Source: Sneathiella sp. P13V-1 (GTDB lineage: Bacteria; Pseudomonadota; Alphaproteobacteria; Sneathiellales; Sneathiellaceae). Taken from it: 64,000 bases of DNA. The DNA lies in NCBI RefSeq assembly GCF_015143595.1, contig NZ_WYEU01000004.1, positions 124,001-188,000 on the forward strand. The letters run 5' to 3'. The position numbers were made by a program, and so were the translations under genes. The notes beneath the pieces are model-generated. The model was given only the letters and a program-made list of their open reading frames with translations. It was not told the DNA's origin and ran no database searches. Of the stretch, positions 1-64,000 are shown in pieces. Every line of letters starts with the position of its first letter. The first letter of the stretch is position 1.

Positions 1-967
1 CTAGCAGATCATCGATCTTGTTAGAGGTCTGAACAGGGATATTGGCATCAGATAGTACATCCAACCACTCTGCCGTGGAGCGAGTGGCAACGATTTCCCC
101 CAAAATACCATAAACCTCATCAGAGTGCTTGGTGCGGCTTGCCAGGCTCTCAAAACGTGGATCGGTCTTTAGCTCAGGTCTGCCCGCAACATCAAAGAAG
201 TCCTGCCAGTTTTTATCTGTATAAGGCAGAACAGCGAGATAGCCATCCGTTGTGGCATAGGGACGACGTTGGGAATTCAGTAGCCGTTTATATCCAAGGG
301 TGTCGATGGCCGGTTCAAACACAGCGCCATTTAGATGTTCCACCATCACATAATCCACGAGGCATTCAAACATAGGAACTTCGATGGCTTGGCCAGTACC
401 ATGACGTTCACGATGGAATAGGGCGGCCAATACAGCATAGAGCACGTTGAAGGAGGAGGTTTTGTCGGCCACAATGGTTGGTACAAAACGTGGCTGATCA
501 GATGTTACGGTCTGAAGGTCCGTGATACCAGCAGCGGCCTGAATAATATCGTCATATGCTGGGTTGTTTTCCAGCGGCCCACCTGAGCGGAAACCGTAAG
601 TGGCACAGAAGACGATGTCTGGGTTGACCTTGCTGATGGTTTCATATTCAAGGCCAAGTTTCTTGGCAATGCGCGGGCGCATGTTATGGATGATGACGTC
701 CACAGTTTTCACAAGATCGTAAAATGCTTCACGCCCATCTTCTTTGGTTAGATCCAGAACAACGCTTCGTTTGTTCCGGTTACATCCCATAAAGAAGGAG
801 GCCATACCCTCAGTTTTGTATGGCCCGATTTTGCGGGTGGTATCCCCCGATGGCGTTTCTACTTTGATAACATCTGCACCTAAATCTCCCAGCATTTGAC
901 TGGCCCACGGGCCAAGCACAACTGTGGACAGATCAATGATGCGAATACCTTCGAGGGTTCCCGGCAT
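1..967 (-). CDS. CaiB/BaiF (class III) CoA-transferase, 3' end cut by the window edge
   Basis: The minus-strand frame is open from the ATG at 967 to the left edge, giving 322 codons of a family that usually has about 400, so the C-terminus lies outside the window. The N-terminus has the family pattern GIRIIDLSTVVLGPWASQ, followed by LGADVIKVE and a catalytic-type Asp region reading NRNKRSVVLDL. Family III enzymes move CoA between carboxylic acids through an aspartyl-CoA thioester. The gene lies 22 bp downstream of the CitE-like gene and is the third gene of a MaoC-CitE-CoA-transferase unit. In such units it would activate the substrate acid with CoA taken from, for example, succinyl-CoA. An itaconate or mesaconate substrate is inferred from context only. 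Confidence 0.9.
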   Translation of the reverse strand, partial: MPGTLEGIRIIDLSTVVLGPWASQMLGDLGADVIKVETPSGDTTRKIGPYKTEGMASFFMGCNRNKRSVVLDLTKEDGREAFYDLVKTVDVIIHNMRPRIAKKLGLEYETISKVNPDIVFCATYGFRSGGPLENNPAYDDIIQAAAGITDLQTVTSDQPRFVPTIVADKTSSFNVLYAVLAALFHRERHGTGQAIEVPMFECLVDYVMVEHLNGAVFEPAIDTLGYKRLLNSQRRPYATTDGYLAVLPYTDKNWQDFFDVAGRPELKTDPRFESLASRTKHSDEVYGILGEIVATRSTAEWLDVLSDANIPVQTSNKIDDLL

Positions 968-989
968 GGATTTTCTCCCATTATTTTTA

Positions 990-1871
990 TTATTTTATTT
1001 TGTCTGCAAGCTCCAATAGGTTTCGGGCCTGCTTGAGGTGAGGCATATCATACATCTTTCCGTCAATTCCGATAGTCCCAAGGCCCGGATTTTCTTCAAA
1101 GACCTGAACAATTTTCCGTGCGTGTGCGATTTCCTCATCACTGGGTGTAAAGGCCTCGTTGATGACATCCGGTTGTGCTGGGTGAATGGAAACTTTCCCA
1201 ACATAGCCAGAACGAAGGTCACGCAGACATTCGTCCCGAAGCCCTTCGCTGTCTTTGTAGTCTACATACACAACACCAATCGGCTGTACATCAATAGCGC
1301 GTGCTGTCGCAAGACACATGGTACGCGCATATAGGAACGGATCGTCATAATCGCCCGTCCGCGGGTGTCTGTTGTTGCTGGCACCAAGGGCAGCTGCTAA
1401 GTCTTCGCCGCCCCATGTCATGCCCACAAGCCGATCTGTAATGCCATCAAGGTAGGTGTTGAACGTCAGCAGGGATTGCGCGGTTTCAGTGGCAACGCTG
1501 ACAATTTTGGTTTTACCTGGCTCTATGCCTTCGCGAACCTCAAGCACGTCCAGGTAATCAGCCAGTTTGTTTACATCAGCCGCTGAATATACCTTCGGCA
1601 AAACGATGCCGTCTGGCCCCCCTTTTAATATGGCCGTGAGGTCAGGGAGGGACAGGGGATTATCCAGAGGATTAATCCGCACCCATAATTGTTGACGGGA
1701 TCTGTCAGTGTTTTCTTGCAGGAAGTTGCACACCATGTCGCGGGCAATTTCCTGACGGTCATCAGCCACAGAATCTTCAAGATCAAGGATCAGGGCGTCA
1801 GCACTGTTCTGAAGCCCTTTCTCCATTTTGCGCTCACTGTCGCCCGGAACAAATAGCCAGGATCTGATCAT
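990..1871 (-). CDS. HpcH/HpaI aldolase/citrate lyase family protein (CitE-like acyl-CoA lyase)
   Basis: The protein has 293 residues, typical for the CitE/CLYBL/malyl-CoA lyase family. It starts with MIRSWLFVPGDSERKMEK and has the metal-binding stretch ALILDLEDSVADD near residues 26-38, an Arg in VRINP near residue 65, and the later motif WGGEDLAAALGA. Family members cleave or form beta-hydroxyacyl-CoAs such as citramalyl-CoA, malyl-CoA or beta-methylmalyl-CoA by Mg2+-dependent Claisen chemistry. Its start overlaps the stop of the upstream MaoC gene by 4 bp (ATGA), which indicates translational coupling. With a hydratase and a CoA-transferase as partners, (S)-citramalyl-CoA lyase is a reasonable inferred role. 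The sequence alone does not separate that from malyl-CoA lyase. Confidence 0.9.
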   Translation of the reverse strand: MIRSWLFVPGDSERKMEKGLQNSADALILDLEDSVADDRQEIARDMVCNFLQENTDRSRQQLWVRINPLDNPLSLPDLTAILKGGPDGIVLPKVYSAADVNKLADYLDVLEVREGIEPGKTKIVSVATETAQSLLTFNTYLDGITDRLVGMTWGGEDLAAALGASNNRHPRTGDYDDPFLYARTMCLATARAIDVQPIGVVYVDYKDSEGLRDECLRDLRSGYVGKVSIHPAQPDVINEAFTPSDEEIAHARKIVQVFEENPGLGTIGIDGKMYDMPHLKQARNLLELADKIK

Positions 1872-2323
1872 GCCGCTGCTTTCATTTTCATTAGACCTGT
1901 GCGCTCAACATAAGCAATTTCCTCGTCGCGCTGATTGTAACCGATATGGACAAATTCGACGATCCCTTCACCGGGACGAGACTTACTCTGTCTTTTACCT
2001 TTAATTTTGGTGACAACACGGATGGTATCCCCGTGGAAAACCGGTTTTTTGAAGCGGATATTTGTCATGCCAAGATTGCCAAGGGTTGTTCCCAAGGTCG
2101 TGTCCGCTACAGTCACGCCAATGACAAGTCCAAGTGTGAACAGGCTATTGACGATGCGTTGCCCATAGAAGGTTGTTTTGGAATATTCTTCATCCAAATG
2201 CAGTGGCTGTGGGTTATGGGTCATCGCGCTGAACATAATGTTGTCCATTTCAGTTACCGTTCTGGTAAGCGCGTGATGAAACTCTTGTCCTTCTTCGAAC
2301 TCTTCAAAATACAGGCCGGACAT
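1868..2323 (-). CDS. MaoC-like hot-dog dehydratase/hydratase
   Basis: The protein has 151 residues and a single hot-dog fold of MaoC type. It begins YFEEFEEGQEFHHALTRTVTEMDN. The expected catalytic D and H lie in the segment MFSAMTHNPQPLHLDEEYSK (residues about 31-50). This family adds water to or removes it from enoyl-CoAs. The next two genes encode a CitE-type lyase and a CoA-transferase, so the likely reaction is hydration of an unsaturated C5-CoA, such as itaconyl- or mesaconyl-CoA, to a citramalyl- or methylmalyl-CoA. It is the first gene of the unit, downstream of a perfect 9-bp inverted repeat at 2361-2383 that probably binds the adjacent IclR regulator. Confidence 0.9.
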   Translation of the reverse strand: MSGLYFEEFEEGQEFHHALTRTVTEMDNIMFSAMTHNPQPLHLDEEYSKTTFYGQRIVNSLFTLGLVIGVTVADTTLGTTLGNLGMTNIRFKKPVFHGDTIRVVTKIKGKRQSKSRPGEGIVEFVHIGYNQRDEEIAYVERTGLMKMKAAA

Positions 2324-2360
2324 TCGGGTACCTCTCCTTCATTATTGTTTTTTTATTCGG

Positions 2361-2383
2361 ATATACGAACTATTTTCGTATAT
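2361..2383. promoter_or_regulatory. Probable IclR operator upstream of the MaoC-CitE-CoA-transferase unit
   Basis: A perfect inverted repeat, ATATACGAA - 5 bp - TTCGTATAT, lies 38 bp upstream of the MaoC start codon and downstream of the iclR-type gene. The same half-site TTCGTATAT occurs at 3278-3286 upstream of the regulator gene itself. Shared sites in front of a regulator and its neighbouring operon are typical of IclR autoregulation. The binding protein is inferred. Confidence 0.6.
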
Positions 2384-2458
2384 TAAATACTGACAAACTG
2401 ATCTGGTCAAGAGGGACTATGTCACCGTTTTAAAAAAAATAACAAATGTTAGATAGAA

Positions 2459-3235
2459 TTACGCGCGATGCCCTAGAATTTTCGAAATCTCTGCAGCCTG
2501 AGACACAACGATATCAATAAACTTATCCCGTTCCCTTTGTGCGCGGGAGATAGGGACGCCGATTGTCAGCGCAGCAATGATCTGGCCGTCAGAATTATAA
2601 ATAGGGGCGGCGAACCCACCGGAATCGAGTGAATAGTCTCCCATAGTGACAGAATAACCGTTTTCGCGAACTTTCTTGAGGCGATCTAGAACTTCTTCTT
2701 TTGTTTTGGCGGCCTTCTCTGTCAGCGGCGTAATATCGGCTTTCTTGAAATACTCCTCCAGCTGTGTTGGCGGGAGGGTGCTTAGAAAAAGTCTCCCGCT
2801 GGCGTTGGAGTGAAGGGCGCGCCTTGTCCCAATGGATAATGTGAACCGCACCGGTTTTGGAGATTCCGTGACATCAATATAAGTGGCGTGAAGCCCATCA
2901 GAATCTGGAACGGCAAGAAGAACAGTTTCCTCACTTTGTTGCATCGCCCTTTCCAAGTAAGGCTGTGCTATCTGCCTGATAGATCTACCCGCCAGAATAA
3001 TGGAGGCGAGGGAAAAGGCTTCCGGACCCAGAAAATAGAGAGACCCATTTCGCGTCAGCATTTCCTGATCCGTTAAGGCTTTAAGCGTGCTGGAAAGAGA
3101 GCTTTTTGGAACATCAAGGCTGATAGACAATTGGGACAAGGTCATCCCGCCTGGGTTCTCCGCTAAATTTCGCAAAAGGGAAAACGCACGGGGCAGGACC
3201 ATTGGCCCTTCTTTTCTCACTGCTGTAGATGTCAT
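2459..3235 (-). CDS. IclR family transcriptional regulator
   Basis: The protein has 258 residues. The N-terminal winged helix-turn-helix spans about residues 15-75, with the recognition region MTLSQLSISLDVPKSSLSSTLKALTDQEML. The C-terminal IclR effector domain spans about 85-250, with the family motifs LHSNASGRLFLSTL, VRENGYSVTMGDY and SGGFAAPIYNSDGQIIAAL. IclR proteins control nearby catabolic genes in response to small acids. It lies 135 bp upstream of the MaoC gene in the same orientation. Palindromic sites flank it at 2361-2383 and 3278-3291, so control of the MaoC-CitE-CoA-transferase unit and of itself is likely. The start at 3235 gives the normal N-terminal length. Confidence 0.93.
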   Translation of the reverse strand: MTSTAVRKEGPMVLPRAFSLLRNLAENPGGMTLSQLSISLDVPKSSLSSTLKALTDQEMLTRNGSLYFLGPEAFSLASIILAGRSIRQIAQPYLERAMQQSEETVLLAVPDSDGLHATYIDVTESPKPVRFTLSIGTRRALHSNASGRLFLSTLPPTQLEEYFKKADITPLTEKAAKTKEEVLDRLKKVRENGYSVTMGDYSLDSGGFAAPIYNSDGQIIAALTIGVPISRAQRERDKFIDIVVSQAAEISKILGHRA

Positions 3236-3240
3236 GACGC

Positions 3241-3301
3241 CTCAAGTAATTCCAAAATCCGAACTTCAGAAAAGATGTTCGTATATATGAAATTACTTGA
3301 G
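3241..3301. promoter_or_regulatory. Control region of the IclR gene: palindrome plus 11-bp inverted repeat
   Basis: Two signals lie just upstream of the regulator's ATG. Positions 3278-3291 read TTCGTATATATGAA, nearly palindromic and sharing TTCGTATAT with the site at 2361-2383. Positions 3241-3251 (CTCAAGTAATT) and 3291-3301 are perfect 11-bp inverted repeats 39 bp apart, the inner copy 5 bp from the start codon. Autoregulation is the simplest reading. The wide repeat could instead form a structure in the leader transcript. Confidence 0.5.
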
Positions 3302-3352
3302 TGCTGTAAATTGGTCAATAGTGGCAATCTATTGATTGCAAGGTCTCATTAA

Positions 3353-5062
3353 TTATTTAGGGAATAAGAGACTGGTATGGTTATGGCAGAGCATCAGTTC
3401 ATTATTTCGATCTTCGGAATTAATCTTACCAGTCATAAAGATTGCAAACTCTGTAAGACGAGGGAAGTTACTGCCGTCATCCATCATATAATAGCGGTTA
3501 CCAGTGTTTCCACGCTTGGCAGCTCTCGTTAAAACCCGAGCTGTTTTTTTACGAATTTCCTCAATGGCTTCATCGCCACTTGCATTCAGGATTTGTTTTA
3601 GTAGCTCGGGCTGAATTTTTTTCCAGGAATCTTGTCTGTTTATATCGAAGTTTGAGGACACTGTTCTGTCTGCGGTAATCAGCGGTTTTAGACTTTCGTC
3701 ATCTGCGTTAATGGATTTTAGCCAGTTCTCTACAAGTCTCTTGTCACACATCGCAAAATCTGCAATTTCTTCAATATCTTCATCTGTGATTTTGCCATTC
3801 GTTAGCTCTTTTGGAATTTCTCCCCCAATTTTTTTAGAAGCCATTTCTCCATACATGCTATACAGCACTTCATAAAAGACGTTTTCTGGTTCTGGAACTT
3901 CTTCACCCGGATCGTTTAATGGGACTGTAGATTGATCAACGGCATAAATCATGCTCATTTTTCGAAGGGCTCCTAGCGTCAGACGATCCTCTTGTTTTTC
4001 GGGGTGTCGTCCTTGATAGGCTCTAATCGGTTCTTCAAGGTTAACATATTTAAAAAATTCACCAACCCGAATTTCTCGGAAAACTCTATCGCATATTTTC
4101 TCTGCTTCTTCGCGATTTTCTAACTGGGTAATCAGGCTTCCCGTTGACAGGGCTGCCAACATTTTGTCCGTATGAATGACAAGATTTATTTCTTCAAACT
4201 TTCGTCCAAAATGTGCAGCGTAGTACTCAACAGCCAACGCAATAGTATAGGATGTGGTTTTGACGGGTTTGTGTGCTCCTTCCCAAACAACTTTGGTTTG
4301 ATCTACGATAAATGTGTAGTTCAGGAACGCTGTGTTCAGATCTTCATAGAAACCCGTGTTGTAAAATCCGTATGGAAGCCCGGTTTGTGCGTCAATCCAA
4401 ATAATGGAGAGCATGAGATTGTCCGAAGGGCGTTCGGGAGTATAAGTGTATCCATCAGTTAGACGTCTCAAAACACTTTTACCATATCGCCCCCGTTTTC
4501 CATATTCGCGCAGATCCGTTTGCTGAAATAGAATACTACACATGAGTAGATAGAAATTTGGAGATCCAGCTTCACCGCCATCGTTATTAAAGGTGCGGCA
4601 GGCATCGGGCCAAAGCAAAACTTCACGTTTGCGATCACCATGGCGATCCTTGGTTGCTGGGTCGTTAGCAGCTTCAAAACGTTGAGCAGGGAAGTTTTCA
4701 GCTAAGAGGCCTCGTTTTTGGAACGGTGGAGAACTTACTTGATATTGGTCAATATTAGTTTCATTGCCAATGGTTTCGTTTCCAAGAATTACTGTCATTA
4801 ATGTAATGAACTCACGACCAGACTTAGGAAGAGGGACCTCCACCCGTAAGGCACCACCATCTTCCAGGAAAGGATGGATGGGATGAATGTCAGGGTAGTC
4901 TGAGGGAACTTTCGAGAGGCAGGTAATAAATCGGGCATATGAAATGAGATCAAGTTCGTACTGGGATTTTGTTTCTTTATTCAAAATTCGTTGAGGAATG
5001 AATTTATCTAAAGATGCATTGATATAAGGATTTTCCTTATTGAGTTCTTTGTCGCCAAACAT
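3353..5062 (-). CDS. Hypothetical protein, 569 residues, no recognised family
   Basis: A long minus-strand frame that I do not recognise. The frame extends to 5134, but the ATG at 5062 is preceded by AAGGA seven bases away, so MFGDKELNKENPYINASLDK is taken as the start. The longer form would add a spurious hydrophobic stretch. The protein looks soluble: no signal peptide or clear membrane segment, charged, with helical stretches towards the C-terminus (ITDEDIEEIADFAMCDKRLV; EAIEEIRKKTARVLTRAAKR). A segment reading RAYQGRHPEKQEDRL is Arg-rich, but I could not match it to a family. It stands alone between the IclR gene and the TRAP operon, transcribed away from the latter, and its codons are more AT-rich than those of its neighbours, which may indicate transfer. 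Confidence 0.75.
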   Translation of the reverse strand: MFGDKELNKENPYINASLDKFIPQRILNKETKSQYELDLISYARFITCLSKVPSDYPDIHPIHPFLEDGGALRVEVPLPKSGREFITLMTVILGNETIGNETNIDQYQVSSPPFQKRGLLAENFPAQRFEAANDPATKDRHGDRKREVLLWPDACRTFNNDGGEAGSPNFYLLMCSILFQQTDLREYGKRGRYGKSVLRRLTDGYTYTPERPSDNLMLSIIWIDAQTGLPYGFYNTGFYEDLNTAFLNYTFIVDQTKVVWEGAHKPVKTTSYTIALAVEYYAAHFGRKFEEINLVIHTDKMLAALSTGSLITQLENREEAEKICDRVFREIRVGEFFKYVNLEEPIRAYQGRHPEKQEDRLTLGALRKMSMIYAVDQSTVPLNDPGEEVPEPENVFYEVLYSMYGEMASKKIGGEIPKELTNGKITDEDIEEIADFAMCDKRLVENWLKSINADDESLKPLITADRTVSSNFDINRQDSWKKIQPELLKQILNASGDEAIEEIRKKTARVLTRAAKRGNTGNRYYMMDDGSNFPRLTEFAIFMTGKINSEDRNNELMLCHNHTSLLFPK

Positions 5063-5198
5063 GATGTGTCCTTCAATGAGTAAGAGAGCAATTGAAGAAC
5101 GGAGAAAAATCATATTTGTGAAATATACAAACAAACAGTCTTGACTGTTTTTAATAATTCCATTACGACTTCCTAAATTAAGGGAAAGGGAGGTTCAA

Positions 5199-6215
5199 AT
5201 GGGAAACTTCAAATCTAGATCAAGAGTAAGTGTCGCGTCAGTTGGTGGTGCTGCGGTGATGATTGTTTTCGGGACGATGTCGTCAGCTTCGGCAATGGAA
5301 AAATGGAATTTGGCAAATGCTTACGGCGCCAAAACGCTTCATGTTGAAGGGAACCAGGTCTTTGCGGACGAATTGAAAGATGCCAGCATGGGCGTTATTG
5401 AAGTGACCGTTCATGCCGGGGGATCACTCGGGTATAAGTCGGTTGATCATTTTGATGCTGTCTCTGACGGCGCGGTGGAGATCGCGGATACTCCCGGCGG
5501 GTTTCTCGGGGGGATTGATCCGCTTATGACCTTATCTTCCTTGCCGTTTCTGGTGAAGACGGTGGAAGAGGCCAAAATATTAAAGGATATTGCTTTCCCA
5601 GAATATGAAAAAGTGTTTGAGAAGGCGGGGCAAAAACTCCTTTATGCGTCTCCTTGGCCGGCATCCGGGATCTGGGCGAAAATGCCGGTCACGTCATCGG
5701 AGAAGCTTAAGGGTTTGAAAATCAGAACTTATGATCCGGGTGGAACGAAGACGTTTCAGAAAATCGGGGCGGCGCCTATTCAACTTGCTTGGGGGGATGT
5801 TGCGCCTCAATTGGCAACTGGCGGTATTTCGGCCGTTTTGACTTCTGCTGAAGGAGGTGTGGCCCAAAAATTTGTTGAGCATACAGCCTATTTTACCGAG
5901 ATAAATTACGCGCTTCCGCTCAATTTCGTTCATATGAACAAAGATGTGTATGACGGCCTGTCTGAAGGACTAAGAAAAGCCGTTGATATGGCCGCGGAAA
6001 AAGCGTCTCAGCGCAATTGGGCAGAGGTTGTCGGACGGACGAAACGCAATTACGACCTGGTCAAGAAGGATGGTGGCACCGTTGTCACGACTGAAGCGGC
6101 TGCAGTACTTGGCGACCTTTCCGAAGCCGGTACGGACGTGATGAACGAATGGCTTTCAAAGGTTGGCGATCGGGGGCAACAGATCATCAAGAAATTCAGG
6201 GAAACCAAAGGGTAA
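5199..6215 (+). CDS. TRAP transporter substrate-binding protein (DctP family)
   Basis: The protein has 338 residues with a Sec signal peptide (about residues 1-32, cut after SSASA). The mature part has the DctP fold. The segment KLKGLKIRTYD (about 168-178) carries the family's conserved Arg that usually forms a salt bridge with a substrate carboxylate, and GDVAPQLATGGISAVL follows. It binds a solute in the periplasm and delivers it to the DctQ/DctM permease encoded immediately downstream. A GGGAGG Shine-Dalgarno precedes the ATG. The operon also carries a GAF protein and an amidohydrolase, so the ligand is probably a carboxylate that is the amidohydrolase's substrate or product. The actual ligand cannot be read from the sequence. 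Confidence 0.93.
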   Translation: MGNFKSRSRVSVASVGGAAVMIVFGTMSSASAMEKWNLANAYGAKTLHVEGNQVFADELKDASMGVIEVTVHAGGSLGYKSVDHFDAVSDGAVEIADTPGGFLGGIDPLMTLSSLPFLVKTVEEAKILKDIAFPEYEKVFEKAGQKLLYASPWPASGIWAKMPVTSSEKLKGLKIRTYDPGGTKTFQKIGAAPIQLAWGDVAPQLATGGISAVLTSAEGGVAQKFVEHTAYFTEINYALPLNFVHMNKDVYDGLSEGLRKAVDMAAEKASQRNWAEVVGRTKRNYDLVKKDGGTVVTTEAAAVLGDLSEAGTDVMNEWLSKVGDRGQQIIKKFRETKG

Positions 6216-6285
6216 ATGAAGAATGAGGGGGGCGCCTTCTTTTAAGCGAGTTTAGAAGGCGTCATTTTTGAGGGAGGTCATTTTG

Positions 6286-6783
6286 TTGTCCATAGTCGAT
6301 AAAATCTCAAAACTGGCGGCTGTAATATCTGGGGGAATATTGGTTTCTATGGTGGGATTTATCCTGTTAGAAATTGTGCTTAGAAGCTTTTTCTCAGCCT
6401 CTACGTTTGTCTTGGATGAGTTTGTTGGCTACGGAATTGCGATAATGACCTTCCTTTCTTTTTCCATGGCGTTAAAAGAAGGGGCTTTTATCCGCGTAAA
6501 TTTGCTTATTGCACACTTAAATGTGTTTTATCGGCGTATTTTCGAAGTGATATTCTGCTTTGGTGGAATAACTCTCTTTTCATATGTGGCTTTTTATCTC
6601 AGCCGAACTGTCTGGAGAAATTTTGACCGGGGGGTCACAAGTAACTCGATTGCCGAAGTACCTCTTTGGATACCGCAGTCTTTGATGTTACTTGGTGTTG
6701 TTATACTCGTTTTGCAGTTTGCAGCGCTTTTCATTTCCTATCTTCGCGGGGCTCCCATCTCCAACACATCCGAAGAGCTCTAG
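6286..6783 (+). CDS. TRAP transporter small permease subunit (DctQ family)
   Basis: About 165 residues with four predicted membrane helices (VISGGILVSMVGFILLEIVL; GYGIAIMTFLSFSMAL; VIFCFGGITLFSYVAFYL; PQSLMLLGVVILVLQFAALF), as expected for the small TRAP subunit. No ATG is available at the right place. GGGAGG at 6272-6277 points to a TTG start at 6286 (or 6283); the TTG at 6268 lies before this ribosome site and is unlikely. DctQ pairs with DctM in the inner membrane. The gene lies between the binding-protein and large-permease genes, with 8 bp between its stop and the dctM start. Confidence 0.9.
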   Translation: MSIVDKISKLAAVISGGILVSMVGFILLEIVLRSFFSASTFVLDEFVGYGIAIMTFLSFSMALKEGAFIRVNLLIAHLNVFYRRIFEVIFCFGGITLFSYVAFYLSRTVWRNFDRGVTSNSIAEVPLWIPQSLMLLGVVILVLQFAALFISYLRGAPISNTSEEL

Positions 6784-6791
6784 GAGGGGGT

Positions 6792-8102
6792 ATGGAACTC
6801 TTTGCTGGTCTTTTCGTGCTGCTATTGATTTTTCTGTATCTGGGGCTCGGGGTTTGGGTATTTATCGGGCTGATTGCTGTCTCTATCTCGGTTCAGTTTT
6901 TCCTGCTGGATATGAATTTCGCCAAAATTGGTGCAATTGCTACTAACATTATGTTGCGAAGTGCAAGTTCGTGGGAGTTAGCTGCCATCCCCATGTTTAT
7001 TTGGATGGGAGATATCATTTTTAGAACTGATATTTCGAAGCGGTTGTTTGATGGACTTGTGCCTTTAGTCAACAGAATTCCCGGAAGATTACTTCACGCC
7101 AATATTGTCGGATGTACTTTATTTGCAGCGGTAAGCGGATCCAGTACTGCGACAGCTGTGACGGTCGGAAAAATTTCTCTGGAAGAGCTATCAAAGCGAG
7201 GATACGCGAAGGGTATTTCAGTGGGCTCTTTGGCAGGAGCGGGAAGTTTAGGCCTGTTGATACCCCCATCCATTGTTATGATTGTTTACGGCATTCTGGC
7301 AGAAGTTTCTATTATCAGCTTGTTTGCAGCCGGTGTAGTGCCGGGCCTAATGATCGCAGCTTTATATTCAACTTATATCGCATTTCGTGCAGATCGTACT
7401 GATGGGATCGTGCCTTTGTCCGACGATCAAGTGGAGAGGCGTTTTGGCTGGGCAGATTTTTGGAAATTATTTCCTGTCCTCTTGCTGGTAATGGTGGTTC
7501 TCGGTTCAATTTACTCAGGGTTGGCGACGCCGTCTGAAGCCGCCGCGATTGGAGTGACTACTGGATTGTTGATTGCACTATTTACGAAACAATTAACATG
7601 GGACTTGTTCTACAATTCAGTAATGAGTGCGGTGAAAATGTCGGCTATGGTGGTTTCTTTGGTTATCGCCGCTGCGTTGCTCTCGACAACGATGGGTTAC
7701 CTTCACCTACCTCAGAATATTGCGGCTTCTATTTCTGCATTGGAGTTATCACCCTATGCTTTGATGGCAATTCTGGCGGTGTTTTACATATTATTGGGGT
7801 TGTTTCTGGAGGGGATCTCAATAACGGTGATGAGCCTGCCGATCACGTTGCCGCTTGTTGTTCAGGCGGGTTTCGATCCCATGTGGTTTGGAATATTTCT
7901 TATCCTGATGGTGGAACTGGCTACAATTACGCCACCTGTTGGATTTAACCTCTTCGTCCTTCAGGGCTTGACCAATATGACGATCTTTCAGATTGCCCGA
8001 GCGTCAGCGCCGTTTTTTGTGCTTCTTTGTATTGGTGTCGTGTTGTTGACCGCTTTTCCGCAAATCGCCCTTTGGCTTCCCAACTTGCTTGCTGGTGGAT
8101 GA
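6792..8102 (+). CDS. TRAP transporter large permease subunit (DctM family)
   Basis: The protein has 436 residues and is almost entirely hydrophobic, with about 12 membrane segments. Family motifs include GCTLFAAVSGSSTATAVTVG, AGAGSLGLLIPPSIVMIVYG and the C-terminal ELATITPPVGFNLFVLQGL. It is the channel subunit of a Na+-driven TRAP importer. The ATG at 6792 follows AGGAGGGGGT and is chosen over an upstream in-frame ATG at 6666 that lies inside dctQ. The stop overlaps the start of the next gene by 3 bp in an ATGA arrangement, so the GAF protein is made from the same transcript. Confidence 0.95.
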   Translation: MELFAGLFVLLLIFLYLGLGVWVFIGLIAVSISVQFFLLDMNFAKIGAIATNIMLRSASSWELAAIPMFIWMGDIIFRTDISKRLFDGLVPLVNRIPGRLLHANIVGCTLFAAVSGSSTATAVTVGKISLEELSKRGYAKGISVGSLAGAGSLGLLIPPSIVMIVYGILAEVSIISLFAAGVVPGLMIAALYSTYIAFRADRTDGIVPLSDDQVERRFGWADFWKLFPVLLLVMVVLGSIYSGLATPSEAAAIGVTTGLLIALFTKQLTWDLFYNSVMSAVKMSAMVVSLVIAAALLSTTMGYLHLPQNIAASISALELSPYALMAILAVFYILLGLFLEGISITVMSLPITLPLVVQAGFDPMWFGIFLILMVELATITPPVGFNLFVLQGLTNMTIFQIARASAPFFVLLCIGVVLLTAFPQIALWLPNLLAGG

Positions 8103-8620
8103 AAATGAAGCAGCAGCAACAGATACCAACGGCAATACTCCAGGGCAACAAGGTCGAGCTGTTGGCAAAAAGCATCTCAGAAGAAACCGAGGCACATGTC
8201 ACTTGGGATCTTGCGAGAGATATTGTGGAAGAATTGATCGGTGCTCGTTTGTTTACGGTATTGATTAATAAAGAGGATAAGGGTTTGGTGTCTCGCGTGT
8301 ATTCTTCTGATCCTGAAACCTACCCTGTTGGCGGTTCAAAAAAAATGGAAGAAACGCCCTGGGGGCAACTTCTTCTTCAAGATGGAATACCTTTCATCGC
8401 AAATTCCAGTGACGACATAAAATGGGCCTTTCCTGATCACGAACTTATTTTCTCCCTGGGGCTTGGATCTGCCCTTAACGTACCGATGCGCTTATTTGGG
8501 CGAACCGTTGGAACGCTTAATTTGCTGCATCGGTACGATTTTTACACTCAGGAGCATGTGAAGTTACTCGTTCCGATTGCAGCTATTTTGGCGCCCTTGT
8601 GCCTTAAAGATTTAGAATAG
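8099..8620 (+). CDS. GAF domain-containing protein
   Basis: The protein has 173 residues and a single GAF domain (about residues 20-165), seen in HVTWDLARDIVEELIGARLFTVLI, SDDIKWAFPDHELIFSLGLGS and LNVPMRLFGRTVGTLNLLHR. There is no output domain, so it would be a ligand-binding or scaffolding protein, or the sensory partner of another regulator. The start ATG at 8099 overlaps the dctM stop. A second ATG at 8105 is equally possible. The amidohydrolase gene begins 13 bp downstream. A stand-alone GAF protein inside a transporter-hydrolase operon suggests that it senses or helps process the imported compound. Confidence 0.85.
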   Translation: MKMKQQQQIPTAILQGNKVELLAKSISEETEAHVTWDLARDIVEELIGARLFTVLINKEDKGLVSRVYSSDPETYPVGGSKKMEETPWGQLLLQDGIPFIANSSDDIKWAFPDHELIFSLGLGSALNVPMRLFGRTVGTLNLLHRYDFYTQEHVKLLVPIAAILAPLCLKDLE

Positions 8621-8633
8621 GAGATCTTCAAAA

Positions 8634-9863
8634 ATGACGCTTAATCCGTCGATATGCCTGAAAGATGCAAATCTGCTTGATGTTCGAAAGGGAGAGCTTG
8701 TTGGCCTATGCAACATCTTCGTTGAAGCTGGTATGATCGTCGATGTCTCTGGCAGGGATCCCGAAACTGCGCAGCTAGTCATAGATGTGAAGGGTAAAAC
8801 GGTTATGCCAGGCTTATGTGATGCTCATGTCCATGTCGTCGCAGCAACCGCAAGTTTTCCGGATTTGGAGAGGTGGGCGGGGAGCTATACCACTGCCAGA
8901 GCAGGGCAAATACTGTCAGGAATGTTGTCTCGTGGTTTTACAACTGTACGCGATTGTGGCGGCGCAGATTTCGGTATCGCTCAAGCAGTAGACGAAGGCT
9001 TTTTGATAGGCCCAAGAGTATTATTTTGTGGCCATGCCATTTCACAAACTGGTGGTCATGGGGATATGCGTGGCAAAGCAGATGATTGGGAGGCCTGTAC
9101 CTGCTGTCATGGGCTTGGAACTATTGTTGACGGAGTGCCTGAGGTGCGGCGTGCCTGTCGCAATGAGCTACGCAAGGGTGCTCATTTTATCAAGATCATG
9201 GCGTCTGGTGGGGTGTCTTCACCAACAGACAGGATCAGCAATACCCAATTCGCCCTGGATGAAATTACAGCCGCTGTAGAGGAGGCAGAAGCTACAGAAA
9301 CATATGTCGCTGCTCATGTTTATACCGCGCGTGCCGCTAAGCGGGTTTTGAAGTGCGGCGTGAGATCCATTGAACATGGCAACCTGATTGATGATGAGGT
9401 GATGGACCTGATGATCGAGAAAGGAGCTTTTCTCGTTCCAACGATGTCCACTCATGAAGTTTTGAAAAGTGAAGGTCTGGAAGGCGGCCTGACTGTTGAG
9501 ATGCATGAGAAAGTGGATGAGGTGGTTGAGGCCGGATATCGTACTCATAAGCGCGCCCATGAAAAAGGTGTGAAACTGGTATTTGGAACGGATTTGCTGG
9601 GGGCGATGCACCGCCATCAACTGTTAGAATTTTCCATTCGAAGCAAGTTTCAAACACCGATTGAAATCATCCGCTCTGCAACATTGACAGCTGCAGAGCT
9701 GTTTAACATGGTAGGTAGAGTGGGCGAGATTGTGCCTGGTGCATATGCTGACTTGATTGTCATCGACGGTGATCCCGTTATAGATATCAAATACTTACAG
9801 GATCCTGACAGGTACCTGAAACTGATAATGAAAGATGGGAAAATATACAAAAACGCGATTTAA
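8634..9863 (+). CDS. Amidohydrolase family protein (imidazolonepropionase/Xaa-Pro dipeptidase-like)
   Basis: The protein has 409 residues of the metal-dependent amidohydrolase superfamily. The binuclear site can be traced: H65 and H67 in DAHVHVV, K188 in KIMASGG (probable carboxylated Lys), H228 in AAHVY, H248 in IEHGN and D320 in FGTDLLG. The C-terminal beta-sandwich motif GEIVPGAYADLIVIDGDP is typical. No signal peptide is seen, so it is cytoplasmic. Relatives hydrolyse cyclic amides, prolyl dipeptides or N-acyl compounds. It is the last gene of the TRAP operon, with an AGGAG site 5' of the start, so it probably acts on the imported solute. The substrate is unknown. Confidence 0.92.
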   Translation: MTLNPSICLKDANLLDVRKGELVGLCNIFVEAGMIVDVSGRDPETAQLVIDVKGKTVMPGLCDAHVHVVAATASFPDLERWAGSYTTARAGQILSGMLSRGFTTVRDCGGADFGIAQAVDEGFLIGPRVLFCGHAISQTGGHGDMRGKADDWEACTCCHGLGTIVDGVPEVRRACRNELRKGAHFIKIMASGGVSSPTDRISNTQFALDEITAAVEEAEATETYVAAHVYTARAAKRVLKCGVRSIEHGNLIDDEVMDLMIEKGAFLVPTMSTHEVLKSEGLEGGLTVEMHEKVDEVVEAGYRTHKRAHEKGVKLVFGTDLLGAMHRHQLLEFSIRSKFQTPIEIIRSATLTAAELFNMVGRVGEIVPGAYADLIVIDGDPVIDIKYLQDPDRYLKLIMKDGKIYKNAI

Positions 9864-9961
9864 GATTTTGGTTGAAAAAATATGACAATTTAGGGCGATC
9901 CGATTACTCTGTTTGCGGATAAAGGCCATTTGCTTAAGTAGATTCGATGTAGATCAGAATT

Positions 9962-10567
9962 ATGAATGCTTCATTGCCAGAAGGTAAAAATGCTCAACGC
10001 TCTGCCTTGACTAGAGAAAAGGTATTGAAGGCAACGTTGGATCAGATTTACGAATGCGGGATTCTTGCGGCTTCAACTCCGGAGATCGTGAAGCGTGCCG
10101 GGATTTCTCGCGGTGCCATGTTGCATCACTTTCCTTCGAAAGAGCAGCTTATTGCGGCTGCTGTTGAGAAGCTTCTAGAAGATGAAGTAGCCCTCATTGA
10201 AAAAGAAGCTGAAGCATATGCAGATCATGAAAAATCCATCGATGATTTCGTAGATTTCTTATGGGAACGTTTCTCAGGGCGCCTATTTATGATCACAATG
10301 GATTTTTTATCTAGCGCACGCACTGATGAAAAACTCCGTGAAGCGGTGATTCCGGTTAGTTTGAATTTCCATACTTCCCTAAATCAAATCTGGATTAAGT
10401 TTTTCCCTCATAAACAGAAATCAACTGATCAGATACAGCTTTTGCTTAATACAACAATGTGTTTGATGCGTGGAATGGGGGTTCAAACAGTTATTAAAGA
10501 TGATCCCACATATTTCGATGGCATTCGTGAATACTGGAAAACGCTGATTCATAGCCAGTTGGATTAA
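9962..10567 (+). CDS. TetR/AcrR family transcriptional regulator
   Basis: The protein has 201 residues. The N-terminal TetR helix-turn-helix lies at about residues 17-62 (LTREKVLKATLDQIYECGIL, then TPEIVKRAGISRGAMLHHFPSKEQLIAA), followed by an all-helical ligand domain. It starts 98 bp after the amidohydrolase on the same strand, so it may control the preceding TRAP operon or be its last member. No clear palindrome was found in front of it. A strong hairpin at 10610-10642 follows it and serves the convergent tRNA gene. Confidence 0.92.
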   Translation: MNASLPEGKNAQRSALTREKVLKATLDQIYECGILAASTPEIVKRAGISRGAMLHHFPSKEQLIAAAVEKLLEDEVALIEKEAEAYADHEKSIDDFVDFLWERFSGRLFMITMDFLSSARTDEKLREAVIPVSLNFHTSLNQIWIKFFPHKQKSTDQIQLLLNTTMCLMRGMGVQTVIKDDPTYFDGIREYWKTLIHSQLD

Positions 10568-10601
10568 GTGCTGGCGCTTCATCTACCAAAGGAAGGTAAG
10601 G

Positions 10602-10642
10602 CAAAATAAAACCCCTTGAAAACGATGTGTTTTCAGGGGGTT
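10602..10642 (-). terminator. Intrinsic terminator of tRNA-Lys (minus strand)
   Basis: The 14-bp arms at 10610-10623 and 10629-10642 pair with one G-U, enclose a 5-nt loop and, read on the minus strand, are followed by TTTTATTTT. The hairpin follows the tRNA-Lys 3' end directly and also lies downstream of the convergent TetR gene. Confidence 0.8.
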
Positions 10643-10645
10643 GAA

Positions 10646-10721
10646 TGGTGAGCCCGACAGGATTCGAACCTGTGACCCACTGATTAAAAGTCAGTTGCTC
10701 TACCAACTGAGCTACGGGCCC
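10646..10721 (-). tRNA. tRNA-Lys (UUU anticodon)
   Basis: Read on the minus strand, the 76-nt gene folds as a full cloverleaf. The acceptor stem is GGGCCCG paired with CGGGCTC (one G-U), the D-arm contains AGCTCAGTTGGTAGAGC, the anticodon loop is CTTTTAA with anticodon TTT, and the T-arm contains GGTTCGAATCC. A discriminator A and an encoded CCA follow. Confidence 0.97.
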
Positions 10722-10942
10722 ACAATCTAATTTTATCACGTTGTGACAATGTTTTAAACCGTTACATCGTCGTGATGCGGCTGCAACATAGGGGGGACTT
10801 TCCAATTGGTCAAGCAGCTTTTTTATTTTTTTTTACACTTCAATTTTTCTTTGTCTCTTTGATCCGGTTATGTGACTATCTATGTAGGATGTAAGCAAGG
10901 AAAAGCCTTGCTTTTTAGTTATTTAAAATGAACTGAGGAAAG

Positions 10943-11503
10943 ATGAAAAAAATCTCGCTTCTCTCCAAAAGTCTATTGGCTTTCGCGCTCGTATTGTCTT
11001 TGACGGGCCTTGTAAAGGCGGCTGAAAATCTAGATCCAGAGAATACCCTGTATCTGGATTTAAAATATGGGCGTGTCGTGATCGAACTTTATCCCCGCGT
11101 GGCGCCTAAACATGTTGCCAGAGTGAAAGAGCTTGCGCGACAAAAATTTTACGATGGCCTGAAATTCCACCGTGTTATCGAAGGCTTCATGGCCCAAACA
11201 GGTGACCCTGACGGCAATGGTCGTGGTGGGTCAGGTCAAAAAATCCGTGCTGAATTTTCCAACATTCCTCATGACCGCGGTATCGTGTCCATGGCGCGCG
11301 CAAGATCCCCACATAGCGCAGATAGCCAGTTCTTTATCGTGCTGGAGGATAGCCCTCATTTGAACCGCAAATATAGTGTGTTTGGCAAAGTTGTTTCAGG
11401 GATGGAGTTTGTAGACCAGATTGAAAAAGGGTACGGCCAAGGAGGTCAGGTCAGGAACCCTGATCTCATGCTCCGCCTTCGGGTTGCGGCAGACGTTCAA
11501 TAA
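10943..11503 (+). CDS. Peptidylprolyl isomerase, cyclophilin type, exported
   Basis: The protein has 186 residues, with a signal peptide of about 27 residues (KKISLLSK core, hydrophobic SLLAFALVLSLTGL, cut near VKAAE). The cyclophilin domain is complete: KFYDGLKFHRVIEGFMAQTGD, SMARARSPHSADSQFFIVL and LNRKYSVFGKVVSGMEFVD. The Arg of FHRV and the Phe/Gln positions of the active site are present. It would catalyse proline cis-trans isomerisation during folding in the periplasm. A GAGGAAAG site precedes the ATG. It is a single-gene unit that ends at a shared bidirectional terminator with the convergent hemA. Confidence 0.95.
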   Translation: MKKISLLSKSLLAFALVLSLTGLVKAAENLDPENTLYLDLKYGRVVIELYPRVAPKHVARVKELARQKFYDGLKFHRVIEGFMAQTGDPDGNGRGGSGQKIRAEFSNIPHDRGIVSMARARSPHSADSQFFIVLEDSPHLNRKYSVFGKVVSGMEFVDQIEKGYGQGGQVRNPDLMLRLRVAADVQ

Positions 11504-11510
11504 ACAAATA

Positions 11511-11537
11511 AAAAGCGGGCCAAAAGCCCGCTTTTTT
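11511..11537. terminator. Bidirectional intrinsic terminator between cyclophilin gene and hemA
   Basis: The arms AAAAGCGGGC (11511-11520) and GCCCGCTTTT (11526-11535) form a perfect 10-bp stem with a 5-nt loop. There is a T run on the plus side and an A run at the start, so it can stop transcription from both convergent genes. Confidence 0.88.
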
Positions 11538-11547
11538 AATCTCTTCT

Positions 11548-12765
11548 TTAGGCAGCTTGCCTCAACCCCAATCGCTTCCAGACTTCCTTCAACGAAGATA
11601 CCAGATGATCCATCATCTGATCATCATGGAATGGGCTTGGTGTAATCCTTAAGCGTTCCTCGCCACGTGGCACGGTCGGGAAGTTAATTGGCTGGATGTA
11701 GATGCCATAGTCTTCCAAAAGCATGTCACTTGCCTGCTTGCATAGCGCGGCATCATATACCATCACAGGGACAATATGAGTGGGGGTTTGCAATACAGGC
11801 AGTCCCGCATCCATAAGAAGTTTTTTAAGGGTCGCAGCGCGTTCCTGATGGGATGCGCGCTCCATCTGGCTTTGTTTCAGGTGTCGGACACTTGCAAGGG
11901 CACCAGCCGCCACAGCAGGGGGTAGGGTCGTTGTGAAGATAAATCCAGAAGCGTAGGAGCGAATGGCATCTACAATGGCCTCAGAGGCGGTAATAAAGCC
12001 GCCTACAACACCAAATGCCTTACCTAAAGTCCCTTCCATGATATCAATGCGATCCATCAAGCCTTCGCGTTCAGCAATACCGCCGCCCCGTGGTCCATAA
12101 AGGCCTACTGCGTGAACTTCGTCCAGATATGTCATGGCGTTGTATTTATCGGCCAGATCACAAAACTCTTTCATCGGCGAGATGTCGCCGTCCATGGAAT
12201 AAACAGATTCGAACGCAATCACTTTCGGGCGATCAATATCAATCTGTTTGAGCTTTTCTTCCAAATCGGCAACATCGTTGTGCTTGAAGATAACTTTTTC
12301 ACATTTCGAATGACGCACCCCATCAATCATGGACGCATGATTAAGTTCATCAGAAAGGATCACCGCATTTGGAAGCAGCTTTCCCAATGTGCTGATTGTC
12401 GCGTCATTGGAGACAAAGCCTGACGTAAAGACAAGGGCACGTTCCTTGCCATGAAGATCTGCAAGTTCTCGCTCCAATTCGCAAATCATATGGGCGTTAC
12501 CGGAAATGTTACGCGTGCCGCCAGCACCTGCTCCAAATTCGTCAATGGCATCTTTCATGGCAGCCAGTACTTTTGGGTGCTGGCCCATACCAAGATAGTC
12601 GTTTGAGCACCAGATAGTGACTTCGGCAGTTCCATTTTCTGTATGGCGTGTTGCCCGTGGAAAATCTCCTGCGTGGCGCCCGAGCTCGGTAAAGACCCGA
12701 TAGCGTTTCTCAGATTTGAGATCAGCGATGGCCTTCTCGAACACCTCGTTATAGTTCACTGCCAT
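11548..12765 (-). CDS. hemA: 5-aminolevulinate synthase
   Basis: The protein has 405 residues, full length for the alphaproteobacterial enzyme. It condenses glycine and succinyl-CoA to 5-aminolevulinate, the first step of haem and corrin synthesis by the Shemin pathway. Signatures are [13 protein letters not shown], the glycine-rich [13 protein letters not shown], the PLP-contacting [13 protein letters not shown], and the Schiff-base Lys in [15 protein letters not shown] (about residue 247). The C-terminal part [20 protein letters not shown] is also typical. An AAGGAAA site precedes the ATG. The gene is monocistronic, with about 165 bp of AT-rich upstream DNA. Its presence is a main reason for placing the organism in the Alphaproteobacteria. 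Confidence 0.98.
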
Positions 12766-12931
12766 ACCGACAATTTCCTTTTCTAGCCCGTCTTGATCTT
12801 TTATTAGTATAAGATCATAAAATATTTATATACGTTGAATAGCGAATTTGCCCCCCTGACATCAAGGGACAAAAAGTCGCATGCTACTTAAGCTATCCGC
12901 TAATATAGATAGCTTTTCTCCCGATTCCAAC

Positions 12932-13813
12932 TTAATGCGCCATAAACACAGGCAAGGTGCACTTGGCTAATATTGCTCCGGTCACAGCACCAAATAACAA
13001 GCGCCTCAACCGCCCTCTGGTATAGGCGCCCATCACCATCAAATCTGCATCGCAGTCTTTCGCGGCATCCATTAAGGATTGAGCTGTAGAACTGCCAGAT
13101 CCGCTATTAATATTGCGACTTTCGGCCTCAACACCATGAAGCTTCAAATAGCGAAGTGCCATTTCAGGGCTAATTTCTTCGCTCAAATCGTCAATGGCGC
13201 AAATAACGGTTACTTTTTCCGCCTGTTTAATCAAGGGAAGAGCCGCTGTCAGTGCCCTACTGGATTGAACGGAGCCATTCCATATCACGGCAATGCGTTT
13301 GCCGAAATTTGCATCCAGGCCGTGATCAACCACTAATACCGGGCGCCCGGTTTCCAGGATGGCGGCGTTAAGGGCTTGCTCATTATCGCTGCTATGTTCT
13401 TCAGATTTCTTGCAGGCCACAAGCAAATCTACCATCCGTCCATATTCCGGAATCAAATCTTCCTGAGATCCAACTTTCGTCATGAACCAAGCCGAGGCTT
13501 GTTGGCCGGGTTGAGTGCTTGGAAACTCGGCAACAGGGATGTTTTTCTTTTCGCAGATATCGTTGAATAGTTGTTCTGCTTTTTTGCTGCGCTGGGAAGC
13601 GTCTTTTTCTGCGAGTTCGATAACATTTTCGATCATCGCGGTGGTCATGCCTTCACCTACAAAGGCCGCTGCGTTTCTGGGATCTTGTTGGACATGCAGA
13701 GCGTCCACATGAGCCCCCATTTTGTTCGCAAAGGTTAGGGCACTACAAAGGGCGGTATCATCACAAGTTGTGTCTGCGCCGCCCATGGGTACGAGAACTG
13801 TGTTTAAAGACAT
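12932..13813 (-). CDS. Universal stress protein family, tandem UspA domains
   Basis: About 293 residues with two UspA-like halves. The second half is better conserved, with DADLMVMGAYTRGRLRRLLFGAVTGAILAKC (about 252-283, split here over the nucleotide-binding motif G-x2-G-x9-G-S/T) and ending LPVFMAH. The first half begins LNTVLVPMGGADTTCDDTAL and is less canonical. Usp proteins bind ATP or partner proteins during stress. The ATG at 13813 follows AAGGGG six bases upstream and is preferred to a GTG at 13819. It is transcribed away from hemA's promoter region and stands alone. Confidence 0.88.
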   Translation of the reverse strand: MSLNTVLVPMGGADTTCDDTALCSALTFANKMGAHVDALHVQQDPRNAAAFVGEGMTTAMIENVIELAEKDASQRSKKAEQLFNDICEKKNIPVAEFPSTQPGQQASAWFMTKVGSQEDLIPEYGRMVDLLVACKKSEEHSSDNEQALNAAILETGRPVLVVDHGLDANFGKRIAVIWNGSVQSSRALTAALPLIKQAEKVTVICAIDDLSEEISPEMALRYLKLHGVEAESRNINSGSGSSTAQSLMDAAKDCDADLMVMGAYTRGRLRRLLFGAVTGAILAKCTLPVFMAH

Positions 13814-13858
13814 ATACACCCCTTTATCCTGTTAGCAGGCCTTCATTATATCTCTAAT

Positions 13859-15469
13859 TTAGCGTTTCGAACAGTTTTTCCTATGCAACTCATGGATACT
13901 TGATCGCAAGTGAGTGAGATTTTGATCTGGCGTGCCATCTGCGGATATTCTGATCCAATCGGTTTTAAATCTACTTGCTCTTTGAATTTGCTGCTGTGTG
14001 ATTTCCCACGTGGCGTCTGAAGCGTCATTTCGCCTAGCGGCAAGTCGTTCCTGCAAAACTGCTGGGCTGACATCAAGCCAGACGCCTTGAAAAGGGACAC
14101 CTATTTCATTAGCGAGCTTTTCGATCTTTTGCTGATCAGTAATTCGGTCAAAAACGGCATCTAAAATAACACTATGGCCCGCTTCCAATATTGTGCGGGC
14201 GTTTTGCCCCATCAGGGAATAGACGCGTTCAGATACTTCTGGTGTGTAAGCGCTTTGTGGCATGGGGCTGTATTTGTCGCATCCCATTAGCTTCCTGCGG
14301 ATTACATCTGTTCTTAAAATGATGGCGCCAGGACTTGGTGCCAAATCAGAGGCTATCGCTTTTGCAAGAGTAGACTTGCCGCTGCCTGAAAAGGCTCCCA
14401 AAGCCAGTAGTGATGGGGAACGAGGTCTTAAATAGTTGTTTGCTTTTTGGAAAAGCTGTTGCGCCTTTTTGGCGAGTTTTGACGTTTCATTCTCATCCTG
14501 ACATTGAAGAGATCTGTTGGCCGCAACATGACACCTGATGCCAGCGCGCAGACTCAGAAAAAACGGCAATAATTTAAGGGCTTCAAACGCTTGGCTCTCT
14601 TCAAGCCATCCCATTTCCGCGACATATTCATTTAGAATTGTTGTCGCGGCTCTCGATTGCTTCTTGTCTTCAAGATCCATCAAAAGGAAGGAAAGGTCAT
14701 ATAGTATGTCGGAGATGGCGAAATCGTCTTGATACTCAATGGCGTCAAATATGCGGGCCTTGCCATTGAATACGCAAATATTCTGAAGGTGAAGGTCGCC
14801 GTGCCCCATTCGGAAAAAACCATTTCTCACACGCTCTTCCCAAAGAGGCCTTAGTTGTTCATTGATGGCATGAATATCCGTCAAAAACGCTTCGACTTCT
14901 TCTTTATCGAGAATGTCAGGGCAGAAGTTTCTGAATTGTAGGAAATTCTGGTTAATAACGGTCTTAAAGTCGGGAACAGCGTTGAGGTCCGAAATTATCT
15001 CGGCACTTTTGTGAAAGTGGCTTAAATCATCAGCAAGCTGGATGCACATCTCTTCATCCAGTTTTCCTTTTGCTGAAATTTGGTCAAGCTGGTACCCATC
15101 CGGAAATCTGTGCATTTTGATGAAATGGCACTGAATTTCGCCGTCACCATCTATATTGATTATCCCACGCTTGGATAGATAAACCGGATAAAGCCCAATA
15201 TACATGTCTTCCGCAGTTCGTTTGTTCCGCGAAAGTTCAGCCTTACTATGCTCTAGGCGCATTTCCTTTGTGCTATAATCCATATGATCAAAGTGAACAG
15301 GTTTTTTCACTTTGATGGCAAACTGTTTGCCTAAAAGAACTGTCGCGCCGTGGGTTTCGATAAGTCGAATAGAACTATTCTGCGTCTCCCCCCACAAGGT
15401 AGGCGTGGCCTGCAGTGCATGAATGATTTTTTCATGCAACTTTTGTTGTTCGATCAATGTAGGCGACAT
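13859..15469 (-). CDS. Bifunctional phosphotransferase-like / P-loop kinase fusion protein
   Basis: The protein has 536 residues. The N-terminal part (about 1-330) is an APH/choline-kinase-like domain with the catalytic loop GHGDLHLQNICVF (HGD...N) and the metal site IFDAIEY. The C-terminal part (about 345-530) is a P-loop kinase with the Walker A motif GAFSGSGKSTLAKAIA and later LRTDVIRRKLMG. This two-domain arrangement is widespread in proteobacteria, but its substrate is not established. A role in drug resistance should not be assumed. Its ATG lies 2 bp after the stop of the cation-efflux gene, so the two are co-transcribed. Confidence 0.9.
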   Translation of the reverse strand: MSPTLIEQQKLHEKIIHALQATPTLWGETQNSSIRLIETHGATVLLGKQFAIKVKKPVHFDHMDYSTKEMRLEHSKAELSRNKRTAEDMYIGLYPVYLSKRGIINIDGDGEIQCHFIKMHRFPDGYQLDQISAKGKLDEEMCIQLADDLSHFHKSAEIISDLNAVPDFKTVINQNFLQFRNFCPDILDKEEVEAFLTDIHAINEQLRPLWEERVRNGFFRMGHGDLHLQNICVFNGKARIFDAIEYQDDFAISDILYDLSFLLMDLEDKKQSRAATTILNEYVAEMGWLEESQAFEALKLLPFFLSLRAGIRCHVAANRSLQCQDENETSKLAKKAQQLFQKANNYLRPRSPSLLALGAFSGSGKSTLAKAIASDLAPSPGAIILRTDVIRRKLMGCDKYSPMPQSAYTPEVSERVYSLMGQNARTILEAGHSVILDAVFDRITDQQKIEKLANEIGVPFQGVWLDVSPAVLQERLAARRNDASDATWEITQQQIQRASRFKTDWIRISADGTPDQNLTHLRSSIHELHRKNCSKR

Positions 15470-15471
15470 TC

Positions 15472-16398
15472 TTAAGTCCCGGCAGAGGACGCCGTTGTGG
15501 CATGATCCGGCGAAAGAGGATCCTGGTGGATGATTGCTTCTGCGTTTGGAAAGGCCGCCACAATTTTTTGTTCAACAGATTCAGCGATTGCATGGGCGTC
15601 TGACAATTTCAGGTCAGGAGGTAAATCCAAATGAAGCTGCACAAAAACATGTTGTCCGGATTTTCGCGTTCTCAAGTCATGAAAACCCAAGGCGCCTTCT
15701 TCCTCCTCAACAATTTTCTTTATTTTGTCACGCTCTTCATCAGGGAGTTCTTCATCCATCAAATCTACAAACGATGCTTTCACAATTTCATAGGCGTTGT
15801 AGGAGATGTAAACGGCAATACCCAAAGCAAATAACGAGTCGGCAATATACCAACCCATTTGCACAGACAGTACTAGAGCAATAATAACGCTAATATTTAC
15901 TAGAATATCACCAAGATAATGTAGTGAGTCAGCGGAAATGGCAACAGAGCGAGTTTGCGAAATGACGTAGCGTTGAAACATAACAAGCCCCAATGTCAAA
16001 ACAATGGAAACCACCATCACGGCAATACCTATCGTACTTGCATGTATTGGGTCTGGATTGACTAGTTTTTCAAGTGCTTGCAGTGCCAGGAAGATGGCAG
16101 AACCCACGATAAACGCAGATTGGAAAAGGCCGGCTAGTGCTTCAGCCTTACCATGCCCGAAGCGATGTTCGTTATCTGCTGGGGTGAGGGCGTGGCGCAC
16201 AGCAAATAAATTCACAAGAGATGCGCCAAAATCAAGCATGCTGTCTACTAGTGTCGACAAGATGGAGACCGAGTTTGTCGCCAAGTAAGCCCAGATTTTT
16301 ATACTGATCAAAAAAAGTGCAACTGACACCGCAGCATAAGTTGCGCGTTTCATCAGTTTTTCGTTTCGGTGGTTACTTTGCTTTACGTCTGAAGTCAT
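15472..16398 (-). CDS. Cation diffusion facilitator family transporter (FieF-like)
   Basis: The protein has 308 residues with about six membrane helices and a C-terminal cytoplasmic domain. Metal-site motifs are visible: DSMLDFGASLVN (helix 2, D-x3-D), EHRFGHGKAEALAG between helices 2 and 3, and HYLGDILVN (helix 5, H/D-x3-D). This family exports Zn2+, Fe2+ or Mn2+ by proton antiport. The exact metal cannot be told. It is the first gene of a pair with the phosphotransferase/kinase fusion (2-bp gap). Confidence 0.93.
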   Translation of the reverse strand: MTSDVKQSNHRNEKLMKRATYAAVSVALFLISIKIWAYLATNSVSILSTLVDSMLDFGASLVNLFAVRHALTPADNEHRFGHGKAEALAGLFQSAFIVGSAIFLALQALEKLVNPDPIHASTIGIAVMVVSIVLTLGLVMFQRYVISQTRSVAISADSLHYLGDILVNISVIIALVLSVQMGWYIADSLFALGIAVYISYNAYEIVKASFVDLMDEELPDEERDKIKKIVEEEEGALGFHDLRTRKSGQHVFVQLHLDLPPDLKLSDAHAIAESVEQKIVAAFPNAEAIIHQDPLSPDHATTASSAGT

Positions 16399-16416
16399 TT
16401 TTAGTCGAGGTCTAGC

Positions 16417-17007
16417 TTAAGGATACAGGATTGATTTAATCCATCCATTTTCTGTTTTGTTGTACTGTCTGCGTTCATGCAGTCTAAATGGCTTATCTTT
16501 CCAAAACTCTATCTTGTGTGGCACAACTCTGAAACCGGACCAGTAGGGTGGGCGTGGCACATTGCCTACAGGGTACTTCGCTGCATATTTTGCAACTGCA
16601 GCTTCAAGGGAAAAACGTCCTTCCATCGGTCGGGATTGTTGGCTTGCCCATGCACCAATACGGCTATCTCTTGCGCGGCTTTGGAAATAAGCGTCTGCCT
16701 CTTCATCTGAGACTTGTTCGGCGACACCCGTGACGCGGACAACGCGTCTCAATGACTTCCAATGAAAACCTAGTGCAACCTTTGGGTTTCCCAAAATCTC
16801 TGTACCCTTTTGGCTTTCAAAATTTGTGTAGAATACAAAACCCCGTTCGTCGACATCCTTAAGCAGAACCATACGCCAGGAAGGCTCACCTTCTGCATTC
16901 ACAGTCGCAACTGACATTGCATTGGCATCGTTGACTTCAGACTGCTCAGCTTCTGCCAACCAGTCTTTAAACTCTGCAATCAAGTCGGAGAGTTGAGAGG
17001 TTTCCAT
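16417..17007 (-). CDS. pdxH: Pyridoxamine 5'-phosphate oxidase
   Basis: About 196 residues. The FMN-dependent oxidase converts pyridoxine or pyridoxamine 5'-phosphate to PLP. Family motifs: [71 protein letters not shown] and the C-terminal [17 protein letters not shown] with RLHERRQY. The frame opens earlier (17058), but the ATG at 17007 gives the usual family N-terminus (METSQLSDL). The stop is 18 bp from the cation-efflux start, so all three minus-strand genes may share transcripts. Confidence 0.96.
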
Positions 17008-17196
17008 TTTGAAATCCGTTATGAATAGACATGCGAATATACCGTATTTAAAGCCCAATGTAGTGAGGCGTCTGCCTTCTGTCGATAGATTGTCTTAATC
17101 GCGCCTCATTCTTTTGGGAAAATTTTCAAATGAGGCTATAATCAGGGGCCTCTTGCTGTTGTTGAAACTTCATTTGTTGCAAAAAGGATAAGGATT

Positions 17197-17676
17197 ATGG
17201 CTATCAGCAAAAAACTCGTCGCGGGAAGTGTTGCGCTTGTGTTAGCCGTTAGTGGTTGTTCGTCTTATCAAGAGAACCCCAAGCAAACTGGCGGAGCCGT
17301 TATTGGCGGTGTTGGTGGCGCCCTGCTTGGCTCCCTGTTTGGATCAGGAAGTGGCCGATTGGCTGCGGTAGCGGCAGGAACGCTGATTGGTGCGATGATT
17401 GGTTCTGAAATCGGGGAATCACTAGACAAAGCAGATCGTGCTGCAATTGATCGCGCAGAAAGGCGCGCAACTACAGCGCCGATGGGCGAAACCATTACCT
17501 GGAGTAATCCAGATAGCGGTAATTCGGGAACGATTACCCCTGTTCGCGAAGGGAAAGATACCGGTGGGCGCTATTGTCGGGAGTTCCGCCAGACAATTGA
17601 GATTAATGGTCGCCTGGAAGAAGGTTATGGAACCGCTTGCCGTCAGGAAGATGGTAGCTGGCAGATCATGTCTTGA
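17197..17676 (+). CDS. Glycine-zipper outer-membrane lipoprotein (17-kDa surface antigen type)
   Basis: The protein has 159 residues. A lipoprotein signal ends in LAVSGC, so Cys22 would be lipidated. Next comes a glycine-zipper segment of about 50 residues (GGAVIGGVGGALLGSLFGSG and AAGTLIGAMIGSEIGES). A C-terminal domain of the surface-antigen type ends with GGRYCREFRQTIEINGRLEE and ACRQEDGSWQIMS. Such proteins sit in the outer membrane of alphaproteobacteria; their exact role is unclear. A strong AAGGATAAGGA site precedes the ATG. Two Cys in the C-terminal domain may pair. Confidence 0.88.
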   Translation: MAISKKLVAGSVALVLAVSGCSSYQENPKQTGGAVIGGVGGALLGSLFGSGSGRLAAVAAGTLIGAMIGSEIGESLDKADRAAIDRAERRATTAPMGETITWSNPDSGNSGTITPVREGKDTGGRYCREFRQTIEINGRLEEGYGTACRQEDGSWQIMS

Positions 17677-17767
17677 TGTCAGATGTTGATTACGTCTGTA
17701 TTTTCTAGCCGAATTGCCATAAAAGAGACCTTTGGGGTAAATAGAAAAACTGACGATTTCAGCTGGA

Positions 17768-19432
17768 ATGATGCGGACATATCAAAAGATACTTGCGGGA
17801 ACGGCGCTTGCTGTTGTTCTCGCGATGACAACGGCCCAACCGGTTACCGCCGGATTTGAGGATGCAGTTAAGGCGTATGAAGCTGGTGACTACAAAACAG
17901 CTTTTGACGAATGGAAACCACTTGCGGAAGAGAATGATCCTGCGGCAATGCGGAATTTGGGTCACCTCTATCGTAAAGGTTTAGGTATTCCTCAAGACCA
18001 TAATAAAGCGTTTAGCTGGTATAAACGTGCAGCTGAAATGGGGTTTCGGCGGGCGCAGGCCAATGTTGCGTCCATGTATCTTAAAGGCCAAGGGGTTGAG
18101 CAGGATTACGTGCAAGCGGCTGAATGGTTTACCCGCGCGGCCCAAAACGGACATGTGATTTCTCAATACAATCTCGGCCTGATGTATGAGTTTGGCAAGG
18201 GAGTAGAGAAGAGCAAGGCGAAAGCGCTGGCCTGGTATAATTTGGCGGCAAAAGCTGGTCATGCTCAGGCGCTGAATAAGTTGTCTTCACTTGTTGCTAC
18301 AAAACCTGAAATTAAAGAAGATGTGGTCGCAGCCCCTAAACAGGAGGTTGCCCCTTCAAGTCCTACTGTGACGGCGGTGGCTCCCAAGCAAGAGGTGGCT
18401 CCTGTAAAGGTCGAAACAGCACCTAAGGTCGTAAGCAAGCCAACTGCGGTGGCCAAAAAGGCTGAACCTAAACCAGTAGCCGCGGTAGAAACTACCAAAG
18501 TTATCAAGCAAGAGCCGGTTGCTACGTCTGCCAAGAAGAAATTTGATCCATTTGCAGGGAGTGCGAATAACAATGCGTTGTCTTCTGATGGATCTGACGC
18601 TGCAAAGCTGGAAAGTACAGGGGCTCCAACAGCCTTCAATCAAAAGAATGCGAAGACACCTGCCGTATCTCAGAAGCGTGTTGTTGTTGAACCGCCAAAA
18701 CCAGCCTCTGAGATTGTGGTGAAGAAGGTGGAACCTTCTTCTGCTCCGGCAGTTAAAAGTGAACCGGAAGAAGTCATTGTCGCGAAGACACCAGCTGAGC
18801 CAAAAGCTACGTCTCCCAAGCTGACAAAGGTAGAACCGGTACAAACGGTCAATACGGAAAAGCCGAGTGAGCCCGTCGCCGTGGAAACCCGGAGTGCGGA
18901 TGAGAATGCAAAAGAGTCAGCTGCGGAAACTGCTGCAGCACCCGTGGCTCATAACGCCCCGGCGCAAAAAGAGGAAAGCAAAGGTTTCTTTTCGTCACTT
19001 AAGTCTCTGATCGTTGGTGATGATGAAGAAGAAAAACCAGCACCTAAAACAGATAATGCCAATGTTGCGCTCGCCCCTACACCGGCGGTACCTGCACCCG
19101 TTCCGACGACAGCCCCAGTTCAAGTGACAACGGGCGCTGGATTGTCTGTCTTAGAACGCTTGGAAATGGCAACGCTATCTTATGAACTGCAAGAATATCA
19201 TCAGGCGTTGAATGTCTGGGCTTCTTTGGCAAGTGAAGGAAATGCGACTGCGCAATATAATTTGGGTAACATGTTTAGTGATGGATTAGCTGTGCCTGTG
19301 GATCGTATCCGTGCCTATTACTGGTGGCAAAAAGCGAGTGCGGGCGGTCATAAAGAAGCCGGTGCAGCCTTGGCAAAACTGGAGCAAAGCCTGACCTTTC
19401 TGGAGAAAAAGCAAATACAGAACATAAATTAA
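17768..19432 (+). CDS. Exported Sel1-repeat protein with long Pro/Ala/Val/Lys-rich linker
   Basis: The protein has 554 residues, with a signal peptide of about 28 residues (LAVVLAMTTAQPVTAG). Sel1-like repeats follow at about 40-180, for example LGHLYRKGLGIPQDHNKAFS, VASMYLKGQGVEQDYVQAAE and LGLMYEFGKGVEKSKAKALA. Residues about 185-450 are low complexity, rich in Pro, Ala, Val, Lys and Glu. Further Sel1 repeats lie at about 465-540 (LGNMFSDGLAVPVDRIRAYY). Sel1 repeats mediate protein-protein contacts, and exported versions often work at the cell envelope. The linker would separate two repeat modules, perhaps across the periplasm. It stands alone between the lipoprotein gene and the DnaJ-like gene. 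Confidence 0.88.
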   Translation: MMRTYQKILAGTALAVVLAMTTAQPVTAGFEDAVKAYEAGDYKTAFDEWKPLAEENDPAAMRNLGHLYRKGLGIPQDHNKAFSWYKRAAEMGFRRAQANVASMYLKGQGVEQDYVQAAEWFTRAAQNGHVISQYNLGLMYEFGKGVEKSKAKALAWYNLAAKAGHAQALNKLSSLVATKPEIKEDVVAAPKQEVAPSSPTVTAVAPKQEVAPVKVETAPKVVSKPTAVAKKAEPKPVAAVETTKVIKQEPVATSAKKKFDPFAGSANNNALSSDGSDAAKLESTGAPTAFNQKNAKTPAVSQKRVVVEPPKPASEIVVKKVEPSSAPAVKSEPEEVIVAKTPAEPKATSPKLTKVEPVQTVNTEKPSEPVAVETRSADENAKESAAETAAAPVAHNAPAQKEESKGFFSSLKSLIVGDDEEEKPAPKTDNANVALAPTPAVPAPVPTTAPVQVTTGAGLSVLERLEMATLSYELQEYHQALNVWASLASEGNATAQYNLGNMFSDGLAVPVDRIRAYYWWQKASAGGHKEAGAALAKLEQSLTFLEKKQIQNIN

Positions 19433-19546
19433 CCGGTTAATTTATTTTTATGGGTAAAATAGCTTGTGTTTTCGATGCGAGATTTTATCTAATCAATCAG
19501 AGTATTTGTATTTAGAGCAAGAGTTACTATTGCAGTAAGGAAGTCA

Positions 19547-20482
19547 ATGAGAGATCCATACGCTGTCTTAGGGGTTTCAAAAACTGCGACCCAAAAAGAA
19601 ATTAAGACTGAATATCGGAAATTGGCGAAGAAATATCACCCTGACACTAATCCGGGTGATGAAAAAGTCGCCGAAAAATTCAAAGAAATCTCTGCCGCTT
19701 ATAACATCGTAGGAGATGAAAAACAGCGTGCTCGCTTTGATCGTGGTGAAATTGATGCGAACGGTCAGGAACAAGCACCCTTTGGATTTGGTGGCGGCGG
19801 GGCACGTCAAGGCAGTGCGAATGCCGGAGGAGGGTTTGGCGGTTTCCATCACGGCGGTGGTGGCGCTGAGGATATATTCTCTGAGATTTTTGGAAATTTC
19901 CGTCGCGGAGGCGCTGGTGGACGGCCTCGGGCAACAAAAGGACGGGATAAAACCTTTGCAATCACTGTCTCCTTCAAAGAAGCCGCCGTGGGGGCAAAAC
20001 GCCGATTGACCCTTGGGGAAGGTGGGAAAACGCTGGATGTTAAAATTCCGGCTGGAATTGAGGATGGAAAACAAATTCGCCTGAAAGGACAGGGGGAAGC
20101 CGGAAGTGGTGGCGGTGCATCTGGTGATATTCTGATCAATGTTACTGTAAAGTCTGATCCGCTTTTCGTAAGGGATGGAAAAAATATAATTGTGGAATTG
20201 CCGATCAGTTTACCAGAAGCTGTGCTTGGCGGAACCGTTCAGGTTCCTACCGTTGACGGTGCGGTAAATATGAAAATTCCCGCCGGGTCCAACACAGGAA
20301 CAACTCTTCGTATGAAGGGAAAAGGCATTGCAGGGAAGTCGGCTGATGATCGGGGCGATCAGATGGTAAAACTAAAAGTGGTGCTGCCGGAAAATCAAGA
20401 TGAGGAGTTGCATGATTGGGTGAGCAATTGGTCCAAAGATCATCAATATGACGCGCGGGCAAAGTTTGCCAAAGGAAAATAA
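19547..20482 (+). CDS. DnaJ C-terminal domain protein (CbpA-like co-chaperone)
   Basis: The protein has 311 residues. The N-terminal J domain (about 1-70) has the HPD triad in KKYHPDTNPGD. A Gly/Phe-rich region (about 75-125) follows, then two DnaJ C-terminal beta domains. The Cys-rich zinc finger of DnaJ proper is absent, which makes this a type II (CbpA-like) Hsp40. It would stimulate DnaK ATPase and deliver substrates. AAGGAAG precedes the ATG. It stands upstream of fabI with a 91-bp gap that contains a possible promoter, so it is probably transcribed separately. Confidence 0.93.
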   Translation: MRDPYAVLGVSKTATQKEIKTEYRKLAKKYHPDTNPGDEKVAEKFKEISAAYNIVGDEKQRARFDRGEIDANGQEQAPFGFGGGGARQGSANAGGGFGGFHHGGGGAEDIFSEIFGNFRRGGAGGRPRATKGRDKTFAITVSFKEAAVGAKRRLTLGEGGKTLDVKIPAGIEDGKQIRLKGQGEAGSGGGASGDILINVTVKSDPLFVRDGKNIIVELPISLPEAVLGGTVQVPTVDGAVNMKIPAGSNTGTTLRMKGKGIAGKSADDRGDQMVKLKVVLPENQDEELHDWVSNWSKDHQYDARAKFAKGK

Positions 20483-20503
20483 GTGCGTTTGTTACAATAT
20501 TTT

Positions 20504-20532
20504 TTGACTGTTATTAGTGTGCAAGCTAAGAA
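20504..20532 (+). promoter_or_regulatory. Possible sigma-70 promoter upstream of fabI
   Basis: TTGACT at 20504-20509 and TAAGAA at 20527-20532 are separated by 17 bp in the gap after the DnaJ-like gene. The -35 match is good and the -10 match is weak, so this is tentative. Confidence 0.3.
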
Positions 20533-20573
20533 AGAAGCACAGAGATAACCACATATTGATGGGGCAAGTAAGG

Positions 20574-21392
20574 ATGACTGAACAAGTTGGTCTGATGGCT
20601 GGAAAACGCGGTTTGATCATGGGGTTGGCGAATAGAAACTCATTGGCATGGGGAATTGCCCAGGCTTTGCACGCACAAGGTGCTGAGATCGCTTACACCT
20701 ATCAAGGCGAGAAAATGGAAAAGCGGGTACGCCCACTTGCCGAAAGCCTGGATTCAGATATTGTTCTTGATTGTGATGTTACCGATGACGCTTCTATGGA
20801 TGCCGTCTTCGAGACCCTGAAAGAAAAATGGGGGAAAATAGATTTTCTGGTCCATGCTATTGGTTTCTCCGACAAAGAAGAATTGCGTGGAAATTATTCC
20901 GATACATCACGTGATAACTTCCTGATGACAATGGATATTTCCTGCTTTTCCTTCACCGCAGTTGCTAAGCGTGCGGCCCCGTTGATGACGGATGGCGGTA
21001 GCATGGTCACGCTGACCTATTATGGCGCAGAGCGTGTTATGCCTCATTATAATGTAATGGGTGTGGCTAAAGCGGCGCTTGAAGCCTCAGTGCGTTATTT
21101 GGCAGCGGAAATGGGTGGCCAAGGGATTCGTGTGAATGCGGTCTCAGCGGGCCCTATTAAAACACTGGCGGCATCCGGTATTGGCGATTTTAAATATATT
21201 CTGAAATGGAATGAATATAATGCGCCACTGAAACGAAATGTTTCTATCGACGAAGTTGGTGGATCTACTCTGTATCTTCTGAGTGATCTTTCCAGTGCTG
21301 TTTCTGGTGAAACTCATCATGTGGATTGCGGGTATCATGTTGTCGGTATGAAGCGCGAAGACGCGCCAGAACTGCCAGCACCAAAAGCTTAA
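20574..21392 (+). CDS. fabI: Enoyl-[acyl-carrier-protein] reductase (NADH), FabI type
   Basis: About 272 residues of the short-chain dehydrogenase superfamily. FabI signatures are GKRGLIMGLANRNSLAWGIA (cofactor loop), HAIGFSDKEELRGNY, LTYYGAERVMPHYNVMGVAK (the Tyr and Lys of Y-x6-K) and VSAGPIKTLAASGI. It catalyses the last reduction of the fatty acid elongation cycle. The frame extends upstream to 20517, but the ATG at 20574 gives the standard N-terminus MTEQVGLMAGKRG. It is 24 bp upstream of aroC on the same strand, so the two are probably co-transcribed. Confidence 0.96.
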   Translation: MTEQVGLMAGKRGLIMGLANRNSLAWGIAQALHAQGAEIAYTYQGEKMEKRVRPLAESLDSDIVLDCDVTDDASMDAVFETLKEKWGKIDFLVHAIGFSDKEELRGNYSDTSRDNFLMTMDISCFSFTAVAKRAAPLMTDGGSMVTLTYYGAERVMPHYNVMGVAKAALEASVRYLAAEMGGQGIRVNAVSAGPIKTLAASGIGDFKYILKWNEYNAPLKRNVSIDEVGGSTLYLLSDLSSAVSGETHHVDCGYHVVGMKREDAPELPAPKA

Positions 21393-21416
21393 AAATTAGA
21401 TCAGGCGGACGCCCTT

Positions 21417-22493
21417 ATGTCTCATAACAGTTTCGGTCATTTATTTCGGGTCACGACCTGGGGGGAAAGCCACGGGCCTGCCCTTGGGTGTGTTGTGGAT
21501 GGCTGTCCGTCCCTGATTGATATTACAGAAGAAGAAATCCAGCATTGGATGGATCGGCGCAAACCCGGTCAGAATAAATACACCACTCAGCGTAAAGAGC
21601 CTGATGCTGTCAAAATCCTGTCGGGTGTATTTGAAGGTAAAACAACAGGCACACCCATCAGTCTGATGATCGAAAATGTGGATCAGCGGTCAAAAGACTA
21701 TGGTGATATTAAGGACAAATATCGTCCAGGCCACGCTGATTTTGCCTATGATACCAAATACGGTATTCGTGATTATCGCGGTGGTGGACGTTCAAGCGCG
21801 CGTGAGACCGCGGCACGTGTTGCGGCGGGGAGCATCGCCCGAAAAGTGCTTGGCGATAATGTTAAAATCCAGGGATATTTGACACAAATCGGCGATCGAG
21901 TAATTGACCGTTCCCGCTTTGACGCGAACGAGATTGAAAATAATCCTTTCTGGTGCCCTGATCCTGTTATGGCGGAAGAATGGGCTGAATACCTGGACGG
22001 GATCCGCAAAGCTGGCTCTTCCGTGGGGGCGGTAATTGAAGTGGTCGCTTCAGGTGTACCGGCGGGACTTGGCGCACCAATCTACGGAAAACTCGATTCC
22101 GATCTTGCTGGGGCCATGATGACCATCAATGCGGTTAAAGGTGTTGAAATCGGGGAAGGCTTTTCTGCAGCAGCACTAACCGGTGAGGATAATGCCGATG
22201 AAATGCGCGCGGGGAATGGCTCAGATCCGGTATTCTTGAGTAATCATGCGGGCGGCATCCTTGGCGGTATTTCTACAGGTCAGGACATCGTTGTTCGCTT
22301 TGCAGTAAAACCGACTTCTTCAATCTTGAAGACACGGGCTACTGTTGACCGTGACGGGAACGAGACGGAAATCATTACGAAAGGCCGTCATGACCCTTGT
22401 GTTGGCATCCGGGCTGTGCCTGTTGGGGAAGCCATGATGGCTTGCGTGCTCGCTGATCATCTCCTTCGCGATCGTGGGCAGCAGCCTCGTTAA
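21417..22493 (+). CDS. aroC: Chorismate synthase
   Basis: The protein has 358 residues, full length. It converts 5-enolpyruvylshikimate 3-phosphate to chorismate with reduced FMN, the final shared step of aromatic amino acid synthesis. Family patterns: [64 protein letters not shown] and [17 protein letters not shown] near residue 275, ending [17 protein letters not shown]. It follows fabI after 24 bp. No terminator is evident immediately after the stop. Confidence 0.97.
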
Positions 22494-22601
22494 TCTTTTA
22501 TTAGAGATTAACCAGACGTTAAACATATCAGACTACCTTCTAGGGTCTTGAACGGGCTTTAGAATGAAGCCTTCGTCTCTTGAAAAGAGAAAGGTAGAAA
22601 G

Positions 22602-23372
22602 ATGTTAGATCTGGTAACGGGGTTTTCCGCCTCGAGTAGCTATGCGTCTTTGACGCAGGCAAGCCGTTATAGCAGCCCTTATTCAGGGGTATCTGCTACG
22701 TCCAGTCAATCTATCCAATCCGGCTCTTTCAGTTTTGATGCGTTTGTTGCAGAAGATCATTCTGCACCTGCTGTTTCCTTGCCTTTTGGGGAGGGAGACA
22801 AATCATCAGACCATATGATGGAAATGCTGGAAGAGAAACTGACTGGTTTCCTGTCCCCTTTTGGAGAAAGTGCTGATGATCTTGCCGAGATCGTCACAAA
22901 TGCTTTGTCATCTTTAAGTGATCTTGTCGAAGATACTTCTATTGACGCGGCATCTTTGTCCATTGATATCCGATTTGCCCGTGTTGAAGAAAGCTATTCT
23001 TCTTCTGCAGGTGGATATGCACAGGCAGGTGTCTTTAACGGTTTTGCATTGGAAGTAAGCGTATCCACAGCCACAGTTGATTACGATCCCGGTCGGGCAA
23101 CAGTTATTAATATGGCAGGCTCCAAACTTGAATTTACCCAAACGCAGATGATTGAAGGTCATAAGCTGGGTGTGTTCAGACGGGAAAGCCCTGGCATTGA
23201 TAACTTCCCAGGCTTTAATCGGGAAAAAGCTGAAGAGGCAAGCCGCGTTGTTGAATTCTTGAAAGATATGCGTAAGCAGATCAAGGAGTTTAACCATGAT
23301 GAAGAGAAAAGTTATCGCCATCAAATGCGCGATGCCTTGAAATCACTGCATCATATGCGTGTTTTTGCCTAG
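22602..23372 (+). CDS. Hypothetical protein, Ser-rich N-terminus, 256 residues
   Basis: I do not recognise this family. The first 50 residues are unusually rich in Ser and Tyr (SASSSYASLTQASRYSSPY) and look disordered. There is no signal peptide. A middle region alternates Asp, Leu and Ser, and the C-terminus is a charged helical stretch (VVEFLKDMRKQIKEFNHDEE) ending LHHMRVFA. The composition resembles flagellar or secreted regulatory proteins, but I see no domain to support that. A good site, AAAGG, precedes the ATG. The stop overlaps the convergent LysR gene by 4 bp. Confidence 0.72.
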   Translation: MLDLVTGFSASSSYASLTQASRYSSPYSGVSATSSQSIQSGSFSFDAFVAEDHSAPAVSLPFGEGDKSSDHMMEMLEEKLTGFLSPFGESADDLAEIVTNALSSLSDLVEDTSIDAASLSIDIRFARVEESYSSSAGGYAQAGVFNGFALEVSVSTATVDYDPGRATVINMAGSKLEFTQTQMIEGHKLGVFRRESPGIDNFPGFNREKAEEASRVVEFLKDMRKQIKEFNHDEEKSYRHQMRDALKSLHHMRVFA

Positions 23373-24265
23373 TAGATTTGGGAGGCACATTCTGTTAGAT
23401 GTGCCTCCTGAAACAGTTTTGATAAAAGCTGGACACCTGGCCCTGAAAGCTCCCCATTTGGCATCACAATATAAAGTGCCACCAGACGATCCAGATTTTG
23501 CTCACCTACCAACGGTTTTAAATCCGCGTCTTCTGCCATCATTTCAGGGGGCGCCCAGCAAAACCCATTGCCTGATTTCATAATGTCCCTCGCTTGCGAG
23601 AGGCTATCAACGGTCCATCGTTGTTCAGATTTGAGCCACCCTCCAATCTGTCTATTCTGATTTTGCGAATTATCCCGTATCACAATTTGCAGAAATTCTT
23701 CCATTTGTCTGGATGTAAATTCACCTGAAAGATCATGTAGCGGATGGGATACATGTGCATAGGGTTTCAACAATTGGGTCATAAGTGGAACACCGATAAT
23801 CCCGCGTGGGACAAGCGGCGAGATCACAAGATCCGCTTTTTTTTCTGCAATTGTGTCCGCGGCTCCCTGAAGAACAACCTCCTTGATTTGCAAGCGGGAG
23901 ATGGGATTTTCTTCGGTAAACTTGCCAAGGACCTTCGATAAGAATTGCTTTGGGTAAATGGTATCGATTGCGAGCGTAATCTCCGGCTCCCACCCTTGCT
24001 TTAGAAGAGGCGCCAGCTTCTCCAACGTCTCTGCTTCTTCCACCAGTAATTTCGCTCTGCGGTGCATAACTTCGCCGAGATCGGTCAGGCTCACTTGCTT
24101 TCCGGTAACCTCTATAAGTTGGATACCAAGCTGGTCTTGCAGTTTTTGAACAGCGTGATGAAGAGACGAGTGACTCTTGTTTAACACCTTCGCGGCCCTT
24201 GCATATCCACCCAGATCTATAACCGCGCAGAAGATCTGCCATTGTGTAAGTGAAATTTTCAGCAT
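23369..24265 (-). CDS. LysR family transcriptional regulator
   Basis: The protein has 298 residues. The N-terminal winged HTH (about 1-60) reads LTQWQIFCAVIDLGGYARAAKVLNKSHSSLHHAVQKLQ. The substrate-binding domain of the LysR type spans about 90-290. It is divergent from the DoxX-family gene, with 121 bp between the two starts, the usual arrangement for a LysR regulator and its target. I see no unambiguous T-N11-A operator in that gap. Confidence 0.93.
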   Translation of the reverse strand: MLKISLTQWQIFCAVIDLGGYARAAKVLNKSHSSLHHAVQKLQDQLGIQLIEVTGKQVSLTDLGEVMHRRAKLLVEEAETLEKLAPLLKQGWEPEITLAIDTIYPKQFLSKVLGKFTEENPISRLQIKEVVLQGAADTIAEKKADLVISPLVPRGIIGVPLMTQLLKPYAHVSHPLHDLSGEFTSRQMEEFLQIVIRDNSQNQNRQIGGWLKSEQRWTVDSLSQARDIMKSGNGFCWAPPEMMAEDADLKPLVGEQNLDRLVALYIVMPNGELSGPGVQLLSKLFQEAHLTECASQIY

Positions 24266-24386
24266 CTTAATTGTCTAAAAAATCGAAAGTTATAGTCAGA
24301 ATATACCAATTTTATTTTGTCTGGTGAACTTTATATAGGGTCTATCAGTTAATTTTATTCGATATTCAGTTTTGGGTGGATGAAGC

Positions 24387-24782
24387 ATGGAAAAACTAAA
24401 CGACTTTATTGAACTTGGCGGTCGCGTACTTCTCGCAGCGCTGTTTATCCCAGCAGGATTTTCTAAAATCTCCGGATATGAGGGTATTCAAGGATACATG
24501 GAAGCAATGGGCGTGCCCGGCGCTTTATTACCGCTTGTGATCATTCTGGAAATTGGTGGTGGCATCGCCTTGCTGGTAGGCCTTAAGACCAAATGGATCG
24601 CGTTCGCCTTGGCAGGCTTCACGCTCATTGCTGCTGTGATTTTTCATTATCAACCAGCCGATCAGATCCAGATGATCCTGTTTATGAAAAACATCGCCAT
24701 TGCAGGTGGATTGGCACTGTTGATCGCTATTGGTGGCGGCAAATTCAGCGCAGATGGCTTTTTGAATAAAGCGAAAGCCTAA
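24387..24782 (+). CDS. DoxX family membrane protein
   Basis: The protein has 131 residues with four predicted membrane helices and the family features [20 protein letters not shown] and [20 protein letters not shown]. DoxX proteins are linked to quinone-related or thiol redox chemistry in the inner membrane, but most members have no assigned role. It is divergent from a LysR gene that probably controls it. Its stop overlaps the convergent dusA stop by 4 bp. Confidence 0.92.
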
Positions 24783-25747
24783 CGAACTTTAGAGGCTGCT
24801 TCGGTAAGTAATTCCGGAGTGGCCCCTGGCAGATGCGCATTTTCAGAAATGTGACGACGCCAAGCTTTTGCTCCGGGGCGACTTTGAAATAGCCCCAGCA
24901 TATGGCGGGTGATGGACTTCAACGGCACCCCTTTGTCCATCTCCCGCCGAATATACGGGAGCATCTCCTCAACCACTTCTTTTCGCTCAGGCCGATCATC
25001 TTCTACGCCGTAATACCGTTTGTCGATTTCTGCCAGAAAATATGGGTTCTGATAGGCTTCACGTCCAATCATCACGCCATCGACATGCTTGAGATGCTCG
25101 TCAATTTCATCGGTTGTCGTAATGCCACCATTGATAATGATCTCCAAATCAGGGAAATCTTTTTTCAACTGATAGACCCGCGGATAATCAAGCGGCGGGA
25201 TCGTTCTATTTTCTTTTGGCGACAGTCCGGTAAGCCAGGCTTTGCGAGCATGAATGATAAAGGTCTCACACCCACGCTCGGCTATTGTTCCGATAAAGTC
25301 CGTTAGGTGCTGATAACTGTCCAGGTCATCAATCCCGATACGGTTTTTCACGGTAACCGGAAGGTCAGTTGCGGATTTCATAGCGGCAACGCATTCTCCA
25401 ACCAGAGCAGGCTCCGCCATCAGGCACGCGCCGAAGCGGCCATTTTGCACCCGATCAGACGGGCAGCCCACATTCAGGTTAATCTCCTGATAGCCATAGC
25501 CTTCACCGATTTTGGCGCATTTCGCCAAATCTTCAGGATTGCTACCACCCAACTGCAGTGCAACAGGTTGTTCAGCTGGATCAAATTTCAGATGCCGTTC
25601 TTCATCCCCAAAAAGGATCGCACCAGTTGTTACCATTTCTGTGTAGAGAAGCGCCTTGGACGTAATCAAACGCAAGAAATACCGATCATGCCGATCCGTC
25701 CAATCTAGCATGGGAGCTACACTTACAGTTCTATCCAATTTCGTCAC
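24779..25747 (-). CDS. dusA: tRNA-dihydrouridine synthase A
   Basis: About 322 residues. This FMN enzyme reduces uridine in the D-loop of tRNA. Motifs: [20 protein letters not shown], the [15 protein letters not shown] loop, [23 protein letters not shown] with the catalytic Cys in the last part, [28 protein letters not shown] and [13 protein letters not shown]. The frame extends to 25861, but that part runs through a strong terminator at 25797-25838. The GTG at 25747, 9 bp after an AGAGG site, gives the correct family N-terminus ([12 protein letters not shown]). Confidence 0.95.
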
Positions 25748-25796
25748 AGTACTTACCTCTAACCAGTTAATGGTAGATATAGGCAGAAGAGGTGCC

Positions 25797-25838
25797 TTTG
25801 AAAACAAAAAGAGGGATACATGGTTTGTATCCCTCTTT
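25797..25838 (-). terminator. Intrinsic terminator downstream of the 185-residue hypothetical gene
   Basis: A perfect 13-bp inverted repeat (25808-25820 with 25826-25838) encloses a 5-nt loop. On the minus strand it is followed by TTTTTGTTTT. It separates the hypothetical gene at 25884-26441 from dusA and rules out the longer dusA reading frame. Confidence 0.85.
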
Positions 25839-25883
25839 GATTTATCTGCTATTTGCCTCAAATGACAGTTTTAGTAAAGGTTT

Positions 25884-26441
25884 TTACGCCCAGATGGCAT
25901 TTGAGGTGCCACCCCCGGTTTTGGTGGGGGAGAGGGTTTTCTTGATCACGCGTTCGATCAATTGTTGTCTGATCTTGGGATCATTGGGCTTTATCCAGTC
26001 GCGTCCCATTTTAAGGTAGTCTGGATCATCCACGGGAATACCTACCACGTCCATGTAGTGATCACCCACGATCATAAACTGTTTCTTATAACCAATCAGA
26101 TGACCATTTTTGGTTTCATTGATCGAACGTGCTTCGTCATAGGTTGAGAGCCAGATGTTTGTAAAACCATGGCATCGTCCTGGATGCAGGAAGGTGCCAA
26201 AACTTTCGTGATCCCTACCTTCCAGCAGGCATTTTGCATGTAACCAGTTATCGAAACCAATTTCCCTTGCCTGTATATCTAGACAATGCCGCCGCTGAAT
26301 ATTTTCAGGCAGCATAGGGATTTTTTTCAGTTTAAAACTTGGGTGTTTTTCAATGCGCGCCAGGGCTTCCTTTTGACCACATTTCGCATTTCGGTGCAAA
26401 AGCCGGGCGAGCGTTTTTAATTGCTGAATAAATTCAGTCAT
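25884..26441 (-). CDS. Hypothetical protein, 185 residues
   Basis: A soluble protein without a signal peptide. Residues about 50-75 (RRHCLDIQAREIGFDNWLHAK) resemble the short helical segment at the start of some glyoxalase-superfamily-like hypothetical proteins, which is a loose resemblance only. The C-terminal half contains GYKKQFMIVGDHYMDVVGIP and DYLKMGRDWIKPNDPKIRQQ. Function unknown. The ATG at 26441 has GGAG six bases upstream and is preferred to one at 26453. The gene has its own terminator, so it is probably monocistronic. Confidence 0.75.
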   Translation of the reverse strand: MTEFIQQLKTLARLLHRNAKCGQKEALARIEKHPSFKLKKIPMLPENIQRRHCLDIQAREIGFDNWLHAKCLLEGRDHESFGTFLHPGRCHGFTNIWLSTYDEARSINETKNGHLIGYKKQFMIVGDHYMDVVGIPVDDPDYLKMGRDWIKPNDPKIRQQLIERVIKKTLSPTKTGGGTSNAIWA

Positions 26442-26603
26442 CAAATTCTCCATATCCGGATTGTCCCGCTTTCAAGATCCGAAGAAAATGATTTTCAACA
26501 ATCTATATGTCTTGCAAGGGTGCGATGGCTTTCAGCGGGGCAGGCCTCCCTTCGACCTGCGCTGGGAAGTATCACAGTTGCAAAATATAGGCAAGCCTAC
26601 TTT

Positions 26604-28283
26604 TTACGTGGTGGCTTTTCCGCTAGGGAATGAAACTGTTACCTTCGTTCCTTCGCCGGATTTGCTTTCAAAGGACAGCTCTCCGTCATGGGCTTCCACC
26701 AAAGACTTCACGATAGCAAGTCCAAGCCCGGTTCCTTCTTGTGCGCGATGGGCATTGCTATCCCCGCGGGAGAAGGGCGTTAGTAACTCTTTGACCTCTT
26801 TGTTTGGAAGACCCTGCCCATTGTCAGCGACTGTAAAGTAGTGTCGCCCCTCCTTTTCTGAAACAAAGAGCTCTACTTTCCCGCCGGTTTGAGTGAACTT
26901 AATGGCGTTGGAAAGCAGATTGATCAGAATCTGGTTCACGGCTGTGCGATCCGCGACCATTTGGCCCAGACCATCAGGGATGTGGGTTTCAAAGGAGATA
27001 TCCTTTTTCTCTGCCTGCACCATCATGAGGGTGGTGCAGTCCGTGATCGCCTCAGGGAAATTCAGCGGTTCTTTTTGATAAGTTTTTTCCTGCGCTTCGA
27101 TTGAGGACAAATTGAGAATTTCATTCACAAGTTTGAGAAGATGCTGTCCGCCTGTCTTGATGCTGTTGGCGTAATCCAGATATTTGTCCGACCCTAGCGG
27201 GCCAAAATACTGACCCGTCAAGAAATCAGAAAATCCAATAATGGCGTTAAGAGGAGTTCTAAGCTCATGGCTCATGATCGCGAGAAACTCCGATTTTGCC
27301 CTGCTTGCCATTTCCGCTTCTTGAAGGGCTTTTACGCGTTCTTTTTCAACCTGTTTCTGACGGCTGATATCGCGCAAAAATGTGGTATACACTTTTTCAT
27401 CAGTCAGCTCGACAACGACGATTGTAATCTCAACCGAAATGACTTTGTTGTCTGATGTGTGGATTTGCCTCTCGCTTCGAATACCATGACCGAGAATGTC
27501 AATTAGTGCGTTGATCCAACTCTTGTCCTGCAAGTCGGTAGTTTCATTTACGACGGGTGCAAGGAACTGCTTCACATTTTGGTTGGTCATTACATCAGAA
27601 CTTACCCCCAGAATTTCTTCTGCGGCTTTGTTGCATTCCAGAATGATGCCGTTGGAATCAAAAGTGAGCATTCCATCCAAGGCGGCTTCAAATACCTGAC
27701 GAGTTCTCTTCTGGCTGGCAACTAGTGCGCGGTCTTTTTTCATCATGCCCAAACGGGAAGATGTTAGCGCAGCAACTGACTGAAGAAATTCGAGATCCTC
27801 ATTGGAGTAAAATCCCGCTCTGTTATCTTCACTGTCGATAACCCCCAAAAGCTCGCCTTCAAATATCAAAGGGACACAAAGTTCAGATAAACTCTCTTCT
27901 GTAAGGTCGGGGATATAATTCTCGTATTCTCTTAAATCTTCCACAAGCAGCGGTTGGCCGGTTTTGGCGACAGTGCCGGTAATTCCTTGACCGATGGGAA
28001 TACGCAAAGCGTTCAGAATTTCATTGCCGACTGGATTTTTCTCACCAATGGCGGCAACCTGGAAAAGGCAGTTGTCCTGTTTATCAAAGAAATAGACGAC
28101 GCAATCCAAAAATCCCAGTTTCTCAACGACTTCACGGGCCACATACCAGGCAAGTTCGCCTTCTTCTTTCAAATAAATAAGGTCAATTGCAAAATTCTTG
28201 ATAATCGATAATTGTGCACTGATTTTTTCCTCTTTGTCGCCAAAAGAGGTCGGTGGTGCGTCGTTTTTTGTTAGTTTATTCAA
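26604..28283 (-). CDS. Sensor histidine kinase with GAF and PAS domains
   Basis: About 559 residues with no membrane segments, so it is cytoplasmic. Order: GAF domain (about 40-185; GQGITGTVAKTGQPLLVEDL), PAS domain (about 200-320; VFEAALDGMLTFDSNGIILE), a coiled linker, HisKA with the phospho-accepting His in MSHELRTPLNAIIGFSDFL (about residue 340), and HATPase (NQILINLLSNAIKFTQTGG, DNGQGL and GTGLGLAIVKSLVEAHDG). No receiver domain is attached and no response regulator is adjacent. GAGG sits 5 bp before the TTG at 28283; a TTG at 28298 is possible. It lies 82 bp after a PAS-only gene on the same strand. Confidence 0.92.
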   Translation of the reverse strand: MNKLTKNDAPPTSFGDKEEKISAQLSIIKNFAIDLIYLKEEGELAWYVAREVVEKLGFLDCVVYFFDKQDNCLFQVAAIGEKNPVGNEILNALRIPIGQGITGTVAKTGQPLLVEDLREYENYIPDLTEESLSELCVPLIFEGELLGVIDSEDNRAGFYSNEDLEFLQSVAALTSSRLGMMKKDRALVASQKRTRQVFEAALDGMLTFDSNGIILECNKAAEEILGVSSDVMTNQNVKQFLAPVVNETTDLQDKSWINALIDILGHGIRSERQIHTSDNKVISVEITIVVVELTDEKVYTTFLRDISRQKQVEKERVKALQEAEMASRAKSEFLAIMSHELRTPLNAIIGFSDFLTGQYFGPLGSDKYLDYANSIKTGGQHLLKLVNEILNLSSIEAQEKTYQKEPLNFPEAITDCTTLMMVQAEKKDISFETHIPDGLGQMVADRTAVNQILINLLSNAIKFTQTGGKVELFVSEKEGRHYFTVADNGQGLPNKEVKELLTPFSRGDSNAHRAQEGTGLGLAIVKSLVEAHDGELSFESKSGEGTKVTVSFPSGKATT

Positions 28284-28365
28284 GAATACCTCGCCCAATC
28301 TACATGTGTAGATTACAAAAAAAACAATCCTTCGCCATTATAAATAGTGAAAATTTTTTATATTT

Positions 28366-28950
28366 TTATGCGAAATCAGCTTGTTTGCTTGAGGTATCTA
28401 GTATTCGACTGCATTCTATAAAATCATTACTTGCGTCAATGACCTTAAAGGTATTGTTGGAAAGATGCCCGGGTACTTCTGGGATGGTAGAAAATAAAAG
28501 CATGTCTACCTTCAAGTTATCGCTGCTGAGAGGGAGTATAAGGCGATACATTTGGATTGGGTCTTTGAAGTCATAGGTAAATTCGGATATCGAATATACA
28601 GGAACCTTTTCATCGCGAGCTGTCCTGTATAATTCAGAAAGTATTCTTCCATATTTCCCTGTTTTTGATTTTGAAACCAAAGTGTTAGTGTAATCCACTC
28701 CAAAAAATCCAACCATAGAGGTGCCAATTAACCTGTAACGGAAATCATTACCATCCAAAACATCCAGCAACCCTATGTGAGAAAGTAGGCGAGGGATATC
28801 TGCTGGATTCAGGTTGCTTCTGCATGGTAGTCCACCATTTACTTTTTTGCTGATCCAATAGTCATAGAGATATTGTTGTTCTATCGGAGTTATAAGGTCG
28901 CGAAAATCGGGAATAGGAACGTCCTCACATTCTGTCCAATTAGTCAGCAT
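28366..28950 (-). CDS. PAS_5-type single-domain sensory protein
   Basis: The protein has 194 residues. It fits the alphaproteobacterial PAS_5 family: TPIEQQYLYDYWISKKVNGG and NPADIPRLLSHIGLLDVLDG, then FRYRLIGTSMVGFFGVDYT and later YSISEFTYDFKDPIQMYRLI. It has no output domain. These proteins probably sense a small ligand or redox state, but few have been studied. It lies upstream of the GAF-PAS histidine kinase on the same strand with a short AT-rich gap, so a functional pair is plausible. Confidence 0.82.
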   Translation of the reverse strand: MLTNWTECEDVPIPDFRDLITPIEQQYLYDYWISKKVNGGLPCRSNLNPADIPRLLSHIGLLDVLDGNDFRYRLIGTSMVGFFGVDYTNTLVSKSKTGKYGRILSELYRTARDEKVPVYSISEFTYDFKDPIQMYRLILPLSSDNLKVDMLLFSTIPEVPGHLSNNTFKVIDASNDFIECSRILDTSSKQADFA

Positions 28951-29091
28951 TCAATGAACTTTGTACTACCTATACTTTAGTATATCACAAAAATGTTATT
29001 TAATTAATATGAATTAATTTTCTTGTCGAAATGGCCCAAATAAATATCATGAAGTAATAAACAAGATCGCCTAAGCGACCAGGGGAAAGTA

Positions 29092-30597
29092 ATGAATAAA
29101 AATGAATATGCCGTAAAGGCAGGGAAATCTTCACCAATAGAGTATAGGGATGTTATTATTGTAGGGGCTGGTATATCCGGCATTGATGCTGCCTATCATC
29201 TGCAGAAAGATTGCCCTGAAAAAAGCTATATCATACTGGATAATCAAGAAAAAATCGGCGGAACTTGGAGCACCCATACCTATCCAGGTATTCGCTCTGA
29301 CAGTGACCTTTATACTTTTGGTTACAGCTGGAAACCTTGGGGGGGATTGCCCATCGCCAAGGCGGATGAAATCCTAAAATACCTGAATGAAGCCGTGGAT
29401 GAAAATAACATCCGCCCTCAAATCCGTTTTAACAGCAAAGTGCTGGATGCAAGCTGGGATAGTGACGCGGCTTTATGGACGCTAAGTGTTGAGAATAGTG
29501 AAACTGGCGATGTAAAAACATTTCAGTGCAACTTCCTTTGGATGTGTCAGGGTTATTATCGTCACTCAGCAGGATATATGCCGGATTATCCTGGGCGGGA
29601 CGATTTTAAAGGACCCGTTATCCACCCTCAGACGTGGCCAGAAGATCTGGATTATGAAGGGAAAAAGGTAGTTGTCATCGGATCAGGAGCGACAGCCGCA
29701 ACTTTGATCCCGGCGATGGCGGATAAGACCGGCCACATCACCATGCTACAGCGTTCTCCAACGTATTTCTCTGCCGCTCCCAATCGAAACAACGTAACAG
29801 AAATGCTTCGCGAACTGGATGTCCCTGAAGAATGGGTGCATGAAATTACCCGCAGAAAAATCCTTCAGGAACAAAAGCTAGTGGTGGAGCGGTCTTTTAA
29901 CGAGCCTGAGAAGCTAAAAGAAGAACTTCTTAAAGGTGCCCGTCATTATTTGGGCGAAGACTTTGAAATGGAGCCGCATTTCACCCCAACCTACCGCCCT
30001 TGGCGGCAACGCCTTGCATTTGTTCCTGATGGGGATTTGTTCGCCGCGTTGAGAGAGGGAAAAGCCTCAGTCGTCACCGATCATATTGAAAGGTTTACTG
30101 AAAACGGGATTTTGCTGAAATCAGGTCAGGAGCTTGAGGCAGATATCATTATTTCTGCTACAGGATTTAACATGAGCGTCCTTGGAGATGTGGAATTTAC
30201 TGTTGATGGAAAGGCCTTGGATTTTGCTAATTGCTGGGCCCATCGTGGGATCATGTTCTCAGGTATTCCAAATATGGCGTGGGTGTTCGGGTATCTTCGG
30301 ACAAGTTGGACAATGCGCGCGGATCTGGTGTCTGATTTTGTGTGTCGCTTGCTAAAGCATATGGAGGAAAAAGGAGTTCGGGCCGTTACTCCGGAGCTTC
30401 GGGATGAAGATAAAAATATGCCGGAAAAACCCTTTATCGATGATGAGAATTTCAATTCGGGATATTTGAAGCGCACGATGCATTTGATGCCAAAGCAAGG
30501 GGATAAGAACCCTTGGATTTTTACTCAGGACTATAATTTCGAAAAGAAAGATATTCCGGAAGCTGATCTGGAAGACGGCACATTGAAATATGCATAA
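29092..30597 (+). CDS. Flavin-containing monooxygenase, Baeyer-Villiger type
   Basis: The protein has 501 residues. It has two dinucleotide-binding motifs: GAGISG at 25-30 (FAD) and GSGATA at 197-202 (NADPH). The Baeyer-Villiger fingerprint F-x-G-x3-H-x3-W-P is present as FKGPVIHPQTWP at 172-183. Such enzymes insert oxygen next to a carbonyl group or oxidise heteroatoms with NADPH and O2. The substrate is unknown. AGGGGAAAG precedes the ATG, and a terminator follows the stop at once, so the gene is monocistronic. Confidence 0.93.
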   Translation: MNKNEYAVKAGKSSPIEYRDVIIVGAGISGIDAAYHLQKDCPEKSYIILDNQEKIGGTWSTHTYPGIRSDSDLYTFGYSWKPWGGLPIAKADEILKYLNEAVDENNIRPQIRFNSKVLDASWDSDAALWTLSVENSETGDVKTFQCNFLWMCQGYYRHSAGYMPDYPGRDDFKGPVIHPQTWPEDLDYEGKKVVVIGSGATAATLIPAMADKTGHITMLQRSPTYFSAAPNRNNVTEMLRELDVPEEWVHEITRRKILQEQKLVVERSFNEPEKLKEELLKGARHYLGEDFEMEPHFTPTYRPWRQRLAFVPDGDLFAALREGKASVVTDHIERFTENGILLKSGQELEADIIISATGFNMSVLGDVEFTVDGKALDFANCWAHRGIMFSGIPNMAWVFGYLRTSWTMRADLVSDFVCRLLKHMEEKGVRAVTPELRDEDKNMPEKPFIDDENFNSGYLKRTMHLMPKQGDKNPWIFTQDYNFEKKDIPEADLEDGTLKYA

Positions 30598-30600
30598 AAT

Positions 30601-30628
30601 AAAAGGCGCCGGTTGCGGCGCCTTTTTT
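30601..30628. terminator. Bidirectional terminator between the monooxygenase and the DUF1989 gene
   Basis: The arms AAAAGGCGCC (30601-30610) and GGCGCCTTTT (30617-30626) form a perfect stem with a 6-nt loop and a T run. Confidence 0.88.
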
Positions 30629-30629
30629 A

Positions 30630-31490
30630 TTACTTACCGTGTGTGCGGCTATACGCGTTAGGAGGAGGGCTTTGCCATCCTTTCAAGGAACCTTCTTCAG
30701 GTTTTAAAATCTCGACCTTCAAGGGACCGCATTTCGCGTCATCACTGGAATGGCTGCTTCCGCAATCTCCGCCCGGGCAGGCAGAAAGCCCTCCCAGGAT
30801 GTTGATTTCTGCAAAAAGCTCCAGGTAGTCGCCGGGGCGTACAGGACTTGTTTTCATGAAATACTGATGAGTATCAGCGGTAAATCCAGTGCACATAAAG
30901 ACATTTAGAACGTCATGGACTAACGGTTCAGCCTCTTCCAATGAAATCCCCTTTTCATCTGCAAGCGCGCGGGTTAGGTTGGAATGGCAGCAGTAATGGT
31001 AGTCATCCCCTTTTAAGAGCCGATTGGTGTAGGGGTCGCACCGGGTTCCGATAATATCATGGACACTACCCCCGTATTCATCCCAACCATACCAGTCAAG
31101 AGTGTCATGCGTCACTGTTGCAATGGGGCGCATGTTTGGAAAGCTGCCCCAAAGTTGATCACCGGTGCTGATATGGGTGCCGTGTAGAGCGCGAGTTTTA
31201 CCGCTGTAAAACCGCTCGTTCAAGTCGTCAGCATTCCACAAGTTCAAGTCACCAACCTGTGGGCTATCAGGGCTGGAAATTCGGATGAAATGGCCAGCTG
31301 GTGCGGTAAAGCACTTTGCATCGCGTGGGGGGACAAGTACTTCGCCCACAAGGGTCAGGTTTCGGCGTGCATTTTTATAAATATCCATGCTTGGACGCGG
31401 GAGTGTCTCGACCGGATAACAGATAACAGGCTTGATGGCTTTTCGGGCTTCTGCATCTACCGGGGCGGCGTTTTCCACTATTGATTTCAT
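30630..31490 (-). CDS. DUF1989 (urea carboxylase-associated family) protein
   Basis: The protein has 286 residues and the full DUF1989 pattern: PAGHFIRISSPDSPQVGDLN, NERFYSGKTRALHGTHISTG, RPIATVTHDTLDWYGWDEYG, the Cys-containing HDIIGTRCDPYTN and YHYCCHSNLTRAL, DVLNVFMCTGFTADTHQYFM, and PGDYLELFAEINILGGLSAC. The conserved His and Cys suggest a metal site. Members often accompany urea amidolyase or aminomethyl-transfer genes. No such genes are nearby here, so its job is open. GGAG precedes the ATG. Confidence 0.9.
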   Translation of the reverse strand: MKSIVENAAPVDAEARKAIKPVICYPVETLPRPSMDIYKNARRNLTLVGEVLVPPRDAKCFTAPAGHFIRISSPDSPQVGDLNLWNADDLNERFYSGKTRALHGTHISTGDQLWGSFPNMRPIATVTHDTLDWYGWDEYGGSVHDIIGTRCDPYTNRLLKGDDYHYCCHSNLTRALADEKGISLEEAEPLVHDVLNVFMCTGFTADTHQYFMKTSPVRPGDYLELFAEINILGGLSACPGGDCGSSHSSDDAKCGPLKVEILKPEEGSLKGWQSPPPNAYSRTHGK

Positions 31491-31695
31491 CTACTTGCTC
31501 CATTCCATGATCCAACAGGATGTAATCCTCAAATAGACCGTTATGCAAGGGTCTTAAAGAGCGATCGCGATAATTTGTACAATCATTCCAAATACTGTTC
31601 ACAAAGCTGGAAAAGTTTTTTCGAATTGGGTATGTTCGCGGGCAAAATTGTTTGTGGCAAAATGTTTTGCCGGGGTTTGTTAGTGAAAGAAAAAG

Positions 31696-32766
31696 ATGTC
31701 TGAAATACGGATCTGGTTAAGAGCCGAAGTGAAACCAAATGAACAACGTGTGGCGGTTGTTCCGGCGGATGCAAAACGGCTGTTGGATGCTGGTTACAAG
31801 ATCACCGTAGAGAAATCTGGTCAGCGTTCTATCAATATCGAAGATTATGCCGCCGTTGGGTGTGATATTGCGGAAGAGGGAAGTTGGGTCGATGCGCCAA
31901 AGGATGCCTTTATCCTTGGTGTGAAGGAGCTTCCTGAAGGTGATAGTGATCTGGTGCATCGCCATATTTACTTCGGTCACGTGTTTAAGGATCAACCGGG
32001 TTGGCAACACACGCTTGGCCGCTTTGTATCCGGTGAAGGCACTCTGTTTGATTTGGAAAATCTAGTGGATGAAACGGGACGCCGTGTCGCCGCGTTTGGT
32101 TACTGGGCAGGTTATGCAGGTGCTGCAACAGCTGTCATGACGTGGCTCGGGCAACAGGCCGGTGCCGTGCCAGCGATCAGCCGCGTTGGAAGCTATCCAA
32201 ATGTGGATGCGCTTTTGGCTGAATTAAAAGAAGGTCTTTCAAAATATGATAGCAAACCAAACCTTGTTGTCATTGGTGCCCTTGGCCGTTCCGGAAGTGG
32301 CGCTGTGGATCTTGGTGAACAATTAGGGCTCGATGTTAGTAAATGGGATATGGCGGAAACTGCTTCCGGTGGGCCGTTTCCTGAAATTCAGCAGCACAGC
32401 ATCTTTGTGAACTGTATTCTCGCCTCCCCAAGCTGCCCGCGTTTTGTGACTGCGGAAGATATCGCGGTTGCAGATCGTAAACTGACCGTCATTTCGGATG
32501 TAAGCTGTGATCCGGAAAGCGTTTACAACCCAATTCCGATCTATAATAAATCGACAAAATTTGATGATCCGACAATCCGTGTTGTAGAGGGAGATAACCC
32601 TCTTGATGTGATCGCTATTGATCATCTGCCTTCCATGCTTCCAAAAGAGTCCAGTGAAGATTACTCTTCACAGCTTACCGAAGCATTACTTGAATTGAAC
32701 GAGCCTGAAAAAGGCATTTGGGGCCGGGCGCTTGCAGATTTCAAGCACCACATTGGCCGACTGTAA
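31696..32766 (+). CDS. Saccharopine dehydrogenase (NAD, L-lysine-forming type, Lys1-like)
   Basis: The protein has 356 residues, close to the yeast Lys1 type. It begins IWLRAEVKPNEQRVAVVPAD and VEKSGQRSINIEDY, as in the alanine dehydrogenase/Lys1 superfamily. The Rossmann part includes PNLVVIGALGRSGSGAVDL (about 190-208), followed by NCILASPSCPRFVTAEDI and SDVSCDPESVYNPIPIYN. It would interconvert saccharopine with lysine and 2-oxoglutarate. It lies 23 bp upstream of a second saccharopine-dehydrogenase-family gene, which supports a saccharopine route rather than an unrelated oxidoreductase. The direction (lysine breakdown or synthesis) cannot be read from the sequence. Confidence 0.9.
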   Translation: MSEIRIWLRAEVKPNEQRVAVVPADAKRLLDAGYKITVEKSGQRSINIEDYAAVGCDIAEEGSWVDAPKDAFILGVKELPEGDSDLVHRHIYFGHVFKDQPGWQHTLGRFVSGEGTLFDLENLVDETGRRVAAFGYWAGYAGAATAVMTWLGQQAGAVPAISRVGSYPNVDALLAELKEGLSKYDSKPNLVVIGALGRSGSGAVDLGEQLGLDVSKWDMAETASGGPFPEIQQHSIFVNCILASPSCPRFVTAEDIAVADRKLTVISDVSCDPESVYNPIPIYNKSTKFDDPTIRVVEGDNPLDVIAIDHLPSMLPKESSEDYSSQLTEALLELNEPEKGIWGRALADFKHHIGRL

Positions 32767-32789
32767 AAGATAAAAAAAGGAGATACGTC

Positions 32790-33947
32790 ATGGCTCAAGT
32801 GCATTGGTTGGGTGCAGGTCTGTCCGCCGTTCCTGGTATCCGCCGTTTGATTGAAAATGGCAGCAAACTAACCCTTTGGAACCGTACTGTAGAAAAAGCG
32901 GAAGCTGCCGTTAAAGGCCTCTCTGGAGATTACGATGTGAAAGCGTTTGATTTGGAAGCTTTCGAAGGTGCACTCGCAGCTGGCGATGTGGCAGTATCCA
33001 TGTTGCCGGCAGATTTTCACCCGAAGATTGCAAAGATCTGTCTGGATAAAGGAGCACATTTTGTCTCTAGCTCTTATATTTCACCGGAAATGAAGGATCT
33101 GGATAAGGCGGCTAAGGAAAAAGGTCTGAGCTTGGTCAACGAAGTTGGCCTTGATCCCGGAATTGACCACCTTATGGCGCATGTCTTGATGGATGATTAC
33201 AAAAACTCAGCCGCTTTTTCTGACAAAAATGCAGTACATTTCCGCTCCTATTGTGGCGGTCTTTCCGAAGTACCAAATGACTTCAAGTATAAGTTCAGCT
33301 GGTCTCCTCTTGGAGTGTTGAAAGCTCTGCGCTCTCCTTCTCGTAGTGTCCGTGATGGTGGGGAGTATAAAGTTAGTCGTCCGTGGGATGCTGTGGAAGA
33401 ATTCAACGCACCTCTGCCAAAAGGCAGTGAGGTGTTTGAAGTTTATCCAAACCGCGATTCCTATCCATATCTCGAAGAATATGGGTTTGAAGATCATTGG
33501 GATGTACAACAGTTCGTGCGTGGTACTCTCCGATATGGCGGTTGGTCAGAGGCGTGGGATCATATCTTCAAGGAAGTGGAAACACTGGAAGGCGCAGATG
33601 GTGATAAACGCCTTCAGGAAATCAGCGAGGAGCTTTGGAGTAAGCACGCGGTGGAAGAAGGTGAAGCTGACCGTGTCGTTCTTTGCGTTGACCTGCGTGC
33701 AGAGAACGAAGGTGACGTAGTTTACGACAAAACTTATGTAATGGACGCATATGGAGACGCTAACTCAACGGCGATGGCACGACTGGTTTCTGTACCAGTA
33801 AGCTATGCAGTTGAAGAGGTTCTGGCTGGCAATATGGAAGCCGGTGTTTCTGCAGCACCAAGTGAACGGTCGAAAGCTGAAAGTTGGCTCAAGAAACTGG
33901 AAGACGCAGGCGAGAGCATGCATTTGGTTGATAACCTCGCAAAATAA
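32790..33947 (+). CDS. Saccharopine dehydrogenase family protein (Lys9-like, glutamate-forming type)
   Basis: The protein has 385 residues. It begins AQVHWLGAGLSAVPGIRRL (Rossmann fold with a shortened loop). The dimerisation/substrate region carries NEVGLDPGIDHLMAH, FRSYCGGLSEVPNDFKYKFS and WSPLGVLKALRSPSRSVRDG, as in the saccharopine reductase/LYS9 group. It would handle the aminoadipate-semialdehyde plus glutamate half-reaction. The ATG at 32790 follows AAAAAAAGGAG. The longer frame from 32718 lies inside the upstream gene. Its terminator is at 33951-33975. Together the two genes form a two-step saccharopine pair. Confidence 0.9.
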   Translation: MAQVHWLGAGLSAVPGIRRLIENGSKLTLWNRTVEKAEAAVKGLSGDYDVKAFDLEAFEGALAAGDVAVSMLPADFHPKIAKICLDKGAHFVSSSYISPEMKDLDKAAKEKGLSLVNEVGLDPGIDHLMAHVLMDDYKNSAAFSDKNAVHFRSYCGGLSEVPNDFKYKFSWSPLGVLKALRSPSRSVRDGGEYKVSRPWDAVEEFNAPLPKGSEVFEVYPNRDSYPYLEEYGFEDHWDVQQFVRGTLRYGGWSEAWDHIFKEVETLEGADGDKRLQEISEELWSKHAVEEGEADRVVLCVDLRAENEGDVVYDKTYVMDAYGDANSTAMARLVSVPVSYAVEEVLAGNMEAGVSAAPSERSKAESWLKKLEDAGESMHLVDNLAK

Positions 33948-33950
33948 TGA

Positions 33951-33975
33951 AAAGGCCCTTCGGGGCCTTTTTTAT
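33951..33975. terminator. Intrinsic terminator with UUCG tetraloop
   Basis: The stem AAAAGGCCC (33951-33959) pairs with GGGCCTTTT (33964-33972) across a TTCG loop and is followed by T residues. It serves the saccharopine pair and overlaps the end of the convergent IclR gene. Confidence 0.88.
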
Positions 33976-34748
33976 TTCTTCAGGATGTTCTCAGCGAAAT
34001 CCGCGAGTGACTTTAGGGCCGTCACATGGGCGTCCATCCCGTCGCCTGCAAAGTTACCGCGCGGGCCAATTGCATTGAAGATGTATTTGATTTTCGTATC
34101 CTGACTTTTAAGAGGGACAGCGATACTGGCCAGCCCCTCAGGCAAGCTGTTTTCTTCGTAGGCAAAGCCTTGTTTGATATCCCGGTGCACTTGGTCAATC
34201 CAGGTATCGACATCAGGTTTTCCCCGAACCCATTTCATATCCTCATAAGATGCCGCGAGATGATCTTTATCCAGGTTTTGCCACCCAGCATGTAGGCGAC
34301 CAGCACCCCCCACGCATGTTGGGAAACGGGTGCCAACTCGGGTGAAGATCGCTACGGGCTGGTCCGGGGTTGCCCGGGAGACAACGAGCATCGACCCCGT
34401 TCTGATATGCTGGCTCAAGTAGAGGCATGTCCCAAGTTCATTTGCCTTGATCCGCATTTCTGGTTCAACGCGTAGCAGCAGGTCATCTGGCTGTTGTTGC
34501 CCAACAATTTCCAGAAGGCCTGCGTAACTGAGGCTGTAAGTTTTATTAGAGGGATTGAAATTGACAATCCCTTCATCTTGCAGGGTCTTTAGTACGGAAT
34601 ATACAGTGCCCGGGTATCTGTTGATATGCCTGGCGAGTAAGGTGACACCCATTGCGCCTTTGCGCTTGGCCAGCTCGCGCAAAATTTCGATGGTTAGAAT
34701 GGCTGCCCCAACTTTTTTTTGGGGGCCCTTTTTATCACTGTTAGTCAT
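33972..34748 (-). CDS. IclR family transcriptional regulator (second copy)
   Basis: About 258 residues. The N-terminal winged HTH reads AILTIEILRELAKRKGAMGV and LARHINRYPGTVYSVLKTLQ. The C-terminal IclR effector domain includes GLLEIVGQQQPDD, RTGSMLVVSRATPDQPVAIF and EENSLPEGLASIAVPLKSQD. The ATG at 34748 is preferred to a TTG at 34760. It is divergent from an acyl-CoA dehydrogenase and enoyl-CoA hydratase pair, and near-identical 14-bp palindromes lie next to both starts (34754-34767 and 34862-34875), so it probably controls both itself and that pair. Confidence 0.92.
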   Translation of the reverse strand: MTNSDKKGPQKKVGAAILTIEILRELAKRKGAMGVTLLARHINRYPGTVYSVLKTLQDEGIVNFNPSNKTYSLSYAGLLEIVGQQQPDDLLLRVEPEMRIKANELGTCLYLSQHIRTGSMLVVSRATPDQPVAIFTRVGTRFPTCVGGAGRLHAGWQNLDKDHLAASYEDMKWVRGKPDVDTWIDQVHRDIKQGFAYEENSLPEGLASIAVPLKSQDTKIKYIFNAIGPRGNFAGDGMDAHVTALKSLADFAENILKK

Positions 34749-34753
34749 AATTT

Positions 34754-34875
34754 TTTTCAATAGAAAATTAGAATATGCTTTTCAATATTATTTAATTGCT
34801 GATTTGCTGGCATTGGGTCAAGGTTAGAATGGTAGTGCTTCTTTGTTTATAAGAATAATAATTTTGTATAGAAAA
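34754..34875. promoter_or_regulatory. Paired operator sites for the second IclR regulator
   Basis: TTTTCAATAGAAAA (34754-34767) lies just upstream of the IclR start, and TTTTGTATAGAAAA (34862-34875) just upstream of the acyl-CoA dehydrogenase start. They match at 12 of 14 positions and both are palindromic at the ends (TTTT/GAAAA). A third partial copy, TTTTCAATATTATT, lies at 34779-34792. Autoregulation and control of the divergent pair are inferred. Confidence 0.55.
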
Positions 34876-34888
34876 TACGAGGTGGATC

Positions 34889-36043
34889 ATGAAGTTCACT
34901 CCCGAGCATCAGCAACTTGCCGATACGACAAAGAAAATCATTGAAACCCATATCAATCCGTATATCGAGGAATGGGAAAAAGAAGAGATTTATCCAGCCC
35001 ATAAGGTGATGAAGAAACTAGGAGATGCAGGTTTACTGGGTATTGGGAAACCTGCGGAATATGGTGGTCTGGATCTCGATTTTTCCTATGAGATGGTTTT
35101 TTCAGAAGCGTTGGGGGATATAAGAGGGAACGGGGTTTCCACATCCATCGGGGTGCAAACCACAATGTGTACACCAGCACTGGCTAAATATGGCAGTGAT
35201 GAACTTAAGCAAAACTTTCTGGCCCCGACTATTGCCGGTGATATGGTCGGATGTATTGGGGTAAGCGAAAACTCCGCCGGATCGGATGTCGCGCAAATCA
35301 AAACCACAGCTCGTCGCGATGGTGATGATTACGTCATCAATGGTTCCAAAATGTGGATCACCAATGGCGTTCAAGGAGACTGGATCTGTCTTCTATGCAA
35401 CACAGGTGAGGGCCGCGGACATTTCAATAAATCTCTGATTGTCGTGCCCCTTGACACTGCGGGTGTCTCGGTTTCCCGAAAGCTAGATAAGATGAATTTG
35501 CGATGCTCCGACACGGCAGAACTTTTCTTCGATGATGTGAGAGTTCCTGTGCGCCACCGAATTGGTGAAGAAGGAAAAGGCTTCATTTATCAAATGGAGC
35601 AATTTCAGGAAGAGCGGATGTTCGCGGTGGCGCGAGGGGTTAGGGCGCTGGATGTGATCATTGAAGATACCATTGAATATACATCGCAAAGAAGTGTGTT
35701 TGGGAAGGCGATTTTAGATAATCAGGTGGTCTACCACAAGTTAGCGGAAATGAGTTCAGAGGTAGAGGCTGTAAGGTCGTTATTATATGCCGCAGCAGAG
35801 CGATACATGGAAGGCGAGGATGTTACGAAACAGGCATCCATGGGCAAATATCTGATCGGTAAGCTCACCATGAGAATACCAACAGAATGTTTGCAGTTCT
35901 AGGGTGGCCAAGGTTTGATGAACGAAAATTATATTTCCCGCGCTTACAGGGATATGCGCCTCGCCTCCATTGGCGGGGGCGCCAACGAGATTATGTTGGA
36001 AGTGGTTGCCAAATATATGAACATTCATCCGGGTAAAAAATAG
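34889..36043 (+). pseudogene. Acyl-CoA dehydrogenase interrupted by an in-frame amber codon
   Basis: The frame runs 337 codons from the ATG at 34889, meets TAG at 35900-35902, and continues in the same frame for 46 codons to a TAG at 36041-36043. The full product would have about 384 residues, the normal family length. The residues around the stop are CLQF-stop-GGQGLMNENYISR, exactly where the family has a Trp (QFWGG). One G-to-A change (TGG to TAG) explains it. The rest is intact, including SENSAGSDVAQIKTTARRDG, INGSKMWITNGVQGDW and the C-terminal ASIGGGANEIMLEVV. The shortened protein lacks the last helix and is probably inactive. A sequencing error or suppression cannot be excluded. It stands upstream of an enoyl-CoA hydratase and divergent from an IclR gene. 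Confidence 0.85.
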
Positions 36044-36108
36044 TTTCACCCTTTACGTGAGGCGCAGTTCTTTTTATCGTCCGTGCATCTAGTTTAAGGA
36101 AAATAAAA

Positions 36109-36972
36109 ATGACAACAAACACCATTCAAACCGAGCTGGATGGCAACATCCTTATTATTCGTCTGAACCGCCCGGACAATATGAACGCTTTCACCATCGA
36201 AATGGGGGAAGAGTTAATCCGAGTGCTGGATGAAGCTGACGAAAATGATGATGTCCGCGCCATCATCTTTACCGGAAATGGCCGCGCTTTCTGCGCAGGT
36301 ATGGATCTTTCAAGTGATGGCAATGTGTTTGGTCTTGATGAGACTGTTGATGCCAATTCACCTGATATGGAAAAAAACCGTGATCTAGGCGGTGTTCTGA
36401 CCCTTCGTATGTTCCGAATGAAAAAACCGATGATTGGTGCCATTAACGGCGCGTCTGTTGGTGTCGGATCGACAATGCAATTGCCAATGGATATCCGTCT
36501 AGCAAGTGAAAAAGCCAAGTTCGGATTTGTGTTCTCTCAACGGGGTGTAACACTTGAAAGCTGTGCGAGTTGGTTCCTACCACGCTTGGTCGGGATGTCA
36601 AAAGCACTGGAATGGTCAATGTCGGGCCGTGTTTTTGGCGCCGAAGAGGCCTTGGCAGGTGGGCTGGTGAGTGAAGTTGTAGCGCCAGATGACCTTTTGG
36701 ATCGTGCAAAGGAAATGGCTAAGAGCTTTATCAATGGTACCAGTGCAATGTCGGTGGCAGTAAATCGGCAACTACTTTGGCGGATGATGGGAGCAGATCA
36801 CCCGATGGAGGCTCACAAGCTGGAAAGCCGGACTATGTATCATTCCAGTGTTCGGGACGGTAAGGAAGGTGTTCTCTCTTTCCTTGAAAAACGAGAGCCG
36901 GAATTTAAGGATGCTGTCTCAGGCGGTGCGCCTTCCGGTTTTGACTGGGATGAAGAACCTGAATGGAAGTAA
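36109..36972 (+). CDS. Enoyl-CoA hydratase/isomerase (crotonase) family protein
   Basis: The protein has 287 residues. Crotonase motifs include LNRPDNMNAFTIEMGEELIR, IIFTGNGRAFCAGMDLSSDG (oxyanion-hole Gly and CoA-binding loop), PMIGAINGASVGVGSTMQLP (the second oxyanion-hole region) and FGFVFSQRGVTLESCASWFL, where the family's catalytic acidic residues usually lie; here the sequence has VTLES. It hydrates or isomerises enoyl-CoAs. It lies 65 bp after the interrupted acyl-CoA dehydrogenase, with its own AAGGAAA site, and probably formed a short beta-oxidation unit with it. Confidence 0.92.
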   Translation: MTTNTIQTELDGNILIIRLNRPDNMNAFTIEMGEELIRVLDEADENDDVRAIIFTGNGRAFCAGMDLSSDGNVFGLDETVDANSPDMEKNRDLGGVLTLRMFRMKKPMIGAINGASVGVGSTMQLPMDIRLASEKAKFGFVFSQRGVTLESCASWFLPRLVGMSKALEWSMSGRVFGAEEALAGGLVSEVVAPDDLLDRAKEMAKSFINGTSAMSVAVNRQLLWRMMGADHPMEAHKLESRTMYHSSVRDGKEGVLSFLEKREPEFKDAVSGGAPSGFDWDEEPEWK

Positions 36973-36975
36973 AGT

Positions 36976-37003
36976 AAAAGCCGGGCGATTAGCCCGGCTT
37001 TTT
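36976..37003. terminator. Bidirectional terminator after the enoyl-CoA hydratase
   Basis: AAAGCCGGGC (36977-36986) pairs with GCCCGGCTTT (36992-37001) across a 5-nt loop and is followed by T residues. The convergent barrel-protein gene ends 12 bp further on. Confidence 0.87.
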
Positions 37004-37014
37004 AATTTTGTCTC

Positions 37015-38067
37015 TTAGAACTCGATGGTGTAGGCAGCTAAAATACCCAAGCCCTGGCTATCGATATTGTCTTCTTCGGCACGGCGGTAAGCTGCAGACA
37101 TTTCCAAGCCAAAATCGAATGCATAGCCAACTGTAAAGTCAGCAACATAATCTGTGACCGTATTCGTACCGTCATCTGCACGGCGGTTTTGGTATGCAGT
37201 AGAGACTGTCCAGTTTCCATAACCGAGTGCGACACCAGCTGTGATGTAACGTGTATCAGCGTCGTCAATTCCGCCTGCATTATCGAGGAATGCATATTCT
37301 GCAATCGGAGTAAGAGTAACTTCTTCGGTCAAACCAATTTCATATTCAACGGCAGCTACATAACCATACTGGTTTTCATCACCATCATCACCCTCAGCGA
37401 GAGATGTAAAGCCAAGGTGGTAACGGAAGCCTTCAGCAGCTTCAAATTCACCGTCGAGTGCCAATGCAAAGGAAGAGAGGCTTTCTGTGTTTGCGGGGCC
37501 GCCATCATCTTCATCTAGAGGGCCGCGGCTTTTACCCAGGCTGTCGCTGAGGAAAGTTGTGTCAGCAAAGAAGGTGCTTGCGGAAACCGTATGCATACCG
37601 CCAACGTTGAAATTGATATGACCACCAAGGCCGATCATTTCTGCCAGCTCCAGATCCTCATTTAGGTCAGCGCCAAAAATTCCAGGCGCCGCATCCCATG
37701 CTAAACCAAAGTTGGGGGTGAATTTACCAGCATAGACGCCAAAAGTATCAGTGTCGTAATTGATCGTAATGATGTTGAGATAAGCGCCCAGATCTTCGAA
37801 AGCGCGATCATCTGTTGCATCTTCAACTGGGTCAAGAGTGGCTTCCATGTTGAGAGAGAGTTCTGGAGTGAACTCAACCGTGGTGCCTAACGTAAGAGTG
37901 GGGTAGAGATCGTTAAGTTCAGCGGCATTGTCATCTGATCTGAATGTCCAGTCGTTTTCCAATTCCAGGGAAAGTTCACCTGAGATCTTTGGATAACTGT
38001 CTTCTGCCGCTACTACAGGTAGCGCAAGAGCAAGGAGAGGGAGTGCTATTAAGGATGCTTTTTTCAT
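37015..38067 (-). CDS. Outer-membrane beta-barrel (porin-like) protein
   Basis: The protein has 350 residues, with a signal peptide of about 21 residues (KKASLIALPLLALALPVVAA). The mature part alternates hydrophobic and polar residues, rich in Tyr, Phe, Asp and Gly, in a way typical of antiparallel barrel strands (ITAGVALGYGNWTVSTAYQ; YGYVAAVEYEIGLTEEVTL). It ends in AAYTIEF with a C-terminal Phe, the usual barrel-assembly signal. It has many Asp residues in the predicted loops. It resembles Gram-negative porins in general, but I could not place it in a named subfamily. A Fur-box-like site lies 70 bp upstream. Confidence 0.8.
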   Translation of the reverse strand: MKKASLIALPLLALALPVVAAEDSYPKISGELSLELENDWTFRSDDNAAELNDLYPTLTLGTTVEFTPELSLNMEATLDPVEDATDDRAFEDLGAYLNIITINYDTDTFGVYAGKFTPNFGLAWDAAPGIFGADLNEDLELAEMIGLGGHINFNVGGMHTVSASTFFADTTFLSDSLGKSRGPLDEDDGGPANTESLSSFALALDGEFEAAEGFRYHLGFTSLAEGDDGDENQYGYVAAVEYEIGLTEEVTLTPIAEYAFLDNAGGIDDADTRYITAGVALGYGNWTVSTAYQNRRADDGTNTVTDYVADFTVGYAFDFGLEMSAAYRRAEEDNIDSQGLGILAAYTIEF

Positions 38068-38136
38068 GATGGTTTGTTCTGATGCTCAAATTGTTTTACT
38101 GACGGAGCGGGGAAGTCTCCTGTGAAGATGTTTTTT

Positions 38137-38155
38137 GATAATAGGAATGATTATT
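38137..38155. promoter_or_regulatory. Possible Fur-type box between porin and photolyase genes
   Basis: The 19-mer GATAATAGGAATGATTATT matches the classical Fur consensus at 14 of 19 positions. It lies in the 129-bp divergent gap. Alphaproteobacterial Fur/Mur sites vary, so this is tentative. Confidence 0.3.
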
Positions 38156-38196
38156 AAAAGCAAGTTGAAAATTAAAGTTGAGATGGAGTTGTGTGC

Positions 38197-39603
38197 GTGT
38201 CGCCAAAAATGTCACTGGTGTGGTTTCGAAGAGATTTGCGTTTAAATTCCAATAAGGCCGTTCTTGCGGCTTTGGAGAATGCCGAAAATATCTGTTTTCT
38301 CTACATACTGGATGAAAAGCGGTTGGATTTTGCGGGCAAAGCACAGGCCTGGTGGTTGCATCATAGCCTTCAGGAGCTCTCAAAAAATCTTGCTGAATTT
38401 GGGCATGAACTCATCTTAATGAAGGGGAATAGCCTTCAAATCATATCCGACATTGCTTCTAAAAATAGTGGGCTAACGATTTATGCAAATCGTACCTATC
38501 ATCCGTTAATGGATAAAGTTGATCAGGAATTGTCGGATTTGGATAACCGGTTTAGGTTTTCTTGTGATCGGTTAGTGACGCCACAGCAATATGTTACGGG
38601 CAGCGGTGCTCCTTACAAGGTGTTTACCCCATATTACAAAGCTGCATCATTGGATGTCAGATTGAACATTGCACCAAAACTACCCGACAGGCTTCCTGAA
38701 GCAGGAATGATTAGTTGTGGAGATAAACTTGAGGACTGGAAGCTGTTGCCCAAGCACCCTGATTGGGCTGCGAATTTTAGGGATCGGTGGGAGCCTGGTG
38801 AAAGCGGTGCTAAAAAGAAGGCAATAGAATTTATCAAAAACAAATGTGCCAATTATAAAACAGGGCGCGATTACCCTGCGGAAGATGTGGTGTCAGGGTT
38901 ATCTGCTCATCTACATTTCGGTGAAATAAGTTCGAAAATGCTTGTAAATGCCCTTTTGTTTCAAGAGGAACTGGATGCCGAAAATTATATTCGGCAGTTA
39001 TTGTGGCGCGAATTTTCGCTTGAGCTTTTATTGCAATTTCCGGATTTGGAATCCCGTGCTTTTAAAGAGAAGTATGACAATATTCGCTGGAGAGATGATG
39101 CGATTGCATTGAATGCCTGGAAACAAGGTAAAACTGGCTTCCCAATAGTAGATGCGGGAATGAGGGAGCTTCGAAGAAGTGGCTACATGCATAATCGCGT
39201 GCGTATGATTACGGCTTCTTTTCTCATTAAAAACCTGCTTATAGACTGGCGAGAAGGCTTGAAATGGTTTGAAGAGAATTTGCTGGATGCTGATCCAGCA
39301 AATAACGCTGCCGGGTGGCAATGGGTGACTGGTTCGGGGGCTGATGCGGCTCCGTATTTCCGGGTATTCAACCCAGTAACTCAATCTGAAAGGTTTGATA
39401 AAGAGGGTCATTACATCAGAAAATGGGTGCCTGAACTTTCTGATCTACCGCATACGCACATACATGCACCTTGGACGGCCTCCCAAAAGATTCTTGAAGG
39501 GGCAGGTGTTATCTTGGGGGAAGACTATCCAACCCCAATCGTTGATACTATAAACAGCAGAAAAAGAGCCCTGAAAGAATATAAAAGGGCTCTTTCAGAT
39601 TAG
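38197..39603 (+). CDS. phrB: Deoxyribodipyrimidine photolyase (class I cryptochrome/photolyase family)
   Basis: About 468 residues. The N-terminal antenna (alpha/beta) domain starts MSLVWFRRDLRLNSNKAV. The C-terminal FAD domain has LLWREFSLELLLQFPDL, NAWKQGKTGFPIVDAGMREL, GYMHNRVRMITASFLIKNLL, PANNAAGWQWVTGSGADAAP and YFRVFNPVTQSERFD. It repairs cyclobutane pyrimidine dimers with blue light; a cryptochrome role is less likely. A GGAG site at 38185-38188 points to the GTG at 38197 (8-bp spacing) rather than 38191. It is a single-gene unit that ends 2 bp from the convergent histidine kinase gene. Confidence 0.94.
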   Translation: MSPKMSLVWFRRDLRLNSNKAVLAALENAENICFLYILDEKRLDFAGKAQAWWLHHSLQELSKNLAEFGHELILMKGNSLQIISDIASKNSGLTIYANRTYHPLMDKVDQELSDLDNRFRFSCDRLVTPQQYVTGSGAPYKVFTPYYKAASLDVRLNIAPKLPDRLPEAGMISCGDKLEDWKLLPKHPDWAANFRDRWEPGESGAKKKAIEFIKNKCANYKTGRDYPAEDVVSGLSAHLHFGEISSKMLVNALLFQEELDAENYIRQLLWREFSLELLLQFPDLESRAFKEKYDNIRWRDDAIALNAWKQGKTGFPIVDAGMRELRRSGYMHNRVRMITASFLIKNLLIDWREGLKWFEENLLDADPANNAAGWQWVTGSGADAAPYFRVFNPVTQSERFDKEGHYIRKWVPELSDLPHTHIHAPWTASQKILEGAGVILGEDYPTPIVDTINSRKRALKEYKRALSD

Positions 39604-39605
39604 AT

Positions 39606-41462
39606 TCAAGATGCAGTTGAGAATTGTGGATCTACATGATGTCTTCTGTCTGCGTTAGGGAAGGTGAGGGTGATGGTTGTTCCCCTGCCTTCACCTAATT
39701 CAACACTGAACTGGCCACCATTTTTCTCTGTAAGCTTTTTCGACAGAGGAAGCCCTACACCCATTCCTGATTTTGATTTGGTGATTACTGTTTCGCCAAT
39801 GGTAAAGGGACTGAGGCTGCTATTTTTGATTTCTTCGGGTAGTCCGGGACCTGTATCTTCGATTTTGATGACAACATCACCACTTTGATTATTGCCCAAA
39901 GAAACTGCGATCTTGTCCTCTGAATTTGTAAATTTGAGGGCATTGTCGGTCAACTTTCTTGTGATCGTCAAAACATCTAGCGGATCCGCTTGAATGACAA
40001 ACTCACCTTCTGGAAGGTCGATTTCAAACTGCCTGTTTTCAGCTAGCATATTCGATTGGAAATTGGCAACAAAACGTGTTCTCAGCATGTAACCAAGATC
40101 AAATACCTCTCTATGGCCTTGATTGGGTTCTCCTTGGTCAACGAGTTGCAGGACATTATTGACCTTTTCAAGAAGTTCATTACCTGCGGCCAGAATATGT
40201 TTGGCGTTTTCCTTTATGCCTTCCTCTTTTGAGAAATTCATAATGAGTTCTGAAAAGCCCATGATGTGATTGAGCGGTGTTCTGAACTCATGAGACATAT
40301 TGGAGATAAACTTCGATTTGGCCTCGCTGCCTGCCATGGCTTCTTCGAACAGTTTATCCAGCTTTGACTGCATTTTTTTCTGATGGGTAATTTCTGTGCG
40401 AACAGAAACATACTGCTCTGGTTTGCCGGTTTTCTTGTTCAAAAAAGGAACAATAGTGGAATATACCCAATAAAGCTCGCCTTGCTTGTTTCTGTTGCAG
40501 ATCTCGCCCTGCCAGACCTCTCCTGAGCTAATGGTTTTCCACATCTCTTTAAAGAAGGCATCGTCCTGAGTTTCAGATTTGAGAAGGCGATGGTTGGAGC
40601 CTAGCAATTCCTCATAGGAGTATCCGCTGATCTCACAGAATTTGCGATTGGCAAAAATAATGCGTCCACCAACATCAGCAATGGAAACAAGCGCATGAGT
40701 GTTCAGGGTTTGCCTCAAGTGTTCCGAGACATGATTGAGGTTGGTGAGGCTCTCCTGAGCAATAAGGTACTTTTCTTCTGCGACGGCTTCTTGAGTGCGG
40801 TCTCTCAGGGTGCCGGAGATGGCAACGATGTTTCCGTCGCTGTCATATTCAGGGATACCTTGCGTTTCAAGGTAGACAGTCTCCTGACCTTCTTTATCAA
40901 CAGTCATCCTTGTTATGAAGGATTCTCCGTTATCAAGGCATTTTTGAAAGCGGTCCTGCAATTCAGCTTTCTGGTCATCGCCGTAGCCTGATAGAACTTT
41001 ATCCAGAGTAGGCACAAAGTCTGATTTGTCCACATTGCGAATGTGGTACATCTCATCTGACCAATAAATTTCACGGTTATGAATGTCAAAACGCCAATAC
41101 CCAACTTTTGCGAAAGCACTAGTTCTGGCAATTTGTTTCGATAGATTTTCTATCTCGCTGACGTCAGTTCCCAGACAAACTATTTTTGGCCCGTCTTCTT
41201 GTGAGATGGGTGTTAGCCTCCAGTCGATATAATGGTTCTCGCCATTAACCGCTATGGCTTTTGTCCGTTGGACATGGTGTTTGTTTTCACAATAAAGACT
41301 AGCAATTTTTTCAGCCGTTTTCCGGTTTTCCTTATCGGAATACACGCCGGAAAGCAGTGAATTGTACTCTTCGATTTGCCCATCAGGCGAAATCACCATG
41401 AAGGGAAAATCATCTTTTAGGTTATCGGCAAGGAGTTGCAGACTATCGCAGGTTAGTTGCAT
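39606..41462 (-). CDS. Multi-PAS sensor histidine kinase
   Basis: The protein has 618 residues without membrane helices. There are three PAS-type segments: residues about 15-105; about 115-235 with FAKVGYWRFDIHNREIYWSD; and about 255-370 with ALVSIADVGGRIIFANRKFC and SGYSYEELLGSNHRLLKSET, the last followed by a PAC motif. HisKA has the His in FISNMSHEFRTPLNHIMGF, then an HATPase domain (DNALKFTNSEDKIAVSL; DTGPGLPEEI; GMGVGLPLSKKLTEKNGGQF). It is the third gene of a sensory operon after an Aer-like PAS protein and a soluble chemoreceptor. No response regulator is adjacent. Confidence 0.92.
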   Translation of the reverse strand: MQLTCDSLQLLADNLKDDFPFMVISPDGQIEEYNSLLSGVYSDKENRKTAEKIASLYCENKHHVQRTKAIAVNGENHYIDWRLTPISQEDGPKIVCLGTDVSEIENLSKQIARTSAFAKVGYWRFDIHNREIYWSDEMYHIRNVDKSDFVPTLDKVLSGYGDDQKAELQDRFQKCLDNGESFITRMTVDKEGQETVYLETQGIPEYDSDGNIVAISGTLRDRTQEAVAEEKYLIAQESLTNLNHVSEHLRQTLNTHALVSIADVGGRIIFANRKFCEISGYSYEELLGSNHRLLKSETQDDAFFKEMWKTISSGEVWQGEICNRNKQGELYWVYSTIVPFLNKKTGKPEQYVSVRTEITHQKKMQSKLDKLFEEAMAGSEAKSKFISNMSHEFRTPLNHIMGFSELIMNFSKEEGIKENAKHILAAGNELLEKVNNVLQLVDQGEPNQGHREVFDLGYMLRTRFVANFQSNMLAENRQFEIDLPEGEFVIQADPLDVLTITRKLTDNALKFTNSEDKIAVSLGNNQSGDVVIKIEDTGPGLPEEIKNSSLSPFTIGETVITKSKSGMGVGLPLSKKLTEKNGGQFSVELGEGRGTTITLTFPNADRRHHVDPQFSTAS

Positions 41463-41498
41463 TTCGGGACTTTTACTTAAAACTATGGGGGCTGAGAA

Positions 41499-42737
41499 CT
41501 AGCTGGTTAGGATGGATTTGACAAATTCTTGAGATTTGTTTTTCAAGATGTTGATTTCATTTTGAATGTGATTTGCGGCAGTTAGAACTTCGTTCGCTCC
41601 GATTGCGGTATCTTCAGCGCTCTTCCGTACACTTTCCATATTCTTGAAAACAAGATTTGTACTGTTGGAGGCTTCGTTAATGTTGCGGCTGATTTCATCT
41701 GTTGCTGAGGATTGTTCCTCAACTGCAGCGGAGATCGCTTGAGCAATTTCCTTTAAAGTATCCAGAGATCCGGTGATTTCATTGACCGCGGTTACAGAGG
41801 ATAAAGTTTTTTCCTGAATGTCAGTGACCTGTTCTTCGATATCCTGCGTCGCATTGGTGGTTTGTTGCGCCAGTGTTTTTACTTCAGAGGCGACAACAGA
41901 GAAGCCACGACCAGCTTCACCCGCTCTTGCCGCTTCAATGGTGGCGTTCAGGGCCAATAAATTGGTTTGCCCAGCAATGTCGCTGATTAGCTTAACAACC
42001 TGATCAATGGTTGCCGCAGACTGATTAAGTTCATTGATGCGGTTCGTGGTATGTGTGGTGTTGTTTGCCACTTCTTTTGTTTTTTCAAAAGAACTAGTCA
42101 CCTGACGAGTTATCTCCTGAATGGACGCAGATAGTTGCTCTGAGGCAGAGGCAACGGTTTGAACATTAACGTGAGTTTGCTCGGATGCACTGAACACTTC
42201 TTTCGCCTGTACTTTATTGACTTCAGCGTGCTTGATCAGTTCTTGGGCTTGAGCATTTGTTTGAGACGTTGCACTCGACAGGTTTTCGATGACTTTCAAA
42301 ACGTGATCTTCAAACTCTTCAGAAAGCGACTGCAGTTGCTCTTTGCGTTCAATCTCTTTTTCTTTAATGCCAACGGAAGCCGAATTGATAATTTCTGCTG
42401 CGTTGCCAAAGTCTCCCAAGATGCCTTGGGTCATGAAAGTGCGATGATACTCTTTGCGCATGGCTGATTGCAAAGAGGCGCTGGATTCCCGCACGAACGC
42501 GTCAGCCAGATCAAGGGTTTGATTAAGCTTTGAAAGAGTGGGGGTCAGTTCACCGAAGTTGTCCCAATGAACAATTCTTTCAGAGAGATTGCCGTTCGCA
42601 GTATTTTCAACCAGGTCCGTAATCGCCTCAAATGCACGTTCATAGAGTGACAGCTTCTCCTGCAACTGAGCAGTTGACTGATCATCATTGGACGCGTTGA
42701 AGTTTTTCGCGTTACTTTTTTTCTTTAAGCTGAACAT
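41499..42737 (-). CDS. Soluble methyl-accepting chemotaxis protein
   Basis: About 412 residues with no membrane helix and no signal peptide. An N-terminal helical region (about 30-130) precedes the signalling domain. Its highly conserved hairpin tip is [20 protein letters not shown], then [20 protein letters not shown]. The ATG at 42737 follows GGGGAAG and lies 1 bp after the stop of the Aer-like PAS gene. With no sensor domain of its own, it probably takes its input from that PAS protein, so together they form a split energy-taxis receptor. The histidine kinase gene follows after 36 bp. Confidence 0.92.
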
Positions 42738-42738
42738 G

Positions 42739-43269
42739 TTACTTCCCCAGTGACCAGACAAATTGGCTATACGTCATGCCGGCATCTTCCAGCATTTTTT
42801 GCAGCATGCCTTCACTTGCTTCCAGGCCATCTTTGCGGTTGCTGTGCTTGTTTTCTTCAATAAGCAGTTGTTTGTAGATATCGCTAATTTTATCAATCGC
42901 GGATCTGGTTGGAGATCTGCGGTTTGAGTGATAGCCGTTTATCTGCCCTTGTGCATCGTAACTTGGGGTAACGTGAGCGATAACCCAATAGTACTTACCC
43001 GACTTAGATCGATTTTTCACATAGGCGAATATCTCTTCTCCTTTGGATATGGTGTCCCAAAGAAGTTTGAAAATGACCCGTGGCATATCAGGGTGCCGGA
43101 TTAAATTGTGAGGTTTGCCGATAACTTCATCAGTAGACATTTCCGCGACGCGGCAAAAAACGTCGTTTGCATAAAGGAGTTTTCCGGATTTATCTGTTTT
43201 AGAAACAATGATTTCATCAGGGCTGAAGGTGATTTCTTCATCCACTGTAACTATATCAAAATTGTTCAT
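42739..43269 (-). CDS. Aer-like PAS domain protein (stand-alone)
   Basis: The protein has 176 residues. The PAS domain (about 15-125) is of the Aer type that binds [63 protein letters not shown], and [20 protein letters not shown] with the following SNRR. In E. coli Aer the PAS, a membrane anchor, HAMP and signalling domain form one protein. Here the PAS part stands alone and a chemoreceptor signalling protein starts 1 bp after its stop. It probably reports cell redox state to the flagellar motor. A 14-bp tandem repeat lies 18 bp upstream of its start. Confidence 0.88.
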
Positions 43270-43286
43270 AGTGATTTAATAACCGC

Positions 43287-43336
43287 TGGATACTAAGTGA
43301 TGGATACTAAGTGATGGGTACTAAGTGATGGGTACT
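43287..43336. repeat. Tandem 14-bp repeat, about 3.6 copies
   Basis: TGGATACTAAGTGA at 43287-43300 and again at 43301-43314, TGGGTACTAAGTGA at 43315-43328, then a partial TGGGTACT at 43329-43336. It lies 18 bp upstream of the Aer-like start codon, so a variable copy number would alter the leader or promoter spacing. Confidence 0.92.
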
Positions 43337-43647
43337 TGCTTTCGCGTTATGTCCATTTTGGTATTGTTTAATATCAATCATTATTACAGCTTAAAGGTTA
43401 TGAAAAAATTAATGTTCTAATGCTGTCGAGAGAAAAATGCAAATGAAAATAAGTTGTCTAACTATTTGAATTATAACGATATATTATTTTTAGTTACATA
43501 TGTGACTAATATCACTAAATTTAAAAATAATATCTAAAAGTTAGTCTATAAGTACTAGTGATATTAATTGTATGATTGCTCTATAATAATAGAAGAGAAT
43601 TGTTCTTACTACAGCTCAAAGAAGAGGCGAGACGCAAATAAAAATTG

Positions 43648-43676
43648 CTCACATAGACTGGAAATGTGGGTTTTTT
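43648..43676 (+). terminator. Terminator-like hairpin upstream of the DksA-like gene
   Basis: CTCACAT (43648-43654) pairs with ATGTGGG (43664-43670, one G-U) across a 9-nt loop and is followed by six T residues. No gene ends just before it, so it may close a small RNA or leader transcript. Confidence 0.4.
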
Positions 43677-43698
43677 GACCACAGGTGATGTTGGGGCC

Positions 43699-43712
43699 TT
43701 GATCAAAGTCAA
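43699..43712. promoter_or_regulatory. FNR/FixK-type box upstream of the DksA-like gene
   Basis: TTGATCAAAGTCAA matches the alphaproteobacterial FnrL/FixK consensus TTGAT-N4-[GA]TCAA. It lies 80 bp before the start codon. A site centred at -41.5 would put transcription start near 43747, with GAGAAT as a possible -10 at 43735-43740. Regulation by oxygen is therefore likely but unproven. Confidence 0.55.
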
Positions 43713-43792
43713 CGATTTTGTTTACGCCTTATGGGAGAATTGGACATAGATGACTGGACGAGTGGTGGTCGCTTAAAAGAGAAGGTGATGTA

Positions 43793-44110
43793 ATGCTGGC
43801 ACTAGATGAAATTAAAGTAGAGCTCGAAAAACGTAAGCTGATTTTGAACAAGCGTGTGAGTGAGATGGAAGCCGCACTTCGTTCTGAGCATAGTACAAAT
43901 TTTTCCGAACAGGCGCACGAGCGTGAAGATGAAGAGGTGATGGAGCGTCTTGAACAAGAAGCCCTTCAAGAGATTGAGGCGATCAATCATGCGCTCACAC
44001 GTATCGAAAACGATACTTATGGGGTTTGTTCCGTTTGTGGCGGTGATATTGGTGAGAAGCGCTTGAAGGTTCTGCCATATGCAGGTCTTTGCATTAGTTG
44101 TGCTGAATAA
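43793..44110 (+). CDS. TraR/DksA-type zinc finger protein
   Basis: The protein has 105 residues. An N-terminal coiled coil (EIKVELEKRKLILNKRVSEM) is followed by the C-terminal four-Cys zinc finger CSVCGGDIGEKRL...LCISC. It is shorter than E. coli DksA (151 residues) and lacks the DxxDxA motif at the coiled-coil tip; instead the tip contains EQAHEREDEEVMERLEQE. It could bind the RNA polymerase secondary channel like other DksA relatives, but the missing tip residues leave that open. AAGGTGAT precedes the ATG. An FNR-type box lies 80 bp upstream, and a terminator follows at 44133-44161. Confidence 0.9.
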   Translation: MLALDEIKVELEKRKLILNKRVSEMEAALRSEHSTNFSEQAHEREDEEVMERLEQEALQEIEAINHALTRIENDTYGVCSVCGGDIGEKRLKVLPYAGLCISCAE

Positions 44111-44132
44111 GAAGTAATTGAACTTCAATAAG

Positions 44133-44161
44133 AGCCGCGCCTTTTATGCGCGGCTTTTTTT
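44133..44161 (+). terminator. Intrinsic terminator after the DksA-like gene
   Basis: AGCCGCGC (44133-44140) pairs with GCGCGGCT (44148-44155) across a 7-nt loop and is followed by a run of T. Confidence 0.88.
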
Positions 44162-44256
44162 ATGCCTGCTTGGCGAAAGGTATCTTTTGTATCCAGCATC
44201 TTAGTGCTAGGTTTGCCTGCGAGTAAAATATGTAAGTCAGAAGGACTTGGAGTGGA

Positions 44257-45894
44257 ATGAAAACAGGTGGTCAACTGATTGTAGAATGCCTTGAAGCGCA
44301 GGGTGTTGATCGGGTTTTTTGTGTGCCGGGTGAGAGTTATCTCGCTGTTTTGGATGCGTTGCATGACAGTGACATAGAAACGGTTGTTGCCAAGCAAGAA
44401 GGCGGGGCCGCCATGATGGCAGAAGCTGACGGCAAGCTGACGGGACGTCCCGGCATTTGCATGGTGACACGGGGGCCAGGTGCGACAAACGCAGCGTCAG
44501 GTATTCATGTGGCGAAGCAGGATAGCGTCCCGATGATCATGTTCGTGGGACAAATTGGCCGCCGCATGAAAGGACGTGAAGCCTTTCAGGAGGTGGATTA
44601 TCGGCAGACATTTGGTGATCTTGCCAAATGGGTCGAAGAAATTGACCATGCAGACCGTATCCCCGAAGTAATTTCTCACGCTTATCATGTAGCCATGAGT
44701 GGTCGCCCAGGTCCTGTGGTGATTGCATTGCCGGAAGATATGCTCCGCGATGTGGCAGATGTAGAACCCGCACCTTATATTGAAGTGGCAGATCCTGCTC
44801 CAACTGAAGAGGCTATTGCCGGTGTTGTTGATCTTTTGAAAGAGGCTAAAAACCCTTTCCTTCTTTTAGGGGGAACGCGTTGGACAGAAGAAGATGTCGC
44901 AACAGTGCACAAGTTTGCAGAAGATTGGGGTCTGCCGGTCGGTTGTTCGTTCCGCCGTCAGCAGTTGTTTGACCATACGCATCCCAATTATGCGGGCGAC
45001 GTAGGTCTGGGCATCAATCCCGCGTTGAAGAGCCGGTTGGAAAATAGTGATCTGGTTATCCTTCTCGGTGCCCGTTTCTCTGAAAACCCAAGTCAGGGTT
45101 TCTCTTCCTTTGATATTCCGGTGCCCAAGCAAAATATCGTGCAAATCCACAGTGGTGCAGAAGAGCTTGGTCGTATCTACCGGGCCAATGTTTCTATCAA
45201 TGCCACACCAGGTACTTTCCTGAATGCAATGATGAAAGAGGCAACGCCTGAGGGGCGTGCTGTTGACCCAACCGTTCATGAAGAATATCTGGCTTGGACA
45301 TCTAATCCACCTAAGATTCCTGGCGATGTCCAGATGGGTGAAGTTATGAAGCACTTGATAAAGGTGCTGCCTGAAGATGCGATTATGGCAAATGGGGCAG
45401 GGAACTATGCCATTTGGTTGCATCGTTTTTGGCCATTCCGGAGTTTTGGCAGTCAACTGGCACCAACCTCTGGCTCTATGGGCTACGGTTTGCCAGCCGC
45501 CGTTGCAGGTGGTTTGCGTTGCCCGGATAAAGAAGTTTTCTGTTTTGCGGGTGATGGGTGTTTCCAGATGACCATGCAGGAATTTGGAACCGCCATGCAA
45601 TATAGATCCAAAGTCATTGTGCTGCTGATCGATAATGGCATCTATGGTACCATTCGAATGCATCAGGAAAGGGAGTATCCTTCCCGAATTTCCGGTACGG
45701 ATATTCTAAACCCGGATTTTGCGGCGTTGGCAAAGGCCTATGGGGCTCACGCAGAAACTGTTGTCAAAACCGAAGAGTTTCCCGCTGCGTTGGAGCGGGC
45801 GCGGAATTCGAAATTTGCTGCACTTATCCATATCAAGATTGATCCAGAAGCGATTTCCCCAACGGCAACTATCTCAGGCTTGAGAGGGAAATAA
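44257..45894 (+). CDS. Thiamine diphosphate-binding enzyme, acetolactate synthase-like
   Basis: The protein has 545 residues. All three TPP-enzyme domains are present. The N-terminal part has the catalytic Glu in KQEGGAAMMAEADGKLTGRP (about 48-67) and CVPGESYLAVLDAL. A central domain follows at about 190-330. The C-terminal TPP-binding motif is GDGCFQMTMQEFGTAMQYRS with NGIYGTIRMHQ (about 430-470). Relatives include acetolactate synthase, glyoxylate carboligase and sulfoacetaldehyde acetyltransferase. No regulatory small subunit or ilvC lies nearby, so an anabolic IlvB role is less likely. GGAG precedes the ATG, and a terminator follows. Confidence 0.9.
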   Translation: MKTGGQLIVECLEAQGVDRVFCVPGESYLAVLDALHDSDIETVVAKQEGGAAMMAEADGKLTGRPGICMVTRGPGATNAASGIHVAKQDSVPMIMFVGQIGRRMKGREAFQEVDYRQTFGDLAKWVEEIDHADRIPEVISHAYHVAMSGRPGPVVIALPEDMLRDVADVEPAPYIEVADPAPTEEAIAGVVDLLKEAKNPFLLLGGTRWTEEDVATVHKFAEDWGLPVGCSFRRQQLFDHTHPNYAGDVGLGINPALKSRLENSDLVILLGARFSENPSQGFSSFDIPVPKQNIVQIHSGAEELGRIYRANVSINATPGTFLNAMMKEATPEGRAVDPTVHEEYLAWTSNPPKIPGDVQMGEVMKHLIKVLPEDAIMANGAGNYAIWLHRFWPFRSFGSQLAPTSGSMGYGLPAAVAGGLRCPDKEVFCFAGDGCFQMTMQEFGTAMQYRSKVIVLLIDNGIYGTIRMHQEREYPSRISGTDILNPDFAALAKAYGAHAETVVKTEEFPAALERARNSKFAALIHIKIDPEAISPTATISGLRGK

Positions 45895-45914
45895 TCCTTT
45901 GTAAATAACGTTCT

Positions 45915-45946
45915 AAACCCTCGTGCGAAAGTGCGAGGGTTTTTTT
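45915..45946 (+). terminator. Intrinsic terminator after the TPP enzyme gene
   Basis: ACCCTCG and CGAGGGT, extended by AA/TT pairs and a GAAA-type inner loop, form a stable stem followed by T7. Confidence 0.87.
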
Positions 45947-45961
45947 ATTGGCAAAACCGTA

Positions 45962-46000
45962 TTGACAGCGGCAAATAAACTTTCTAACGTTTGTTAGAAA
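45962..46000 (+). promoter_or_regulatory. Promoter with overlapping palindromic operator for the carboxylase operon
   Basis: TTGACA at 45962-45967 is a perfect -35. A -10-like TAACGT lies 17 bp further on at 45985-45990. The perfect inverted repeat TTTCTAAC-GTTT-GTTAGAAA (45981-46000) covers that -10, so a bound protein would block transcription. The regulator is not encoded next door. TetR- or MerR-type regulators of branched-chain catabolism are candidates. Confidence 0.6.
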
Positions 46001-46067
46001 CAAAAATAAATAACAGGGAGCGGTCAACTAAGTTTGACCCGTGATCGACCAAAATGGTGGAGCTGAT

Positions 46068-47666
46068 ATGGCAGTAATAGAGAGTAAAATCGATCCGCAC
46101 TCAGATCAATTTGCCCATAATGCTGGCGCATTTGAAGAGTTGTTGGACGCTTGGCGGGAGCGCATGAGTGAAGCGGTGGGCGGAGGTCGTGAAGCGCTAG
46201 TTGAGCGTCATCACAAACGAGGTAAAATTCTCGTCCGAGATCGTATCGACCGAGTTATTGATCCAGGAACAGCTTTTTTGGAACTCTCTCCACTGGCGGC
46301 TTTCGGGCAGTATGGAAACGAGGTCCCGTCCGCAGGAATTGTGACAGGTATCGGAATTGTCTCCGGTACTCCTTGTATGTTTATTGCCAATGATGCCACG
46401 GTTAAGGGGGGATCCTTCTTCCATGAGACGGTGAAAAAGCATATCCGTGCCCAGGAAATTGCCTCTAATCATCGTTTGCCATGTCTGTATTTGGTGGATT
46501 GCGGTGGGGCGTACCTGCCGGAGCAGGATCGGGTTTTTCCTGACAGGGACCATTTCGGAAACACTTTCTATCGTCAGTGCCAGATGTCAGCTGAAGGCAT
46601 CCCTCAGATCTCTGTTGTTTTCGGTGGTTGTACGGCGGGCGGCGCTTATATCCCTTCGCTTTCTGATCAGGTGATCATGGTGAAGGATAATGCCCGCATT
46701 CATCTTGGTGGGCCTTCCATTGTAAAGGTCGCGATTAACGAAGAGGTCGATGGTGAAACGCTGGGCGGTGCGGAAATGCACAGCACCGTTTCGGGTGTGA
46801 GTGATCATTTGGCGGAAAATGAAGAGGAGGCGCTTGCACGTCTTCGTGACATTGTCGCCAATTTGAATATGGAGCGTATTGCGCCGCCGTTGGGTGAGGC
46901 TTTGCCCCCAAGACATAGTCCGGAAGAGCTGACAGGCGTCATCAATAGTGATCGTAAAATCCCTTACGATGTGCGTGAAGTCATCGCACGCCTTGTTGAC
47001 GATAGTGATTATCAGGAGTTTAAGCCTGCCTGGGGAGAGAGTCTGGTTTGCGGGTTTGCGAAAATTCATGGTTATCCCATTGGTGTCATTGGAAATAATG
47101 GCGCGCTTTTTTCAGATAGTTCTATGAAAGGGGCCCAGTTTATTCAGCTGTGCGATCAAAGAAATATTCCAATCCTGTTTTTACATAACATTACAGGCTT
47201 CATGGTTGGATCCGAAGCAGAGCGTGGCGGCATCGCGAAAAACAGCGCGAAAATGGTCTATGCCATGTCGACCGTTAAGGTGCCGCGCCTGTCTGTGATT
47301 ATTGGCGGATCCTACGGGGCCGGGAATTATGGCATGTGTGGTCGTGGTTTCAGGCCGGACTTCATGTTCGCTTGGCCAAATGCAGAACTTGCAACCATGT
47401 CAGCGGATATTGCGTCCAACGTGATGCTGGAGCTTCGCAGAGGCAAGCTGGATGGTAGTGCCGCGGCGCAAGAAGAGCTGAACGCACTGGAAAAATCGGT
47501 GCGGGATCAGTATGGCCGACAGAGCGATCCCTATTACGCGACGTCCAGATTGTGGGATGATGGAATAATTGCGCCGTCGCAGACACGGGACATTATGGGG
47601 CTTTGCCTTTCAATCATTCAATCAACACCTAATGTTGATCAGTATTCACCAGTCTATCGGATGTAA
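46068..47666 (+). CDS. Acyl-CoA carboxylase carboxyltransferase subunit (methylcrotonyl-/geranyl-CoA type)
   Basis: About 532 residues of the carboxyltransferase family. Motifs: DRVIDPGTAFLELSPLAAFG, NDATVKGGSFFHETVKKHIR, LVDCGGAYLPEQDRVFPDRD, HFGNTFYRQCQMSAEGIPQI, FGGCTAGGAYIPSLSDQVIM, and NITGFMVGSEAERGGIAKNS. The PDRDHFG stretch is typical of the methylcrotonyl-CoA/geranyl-CoA group. It transfers CO2 from carboxybiotin to an enoyl-CoA. The ATG at 46068 has GGAG six bases upstream; the GTG at 46041 has none. The biotin-carboxylase gene follows after 9 bp. I cannot tell leucine (methylcrotonyl) from terpenoid (geranyl) use. Confidence 0.93.
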   Translation: MAVIESKIDPHSDQFAHNAGAFEELLDAWRERMSEAVGGGREALVERHHKRGKILVRDRIDRVIDPGTAFLELSPLAAFGQYGNEVPSAGIVTGIGIVSGTPCMFIANDATVKGGSFFHETVKKHIRAQEIASNHRLPCLYLVDCGGAYLPEQDRVFPDRDHFGNTFYRQCQMSAEGIPQISVVFGGCTAGGAYIPSLSDQVIMVKDNARIHLGGPSIVKVAINEEVDGETLGGAEMHSTVSGVSDHLAENEEEALARLRDIVANLNMERIAPPLGEALPPRHSPEELTGVINSDRKIPYDVREVIARLVDDSDYQEFKPAWGESLVCGFAKIHGYPIGVIGNNGALFSDSSMKGAQFIQLCDQRNIPILFLHNITGFMVGSEAERGGIAKNSAKMVYAMSTVKVPRLSVIIGGSYGAGNYGMCGRGFRPDFMFAWPNAELATMSADIASNVMLELRRGKLDGSAAAQEELNALEKSVRDQYGRQSDPYYATSRLWDDGIIAPSQTRDIMGLCLSIIQSTPNVDQYSPVYRM

Positions 47667-47675
47667 GGGGGCGAT

Positions 47676-49688
47676 ATGTTTTTTGAAAGTGTATTAATCG
47701 CCAACCGCGCCGAAATTGCCTTACGCCTTATCCGGGCGGTTCAGTCATTGGGATTGGAGGCGATTGCCGTCTATTCGGAAGCGGATAAGAATGCCCCTCA
47801 TGTGAAGGCTGCAGACAAGTCGGTCCAATTGGGGAGAGGGGAAACCTCAGACAGTTACCTAAATATGGAAAAAATCCTTGATGCCGCAAATAGGAGCGGT
47901 GCAGGTGCCATACATCCGGGATATGGCTTCTTTTCTGAAAATGCGAATTTTGCCAAATCCTGTGAACAGGCTGGAATTGTCTTTATCGGACCGAAAGCGG
48001 AAATCATCGCTGATATGGGCTCTAAAATCGCAGCCAAAGAAAGAGCAATTGTTGCTGGGGTGCCCGTCGTCCCCGGGTATCAAGGCGGTGAACAGGATGA
48101 TGATCTTCTGATTGCTCATGCCGAGGAGATTGGTTTCCCACTCCTTGTCAAAGCTAGTGCTGGCGGCGGTGGGCGCGGGATGCGTGTCGTGAATGAAGCA
48201 GGAGAGCTGGCGGAACAGATTTCTCTCGCACGTCAGGAAGCAGCCGCAGCTTTTGGCGACCCTTCATTGTTGCTTGAAAAATATGTGCAAAAAGCACGTC
48301 ACATAGAAGTTCAGGTTTTGGGAGACAATCATGGCAACGTCATTCATTTGCTTGAGCGCGATTGTTCCATCCAGCGGAACCATCAGAAACTGATCGAGGA
48401 AGCGCCAGCTGCAGATTTCCCGTCTGACGTTCGGGAGAGGATGTTGACCTCTGCCGCTGAACTTGCAAAATCAATAGGCTATAACAGCGCTGGAACTGTG
48501 GAATATATTTATGATCCTGAAACCCAGGATTTTTATTTCCTGGAAATGAACACTCGCCTTCAGGTGGAGCATCCAGTTACCGAAGCCATTACCGGTATCG
48601 ATTTGGCCCAGTGGCAAATTCGGATTGCCAATGGTGAAGAGCTCTCTATTACTCAGGAAGAAATCAAATCTGACGGATGGGCGATAGAAGCGCGTGTTGC
48701 GGCAGAAAACCCAGAAGAGGGATACCTGCCGCAAACTGGATTGGTGCATACCTATCTAGAGCCATCAGGTATCGGCGTGCGTATTGATAGTGGTATTTCA
48801 GAAGGTGTCGCTGTTTCTCATTACTATGACAGTATGCTCTCTAAAGTAATCGTGCATGGTCGAAACAGGGATGATGCAATTGCGAAACTAAGCAGAGCAT
48901 TAAGTCAGTACCGGATTGCAGGTGTAGGGACAAATATCACTTTCCTTTCTTCAATTTTGAAATCGGAAGAGTTCGTAAAATCAAACCATTATACATCATT
49001 CTTAAAAGATAAGTTTGAAGGAAGCTGGCAAGGTGTGAAAGTAAGTGATGAGGTGCGACTGATCGCGTGCCTTGGTAATCATCTTTCCAACACACGGAAA
49101 AATACTGGTTCAGTATGGGGACGTCTTGAAGGATGGCGCGTGACCAAGCCTGCAGGCCGAAATCCCGTGAGCTATTACTTTGTTGTTGAGGAAGGAAGCG
49201 CTCCTAAAAGGCTCGAGATTACCGAAACTGATAGCAGTTACTGTCTGAAAATGGGAGATGAAGCACAGTCTGAATTGATCCTCATATCTTTGGACGCATC
49301 ATCGATTACAGTTGATAGCGACGGCATGAATATCACTTATCCTTTGAGGCATAATGATGGGCTGACAACTGTTTTTGAAGGGGCGCTTTCTACGTCAGTT
49401 AAACTCCTGTCGCCGGAAGAGGTGCTTCTGGGTATCCAAGGGGACATTGGCAGCGGCGGGAATACCGTGCAATCCCCCATGCCGGGATTGATTGTGGAAA
49501 TACTGGTTAAGCCTGGTGATGCAGTTAAAAAAGGCGATACGGTTATCGTTCTGGAAGCGATGAAACTGATGCAAAAGCTCACCGCATCTACGGACGGTAC
49601 CATTTCTGAAATTTATTGTCATGAGGGTGACACACCTGAAAAAGGCTCGCTGCTCGTTACTATCGAACCTGATAAACCTGAAGAATAA
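47676..49688 (+). CDS. Biotin carboxylase/biotin carrier subunit of acyl-CoA carboxylase
   Basis: The protein has 670 residues. The biotin carboxylase part (about 1-450) has KASAGGGGRGMRVVNEAGEL (ATP-grasp), HIEVQVLGDNHGNVIHLLER, RDCSIQRNHQKLIEEAPA and FLEMNTRLQVEHPVTEAITG. A linker leads to the C-terminal carrier domain (about 595-668) with PMPGLIVEILVKPGDAVKKG and the biotinylation site EAMKLMQ. It carboxylates its own biotin with ATP and bicarbonate. It works with the carboxyltransferase encoded 9 bp upstream, and the acyl-CoA dehydrogenase gene starts 14 bp downstream. Biotin transport genes follow in the same direction. Confidence 0.95.
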   Translation: MFFESVLIANRAEIALRLIRAVQSLGLEAIAVYSEADKNAPHVKAADKSVQLGRGETSDSYLNMEKILDAANRSGAGAIHPGYGFFSENANFAKSCEQAGIVFIGPKAEIIADMGSKIAAKERAIVAGVPVVPGYQGGEQDDDLLIAHAEEIGFPLLVKASAGGGGRGMRVVNEAGELAEQISLARQEAAAAFGDPSLLLEKYVQKARHIEVQVLGDNHGNVIHLLERDCSIQRNHQKLIEEAPAADFPSDVRERMLTSAAELAKSIGYNSAGTVEYIYDPETQDFYFLEMNTRLQVEHPVTEAITGIDLAQWQIRIANGEELSITQEEIKSDGWAIEARVAAENPEEGYLPQTGLVHTYLEPSGIGVRIDSGISEGVAVSHYYDSMLSKVIVHGRNRDDAIAKLSRALSQYRIAGVGTNITFLSSILKSEEFVKSNHYTSFLKDKFEGSWQGVKVSDEVRLIACLGNHLSNTRKNTGSVWGRLEGWRVTKPAGRNPVSYYFVVEEGSAPKRLEITETDSSYCLKMGDEAQSELILISLDASSITVDSDGMNITYPLRHNDGLTTVFEGALSTSVKLLSPEEVLLGIQGDIGSGGNTVQSPMPGLIVEILVKPGDAVKKGDTVIVLEAMKLMQKLTASTDGTISEIYCHEGDTPEKGSLLVTIEPDKPEE

Positions 49689-49702
49689 GCTGAGAAAATA
49701 AC

Positions 49703-50848
49703 ATGGAAAAAAGTATCTATTTTAGTGAAGAGCACCACATGCTGCGGGAGCAAATCGCGCGCTTTGTGCAGGAAAAAGTGATGCCAAACGGCGACCTTTG
49801 GGAAGCCGATGGAATGGTGCCGCGTAATGTTCTAAAGGAAATGGGGGATCTCGGCTTCTTCGGTATTCAGTATTCTTCGGAATATGGTGGGGCGGAGATG
49901 AGCGTTCTGGGTTCTGTTGTCTTGGCGGAGGAGCTTGCAAAATCCACTTATGGCGGTTTTGCTGTCACGGCTTTGGTTCATACCGACATGGCGTCACCAC
50001 ATCTTTATAATGCAGGTAACTCAGATCAGCTGTCTGAATATATGCCAGATATTATTGCAGGTGATAAAATCACAGCGGTTGCAGTGACGGAGCCAGATGC
50101 AGGATCAGATGTTGCGGGTATGAAAACACGCGCTGTTCAGGATGGCGACTATTGGGTACTGAACGGCAGTAAAATGTTCATTACGAATGGTGTGCATGGC
50201 GATCTGTATTTCGTGGCGGCGAAGACAGACACGTCTGCAAAAGGGTCACGCGGGGTGACGATTTTCATTGTTGAGAAAGGTACCGAAGGTTTCAGCGTCG
50301 GGCGTAAACTCAACAAAATGGGCTGGCTTTCCTCTGATACCGCTGAGCTCGTGTTTGAAGATGTCAGAATACACAAAGACTACATTCTGGGTGAAGTGAA
50401 TAAAGGTTTCTACGCCATTATGAAAAACTTCCAGAATGAGCGGACAGTCCTTGGGGCACAGGCCATGGGGGAAGCTGACAAGGCGCTTGAGCTGACACTG
50501 GATTATGTGAAAAACCGTAAAGCCTTTGGTCAAACTTTGTGGGATAAGCAAGCTATTCGCCAGCGCCTCTCGAAACTTCAAGCTGAAGTCGCGGCTGGTA
50601 AGCAACTTTTATATCATTCTGCGTGGCTTGATAGCTTGGGGCAGGACTGTGTGAAAGAGGTATCCATGGTGAAGGCTTACTGCGGTGAACTTGTAAATCG
50701 CGTGATGTATGAGTGTCAGCAGTTCCATGGTGGTTTTGGGTATATGCGTGAAGCCCCCATTGAACGTATGGTTCGTGATGCCCGTATTCAGTCTATCGGT
50801 GGTGGCGCAACTGAGGTCATGCTGGAAGAAATCGCTAAGCGTTCATAA
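49703..50848 (+). CDS. Acyl-CoA dehydrogenase
   Basis: The protein has 381 residues, full length. Motifs: MGDLGFFGIQYSSEYGGAEM, VTEPDAGSDVAGMKTRAVQD (FAD and substrate), LNGSKMFITNGVHGDLYFVA, RTVLGAQAMGEADKALELTL, and the C-terminal QFHGGFGYMREAPIERMVRD, then IQSIGGGATEVMLEEIA. It oxidises an acyl-CoA to the enoyl-CoA and passes electrons to ETF. It is the third gene of the carboxylase operon, so it may make the enoyl-CoA that the carboxylase uses (isovaleryl- or citronellyl-CoA are the classic examples). The other liu/atu genes are absent from the window. Confidence 0.93.
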   Translation: MEKSIYFSEEHHMLREQIARFVQEKVMPNGDLWEADGMVPRNVLKEMGDLGFFGIQYSSEYGGAEMSVLGSVVLAEELAKSTYGGFAVTALVHTDMASPHLYNAGNSDQLSEYMPDIIAGDKITAVAVTEPDAGSDVAGMKTRAVQDGDYWVLNGSKMFITNGVHGDLYFVAAKTDTSAKGSRGVTIFIVEKGTEGFSVGRKLNKMGWLSSDTAELVFEDVRIHKDYILGEVNKGFYAIMKNFQNERTVLGAQAMGEADKALELTLDYVKNRKAFGQTLWDKQAIRQRLSKLQAEVAAGKQLLYHSAWLDSLGQDCVKEVSMVKAYCGELVNRVMYECQQFHGGFGYMREAPIERMVRDARIQSIGGGATEVMLEEIAKRS

Positions 50849-51024
50849 GGAAGGGGTTTTATGCGCGGAAAACGATTTACCAGCCAAAAACTGTAGTTTT
50901 CTGCGGATCTTTGGTCTTTTAATCTGAATGGGTCTTCTATATTAAAGGCTGGACAATTAGGGGAGCTGCTTTTAAAAGCTAAACCTAACGACTGTTTTGT
51001 AAATATGTGGAAGACCTTTTCGAT

Positions 51025-51573
51025 ATGACGATCAAGGATATTGTATTTATTGCCCTATTTGCGGCTTTAACTGCGGCTCTTTCTATTGTTCCCCCGGTTA
51101 ATGTTCCGGTGATCAATGTTCCAATTACGGCGCAGACATTTGGTGTAATGCTTGCCGGTGGTGTGCTTGGTGCGCGCCGTGGTGCTCTTTCTATGATTTT
51201 GTTCCTGGCTTTGGTGGCGGTTGGTCTCCCATTCCTGTCCGGTGGTCGTGGTGGCGCCGGTGTCTTCATGGGTGCAAGTGGTGGTTTCCTTATTGGTTGG
51301 GTAATTGCAGCCTTTGTCATTGGTTACATGGTCGAAAGATCATGGGAGAAACTGAACTTCGTAACCGCCATGACGAGCAGTGTCGTTGGTGGTATCTTAA
51401 TCCTTTACGCGATCGGTATTCCGTGGATTGCTGTAGTTGCAGGTATTTCCATTGATAAAGCGGCTCTTTCTGCAATTGCCTATGTTCCAGGTGATTTGGT
51501 GAAAGCAGGTCTGGCCTCTATCATTATGATTCAGGTGAAACGCGCTTACCCGCTGATTTCTGTTAAAGCCTAA
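51025..51573 (+). CDS. bioY: Biotin transporter substrate-binding component BioY
   Basis: About 182 residues, with six hydrophobic segments. BioY signatures are VNVPVINVPITAQTFGVMLA (biotin-binding region), GARRGALSMILFLALVAVGL and PFLSGGRGGAGVFMGASGGF, and the later YVPGDLVKAGLASIIMIQV. It binds biotin in the membrane as the S component of an ECF transporter. The ATG at 51025 gives the usual N-terminus; a GTG at 51007 is possible. bioM starts 22 bp downstream. There is a 176-bp gap from the acyl-CoA dehydrogenase and no terminator in it, so it may be in the same transcript. I see no BioR-type site. Confidence 0.95.
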   Translation: MTIKDIVFIALFAALTAALSIVPPVNVPVINVPITAQTFGVMLAGGVLGARRGALSMILFLALVAVGLPFLSGGRGGAGVFMGASGGFLIGWVIAAFVIGYMVERSWEKLNFVTAMTSSVVGGILILYAIGIPWIAVVAGISIDKAALSAIAYVPGDLVKAGLASIIMIQVKRAYPLISVKA

Positions 51574-51595
51574 GTGCTTTTAAAGGCGGCCTTCA

Positions 51596-52276
51596 ATGAT
51601 TTCATTAAAGTCGGTAAAGGTTGCCTTCGAAGGGCGGACTGTCCTTGAAGATATTAATCTGGACATCAACGAAAAACGTGTTGGTGTCATCGGGTGGAAT
51701 GGGTCGGGCAAAAGTACTTTTGCCCGGCTTTTAAATGGCCTGCAAACGCCGACCGCTGGCTCAGTCACCATTGACGGTGCCGATACCGCAAAAGCGGGCG
51801 GGCATGTCCGGCGAAAAGTCGGTTTTGTGTTTCAGAACCCAGATAATCAGATTGTATATCCCGTCGTCGAAGAGGACCTGGAGTTTGGTCTCAGAAACCT
51901 CAATATTTCCAAAGAAGAGCGAAAGCGCCGTATTGACGAGATTTTTCAGCAATACGGACTTGATCATCTTCGCAGCAGAATGACCCACCGTTTAAGCGGA
52001 GGTGAAAAACAGATGATCGCCTTGATGGGGGTATTGGTCATGCATCCGGAAATTATTGTGCTGGATGAGCCGACAACACTTTTGGATCTGAAGAATAAAC
52101 ATAACCTTTTATCCGTTTTGCATGAGCTGCCTCAGCAGATCGTTATGGTAACTCATGACCTTGAATTGCTGAGTGATTTTGATCGTGTTCTGTTTTTTCA
52201 TGATGGGAAGCTTTATGCGGATGGCGAACCTGAAGAAGTTATCGCAACCTACAGAAAAGTGAGTGGCGTATGCTGA
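51596..52276 (+). CDS. bioM: Biotin transporter ATP-binding subunit BioM
   Basis: The protein has 226 residues of the CbiO/ECF ATPase type. Walker A is GWNGSGKSTFARLL, the Q-loop is VFQNPDNQIV, the signature is HRLSGGEKQMIALM, Walker B is IIVLDEPTTLLDL, and the switch is VTHDLELLS. It drives BioYMN uptake with ATP. Its end overlaps the bioN start by 7 bp. ECF modules of this kind are dedicated when, as here, a single S-component gene sits beside the A and T genes. Confidence 0.96.
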   Translation: MISLKSVKVAFEGRTVLEDINLDINEKRVGVIGWNGSGKSTFARLLNGLQTPTAGSVTIDGADTAKAGGHVRRKVGFVFQNPDNQIVYPVVEEDLEFGLRNLNISKEERKRRIDEIFQQYGLDHLRSRMTHRLSGGEKQMIALMGVLVMHPEIIVLDEPTTLLDLKNKHNLLSVLHELPQQIVMVTHDLELLSDFDRVLFFHDGKLYADGEPEEVIATYRKVSGVC

Positions 52277-52875
52277 CACTTTATGTAGCTGGGGATACCT
52301 GGGTCCACAGATTGCCTGCTGGATTTAAGATCCTGACCCTACTCGCCGCGGGTACGGCGCTGTTTCTGGTTCAGCGTCTGGATATCATGTTAGGCGCGTT
52401 TGGCGTAACAGTGCTTCTCTACATTTTCGCAGGGATCCCATTTGCAAAGTTTAAAGATCAGATAAAGCCGCTGATATGGATTATGGTACTGATATTTATC
52501 GTGCAAATCCTCATCGCGGATATCTGGGCGGCTTTGTTTATTGTGGCGCGTTTCAGTTCTTTGATCCTGTTTGCATCTTTGGTGACGTTGACCACCAGAA
52601 GCGAGCAGATGATTGATGTCATTGAATGGGCGCTGCATCCTTTCAAAAAGTGGATCCCCGTTCATAAGATCAGCCTCGCCATTTCTCTCACCTTGCGTTT
52701 TGTTCCCCTGCTTCGGGACGTTACGGCAGAGGTGCGAGAAGCACAGCGGGCAAGGGGGATGTCTCGCAATTTGATTGCGACCATTACACCTGTCATAATC
52801 CGAACCTTGAAAACGGCTGATGAAGTGGCCGAGGCCATCGAAGCGCGCTCATTTGGTCAAGATGAAAGACGATAG
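52270..52875 (+). CDS. bioN: Biotin transporter transmembrane (T) component BioN
   Basis: The protein has 201 residues. The N-terminal membrane segments include ILTLLAAGTALFLVQRLDIM and LIWIMVLIFIVQILIADIWA. The conserved ECF coupling region has LAISLTLRFVPLLRDVTAEV and EAQRARGMSR (the A-R-G coupling motif), with VAEAIEARSFGQDERR at the end. It links BioM to BioY. It overlaps bioM by 7 bp, and the next gene starts 2 bp after its stop, so the nitroreductase/ligase fusion is probably co-translated. Confidence 0.95.
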   Translation: MLTLYVAGDTWVHRLPAGFKILTLLAAGTALFLVQRLDIMLGAFGVTVLLYIFAGIPFAKFKDQIKPLIWIMVLIFIVQILIADIWAALFIVARFSSLILFASLVTLTTRSEQMIDVIEWALHPFKKWIPVHKISLAISLTLRFVPLLRDVTAEVREAQRARGMSRNLIATITPVIIRTLKTADEVAEAIEARSFGQDERR

Positions 52876-52877
52876 GT

Positions 52878-54980
52878 ATGGAAAAGCAGCAGGCTGGTAA
52901 AATCTGGTCGCAATTGAAAACGCTTTTTCAAGAACGTCATTCCGTTCGTGCTTTTCTGAATAAACCAGTTCCAGAAAATCTCTTGGCTGAGATCTTCGAA
53001 AATGCAGCCAGATCACCAAGTGGCGGCAATTTGCAGCCTTGGCAGGTGTATGCCGTATCCGGCGCGCTTAAAGACAGGCTGGGCGCCGCAATTCAGCAGG
53101 CTTATTGGGACAAAGGGCACACCTCTCCGGATGAATATTCCTATTATCCTGAAACGTGGGTTGAACCCTATATAACGCGGCGGAGTGAAGCCGCACAGCA
53201 ACTATTTGGCGCACTCGGTCTAGGGGCGCGGGATGTTAAAGAAAAACGGGTACAGCAAGCCAAGAATTATGATTTTTTCGGCGCACCTGTCGGCTTGATC
53301 TTTGTGATGGATCGGGATCTGTCACAAGGGAGCTGGCTGGATATGGGGATGTATATAAACTCCGTGTCAATGCTTGCAAACGCGGCAGGATTAGGCACTT
53401 GCCTACAGGCCAGTTTTATCTCCTACCCTGAGGTGATCCGGCAAGTTCTTGAAATACCGGAAGATCAGATCATTCTGTGTGGCATGGCAATTGGGTATGA
53501 GGATACAAGCCAAGCCGTGAATGACTTTAAAACGGACCGGAAAAGCATTTTTGAGACGGTTGTTGAGAAAAACAGTTCATTGCAGGATCTGGGGGCGCGG
53601 TTTCTTGGAAATGGTCACATTTTCAAAAATAGGACGGCTTTAAAAATTGGCGAAACATCTGTTTCCTGGGCTGAGTTTGCCAAAAAAATTGATGAGCAGG
53701 CAAGCCTGATTTCTTCCAAATATGCGGGGAAAAATGAGCTGCCTTTGCTTTTGGGAAATTCACTGGATTTTGCCGTTCTTTTTACCGCGGGGCAGGTGGC
53801 AGGTAAAAATGTACAGGTTCTTGATCCAGCTTGGCCACAAAACTGGATAGATGACGTGGCTACCGGAAGCCGTATATGCACTGAACTTCTGCCCACTAAT
53901 CAATCCGATCGGAAGACACATAACGACAGTATAGATGTTGAACAACCTTTCTATACTGGCTTCACCTCTGGCAGTACTGGGCGGCCAAAAGGCTTTGTGA
54001 GAAGCCAGAAATCTTGGCTTGAAAGTTTCGAGATTGACAGGGTCGAGTTTGGCATGACGCCACATGACATTGTGGCCTCAATCGGGAACTTCTCTCATTC
54101 ACTACCTCTTTATGCCATGGTGCGCGCGTTGTATGAGGGGGCGACTTCAATTTGTTTCCCATCGTTTCATCCAGCTAAAGTTCTGCAGGAATTAGAAGCT
54201 GAGCAGGTCACAATACTGTATGCCGTTCCGACCCAATTGGATGCTTTGTGCCGTGCGGCGAGCGGGCAGGAAAATCTTGAACACGTGAAATGGGTTTTGT
54301 CTTCTGGGGCAAAATGCAGTGAAGAGCTGTATCGGAAGTTGAGGCAGTTGTTTCCAAATGCGGAGCTGGCTGAATTTTATGGAAGTTCAGAACTGAGTTT
54401 TATCTCAGTTGCGAAGAAAAACGAGAACATTCCAGACGCTTCGGTTGGCCGTGTTTTACCAATGGTCAATCTTCAGATTAGGGACGCCAACGATAAAGTC
54501 TGTCCGGCCGGTGAAATCGGGCGGGTCCATGTGCAAAGCCCTTTGCAGTTTCTTGGGTATTTGGGGCATTCCTTTATTAATCGTGAGGATGGTTTGTACA
54601 CGGGGGATACCGGTTATGTGGATGAAACGGGGTGTTTGTATCTAACCGGCCGATTTGATCGCATGTTAAATGTGAAAGGGCGCAACATCTTCCCCGAAAT
54701 GATCGAGCAGTGTCTTATTAAAATGAAGGGGGTGGCCTCTGCTGCGGTTTTTGGGATTGATGATCCAAAGCGTGGACAGGACATTGTGGCGGTCGTTGAG
54801 ACAACATCTGAGATCACTTTTAAAGAGGTGAGGGAGGCCTGCCGTCAGTATCTTCCCGATTATGCACTCCCAAGAAGGGTATACCGCACAGATGCCTGGC
54901 CGATGACCAGTTCAGGGAAAACAAACTTTCCGCTGCTGAAAAGTCAGTTAAGTGCGGGTGAGTTGGAGCGGTTAATATGA
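52878..54980 (+). CDS. Nitroreductase / AMP-forming acyl ligase fusion protein
   Basis: The protein has 700 residues with two catalytic domains. Residues about 15-225 form an FMN nitroreductase fold (RHSVRAFLNKPVPENLLAEI; AARSPSGGNLQPWQVYAV; GLGTCLQASFISYPEVIRQV). Residues about 245-700 form an adenylate-forming ligase: P-loop TSGSTGRPKG at 363-372, YGSSE at 501-505, TGDTGYVDETG from 575, GRFDRMLNVKGRNIFP near 591-606, and the catalytic Lys681 in TSSGKTN. The ligase part is short in its N-terminal half. It would activate a carboxylic acid and oxidise or reduce the linked product. It starts 2 bp after bioN and ends overlapping the thiolase gene (ATGA). The substrate is unknown; a biotin-related acid is my guess from context. 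Confidence 0.9.
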   Translation: MEKQQAGKIWSQLKTLFQERHSVRAFLNKPVPENLLAEIFENAARSPSGGNLQPWQVYAVSGALKDRLGAAIQQAYWDKGHTSPDEYSYYPETWVEPYITRRSEAAQQLFGALGLGARDVKEKRVQQAKNYDFFGAPVGLIFVMDRDLSQGSWLDMGMYINSVSMLANAAGLGTCLQASFISYPEVIRQVLEIPEDQIILCGMAIGYEDTSQAVNDFKTDRKSIFETVVEKNSSLQDLGARFLGNGHIFKNRTALKIGETSVSWAEFAKKIDEQASLISSKYAGKNELPLLLGNSLDFAVLFTAGQVAGKNVQVLDPAWPQNWIDDVATGSRICTELLPTNQSDRKTHNDSIDVEQPFYTGFTSGSTGRPKGFVRSQKSWLESFEIDRVEFGMTPHDIVASIGNFSHSLPLYAMVRALYEGATSICFPSFHPAKVLQELEAEQVTILYAVPTQLDALCRAASGQENLEHVKWVLSSGAKCSEELYRKLRQLFPNAELAEFYGSSELSFISVAKKNENIPDASVGRVLPMVNLQIRDANDKVCPAGEIGRVHVQSPLQFLGYLGHSFINREDGLYTGDTGYVDETGCLYLTGRFDRMLNVKGRNIFPEMIEQCLIKMKGVASAAVFGIDDPKRGQDIVAVVETTSEITFKEVREACRQYLPDYALPRRVYRTDAWPMTSSGKTNFPLLKSQLSAGELERLI

Positions 54981-56116
54981 AGCACTGTTACGTTGTTGCT
55001 GCAAAGCGTACCGCTGTTGTCCCTCGTGGTGGTGCCTTCAATCATTTGCAAGCGGATGAACTGGCTGCGCCGGTGATAAGTGCTCTGCTGGAAGAGTTGC
55101 CTGAAGCTGGTGGTCATGTTGACCAGATTATTATGGGGAACGCTTTGTACGGCGGGGGCAATCCCGCTCGGCTGGCTGCTTTAAGGGCGGGGATACCTGA
55201 AGGCGTTCCAGCTCTCACGCTTGACACGCAATGCTGCGCTGGGATGGATGCTGTCCGTCTGGGCGCAAATTTTATTCGAACAGGAGAGGCTAGGGCCGCA
55301 ATAGTTGGGGGACTTGAAAGTTATTCACGCTCCCCCATCAGATCGAAGCGTCCGATGAATAAGGATGACAAAGCTGAACCCTATCTTCGCCCTCCTTTTA
55401 CCCCTTGGGCAGAACGGGATCCTGATATGGTGGCTTCTGCAGGTGATTTGTCAGCAGAATTGAACTGCTCAAGAGAAGACCAAGAAAAGTATGCTCAAAG
55501 AAGTCACGAGAAATCGTTGGCGTCACAAGGTTTTATTTTAAAGCAGATTGTACCGGTTGAGGGCGTCACATCCGACAAATTCACCAGAAGACTGTCACCG
55601 TCCCTCCTTAAGAAGTTACCTGTTGTCTATGGCAAAGAACCTTATGAGCTCACATCAGCGACTATCGCGGTGGAAGCAGATGCAGCCGCGGCTCTTTTGT
55701 TGGTTAGTGAAGATGTTTTCGAGAAGCTGGGGGGAGCCGGGTGCCTAATCGAGCACTCTGTCAGTGTCGGAACGGATCCCGCAAAACCCGCACTATCTCC
55801 CCTAAATGCTATTCAGACTTGTATTAAGAAGGCTGATATCGAACTTTCAGATATCGCTTTATTTGAAATGATGGAGGCTTTTGCGCTGCAAGGGGTCTTG
55901 CTTGAGAGATTTTTAGGTGAACAAGCCTCTCATAAACTCAACAAATGGGGGGGAGCATTGAGTAGGGGGCATCCCATTGGCGCATCTGGCGCTATCAATT
56001 TAGTGCATATGTTTCACCAACTAGTTGATATGCCAAAGGGAGCGCGAGGTCTCGCTTCTATTGCGGCTGCAGGCGGGCTTGGTAGTGCTCTAATGTTGAA
56101 GGCATTCGGCAAGTGA
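54977..56116 (+). CDS. Thiolase family protein with altered active site
   Basis: The protein has 379 residues and the full thiolase fold. The nucleophilic Cys86 is in TLDTQCCAGMDAV, and His332 is in GGALSRGHPIGASGA. Two usual active-site residues are missing: the Asn of NEAF is Met299 (MMEAFALQ), and the second Cys of the C-x-GGG loop is Ala363 (IAAAGGLGSAL). The protein may therefore do acyl transfer or decarboxylating chemistry rather than ordinary thiolysis, or act as a binding partner. It overlaps the fusion gene by 4 bp. It is the last gene of the bioY-bioM-bioN run, followed by an AT-rich gap. Confidence 0.88.
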   Translation: MKHCYVVAAKRTAVVPRGGAFNHLQADELAAPVISALLEELPEAGGHVDQIIMGNALYGGGNPARLAALRAGIPEGVPALTLDTQCCAGMDAVRLGANFIRTGEARAAIVGGLESYSRSPIRSKRPMNKDDKAEPYLRPPFTPWAERDPDMVASAGDLSAELNCSREDQEKYAQRSHEKSLASQGFILKQIVPVEGVTSDKFTRRLSPSLLKKLPVVYGKEPYELTSATIAVEADAAAALLLVSEDVFEKLGGAGCLIEHSVSVGTDPAKPALSPLNAIQTCIKKADIELSDIALFEMMEAFALQGVLLERFLGEQASHKLNKWGGALSRGHPIGASGAINLVHMFHQLVDMPKGARGLASIAAAGGLGSALMLKAFGK

Positions 56117-56381
56117 TTCGAAAAATGTGTGAAAAAATAGTCAAATAGTATTAAATATTTAGTTTCGAATATTGAGTTCTTGTATGCCTAATAATTAGTC
56201 ATATGTGCTAAATATTTGTGCAATATTTCCATAAACTAATACTAAATTAGTAATTGAAATGACGCCAAATGACTTTATCCTTAATGTTAAGGTCTTGTAA
56301 ACTTGGCGGGCGCACTCTTTTTCTAACGTTAGGAATCTGAACCTTGGAAGATTTGTTCAGAAGTACCGTTAGGTGATGAGT

Positions 56382-58616
56382 ATGGCTAATTTCTTTAAAC
56401 TACGAATTTCACAAAAACTCCCTCTTCTTGTTTTGGCTGCGTCCCTTTTCCTCGGGTTGGGTATGGGAATTACGGGCTATATTCAAGGGTCCAATTCCTT
56501 GGATAAGGCAACAGAAGAAAAACTTCTGGTAACCGTTCAAGAGAGAAAATCTTCTCTGGAAAGCTATTTGAAAAACATTCAGGAAGATTTGTATATCATC
56601 TCAAGAAGCTCAAATGTTGTGGATGCGATCACTAAATTTAATGGTGCATGGAGCCAGTTAGGTAAAGATCAGACTGCGTATCTTCAGAAGAAATACATTG
56701 AGGAAAATGAATATCCTTTGGGCCAAAAGGAAAAACTGGATTTTGCTTCAGATGGATCGATTTACAGTTTCACTCATAAAGTATTCCACCCCTGGTTCAG
56801 AGATATTCAGCAAACACGTGAGTTTTACGATATCTTCCTCTTCAACAGTAAAGGGGATCTTATCTACAGCGTCTTTAAAGAAAATGATTACGCGACAAAT
56901 TTTGTGAGCGGGAAGTGGAAAGACAGTGGGTTAGGCGCAGTTTACCGGGAGGCTATGGCCAATCCAGAAGTTGGATTTGTTGCCTTTCAGGATTTTGCCC
57001 CTTATGCGCCCAGTAATGATGCGCCTGCCAGCTTTATTGCAACACCAGTTTTTAGAGGTGATCAGGCAATCGGTGTGATTGCCTATCAGATGTCAATTTC
57101 GCGTCTAAATGCTTTGATGAATGACGCAACTGGTCTTGGGGAAACTGGTGAAGCCTACATTGTCGGCACCGATAACCTCATGCGTAGTGACAGTCGTTTT
57201 TCAGATGAGAGTACGATTTTGAAACGCGAGATCAAAACCGAAGCTGCATCAGCTGCTTTAAGTGGGAAGTCAGGCGCGCTAAAGGGTATTGATTATAGAG
57301 GCGAGCGAGTGAAGTCTGTATATAATTATATTGATTTCCTTGGTGTTCGCTGGGCTGTTATTGCTGAGATTGATCAAGCAGAGTTTTTCGCACCAATTTC
57401 TTCGATGCGTAATAACATGCTGATGATTGGCTTAGGTCTATTGGTTCTTGTATGCGCGGTCGGATACTTGTTCTCCCGTCAAATCGCAAATAAGCTGATT
57501 GAGATCACCCAAGCGATGATGCAACTTTCAGATGGTAATCTGGATGTTGAAGTGCCAGCACAAGATACCGGTGATGAAGTTGGCGATATGGCTCAATCAC
57601 TTCAGGTGTTTAAAGATAATGCGATTGAGCAGAAGCGTCTGGAAGCGGAAGCTAAAGAAGCAGAAGCGGCGGCTGCTGAACGTGAACGTATAGAACGTGA
57701 AAGAGAGCAAGAACGCCTTGAAAAAGAACGTGAGCGTGAACGTCTTGAGGCAGAAGAGAAGGCCGCGCGCGCAGAGAGAATTACTGCGATTATCAAAGAA
57801 TTTGAAAGTCGTATCTCATCCATTATGGAAACATTGACTGGATCAGCAAATCAGTTGCAGGTTACAGCCAATGACCTTGTAGCAACGGCTGATGGAACCC
57901 GTAATCTGTCAGGTGATGTATCTGTCGCCTCGCAAGAAGCCTCTTCAAATGTTCAGACTGTGGCTTCTGCAGCAGAAGAACTGTCAGCTTCAATTGGTGA
58001 AATATCACGTCAGGTAACACAGGCAACTGATGTCTCTGAAGAAGCTGTCTCTGAAGCTGAAAGTACAACTACTTCGGTTGGAGATTTGGCTAATGCTGCC
58101 AAGAAAATCAGTGAAGTTGTTGAAATGATCAGTGACATTGCTGGGCAGACAAATCTACTCGCTTTAAACGCTACGATTGAAGCGGCTCGGGCTGGTGATG
58201 CAGGTAAAGGTTTTGCCGTAGTGGCATCAGAGGTGAAAAGTCTGGCGACGCAAACTGCACGGGCAACTGAGGAAATCGCTCAGCAAATCGATGGAATGCA
58301 AAATGCAACTAATGGCGCAGTTGAGGCCATTAGTAAGATCGGAGATGTGATCCGTACCATTCGTGAGGCCACTGTTGGGATTTCCTCAGCTGTGAATGAG
58401 CAGAATGCAGCAACGACTGAAATTTCCAGAAGTGTGCAAGAAGCGTCGAATGGTACCTCTCAAGTAAACGCCAAAATTAGCGAGGTTTCAGAGAAGTCTG
58501 AAGAAACCGGTCAGGCGGCGAATAATGTACTGTCTGCATCAGAGGCTTTGGAAAGTCTGTCTAAAGACCTGAATGGCGTAATTGATAGCTTCCTGAACGA
58601 TATCAGAGCTGCTTAG
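56382..58616 (+). CDS. Methyl-accepting chemotaxis protein with Cache sensor domain
   Basis: About 744 residues. Membrane helix 1 (about 10-32; [19 protein letters not shown]), a periplasmic double-Cache sensor (about 40-345), membrane helix 2 ([20 protein letters not shown]), HAMP (about 365-420), a long charged coiled coil rich in Glu/Arg, and the signalling domain with the tip [20 protein letters not shown] then [17 protein letters not shown]. It senses an external small molecule, probably an amino or organic acid. The ATG at 56382 has AGGTGA upstream; the GTG at 56373 is less likely. The gene has its own terminator. Confidence 0.94.
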
Positions 58617-58636
58617 TCAACTTCAGCAGTTATGGG

Positions 58637-58664
58637 AAAGGCAGCCGTTCGGCTGCCTTTTTTA
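58637..58664. terminator. Bidirectional terminator between chemoreceptor and purU
   Basis: AAAGGCAGCC (58637-58646) pairs with GGCTGCCTTT (58651-58660) across a GTTC loop and is followed by T residues. The convergent purU stop is at 58662. Confidence 0.88.
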
Positions 58665-59516
58665 TTTGAAAACGACTGTTTTTTGACCGTTCAACATAAC
58701 CCGATTTTCAAGGTGCATTTTTACGGCACGAGCAAGAACACGGCTTTCCACATCGCGGCCAGTCGCCACAAGGTCATCAGCGGTCATTGAATGGGTTACT
58801 CGCTCTGTTTCCTGCTCAATGATTGGGCCTTCATCCAGATCAGGGGTCACATAGTGAGCCGTTGCGCCGATAAGTTTCACACCACGTTCATGGGCCTGAT
58901 GGTAAGGCTTGGCGCCCTTGAAACTGGGCAGAAACGAATGATGGATATTGATAATGCGGCCAAATAACCGATTAGATAAATTATCAGACAAAATCTGCAT
59001 GTAGCGGGCAAGAACAACCAGATCCGCATCTTTCTCAAAACTCAGCTTCAATAATTTTTCTTCTACGTCAGCTTTGTTCTCCCTGGTTACGGGCCAATGG
59101 TAGTAGGGGATACCCTCGACTTCCGCGGTTTTTTGACTGTCTTCATGGTTCGAGACAATGGCGACAACTTCTGCGTTAAGCCACCCAACACGAATTTGAT
59201 AGAGCAGATGAAGCAATGCATGATCGAATTTGGAGACCATAGCGATGATGCGTGGTTTTCTAGCGGCATCACTTAACCCAACCTTCATCTGAAAACGTTC
59301 AACAGCTGGTGTTAAAGCATGTTCTAGCTTTTCTTTTGTAGTTTCAGCGGGCGCTGCAAACGCAATTCGCATAAAAAATCGATCTGTTTGCTTGTCCCAG
59401 AACTGATTACTTTCAGTGATATTGCATCCATTAGCTGCAAGTTCAGTGGTTATGGCAGCCACAATTCCGGGTTTGTCTTCGCATGACAGGTTCAAGATGA
59501 AGTTTTGTTCAGGCAT
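58662..59516 (-). CDS. purU: Formyltetrahydrofolate deformylase
   Basis: The protein has 284 residues. An N-terminal ACT domain (about 5-80; LSCEDKPGIVAAITTELAAN) precedes a formyltransferase-type hydrolase domain (about 88-280). The catalytic Asn and His are in IINIHHSFLPSFKGAKPYHQ, and the Asp in ATAHYVTPDLDEGPIIEQ. It releases formate from 10-formyl-THF and balances one-carbon pools, often together with glycine metabolism. A glycine-responsive gene lies 4 kb away on the same strand, but no direct link is visible. Confidence 0.96.
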   Translation of the reverse strand: MPEQNFILNLSCEDKPGIVAAITTELAANGCNITESNQFWDKQTDRFFMRIAFAAPAETTKEKLEHALTPAVERFQMKVGLSDAARKPRIIAMVSKFDHALLHLLYQIRVGWLNAEVVAIVSNHEDSQKTAEVEGIPYYHWPVTRENKADVEEKLLKLSFEKDADLVVLARYMQILSDNLSNRLFGRIINIHHSFLPSFKGAKPYHQAHERGVKLIGATAHYVTPDLDEGPIIEQETERVTHSMTADDLVATGRDVESRVLARAVKMHLENRVMLNGQKTVVFK

Positions 59517-59540
59517 GTTATCAAACTCAAGTTGTCTTAT

Positions 59541-60083
59541 TCATTGTTTTGATTTGTTTGGGGCAGGTGCTTTTACGCAATTGCGATGACCTTGCGGAAA
59601 TATGAGAACCTGATGAGAAAAAGAAGCGCCATCACTTAGCGTGACAGATTCAAAACCCATGGTGCTAATCAGATCCAGGAAGGTGAGGCTTTCTGCAACG
59701 CCACTTTTTGCAAAAATGGGTGTGGTCCTTGCACTAACTGATAGATCAGCGAGAAGCGCCCGTGCCCTGTAAATTGTATTCAAGTACCCTTCCTGTTTGG
59801 AAATGATCATGAGTTTGGTTGATTGTCCACCTTTGGCGAAAACTGAGTAAGGGGATTCATACTGCTGGTTTTGTTGACCACTTTTGATCCCGATTATGAA
59901 ACCCACCCGGCGCTTCTTATTGACATCCTTTAGTGTGGGAACTCGTGCGCAATAGGCCTCGATTTGCTGCGGGGCAGGGTAGTAATATCCTATATAACGA
60001 TCATTTGTCTGAGCGTAAGAAGAATTCGCCAGCGCAAAAAAAGCCGCTGCAGAAATTACTATGCTTTTGAAAGTGATGCCCAT
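59541..60083 (-). CDS. Exported hypothetical protein, 180 residues
   Basis: I do not recognise this family. A signal peptide of about 24 residues (FKSIVISAAAFFALANSSYA) points to the periplasm. The mature part has RYIGYYYPAPQQIEAYCARV near the N-terminus, a strongly basic KKRRVGFIIGIKSGQQ stretch, and a later SGVAESLTFLDLISTMGFES segment. Two Cys are present (about 45 and 170). It lies 24 bp upstream of purU on the same strand, so it may share its transcript. Confidence 0.72.
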   Translation of the reverse strand: MGITFKSIVISAAAFFALANSSYAQTNDRYIGYYYPAPQQIEAYCARVPTLKDVNKKRRVGFIIGIKSGQQNQQYESPYSVFAKGGQSTKLMIISKQEGYLNTIYRARALLADLSVSARTTPIFAKSGVAESLTFLDLISTMGFESVTLSDGASFSHQVLIFPQGHRNCVKAPAPNKSKQ

Positions 60084-60148
60084 GCGTCCCGTCCCATAAA
60101 TTGAAACATGGTTTTTGCATATAGGACAGGACGGGGCAACAGTGGAAT

Positions 60149-60631
60149 TTAAGAAACCTCTGCCATCCAGTCATTTAAGATGTTTTTGGCTCTTTTTTTT
60201 GCCTCTTCGAGGGTGTCTGCCTCTTTTCCTTCTACTGGGGCTGTCAGTTCAATGACATACCCGTTGGGATCTCTGAAATAGATAGATTCAATAAACCCAT
60301 GGTCTGCAACACCTCTGGTTTCAATGCCAGCGGCTTTCCCTTTTTCAAACATGTTCATCATATCGTCATAAGCAACCTCAAGGGCGATATGTAAGTCATA
60401 ATCATGTTGTTCTTTAAAGTCGAACTCCATACCTGGAACTTCAAAAAATGCGAGACATGACCCATCATCCATTTGATAGAATGTATGAAGCGCATTTGTT
60501 GAGCGGCCAGTCTTTGTCTCCCCAATGGGAAACGCATTGACCAACGGCAGGCCAAGGAAGTCTTCGTAGAAGGCTCGTGTTTCCTCAGAGTTGCGACAGC
60601 GATACGCGTTGTGATGTAGCCCTTTAATCAT
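60149..60631 (-). CDS. VOC family (glyoxalase/dioxygenase fold) protein
   Basis: The protein has 160 residues. It starts IKGLHHNAYRCRNSEETRAF, with the metal-type His at about residue 6, then YEDFLGLPLVNAFPIG. Further on are DLHIALEVAYDDMMNMFEKG and VADHGFIESIYFRDPNGYVI with ELTAP. Metal ligands of the H/E type are therefore plausible. Family members include glyoxalase I, dioxygenases and resistance proteins, and the actual reaction cannot be told. It is followed by the small exported protein gene after a 65-bp gap. Confidence 0.9.
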   Translation of the reverse strand: MIKGLHHNAYRCRNSEETRAFYEDFLGLPLVNAFPIGETKTGRSTNALHTFYQMDDGSCLAFFEVPGMEFDFKEQHDYDLHIALEVAYDDMMNMFEKGKAAGIETRGVADHGFIESIYFRDPNGYVIELTAPVEGKEADTLEEAKKRAKNILNDWMAEVS

Positions 60632-60801
60632 GCTATAATCCTTAGTCGTTTCGCACCCCGTGCCCTATATTTGAGAACAAACTAGCCGAAGATCAACCCT
60701 TCAATTGAAAAGCTGTCGATTTTCCTTGTAATCCGGCGGTTTTTTAGCGATAAGGCGCAAAATTTTAGATCCTCCATAAAACTTACCGGTAAGCAGAAAA
60801 C

Positions 60802-61227
60802 ATGGAAAAAACATCAGATGTGATCAGGCTTGATCCCGCTACTGAGCAGGATTTGAAGCCGGACTATTTTGTCCAGAAGGACGGCATTGTCTTTGCGGGT
60901 ACACATTTGATAGTAGATCTTTGGGATGCTGAGAATCTAAATGATGCTCAGTTGATCGAAAAAACCCTAAAAGAATGTATCAAAGAAGCGCAAGCTACTT
61001 TACTGCATTTCCATATTCACGCGTTTGAGCCAAACGGTCTTTCCGGTGTTGCTGTGCTTGCTGAAAGTCACATCAGTTTTCATTCATGGCCGGATCAAGG
61101 GTATATGGCGCTTGATATCTTTATGTGTGGTAAGGCCAAGCCACACAAGTGCATTCCTATTCTAAAACAGGCCTTCAAACCGAAATCGATCCAGATCAAT
61201 GACCTGAAAAGGGGAGTAATTGGATGA
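60802..61227 (+). CDS. speD: S-adenosylmethionine decarboxylase proenzyme
   Basis: The protein has 141 residues, the short prokaryotic (SpeH) form. Self-cleavage is expected between Glu88 and Ser89 in VLAESHISFHSWPDQG, which turns the Ser into the pyruvoyl group. His and Cys of the active site appear in SFHSWP and FMCGKAKPHKC. It makes decarboxylated SAM for spermidine synthesis. It overlaps the spermidine synthase gene by 4 bp (ATGA), which couples the two. There is no strong ribosome site. Confidence 0.95.
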   Translation: MEKTSDVIRLDPATEQDLKPDYFVQKDGIVFAGTHLIVDLWDAENLNDAQLIEKTLKECIKEAQATLLHFHIHAFEPNGLSGVAVLAESHISFHSWPDQGYMALDIFMCGKAKPHKCIPILKQAFKPKSIQINDLKRGVIG

Positions 61228-62078
61228 TTGAGGTTTTTGACGAGAACTTACACTCTGGCGTAAATCTCGCACTGGAAGTAGGGGAGATTTACTATCGGGA
61301 AAAAACGGATCTGCAGGATCTGATGATTTTCGAAAATCCCCGTTTCGGCAGAGTCATGTCACTGGATGGTGCTGTTCAAACCACGGAAAAAGACGAGTTT
61401 ATTTATCACGAAATGTTTGTACATGTGCCAGTGCTGGCGCATGGCAATGTGAAACGTATCCTGATTATCGGTGGTGGTGATGGCGGCGCTGCGCGCCAAG
61501 CCATGAAATACAAGAATGTGGATGTCACACTTGTGGATATTGACCGTACTGTCATTGATCTTTCGATCAAATATATGCCTAGCGTAAGCGGCGGAGCCTT
61601 CGAAGATCCGCGGATGAACCTTGTTGTTGCGGACGGTTGCAAATTCGTCAAGGAAACAGACGAAAAATGGGATGTTATCGTCGTCGATTCAACGGATCCA
61701 CATGGCCCGGGTGAAGTTCTTTTTACTCAAGAGTTTTATACTGACTGTAAAAGCTGCTTAAGCGATGGCGGTATTATTGTGACCCAAAACGGGGTCCCAT
61801 TTGTTCAATCAGATGAACTTCGCAATAGCTATGATCGCTTTGGAACTATTTTTGAGGACGTGAGTTTCTATATGGCGACAATCCCGAGCTATGTCGGTGG
61901 ACCGTTGGCCTTCGGATGGGCGACAGATAACCCTCGCCTGCGGAAACTGGATCTGGGAGTGCTGGCTGACCGGTATTTAGCGGCGGAAATCAAAACGGAT
62001 TATTACACTCCTGAAATTCATCAGGCGTCTTTCGTTCTGCCGCTTTATGTTCAGAAGGTTTTGACTGAAGAAAAATAG
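61224..62078 (+). CDS. speE: Spermidine synthase
   Basis: The protein has 284 residues. Motifs: QDLMIFENPRFGRVMSLDGA, QTTEKDEFIYHEMFVHVPVL, IIGGGDGGAARQAMKYKNVD (SAM-binding loop), LVDIDRTVIDLSIKYMPS, and VIVVDSTDPHGPGEVLFTQE (acidic catalytic region). It transfers aminopropyl from decarboxylated SAM to putrescine. Its start overlaps the speD stop by 4 bp. The gene ends 4 bp from the convergent sdaA stop. Confidence 0.96.
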   Translation: MIEVFDENLHSGVNLALEVGEIYYREKTDLQDLMIFENPRFGRVMSLDGAVQTTEKDEFIYHEMFVHVPVLAHGNVKRILIIGGGDGGAARQAMKYKNVDVTLVDIDRTVIDLSIKYMPSVSGGAFEDPRMNLVVADGCKFVKETDEKWDVIVVDSTDPHGPGEVLFTQEFYTDCKSCLSDGGIIVTQNGVPFVQSDELRNSYDRFGTIFEDVSFYMATIPSYVGGPLAFGWATDNPRLRKLDLGVLADRYLAAEIKTDYYTPEIHQASFVLPLYVQKVLTEEK

Positions 62079-62082
62079 CGGT

Positions 62083-63561
62083 TCAGCATTCTACCACATT
62101 CACAGCTAGGCCTCCTTGTGAGGTCTCCTTATATTTGCTGAGCATGTCGAGACCTGTCTGACGCATGGTTTCAATCACCTCGTCAAGTGATACAACATGT
62201 TGACCATCGCCAGACAAGGCTAAACGGGCAGCATTAATCGCCTTCATAGCCCCCATGGTATTGCGCTCAATACAGGGAATTTGAACCAAACCGCCGATTG
62301 GATCACAGGTGAGGCCCAGATTGTGCTCCATTCCAATTTCAGCCGCGTTTTCAACTTGTTCGTTCGTGCCGCCAAGAACCGCTGTTAGTGCGCCCGCTGC
62401 CATCGAGCAGGCAACACCCACTTCTCCCTGGCATCCCATTTCTGCAGCGGAGATGGAAGCACGCTTTTTATAAATCGACCCAATCGCGGCGGCCGTCAGC
62501 AGGAAGTTCCTGGTGCCTTCTTGCGTAGCGCCAATACAGAAGCGTTGGTAATATTTGAGAACGGCCGGGATCACACCAGCCGCGCCATTTGTCGGGGCTG
62601 TAACGACACGGCCCCCCGCTGCATTCTCTTCATTTACCGCAAGAGCGTAGAGATTGACCCAATCGAGCACAGTGAGCGGGTCACGTGAGGCCCGCTCAGG
62701 GTTAGCCATCAGTTCTGAGTACAGGCTTGGTGCGCGTCGTTTAACGTCCAATCCACCAGGCAGAATACCCTCTGTTTCACATCCTCGCTGGATGCAATTG
62801 ATCATGGCATCCGCAACTGAATCGACAAATTCCAGTGTCTCTGTTTCCTCTCGCCAGCAGCTCTCGTTCTCCAGCATAATTTCGGCGATAGAGAGGCCGG
62901 TCTCCTTTCCGATCGCCAACAATTCATCCGCAGAAGTGAACGGGTGGGGAAGAGAAATATTGTGGCCTTTTGTTTCAGCCCGGTCCCCTTCATCATGGGT
63001 TACGACATATCCGCCACCCACTGAGAAATAGTCCTTGGTCGCTATTTGGTTGCCATCTGAATCAAAGGCGTAAAACCGCATTCCGTTAGAATGTTCAGGA
63101 AGCATTTTGTCTTTTAGGAAGAGAAGATGTTCCTCTTCGTGGAATTCAATCAGCTTGAGCCCCAATAGGTTCAGCCGTTTCTGTTGCCTGATGTTTTCCA
63201 GCGTAAGTGGGATGCTTTCAGGAACGACTTTCGAAGGGCGTTCGCCGCTTAGCCCCAGCATTATGGCAAGGTCAGTACCGTGCCCATGTCCGGTGAGAGC
63301 AAGAGAGCCATATAATTCGACAATCACACGGTAAGTTTTTTCCAGAATATTTTTTCCGGACAGTAAATCAACAAATCGTTTTGCGGCACGCATGGGCCCC
63401 ACAGTATGAGAAGAGGAGGGGCCAATACCAATGGTATAGAGATCCGTGACAGAGATGTTGACTTCCAGCTGGGAGCTTTCGACAGGTTTAATTTCCCTGC
63501 GCCAATGGGGCACAACGGGTGTGACGTTACCGGGGGTCTGAATTTTTGTATCTTCTGTCAT
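62083..63561 (-). CDS. sdaA: L-serine ammonia-lyase (iron-sulfur, single-chain)
   Basis: About 492 residues. The N-terminal beta domain (about 20-160) starts [20 protein letters not shown]. The alpha domain has the iron-sulfur Cys residues in [32 protein letters not shown] and [19 protein letters not shown]. It converts serine to pyruvate and ammonia. The start at 63561 follows AAAGGA; the longer frame to 63672 runs into the riboswitch. A tandem glycine riboswitch and an intrinsic terminator lie between the promoter region and the start, so serine breakdown is tied to glycine level. Confidence 0.96.
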
Positions 63562-63574
63562 TGCGGCATCCTTT

Positions 63575-63596
63575 AAAAAATACCGCCAAACGGTAT
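63575..63596 (-). terminator. Intrinsic terminator in the sdaA leader (riboswitch expression platform)
   Basis: On the minus strand, ATACCG and CGGTAT pair across a TTTGG loop and are followed by a T run, ending 13 bases before the sdaA start. It sits between the glycine aptamers and the ribosome site and is the likely switch. Confidence 0.78.
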
Positions 63597-63599
63597 CTC

Positions 63600-63770
63600 C
63601 TTGATGCCCCCTCTGTCCGTTTACCTGAAAGATTACCGCTTTAAAGCGGCTTACCTCTTCGGTGGGGCACAAGCCCTCTCTCCAGAGTTCTGATCACTGA
63701 CAGTACGGGTGCCTGAAAGTTTCCGGGGCGGTTGCTCCTTCGGCGTCGGAAGACCGATCTCTCCCATCAG
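63600..63770 (-). promoter_or_regulatory. Tandem glycine riboswitch controlling sdaA
   Basis: Read on the minus strand, two glycine aptamers follow each other. The first has GGGAGAGATCGG, then CGCCGAAGGAGCAACC and AACTTTCAGGCACC. The second has CTGGAGAGAGGGC, then CACCGAAGAGGTAAGCC and AATCTTTCAGGT with GACAGAGGGGGC. These are the conserved core elements of each aptamer (GGAGAG, CCGAAG, and the CAGG of the last junction). A short linker joins them. The usual partner is the glycine cleavage operon; here the target is L-serine ammonia-lyase. Whether glycine turns the gene on or off cannot be decided without folding the antiterminator. Confidence 0.93.
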
Positions 63771-63786
63771 TGATATCCAGATATCA
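63771..63786. promoter_or_regulatory. Perfect inverted repeat just upstream of the riboswitch
   Basis: TGATATC-CA-GATATCA is a 7-bp perfect inverted repeat. It lies between the predicted promoter area and the first aptamer. It could be an operator or part of the leader structure. Confidence 0.35.
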
Positions 63787-63864
63787 TTACTACTTATACC
63801 GTTCAGGCTAAGAGGCAAATTGAAATCGGTCAAGCGATATAAGATAACAACTTAGTCAGCCAGT

Positions 63865-64000
63865 TCACCAACCGTTGCAACGCTCATATGTTCCATCAAC
63901 CGAAGAAGGACTACTTAAAAGTTGATATTCATTGTAAGCGGCCGCAGTAATGCACGCGTGGTTAGGTAAAATACGCACCTGACTTCCAATTGGAAAATCG
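63865..64000 (-). CDS. D-serine dehydratase/D-threonine aldolase-like PLP enzyme, C-terminal fragment
   Basis: Only the last 45 codons lie in the window; the gene enters from the right edge and stops at 63865-63867 (TGA on the minus strand). The visible piece reads DFPIGSQVRILPNHACITAA and ends in a short tail. The PNHAC motif supplies the His and Cys zinc ligands of the alanine-racemase-like D-serine dehydratase domain. Family members break down D-serine or D-threonine. It lies upstream of the sdaA leader in the same orientation. The call rests on a short segment. Confidence 0.65.
   Translation of the reverse strand, partial: DFPIGSQVRILPNHACITAAAYNEYQLLSSPSSVDGTYERCNGW

Follow-up and report, generated by a model that had tools for sequence, protein, structure and literature searches.

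The closest described systems are found in the Firmicutes (Bacillus and Staphylococcus), where YhfT, YhfS and BioY belong to one biotin regulon in which BirA represses yhfT–yhfS together with bioY. The S. aureus yhfT–yhfS pair is repressed by biotin according to excerpts of two reports (PMC6391492, PMC7235819), and no agreed role of YhfT or YhfS in biotin metabolism was found in the literature we searched. For B. subtilis, passages of a review describe YhfT as producing acyl-adenylates without forming a CoA thioester and as serving surfactin lipids (PMC10988940), and these passages, together with excerpts of a second paper, state that the acyl-adenylates are said to pass to ACP and that surfactin was down by 38–55% when any one of four ligase genes, yhfT included, was mutated (PMC10988940, PMC7960918).

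We analysed a 64,000-nucleotide stretch of the genome of Sneathiella sp. P13V-1 (the window), in which five genes lie on the + strand in one tightly spaced operon by their ORF coordinates. These are bioY for the biotin-binding S component of an ECF importer (51007..51573; Pfam BioY, 130.3 bits, cut-off 25), bioM for the ECF-type ATPase (51596..52276; Pfam ABC_tran, 104.9 bits, over cut-off), bioN for the ECF T component (52270..52875; Pfam CbiQ, 66.4 bits, cut-off 25), a gene for a 700-residue nitroreductase–AMP-ligase fusion (52878–54980; Pfam Nitroreductase, AMP-binding and AMP-binding_C, each over cut-off), and a gene for a YhfS-like, thiolase-fold protein of 379 residues with an altered active site (54977..56116; Pfam Thiolase_N/C, over cut-off). 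The gaps of 22, −7, 2 and −4 bp reported for this set in a preliminary description are exact by these coordinates, and while we use the GTG at 51007 as the start of bioY, the in-frame ATG at 51025 used there is also possible. The locus has BioY, an ATPase and a T component in one operon, as is the case for a biotin ECF importer; BioY is the single Pfam match of its kind in the genome, and the best NCBIfam match of BioM is ECF_ATPase_1 (226.6 bits, below the cut-off of 315). The importer genes are the same as those of the alphaproteobacterial BioMNY importers, and like the window, the P. denitrificans plasmid bioMNY2 operon has no BioR site according to excerpts of PMC4554459; a search of that paper, the one covered for this operon, gave no match to acyl-CoA, AMP-binding, thiolase or nitroreductase.

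Like BioY–YhfT–YhfS of Bacillus subtilis and Staphylococcus aureus, the window operon ties these three kinds of gene to biotin. The best NCBIfam match of the ligase is PRK07638 (NF005797) and the thiolase matches PRK06690 (NF005212), which we take to be the YhfT and YhfS families, but the scores of 329.4 and 222.5 bits are well below the cut-offs of 518 and 498. The window operon differs further in having its own bioM and bioN and a nitroreductase fused to the ligase, in a thiolase that has also lost Asn316, and in a genome without a BirA repressor domain over cut-off. The ligase and thiolase of Fictibacillus (locus L149), which follow bioY, pass both cut-offs (555.1 and 511.7 bits), and the window proteins group with them. 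One branch split 26 ligases of the window type, two from Fictibacillus included, from 26 others (SH-aLRT 99 by a quick method), and the thiolase tree placed 24 YhfS-type rows apart from 15 paralogues (support 100/98; the root is not fixed).

The AlphaFold model of the thiolase-fold protein (pLDDT 96.1) shares the whole fold of the Zoogloea ramigera biosynthetic thiolase (PDB 1m4s and relatives; Z ~54, 32% identity). In alignments, the nucleophilic Cys and the GHP His are kept (C86 and H332; neither varies among 50 aligned sequences), but Cys378 of the Zoogloea enzyme is replaced by Ala (A363) and Asn316 by Met (M299); we take these, in Zoogloea numbering, to be the second catalytic Cys and the NEAF Asn, respectively. 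Cys378 is absent from all 71 rows with data among 73 aligned (Ala in 67, Gly in three and Pro in one) and Asn316 is replaced by Met in 68 aligned thiolases and kept in three, while all 15 paralogues carry both residues. It should be noted that Zoogloea His156 corresponds to Asp150 in the window, and as His occurs in just 4/15 paralogues we give this position no weight. Judged by these residues, the window protein is probably not an ordinary thiolase, and the shortening or lengthening of a side chain by a thiolase, as first suggested for this locus, is doubtful because residues needed by the ordinary enzyme are missing.

The fusion protein combines a nitroreductase domain (approximately residues 1–233, 52878..53577; Pfam Nitroreductase, 103.4 bits) with a YhfT-like, AMP-forming acyl ligase domain (approximately residues 255–700, 53640..54980; Pfam AMP-binding and AMP-binding_C). 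The nearest PDB sequences to the former are the FMN nitroreductases 3gr3 (E 1e-57), 7dp0 (2e-38) and NfnB 2wzv (2e-26), from which it differs by its fusion to an acyl ligase and its link with biotin import; the fold-list rows for the AlphaFold model of the fusion span the ligase part only, and the nitroreductase assignment rests on the Pfam and PDB sequence matches.

Comparison across genomes was based on 80 named loci for which similarity to the ligase was the sole criterion of choice, with the pattern pair used in the scan limiting which loci could be found, and with mechanical ORF starts and best-hit labels in the counts. In this set, bioY is found within 6 kb of the ligase in 71/80 loci, the end of bioY is no more than 450 bp upstream of the ligase homology on the same strand in 65/80, and bioY, bioM, bioN, ligase and thiolase genes are found together in 61/80. 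The gene order is therefore conserved outside the strain and the partners are not mainly beside unrelated transporters, and the coupling of biotin uptake to an acid-activating ligase and a thiolase-fold protein, as originally proposed, is real and widely conserved. The link between ligase and bioY is present in Alphaproteobacteria, a Ramlibacter MAG and Fictibacillus, and because other families and Bacillota also have these partners next to bioY, the five-gene set is beyond chance. We regard the ligase as the core partner, since seven Ancylobacter loci keep bioMNY–ligase and have no thiolase. In other Sneathiella, an unrelated ligase adjoins a divergent BioY. Counting against the genes being a module of the importer, BioY occurs in 23 of the 25 genomes of the order and a ligase of this kind in six, and the module was found by tblastn and annotation in three of ten plasmid bioY neighbourhoods (hand-picked from 54 records, with L231 incomplete). 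Forty neighbour families were listed for the 80 loci, and many of them appear by eye to reflect shared chromosome order among Ancylobacter or Bradyrhizobium relatives; a LysR-like family is seen in 23 loci and an enoyl-CoA-hydratase-like family in eight.

Accessory genes vary between these loci. A nitroreductase is found in 8/80 loci. In five genomes of the Sneathiella type (the window, G018 = L080, G002, G011 = L081, and L082) it forms a fusion with the ligase, and it is a separate gene in Salipiger, Alloyangia, Thioclava and three Paracoccus loci. A MaoC-like gene is present in 23/80 loci and forms a fusion with the thiolase in one of them; Pfam supports the MaoC assignment in all three cases tested. 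The annotation gives a thioesterase in the loci of S. meliloti, where the ligase gene lies between bioY and the thiolase gene (L233), and of R. leguminosarum. The MaoC-like gene and thioesterase fit acyl-thioester chemistry. The candidate new system of the preliminary description is not wholly new. Its core has kin in the Firmicutes regulon, and what looks new is the module in Alphaproteobacteria, the nitroreductase joining it in several lineages, the MaoC-like gene, and a thiolase that lacks the second catalytic Cys and mostly Asn316 too. From these alphaproteobacterial forms it is seen that the BioY link is broad and independent of biotin synthesis, and that the thiolase is catalytically changed.

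The Sneathiella host seems unable to make biotin. The best bioB match in its genome (G000; stated completeness 100%) scores 35.8 bits against a cut-off of 225, and two bioF matches (375.6 and 346.7 bits) are both below the cut-off of 426.45, in agreement with the earlier remark that bioB and bioF are absent; the weaker bioF match is the window gene at 11548–12765, an ALA synthase by eye. The bioA family cut-off was passed in 0/25 genomes, even in the five with bioB, and this profile does not discriminate. Among 47 module carriers searched, 29 have no bioB over cut-off, so the module is independent of the biotin pathway. The expectation that carriers would be auxotrophs more often than usual was dropped, as bioB is about as frequent in carriers (18/47) as in the Alphaproteobacteria (132/385; Fisher p 0.63), which also counts against the salvage reading set out below.

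The recurrence of the same partners beside biotin importers in many bacteria suggests an unstudied step in the use or repair of imported biotin. The reading we tentatively favour is that the module activates and processes the side chain of an imported biotin-like acid, and we infer the substrate, the order and direction of the steps and the outcome from the observed gene set, spacing, conservation, clade structure, active-site losses and lack of a bioB over cut-off. BioYMN would import biotin or a biotin-like vitamer, with the other genes forming an accessory module of the importer, and the ligase would adenylate the carboxylate of the acid to give an acyl-AMP or thioester. Cys86 of the thiolase-fold protein, which has a nucleophilic Cys and one His and lacks the residues that ordinary Claisen or retro-Claisen chemistry requires, might then accept the acyl group and transfer or modify it. 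Where present, MaoC could carry out hydration or dehydration, the flavin nitroreductase double-bond reduction, and the thioesterase release of the acid, and completion of side-chain repair or rebuilding would salvage damaged or shortened biotin such as bisnorbiotin. Repression of the S. aureus pair by biotin would be as expected of salvage, as far as excerpts of the two reports go (PMC6391492, PMC7235819). Against salvage, the thiolase cannot readily perform the carbon–carbon step required for chain rebuilding, MaoC and nitroreductase each occur in fewer than half of the loci, and the nitroreductases of the module fall into two groups. We think it rather unlikely that there is a full vitamin repair pathway in which non-makers import side-chain-damaged or shortened biotin via BioY and restore it with a dedicated ligase, a thiolase-fold Cys–His acyltransferase or new kind of condensing enzyme, a MaoC dehydratase and an enoyl-reducing nitroreductase. 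If salvage is true, other vitamers may sustain organisms that are presumed to be strict biotin auxotrophs.

The B. subtilis YhfT work, in the passages of the review noted above (PMC10988940), points to lipids and would count against salvage. The main rival is a lipid response to biotin shortage, in which acetyl-CoA carboxylase is starved of its cofactor and the cell turns on biotin uptake along with a thiolase-fold acyltransferase and a ligase that charges ACP or CoA with free fatty acids, so sparing malonyl-CoA. Consistent with this are the reported transfer of YhfT acyl-adenylates to ACP and the lower surfactin of the mutants (excerpts of PMC10988940 and PMC7960918), the joint BirA repression of yhfT–yhfS and bioY in Firmicutes, its compatibility with bioB being present or absent, and the biotin-dependent carboxylase and acyl-CoA dehydrogenase genes which precede the window operon. 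However, the genome has 13 further acyl ligase matches (E 1e-15), so that a dedicated one beside bioY seems unneeded. Biotin control is also unproven in Alphaproteobacteria, as no BirA repressor domain (TIGR00122) passes the cut-off in the 25 genomes of the order (the control set passes in 2/14), and a box of the BioR consensus was found ahead of bioM in one of the 65 stretches searched (bioY and not bioM is the first gene at a few of these loci) and nowhere in the window. On balance we consider this response possible but the less probable explanation.

We find it improbable that the genes serve an unrelated acyl metabolite and are coupled only through simultaneous need, with biotin feeding a neighbouring carboxylase. 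Carboxylase and acyl-CoA dehydrogenase genes are ahead of bioYMN in L064, L070, L074 and L075 as well as in the window, and the ligase–thiolase pair is apart from bioY in G005 and G006, and also in R. leguminosarum as far as the 5 kb shown go, but across the 80 loci carboxylase-like frames (>45 bits) occur in three and acyl-CoA dehydrogenase-like frames in four, compared with 71 for bioY. A supply of pimelate, with the ligase and thiolase converting imported or longer dicarboxylic acids into a pimeloyl thioester that feeds biotin synthesis, would agree with YhfT and YhfS being in the biotin regulons of biotin-making Firmicutes and with the Fictibacillus carriers searched (bioB in both, and bioF over cut-off in the one tested). 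We set this very low because of the carriers without bioB, and the uptake of a pimelate-like precursor raised in the preliminary description is unlikely for the same reason; the Sneathiella genome has neither bioB nor bioF over cut-off, and BioY is a biotin importer. Equally remote is biotin breakdown by β-oxidation of the side chain, for food or to remove excess, as although such a route would call on enzymes like the ligase, MaoC and thiolase-fold protein, the genes share an operon with a biotin importer, often in carriers with no bioB over cut-off, the S. aureus pair is repressed rather than induced by biotin (excerpts of PMC6391492, PMC7235819), and catalytic Cys378 is missing.

Upstream of bioY, we identified by eye a candidate operon promoter (50950..50978, + strand; TGGACA, 17 bp, TAAAAG), which is absent from the list produced by a promoter scan. 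CTGGACA is found upstream of bioY in 6/8 aligned Sneathiella loci, with a TAAAAC-like hexamer 17–18 bp further on in most, and we read these elements as a putative sigma-70-type promoter rather than an operator. In all, CTGGACA lies within 600 bp in 13/107 bioY or bioM loci (background, 3.2% of random stretches), and beyond Sneathiella it is found in two further loci only. An Rfam search of 45000–58000 returned no match, and between 50800 and 56500 there is no excess of promoter-like sites (6 compared with 6.7 in shuffles); the same region contains 13 terminator-like sites compared with 6.6 in shuffles, with 12 of the 13 inside genes.

The biotin importer genes of the window open a co-directional row of five genes on the forward strand, in which bioY (51007–51573, Pfam BioY), bioM (51596–52276, Pfam ABC ATPase) and bioN (52270–52875, Pfam CbiQ) are followed by a 700-residue fusion of a nitroreductase to an AMP-forming ligase (52878–54980, Pfam Nitroreductase, AMP-binding and AMP-binding_C) and by a thiolase-fold protein (54977–56116, Pfam Thiolase_N and Thiolase_C), with gaps of 22, −7, 2 and −4 bp. 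The AlphaFold model of the fusion (pLDDT 89.5, pTM 0.64) aligns with ANL ligases beyond roughly residue 230 (Z 38.0–40.8). The genes upstream of bioY encode a carboxyltransferase, a biotin carboxylase that also carries a biotin domain, and an acyl-CoA dehydrogenase; together with a preceding thiamine-pyrophosphate-enzyme-like frame they occupy 44257–50848; the carboxyltransferase, carboxylase and dehydrogenase genes are also found, in part or whole, 5' of bioYMN in four other loci (L064, L070, L074 and L075).

The top NCBIfam model for the window ligase is PRK07638 (329.4 bits, below the cut-off of 518), which we take to be the YhfT family, and for the thiolase it is a general acetyl-CoA C-acyltransferase subfamily (271.4 bits, above the cut-off of 240.55) followed by PRK06690 (222.5 bits, below the cut-off of 498), presumably the YhfS family. 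The Fictibacillus ligase (555.1 bits) and thiolase (511.7 bits) pass the PRK07638 and PRK06690 cut-offs, respectively. In trees whose rows were our selection among sequences fetched by the scans, 24 module thiolases, including those of Fictibacillus and Ramlibacter, were placed apart from 15 paralogues from Sneathiella, Bradyrhizobium and Fictibacillus (support 100/98), and, by a quick method, 26 module ligases were separated from 26 other ligases (SH-aLRT 99). A quick 32-row tree divided the module nitroreductases into two groups, one of Sneathiella with L090 and L150 (weak base, 72) and one of Rhodobacterales with Saccharospirillum (99).

The thiolase-fold protein is altered in part of its catalytic residues, for which the numbering of the Zoogloea enzyme is used here. 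In thiolases Cys378 acts as the acid/base, and Asn316 and His348 serve the enolate. Of 73 aligned module proteins, the 71 with data at the second catalytic Cys site have Ala (67), Gly (3) or Pro (1) and never Cys, and the Asn site of the NEAF motif is Met in 68 and Asn in three. The nucleophilic Cys (C86) and the His of the GHP motif (H332) are invariant in 50 sequences, and both the second catalytic Cys and the NEAF Asn are retained in all 15 paralogues. Nine plasmid thiolases all carry Ala or Gly at the second Cys site, and three of them (Azospirillum, R. leguminosarum and S. meliloti) keep NEAF. Aligning the window protein with two solved thiolases gave an identical alignment at the altered sites, and its model (mean pLDDT 96.1) matches the 50 solved thiolases listed over 366–378 residues (Z 53.1–54.2, rmsd 2.0–2.4), among them PDB entries titled as N316 and H348 mutants. 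Judged by these residues, the protein is taken to be something other than an ordinary thiolase, and may be an acyltransferase.

We scanned named genomes with two peptide patterns from an alignment of seven ligases (one from the window, five from further Sneathiellales genomes and one from a distant alphaproteobacterium, G118), which gave 211 matching stretches, 174 of them encoding a relative. Among the best 80 of these 174 loci (two of which, L099 and L138, come from one plasmid), bioY lies within 6 kb of the ligase in 71, bioM in 70, bioN in 70, the thiolase in 71 and a nitroreductase in eight, with bioY, bioM, bioN and thiolase all present in 61. The nine without bioY are L082 (a contig that starts within bioM), L083, L084, L091, L119, L121, L129, L135 and L158, and thiolase is likewise missing from nine, namely seven Ancylobacter loci together with L150 and L158. 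Within 3.5 kb of the ligase there is a MaoC-like frame in 23/80 and a DAO-like frame in 4/80 of the same best loci; MaoC was confirmed by Pfam in all three loci checked (L113, L130 and L149). A single open frame holds both thiolase and MaoC domains in Microvirga tunisiensis (L130), and in Fictibacillus (L149 and L155) bioY is followed by ligase, thiolase and, some 370 bp further, MaoC.

On the plasmids, a single row of genes in Salipiger abyssi comprises ligase, thiolase, ATPase, EcfT, BioY and a separate nitroreductase, and such a nitroreductase also adjoins the cluster in Alloyangia, Paracoccus yeei, P. aminovorans, Thioclava and Paracoccus sp. SMMA_5 (by annotation and tblastn). The Salipiger, Alloyangia, P. 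yeei and P. aminovorans records were reached via thiolase hits, those of Thioclava and Paracoccus sp. SMMA_5 via bioY hits. Azospirillum sp. B510, reached via its ligase, combines bioMNY with ligase and thiolase, and neither annotation nor tblastn found a nitroreductase near them. Sinorhizobium meliloti pSymB carries bioM, bioN, bioY, an unannotated ligase frame of about 395 codons and thiolase, together with a thioesterase on the opposite strand and an alcohol dehydrogenase. In Rhizobium leguminosarum the ligase and thiolase are accompanied by a thioesterase, with bioY absent from the stretch examined. Three plasmid nitroreductases close to that of the window (Azospirillum brasilense, Haematobacter and Pseudoroseomonas) have no adjoining bioY. 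Of ten plasmid bioY neighbourhoods hand-picked from 54 records (the L231 stretch being partial), three have ligase and thiolase, two of these also nitroreductase, and seven have none of the three, so that the BioMNY importer often occurs without the module, which is accessory. In a Rhodobacter capsulatus plasmid (L236, 1–5297) the genes ahead of bioMNY are of malonate transporter and decarboxylase type, together with one for a small biotin/lipoyl protein, and in Roseovarius (L231, 4058–6250) and Dinoroseobacter (L232, 4058–6841) plasmids a recombinase and a hypothetical protein (933 bp in both) precede bioY and its ATPase.

Inside the order the distribution of the module is patchy. Among its 25 genomes, four have full-length fusions with open frames (G000, the window's own genome, G002, G011 and G018), with L082 an additional fused form, and in G005 and G006 the nitroreductase, ligase and thiolase are separate adjacent genes apart from bioYMN; the remaining 19, in a set in which some genomes are incomplete, gave no ligase match with an E value below 2.5e-36. 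A DAO-type FAD-dependent oxidoreductase gene lies 3' of the thiolase in two fused loci (L066, 8996–10111, the one covered by Pfam; L082, 4438–5280). Several Sneathiella assemblies have tandem pairs of nitroreductase paralogues near contig ends (L008, L010, L012, L030 and L031), 31–41% identical to the fusion domain.

Biotin synthesis is neither required nor excluded by the module, because bioB is as frequent in carriers as in Alphaproteobacteria drawn evenly (18/47 versus 132/385, Fisher p 0.63, the 47 being not all Alphaproteobacteria and their completeness not stated). These 47 genomes, 29 of them with no bioB above the cut-off, came from 50 of the 80 loci. In the order, bioB exceeds the cut-off in 5/25 genomes and BioY in 23/25, and one of the six carriers has bioB (G011). 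In the window's own genome no bioB (best 35.8 bits, cut-off 225) or bioF (375.6 and 346.7 bits, cut-off 426.45) passes.

As to function, we rank first, tentatively, that the module processes an imported biotin-like acid. A lipid response to biotin shortage, ranked second and rather unlikely, has in its favour that YhfT is reported to form acyl-adenylates but not CoA thioesters, with ACP as a possible acceptor, and that single mutants of four ligase genes including yhfT each lose 38–55% of surfactin (reviews PMC10988940 and PMC7960918). The position of the module next to bioY speaks against this, as do its additional genes (MaoC, nitroreductase and thioesterase) and the presence, in three further Sneathiella, of an unrelated ligase adjoining a divergent BioY, and for these reasons processing of a biotin-like acid is placed above it. 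This different acyl ligase, directly 5' of the divergent BioY (L071, 7021–9333; L077, 5693–8008; L078, 7415–9728), is 25–28% identical to the window ligase and forms a separate group, and no bioM or bioN was found near that BioY; this makes a second case, independent of the first, in which BioY is paired with an AMP-forming ligase. Our search of openly licensed literature, as far as the text it returned extends, found no paper tying a nitroreductase or an alphaproteobacterial ligase–thiolase pair to bioY.

In S. aureus, bioY and yhfS–yhfT are repressed by BirA with biotin (PMC6391492 and PMC7235819), and a review states the same for B. subtilis and S. aureus (PMC11089781). No BirA repressor domain exceeded the cut-off in the 25 genomes of the order, a cut-off that only 2/14 control genomes pass. 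BioR boxes were found 5' of bioM in 1/65 loci, and the P. denitrificans plasmid bioMNY2 operon is described as having no BioR site (PMC4554459). A candidate promoter (TGGACA, 17 bp, TAAAAG) lies 5' of bioY at 50950–50978 of the window. The heptamer CTGGACA is common to six of eight Sneathiella loci at this position (the window, L065, L069, L070, L073 and L075), with a TAAAAC-like hexamer 17–18 bp after it in most, and the pair looks like a promoter.
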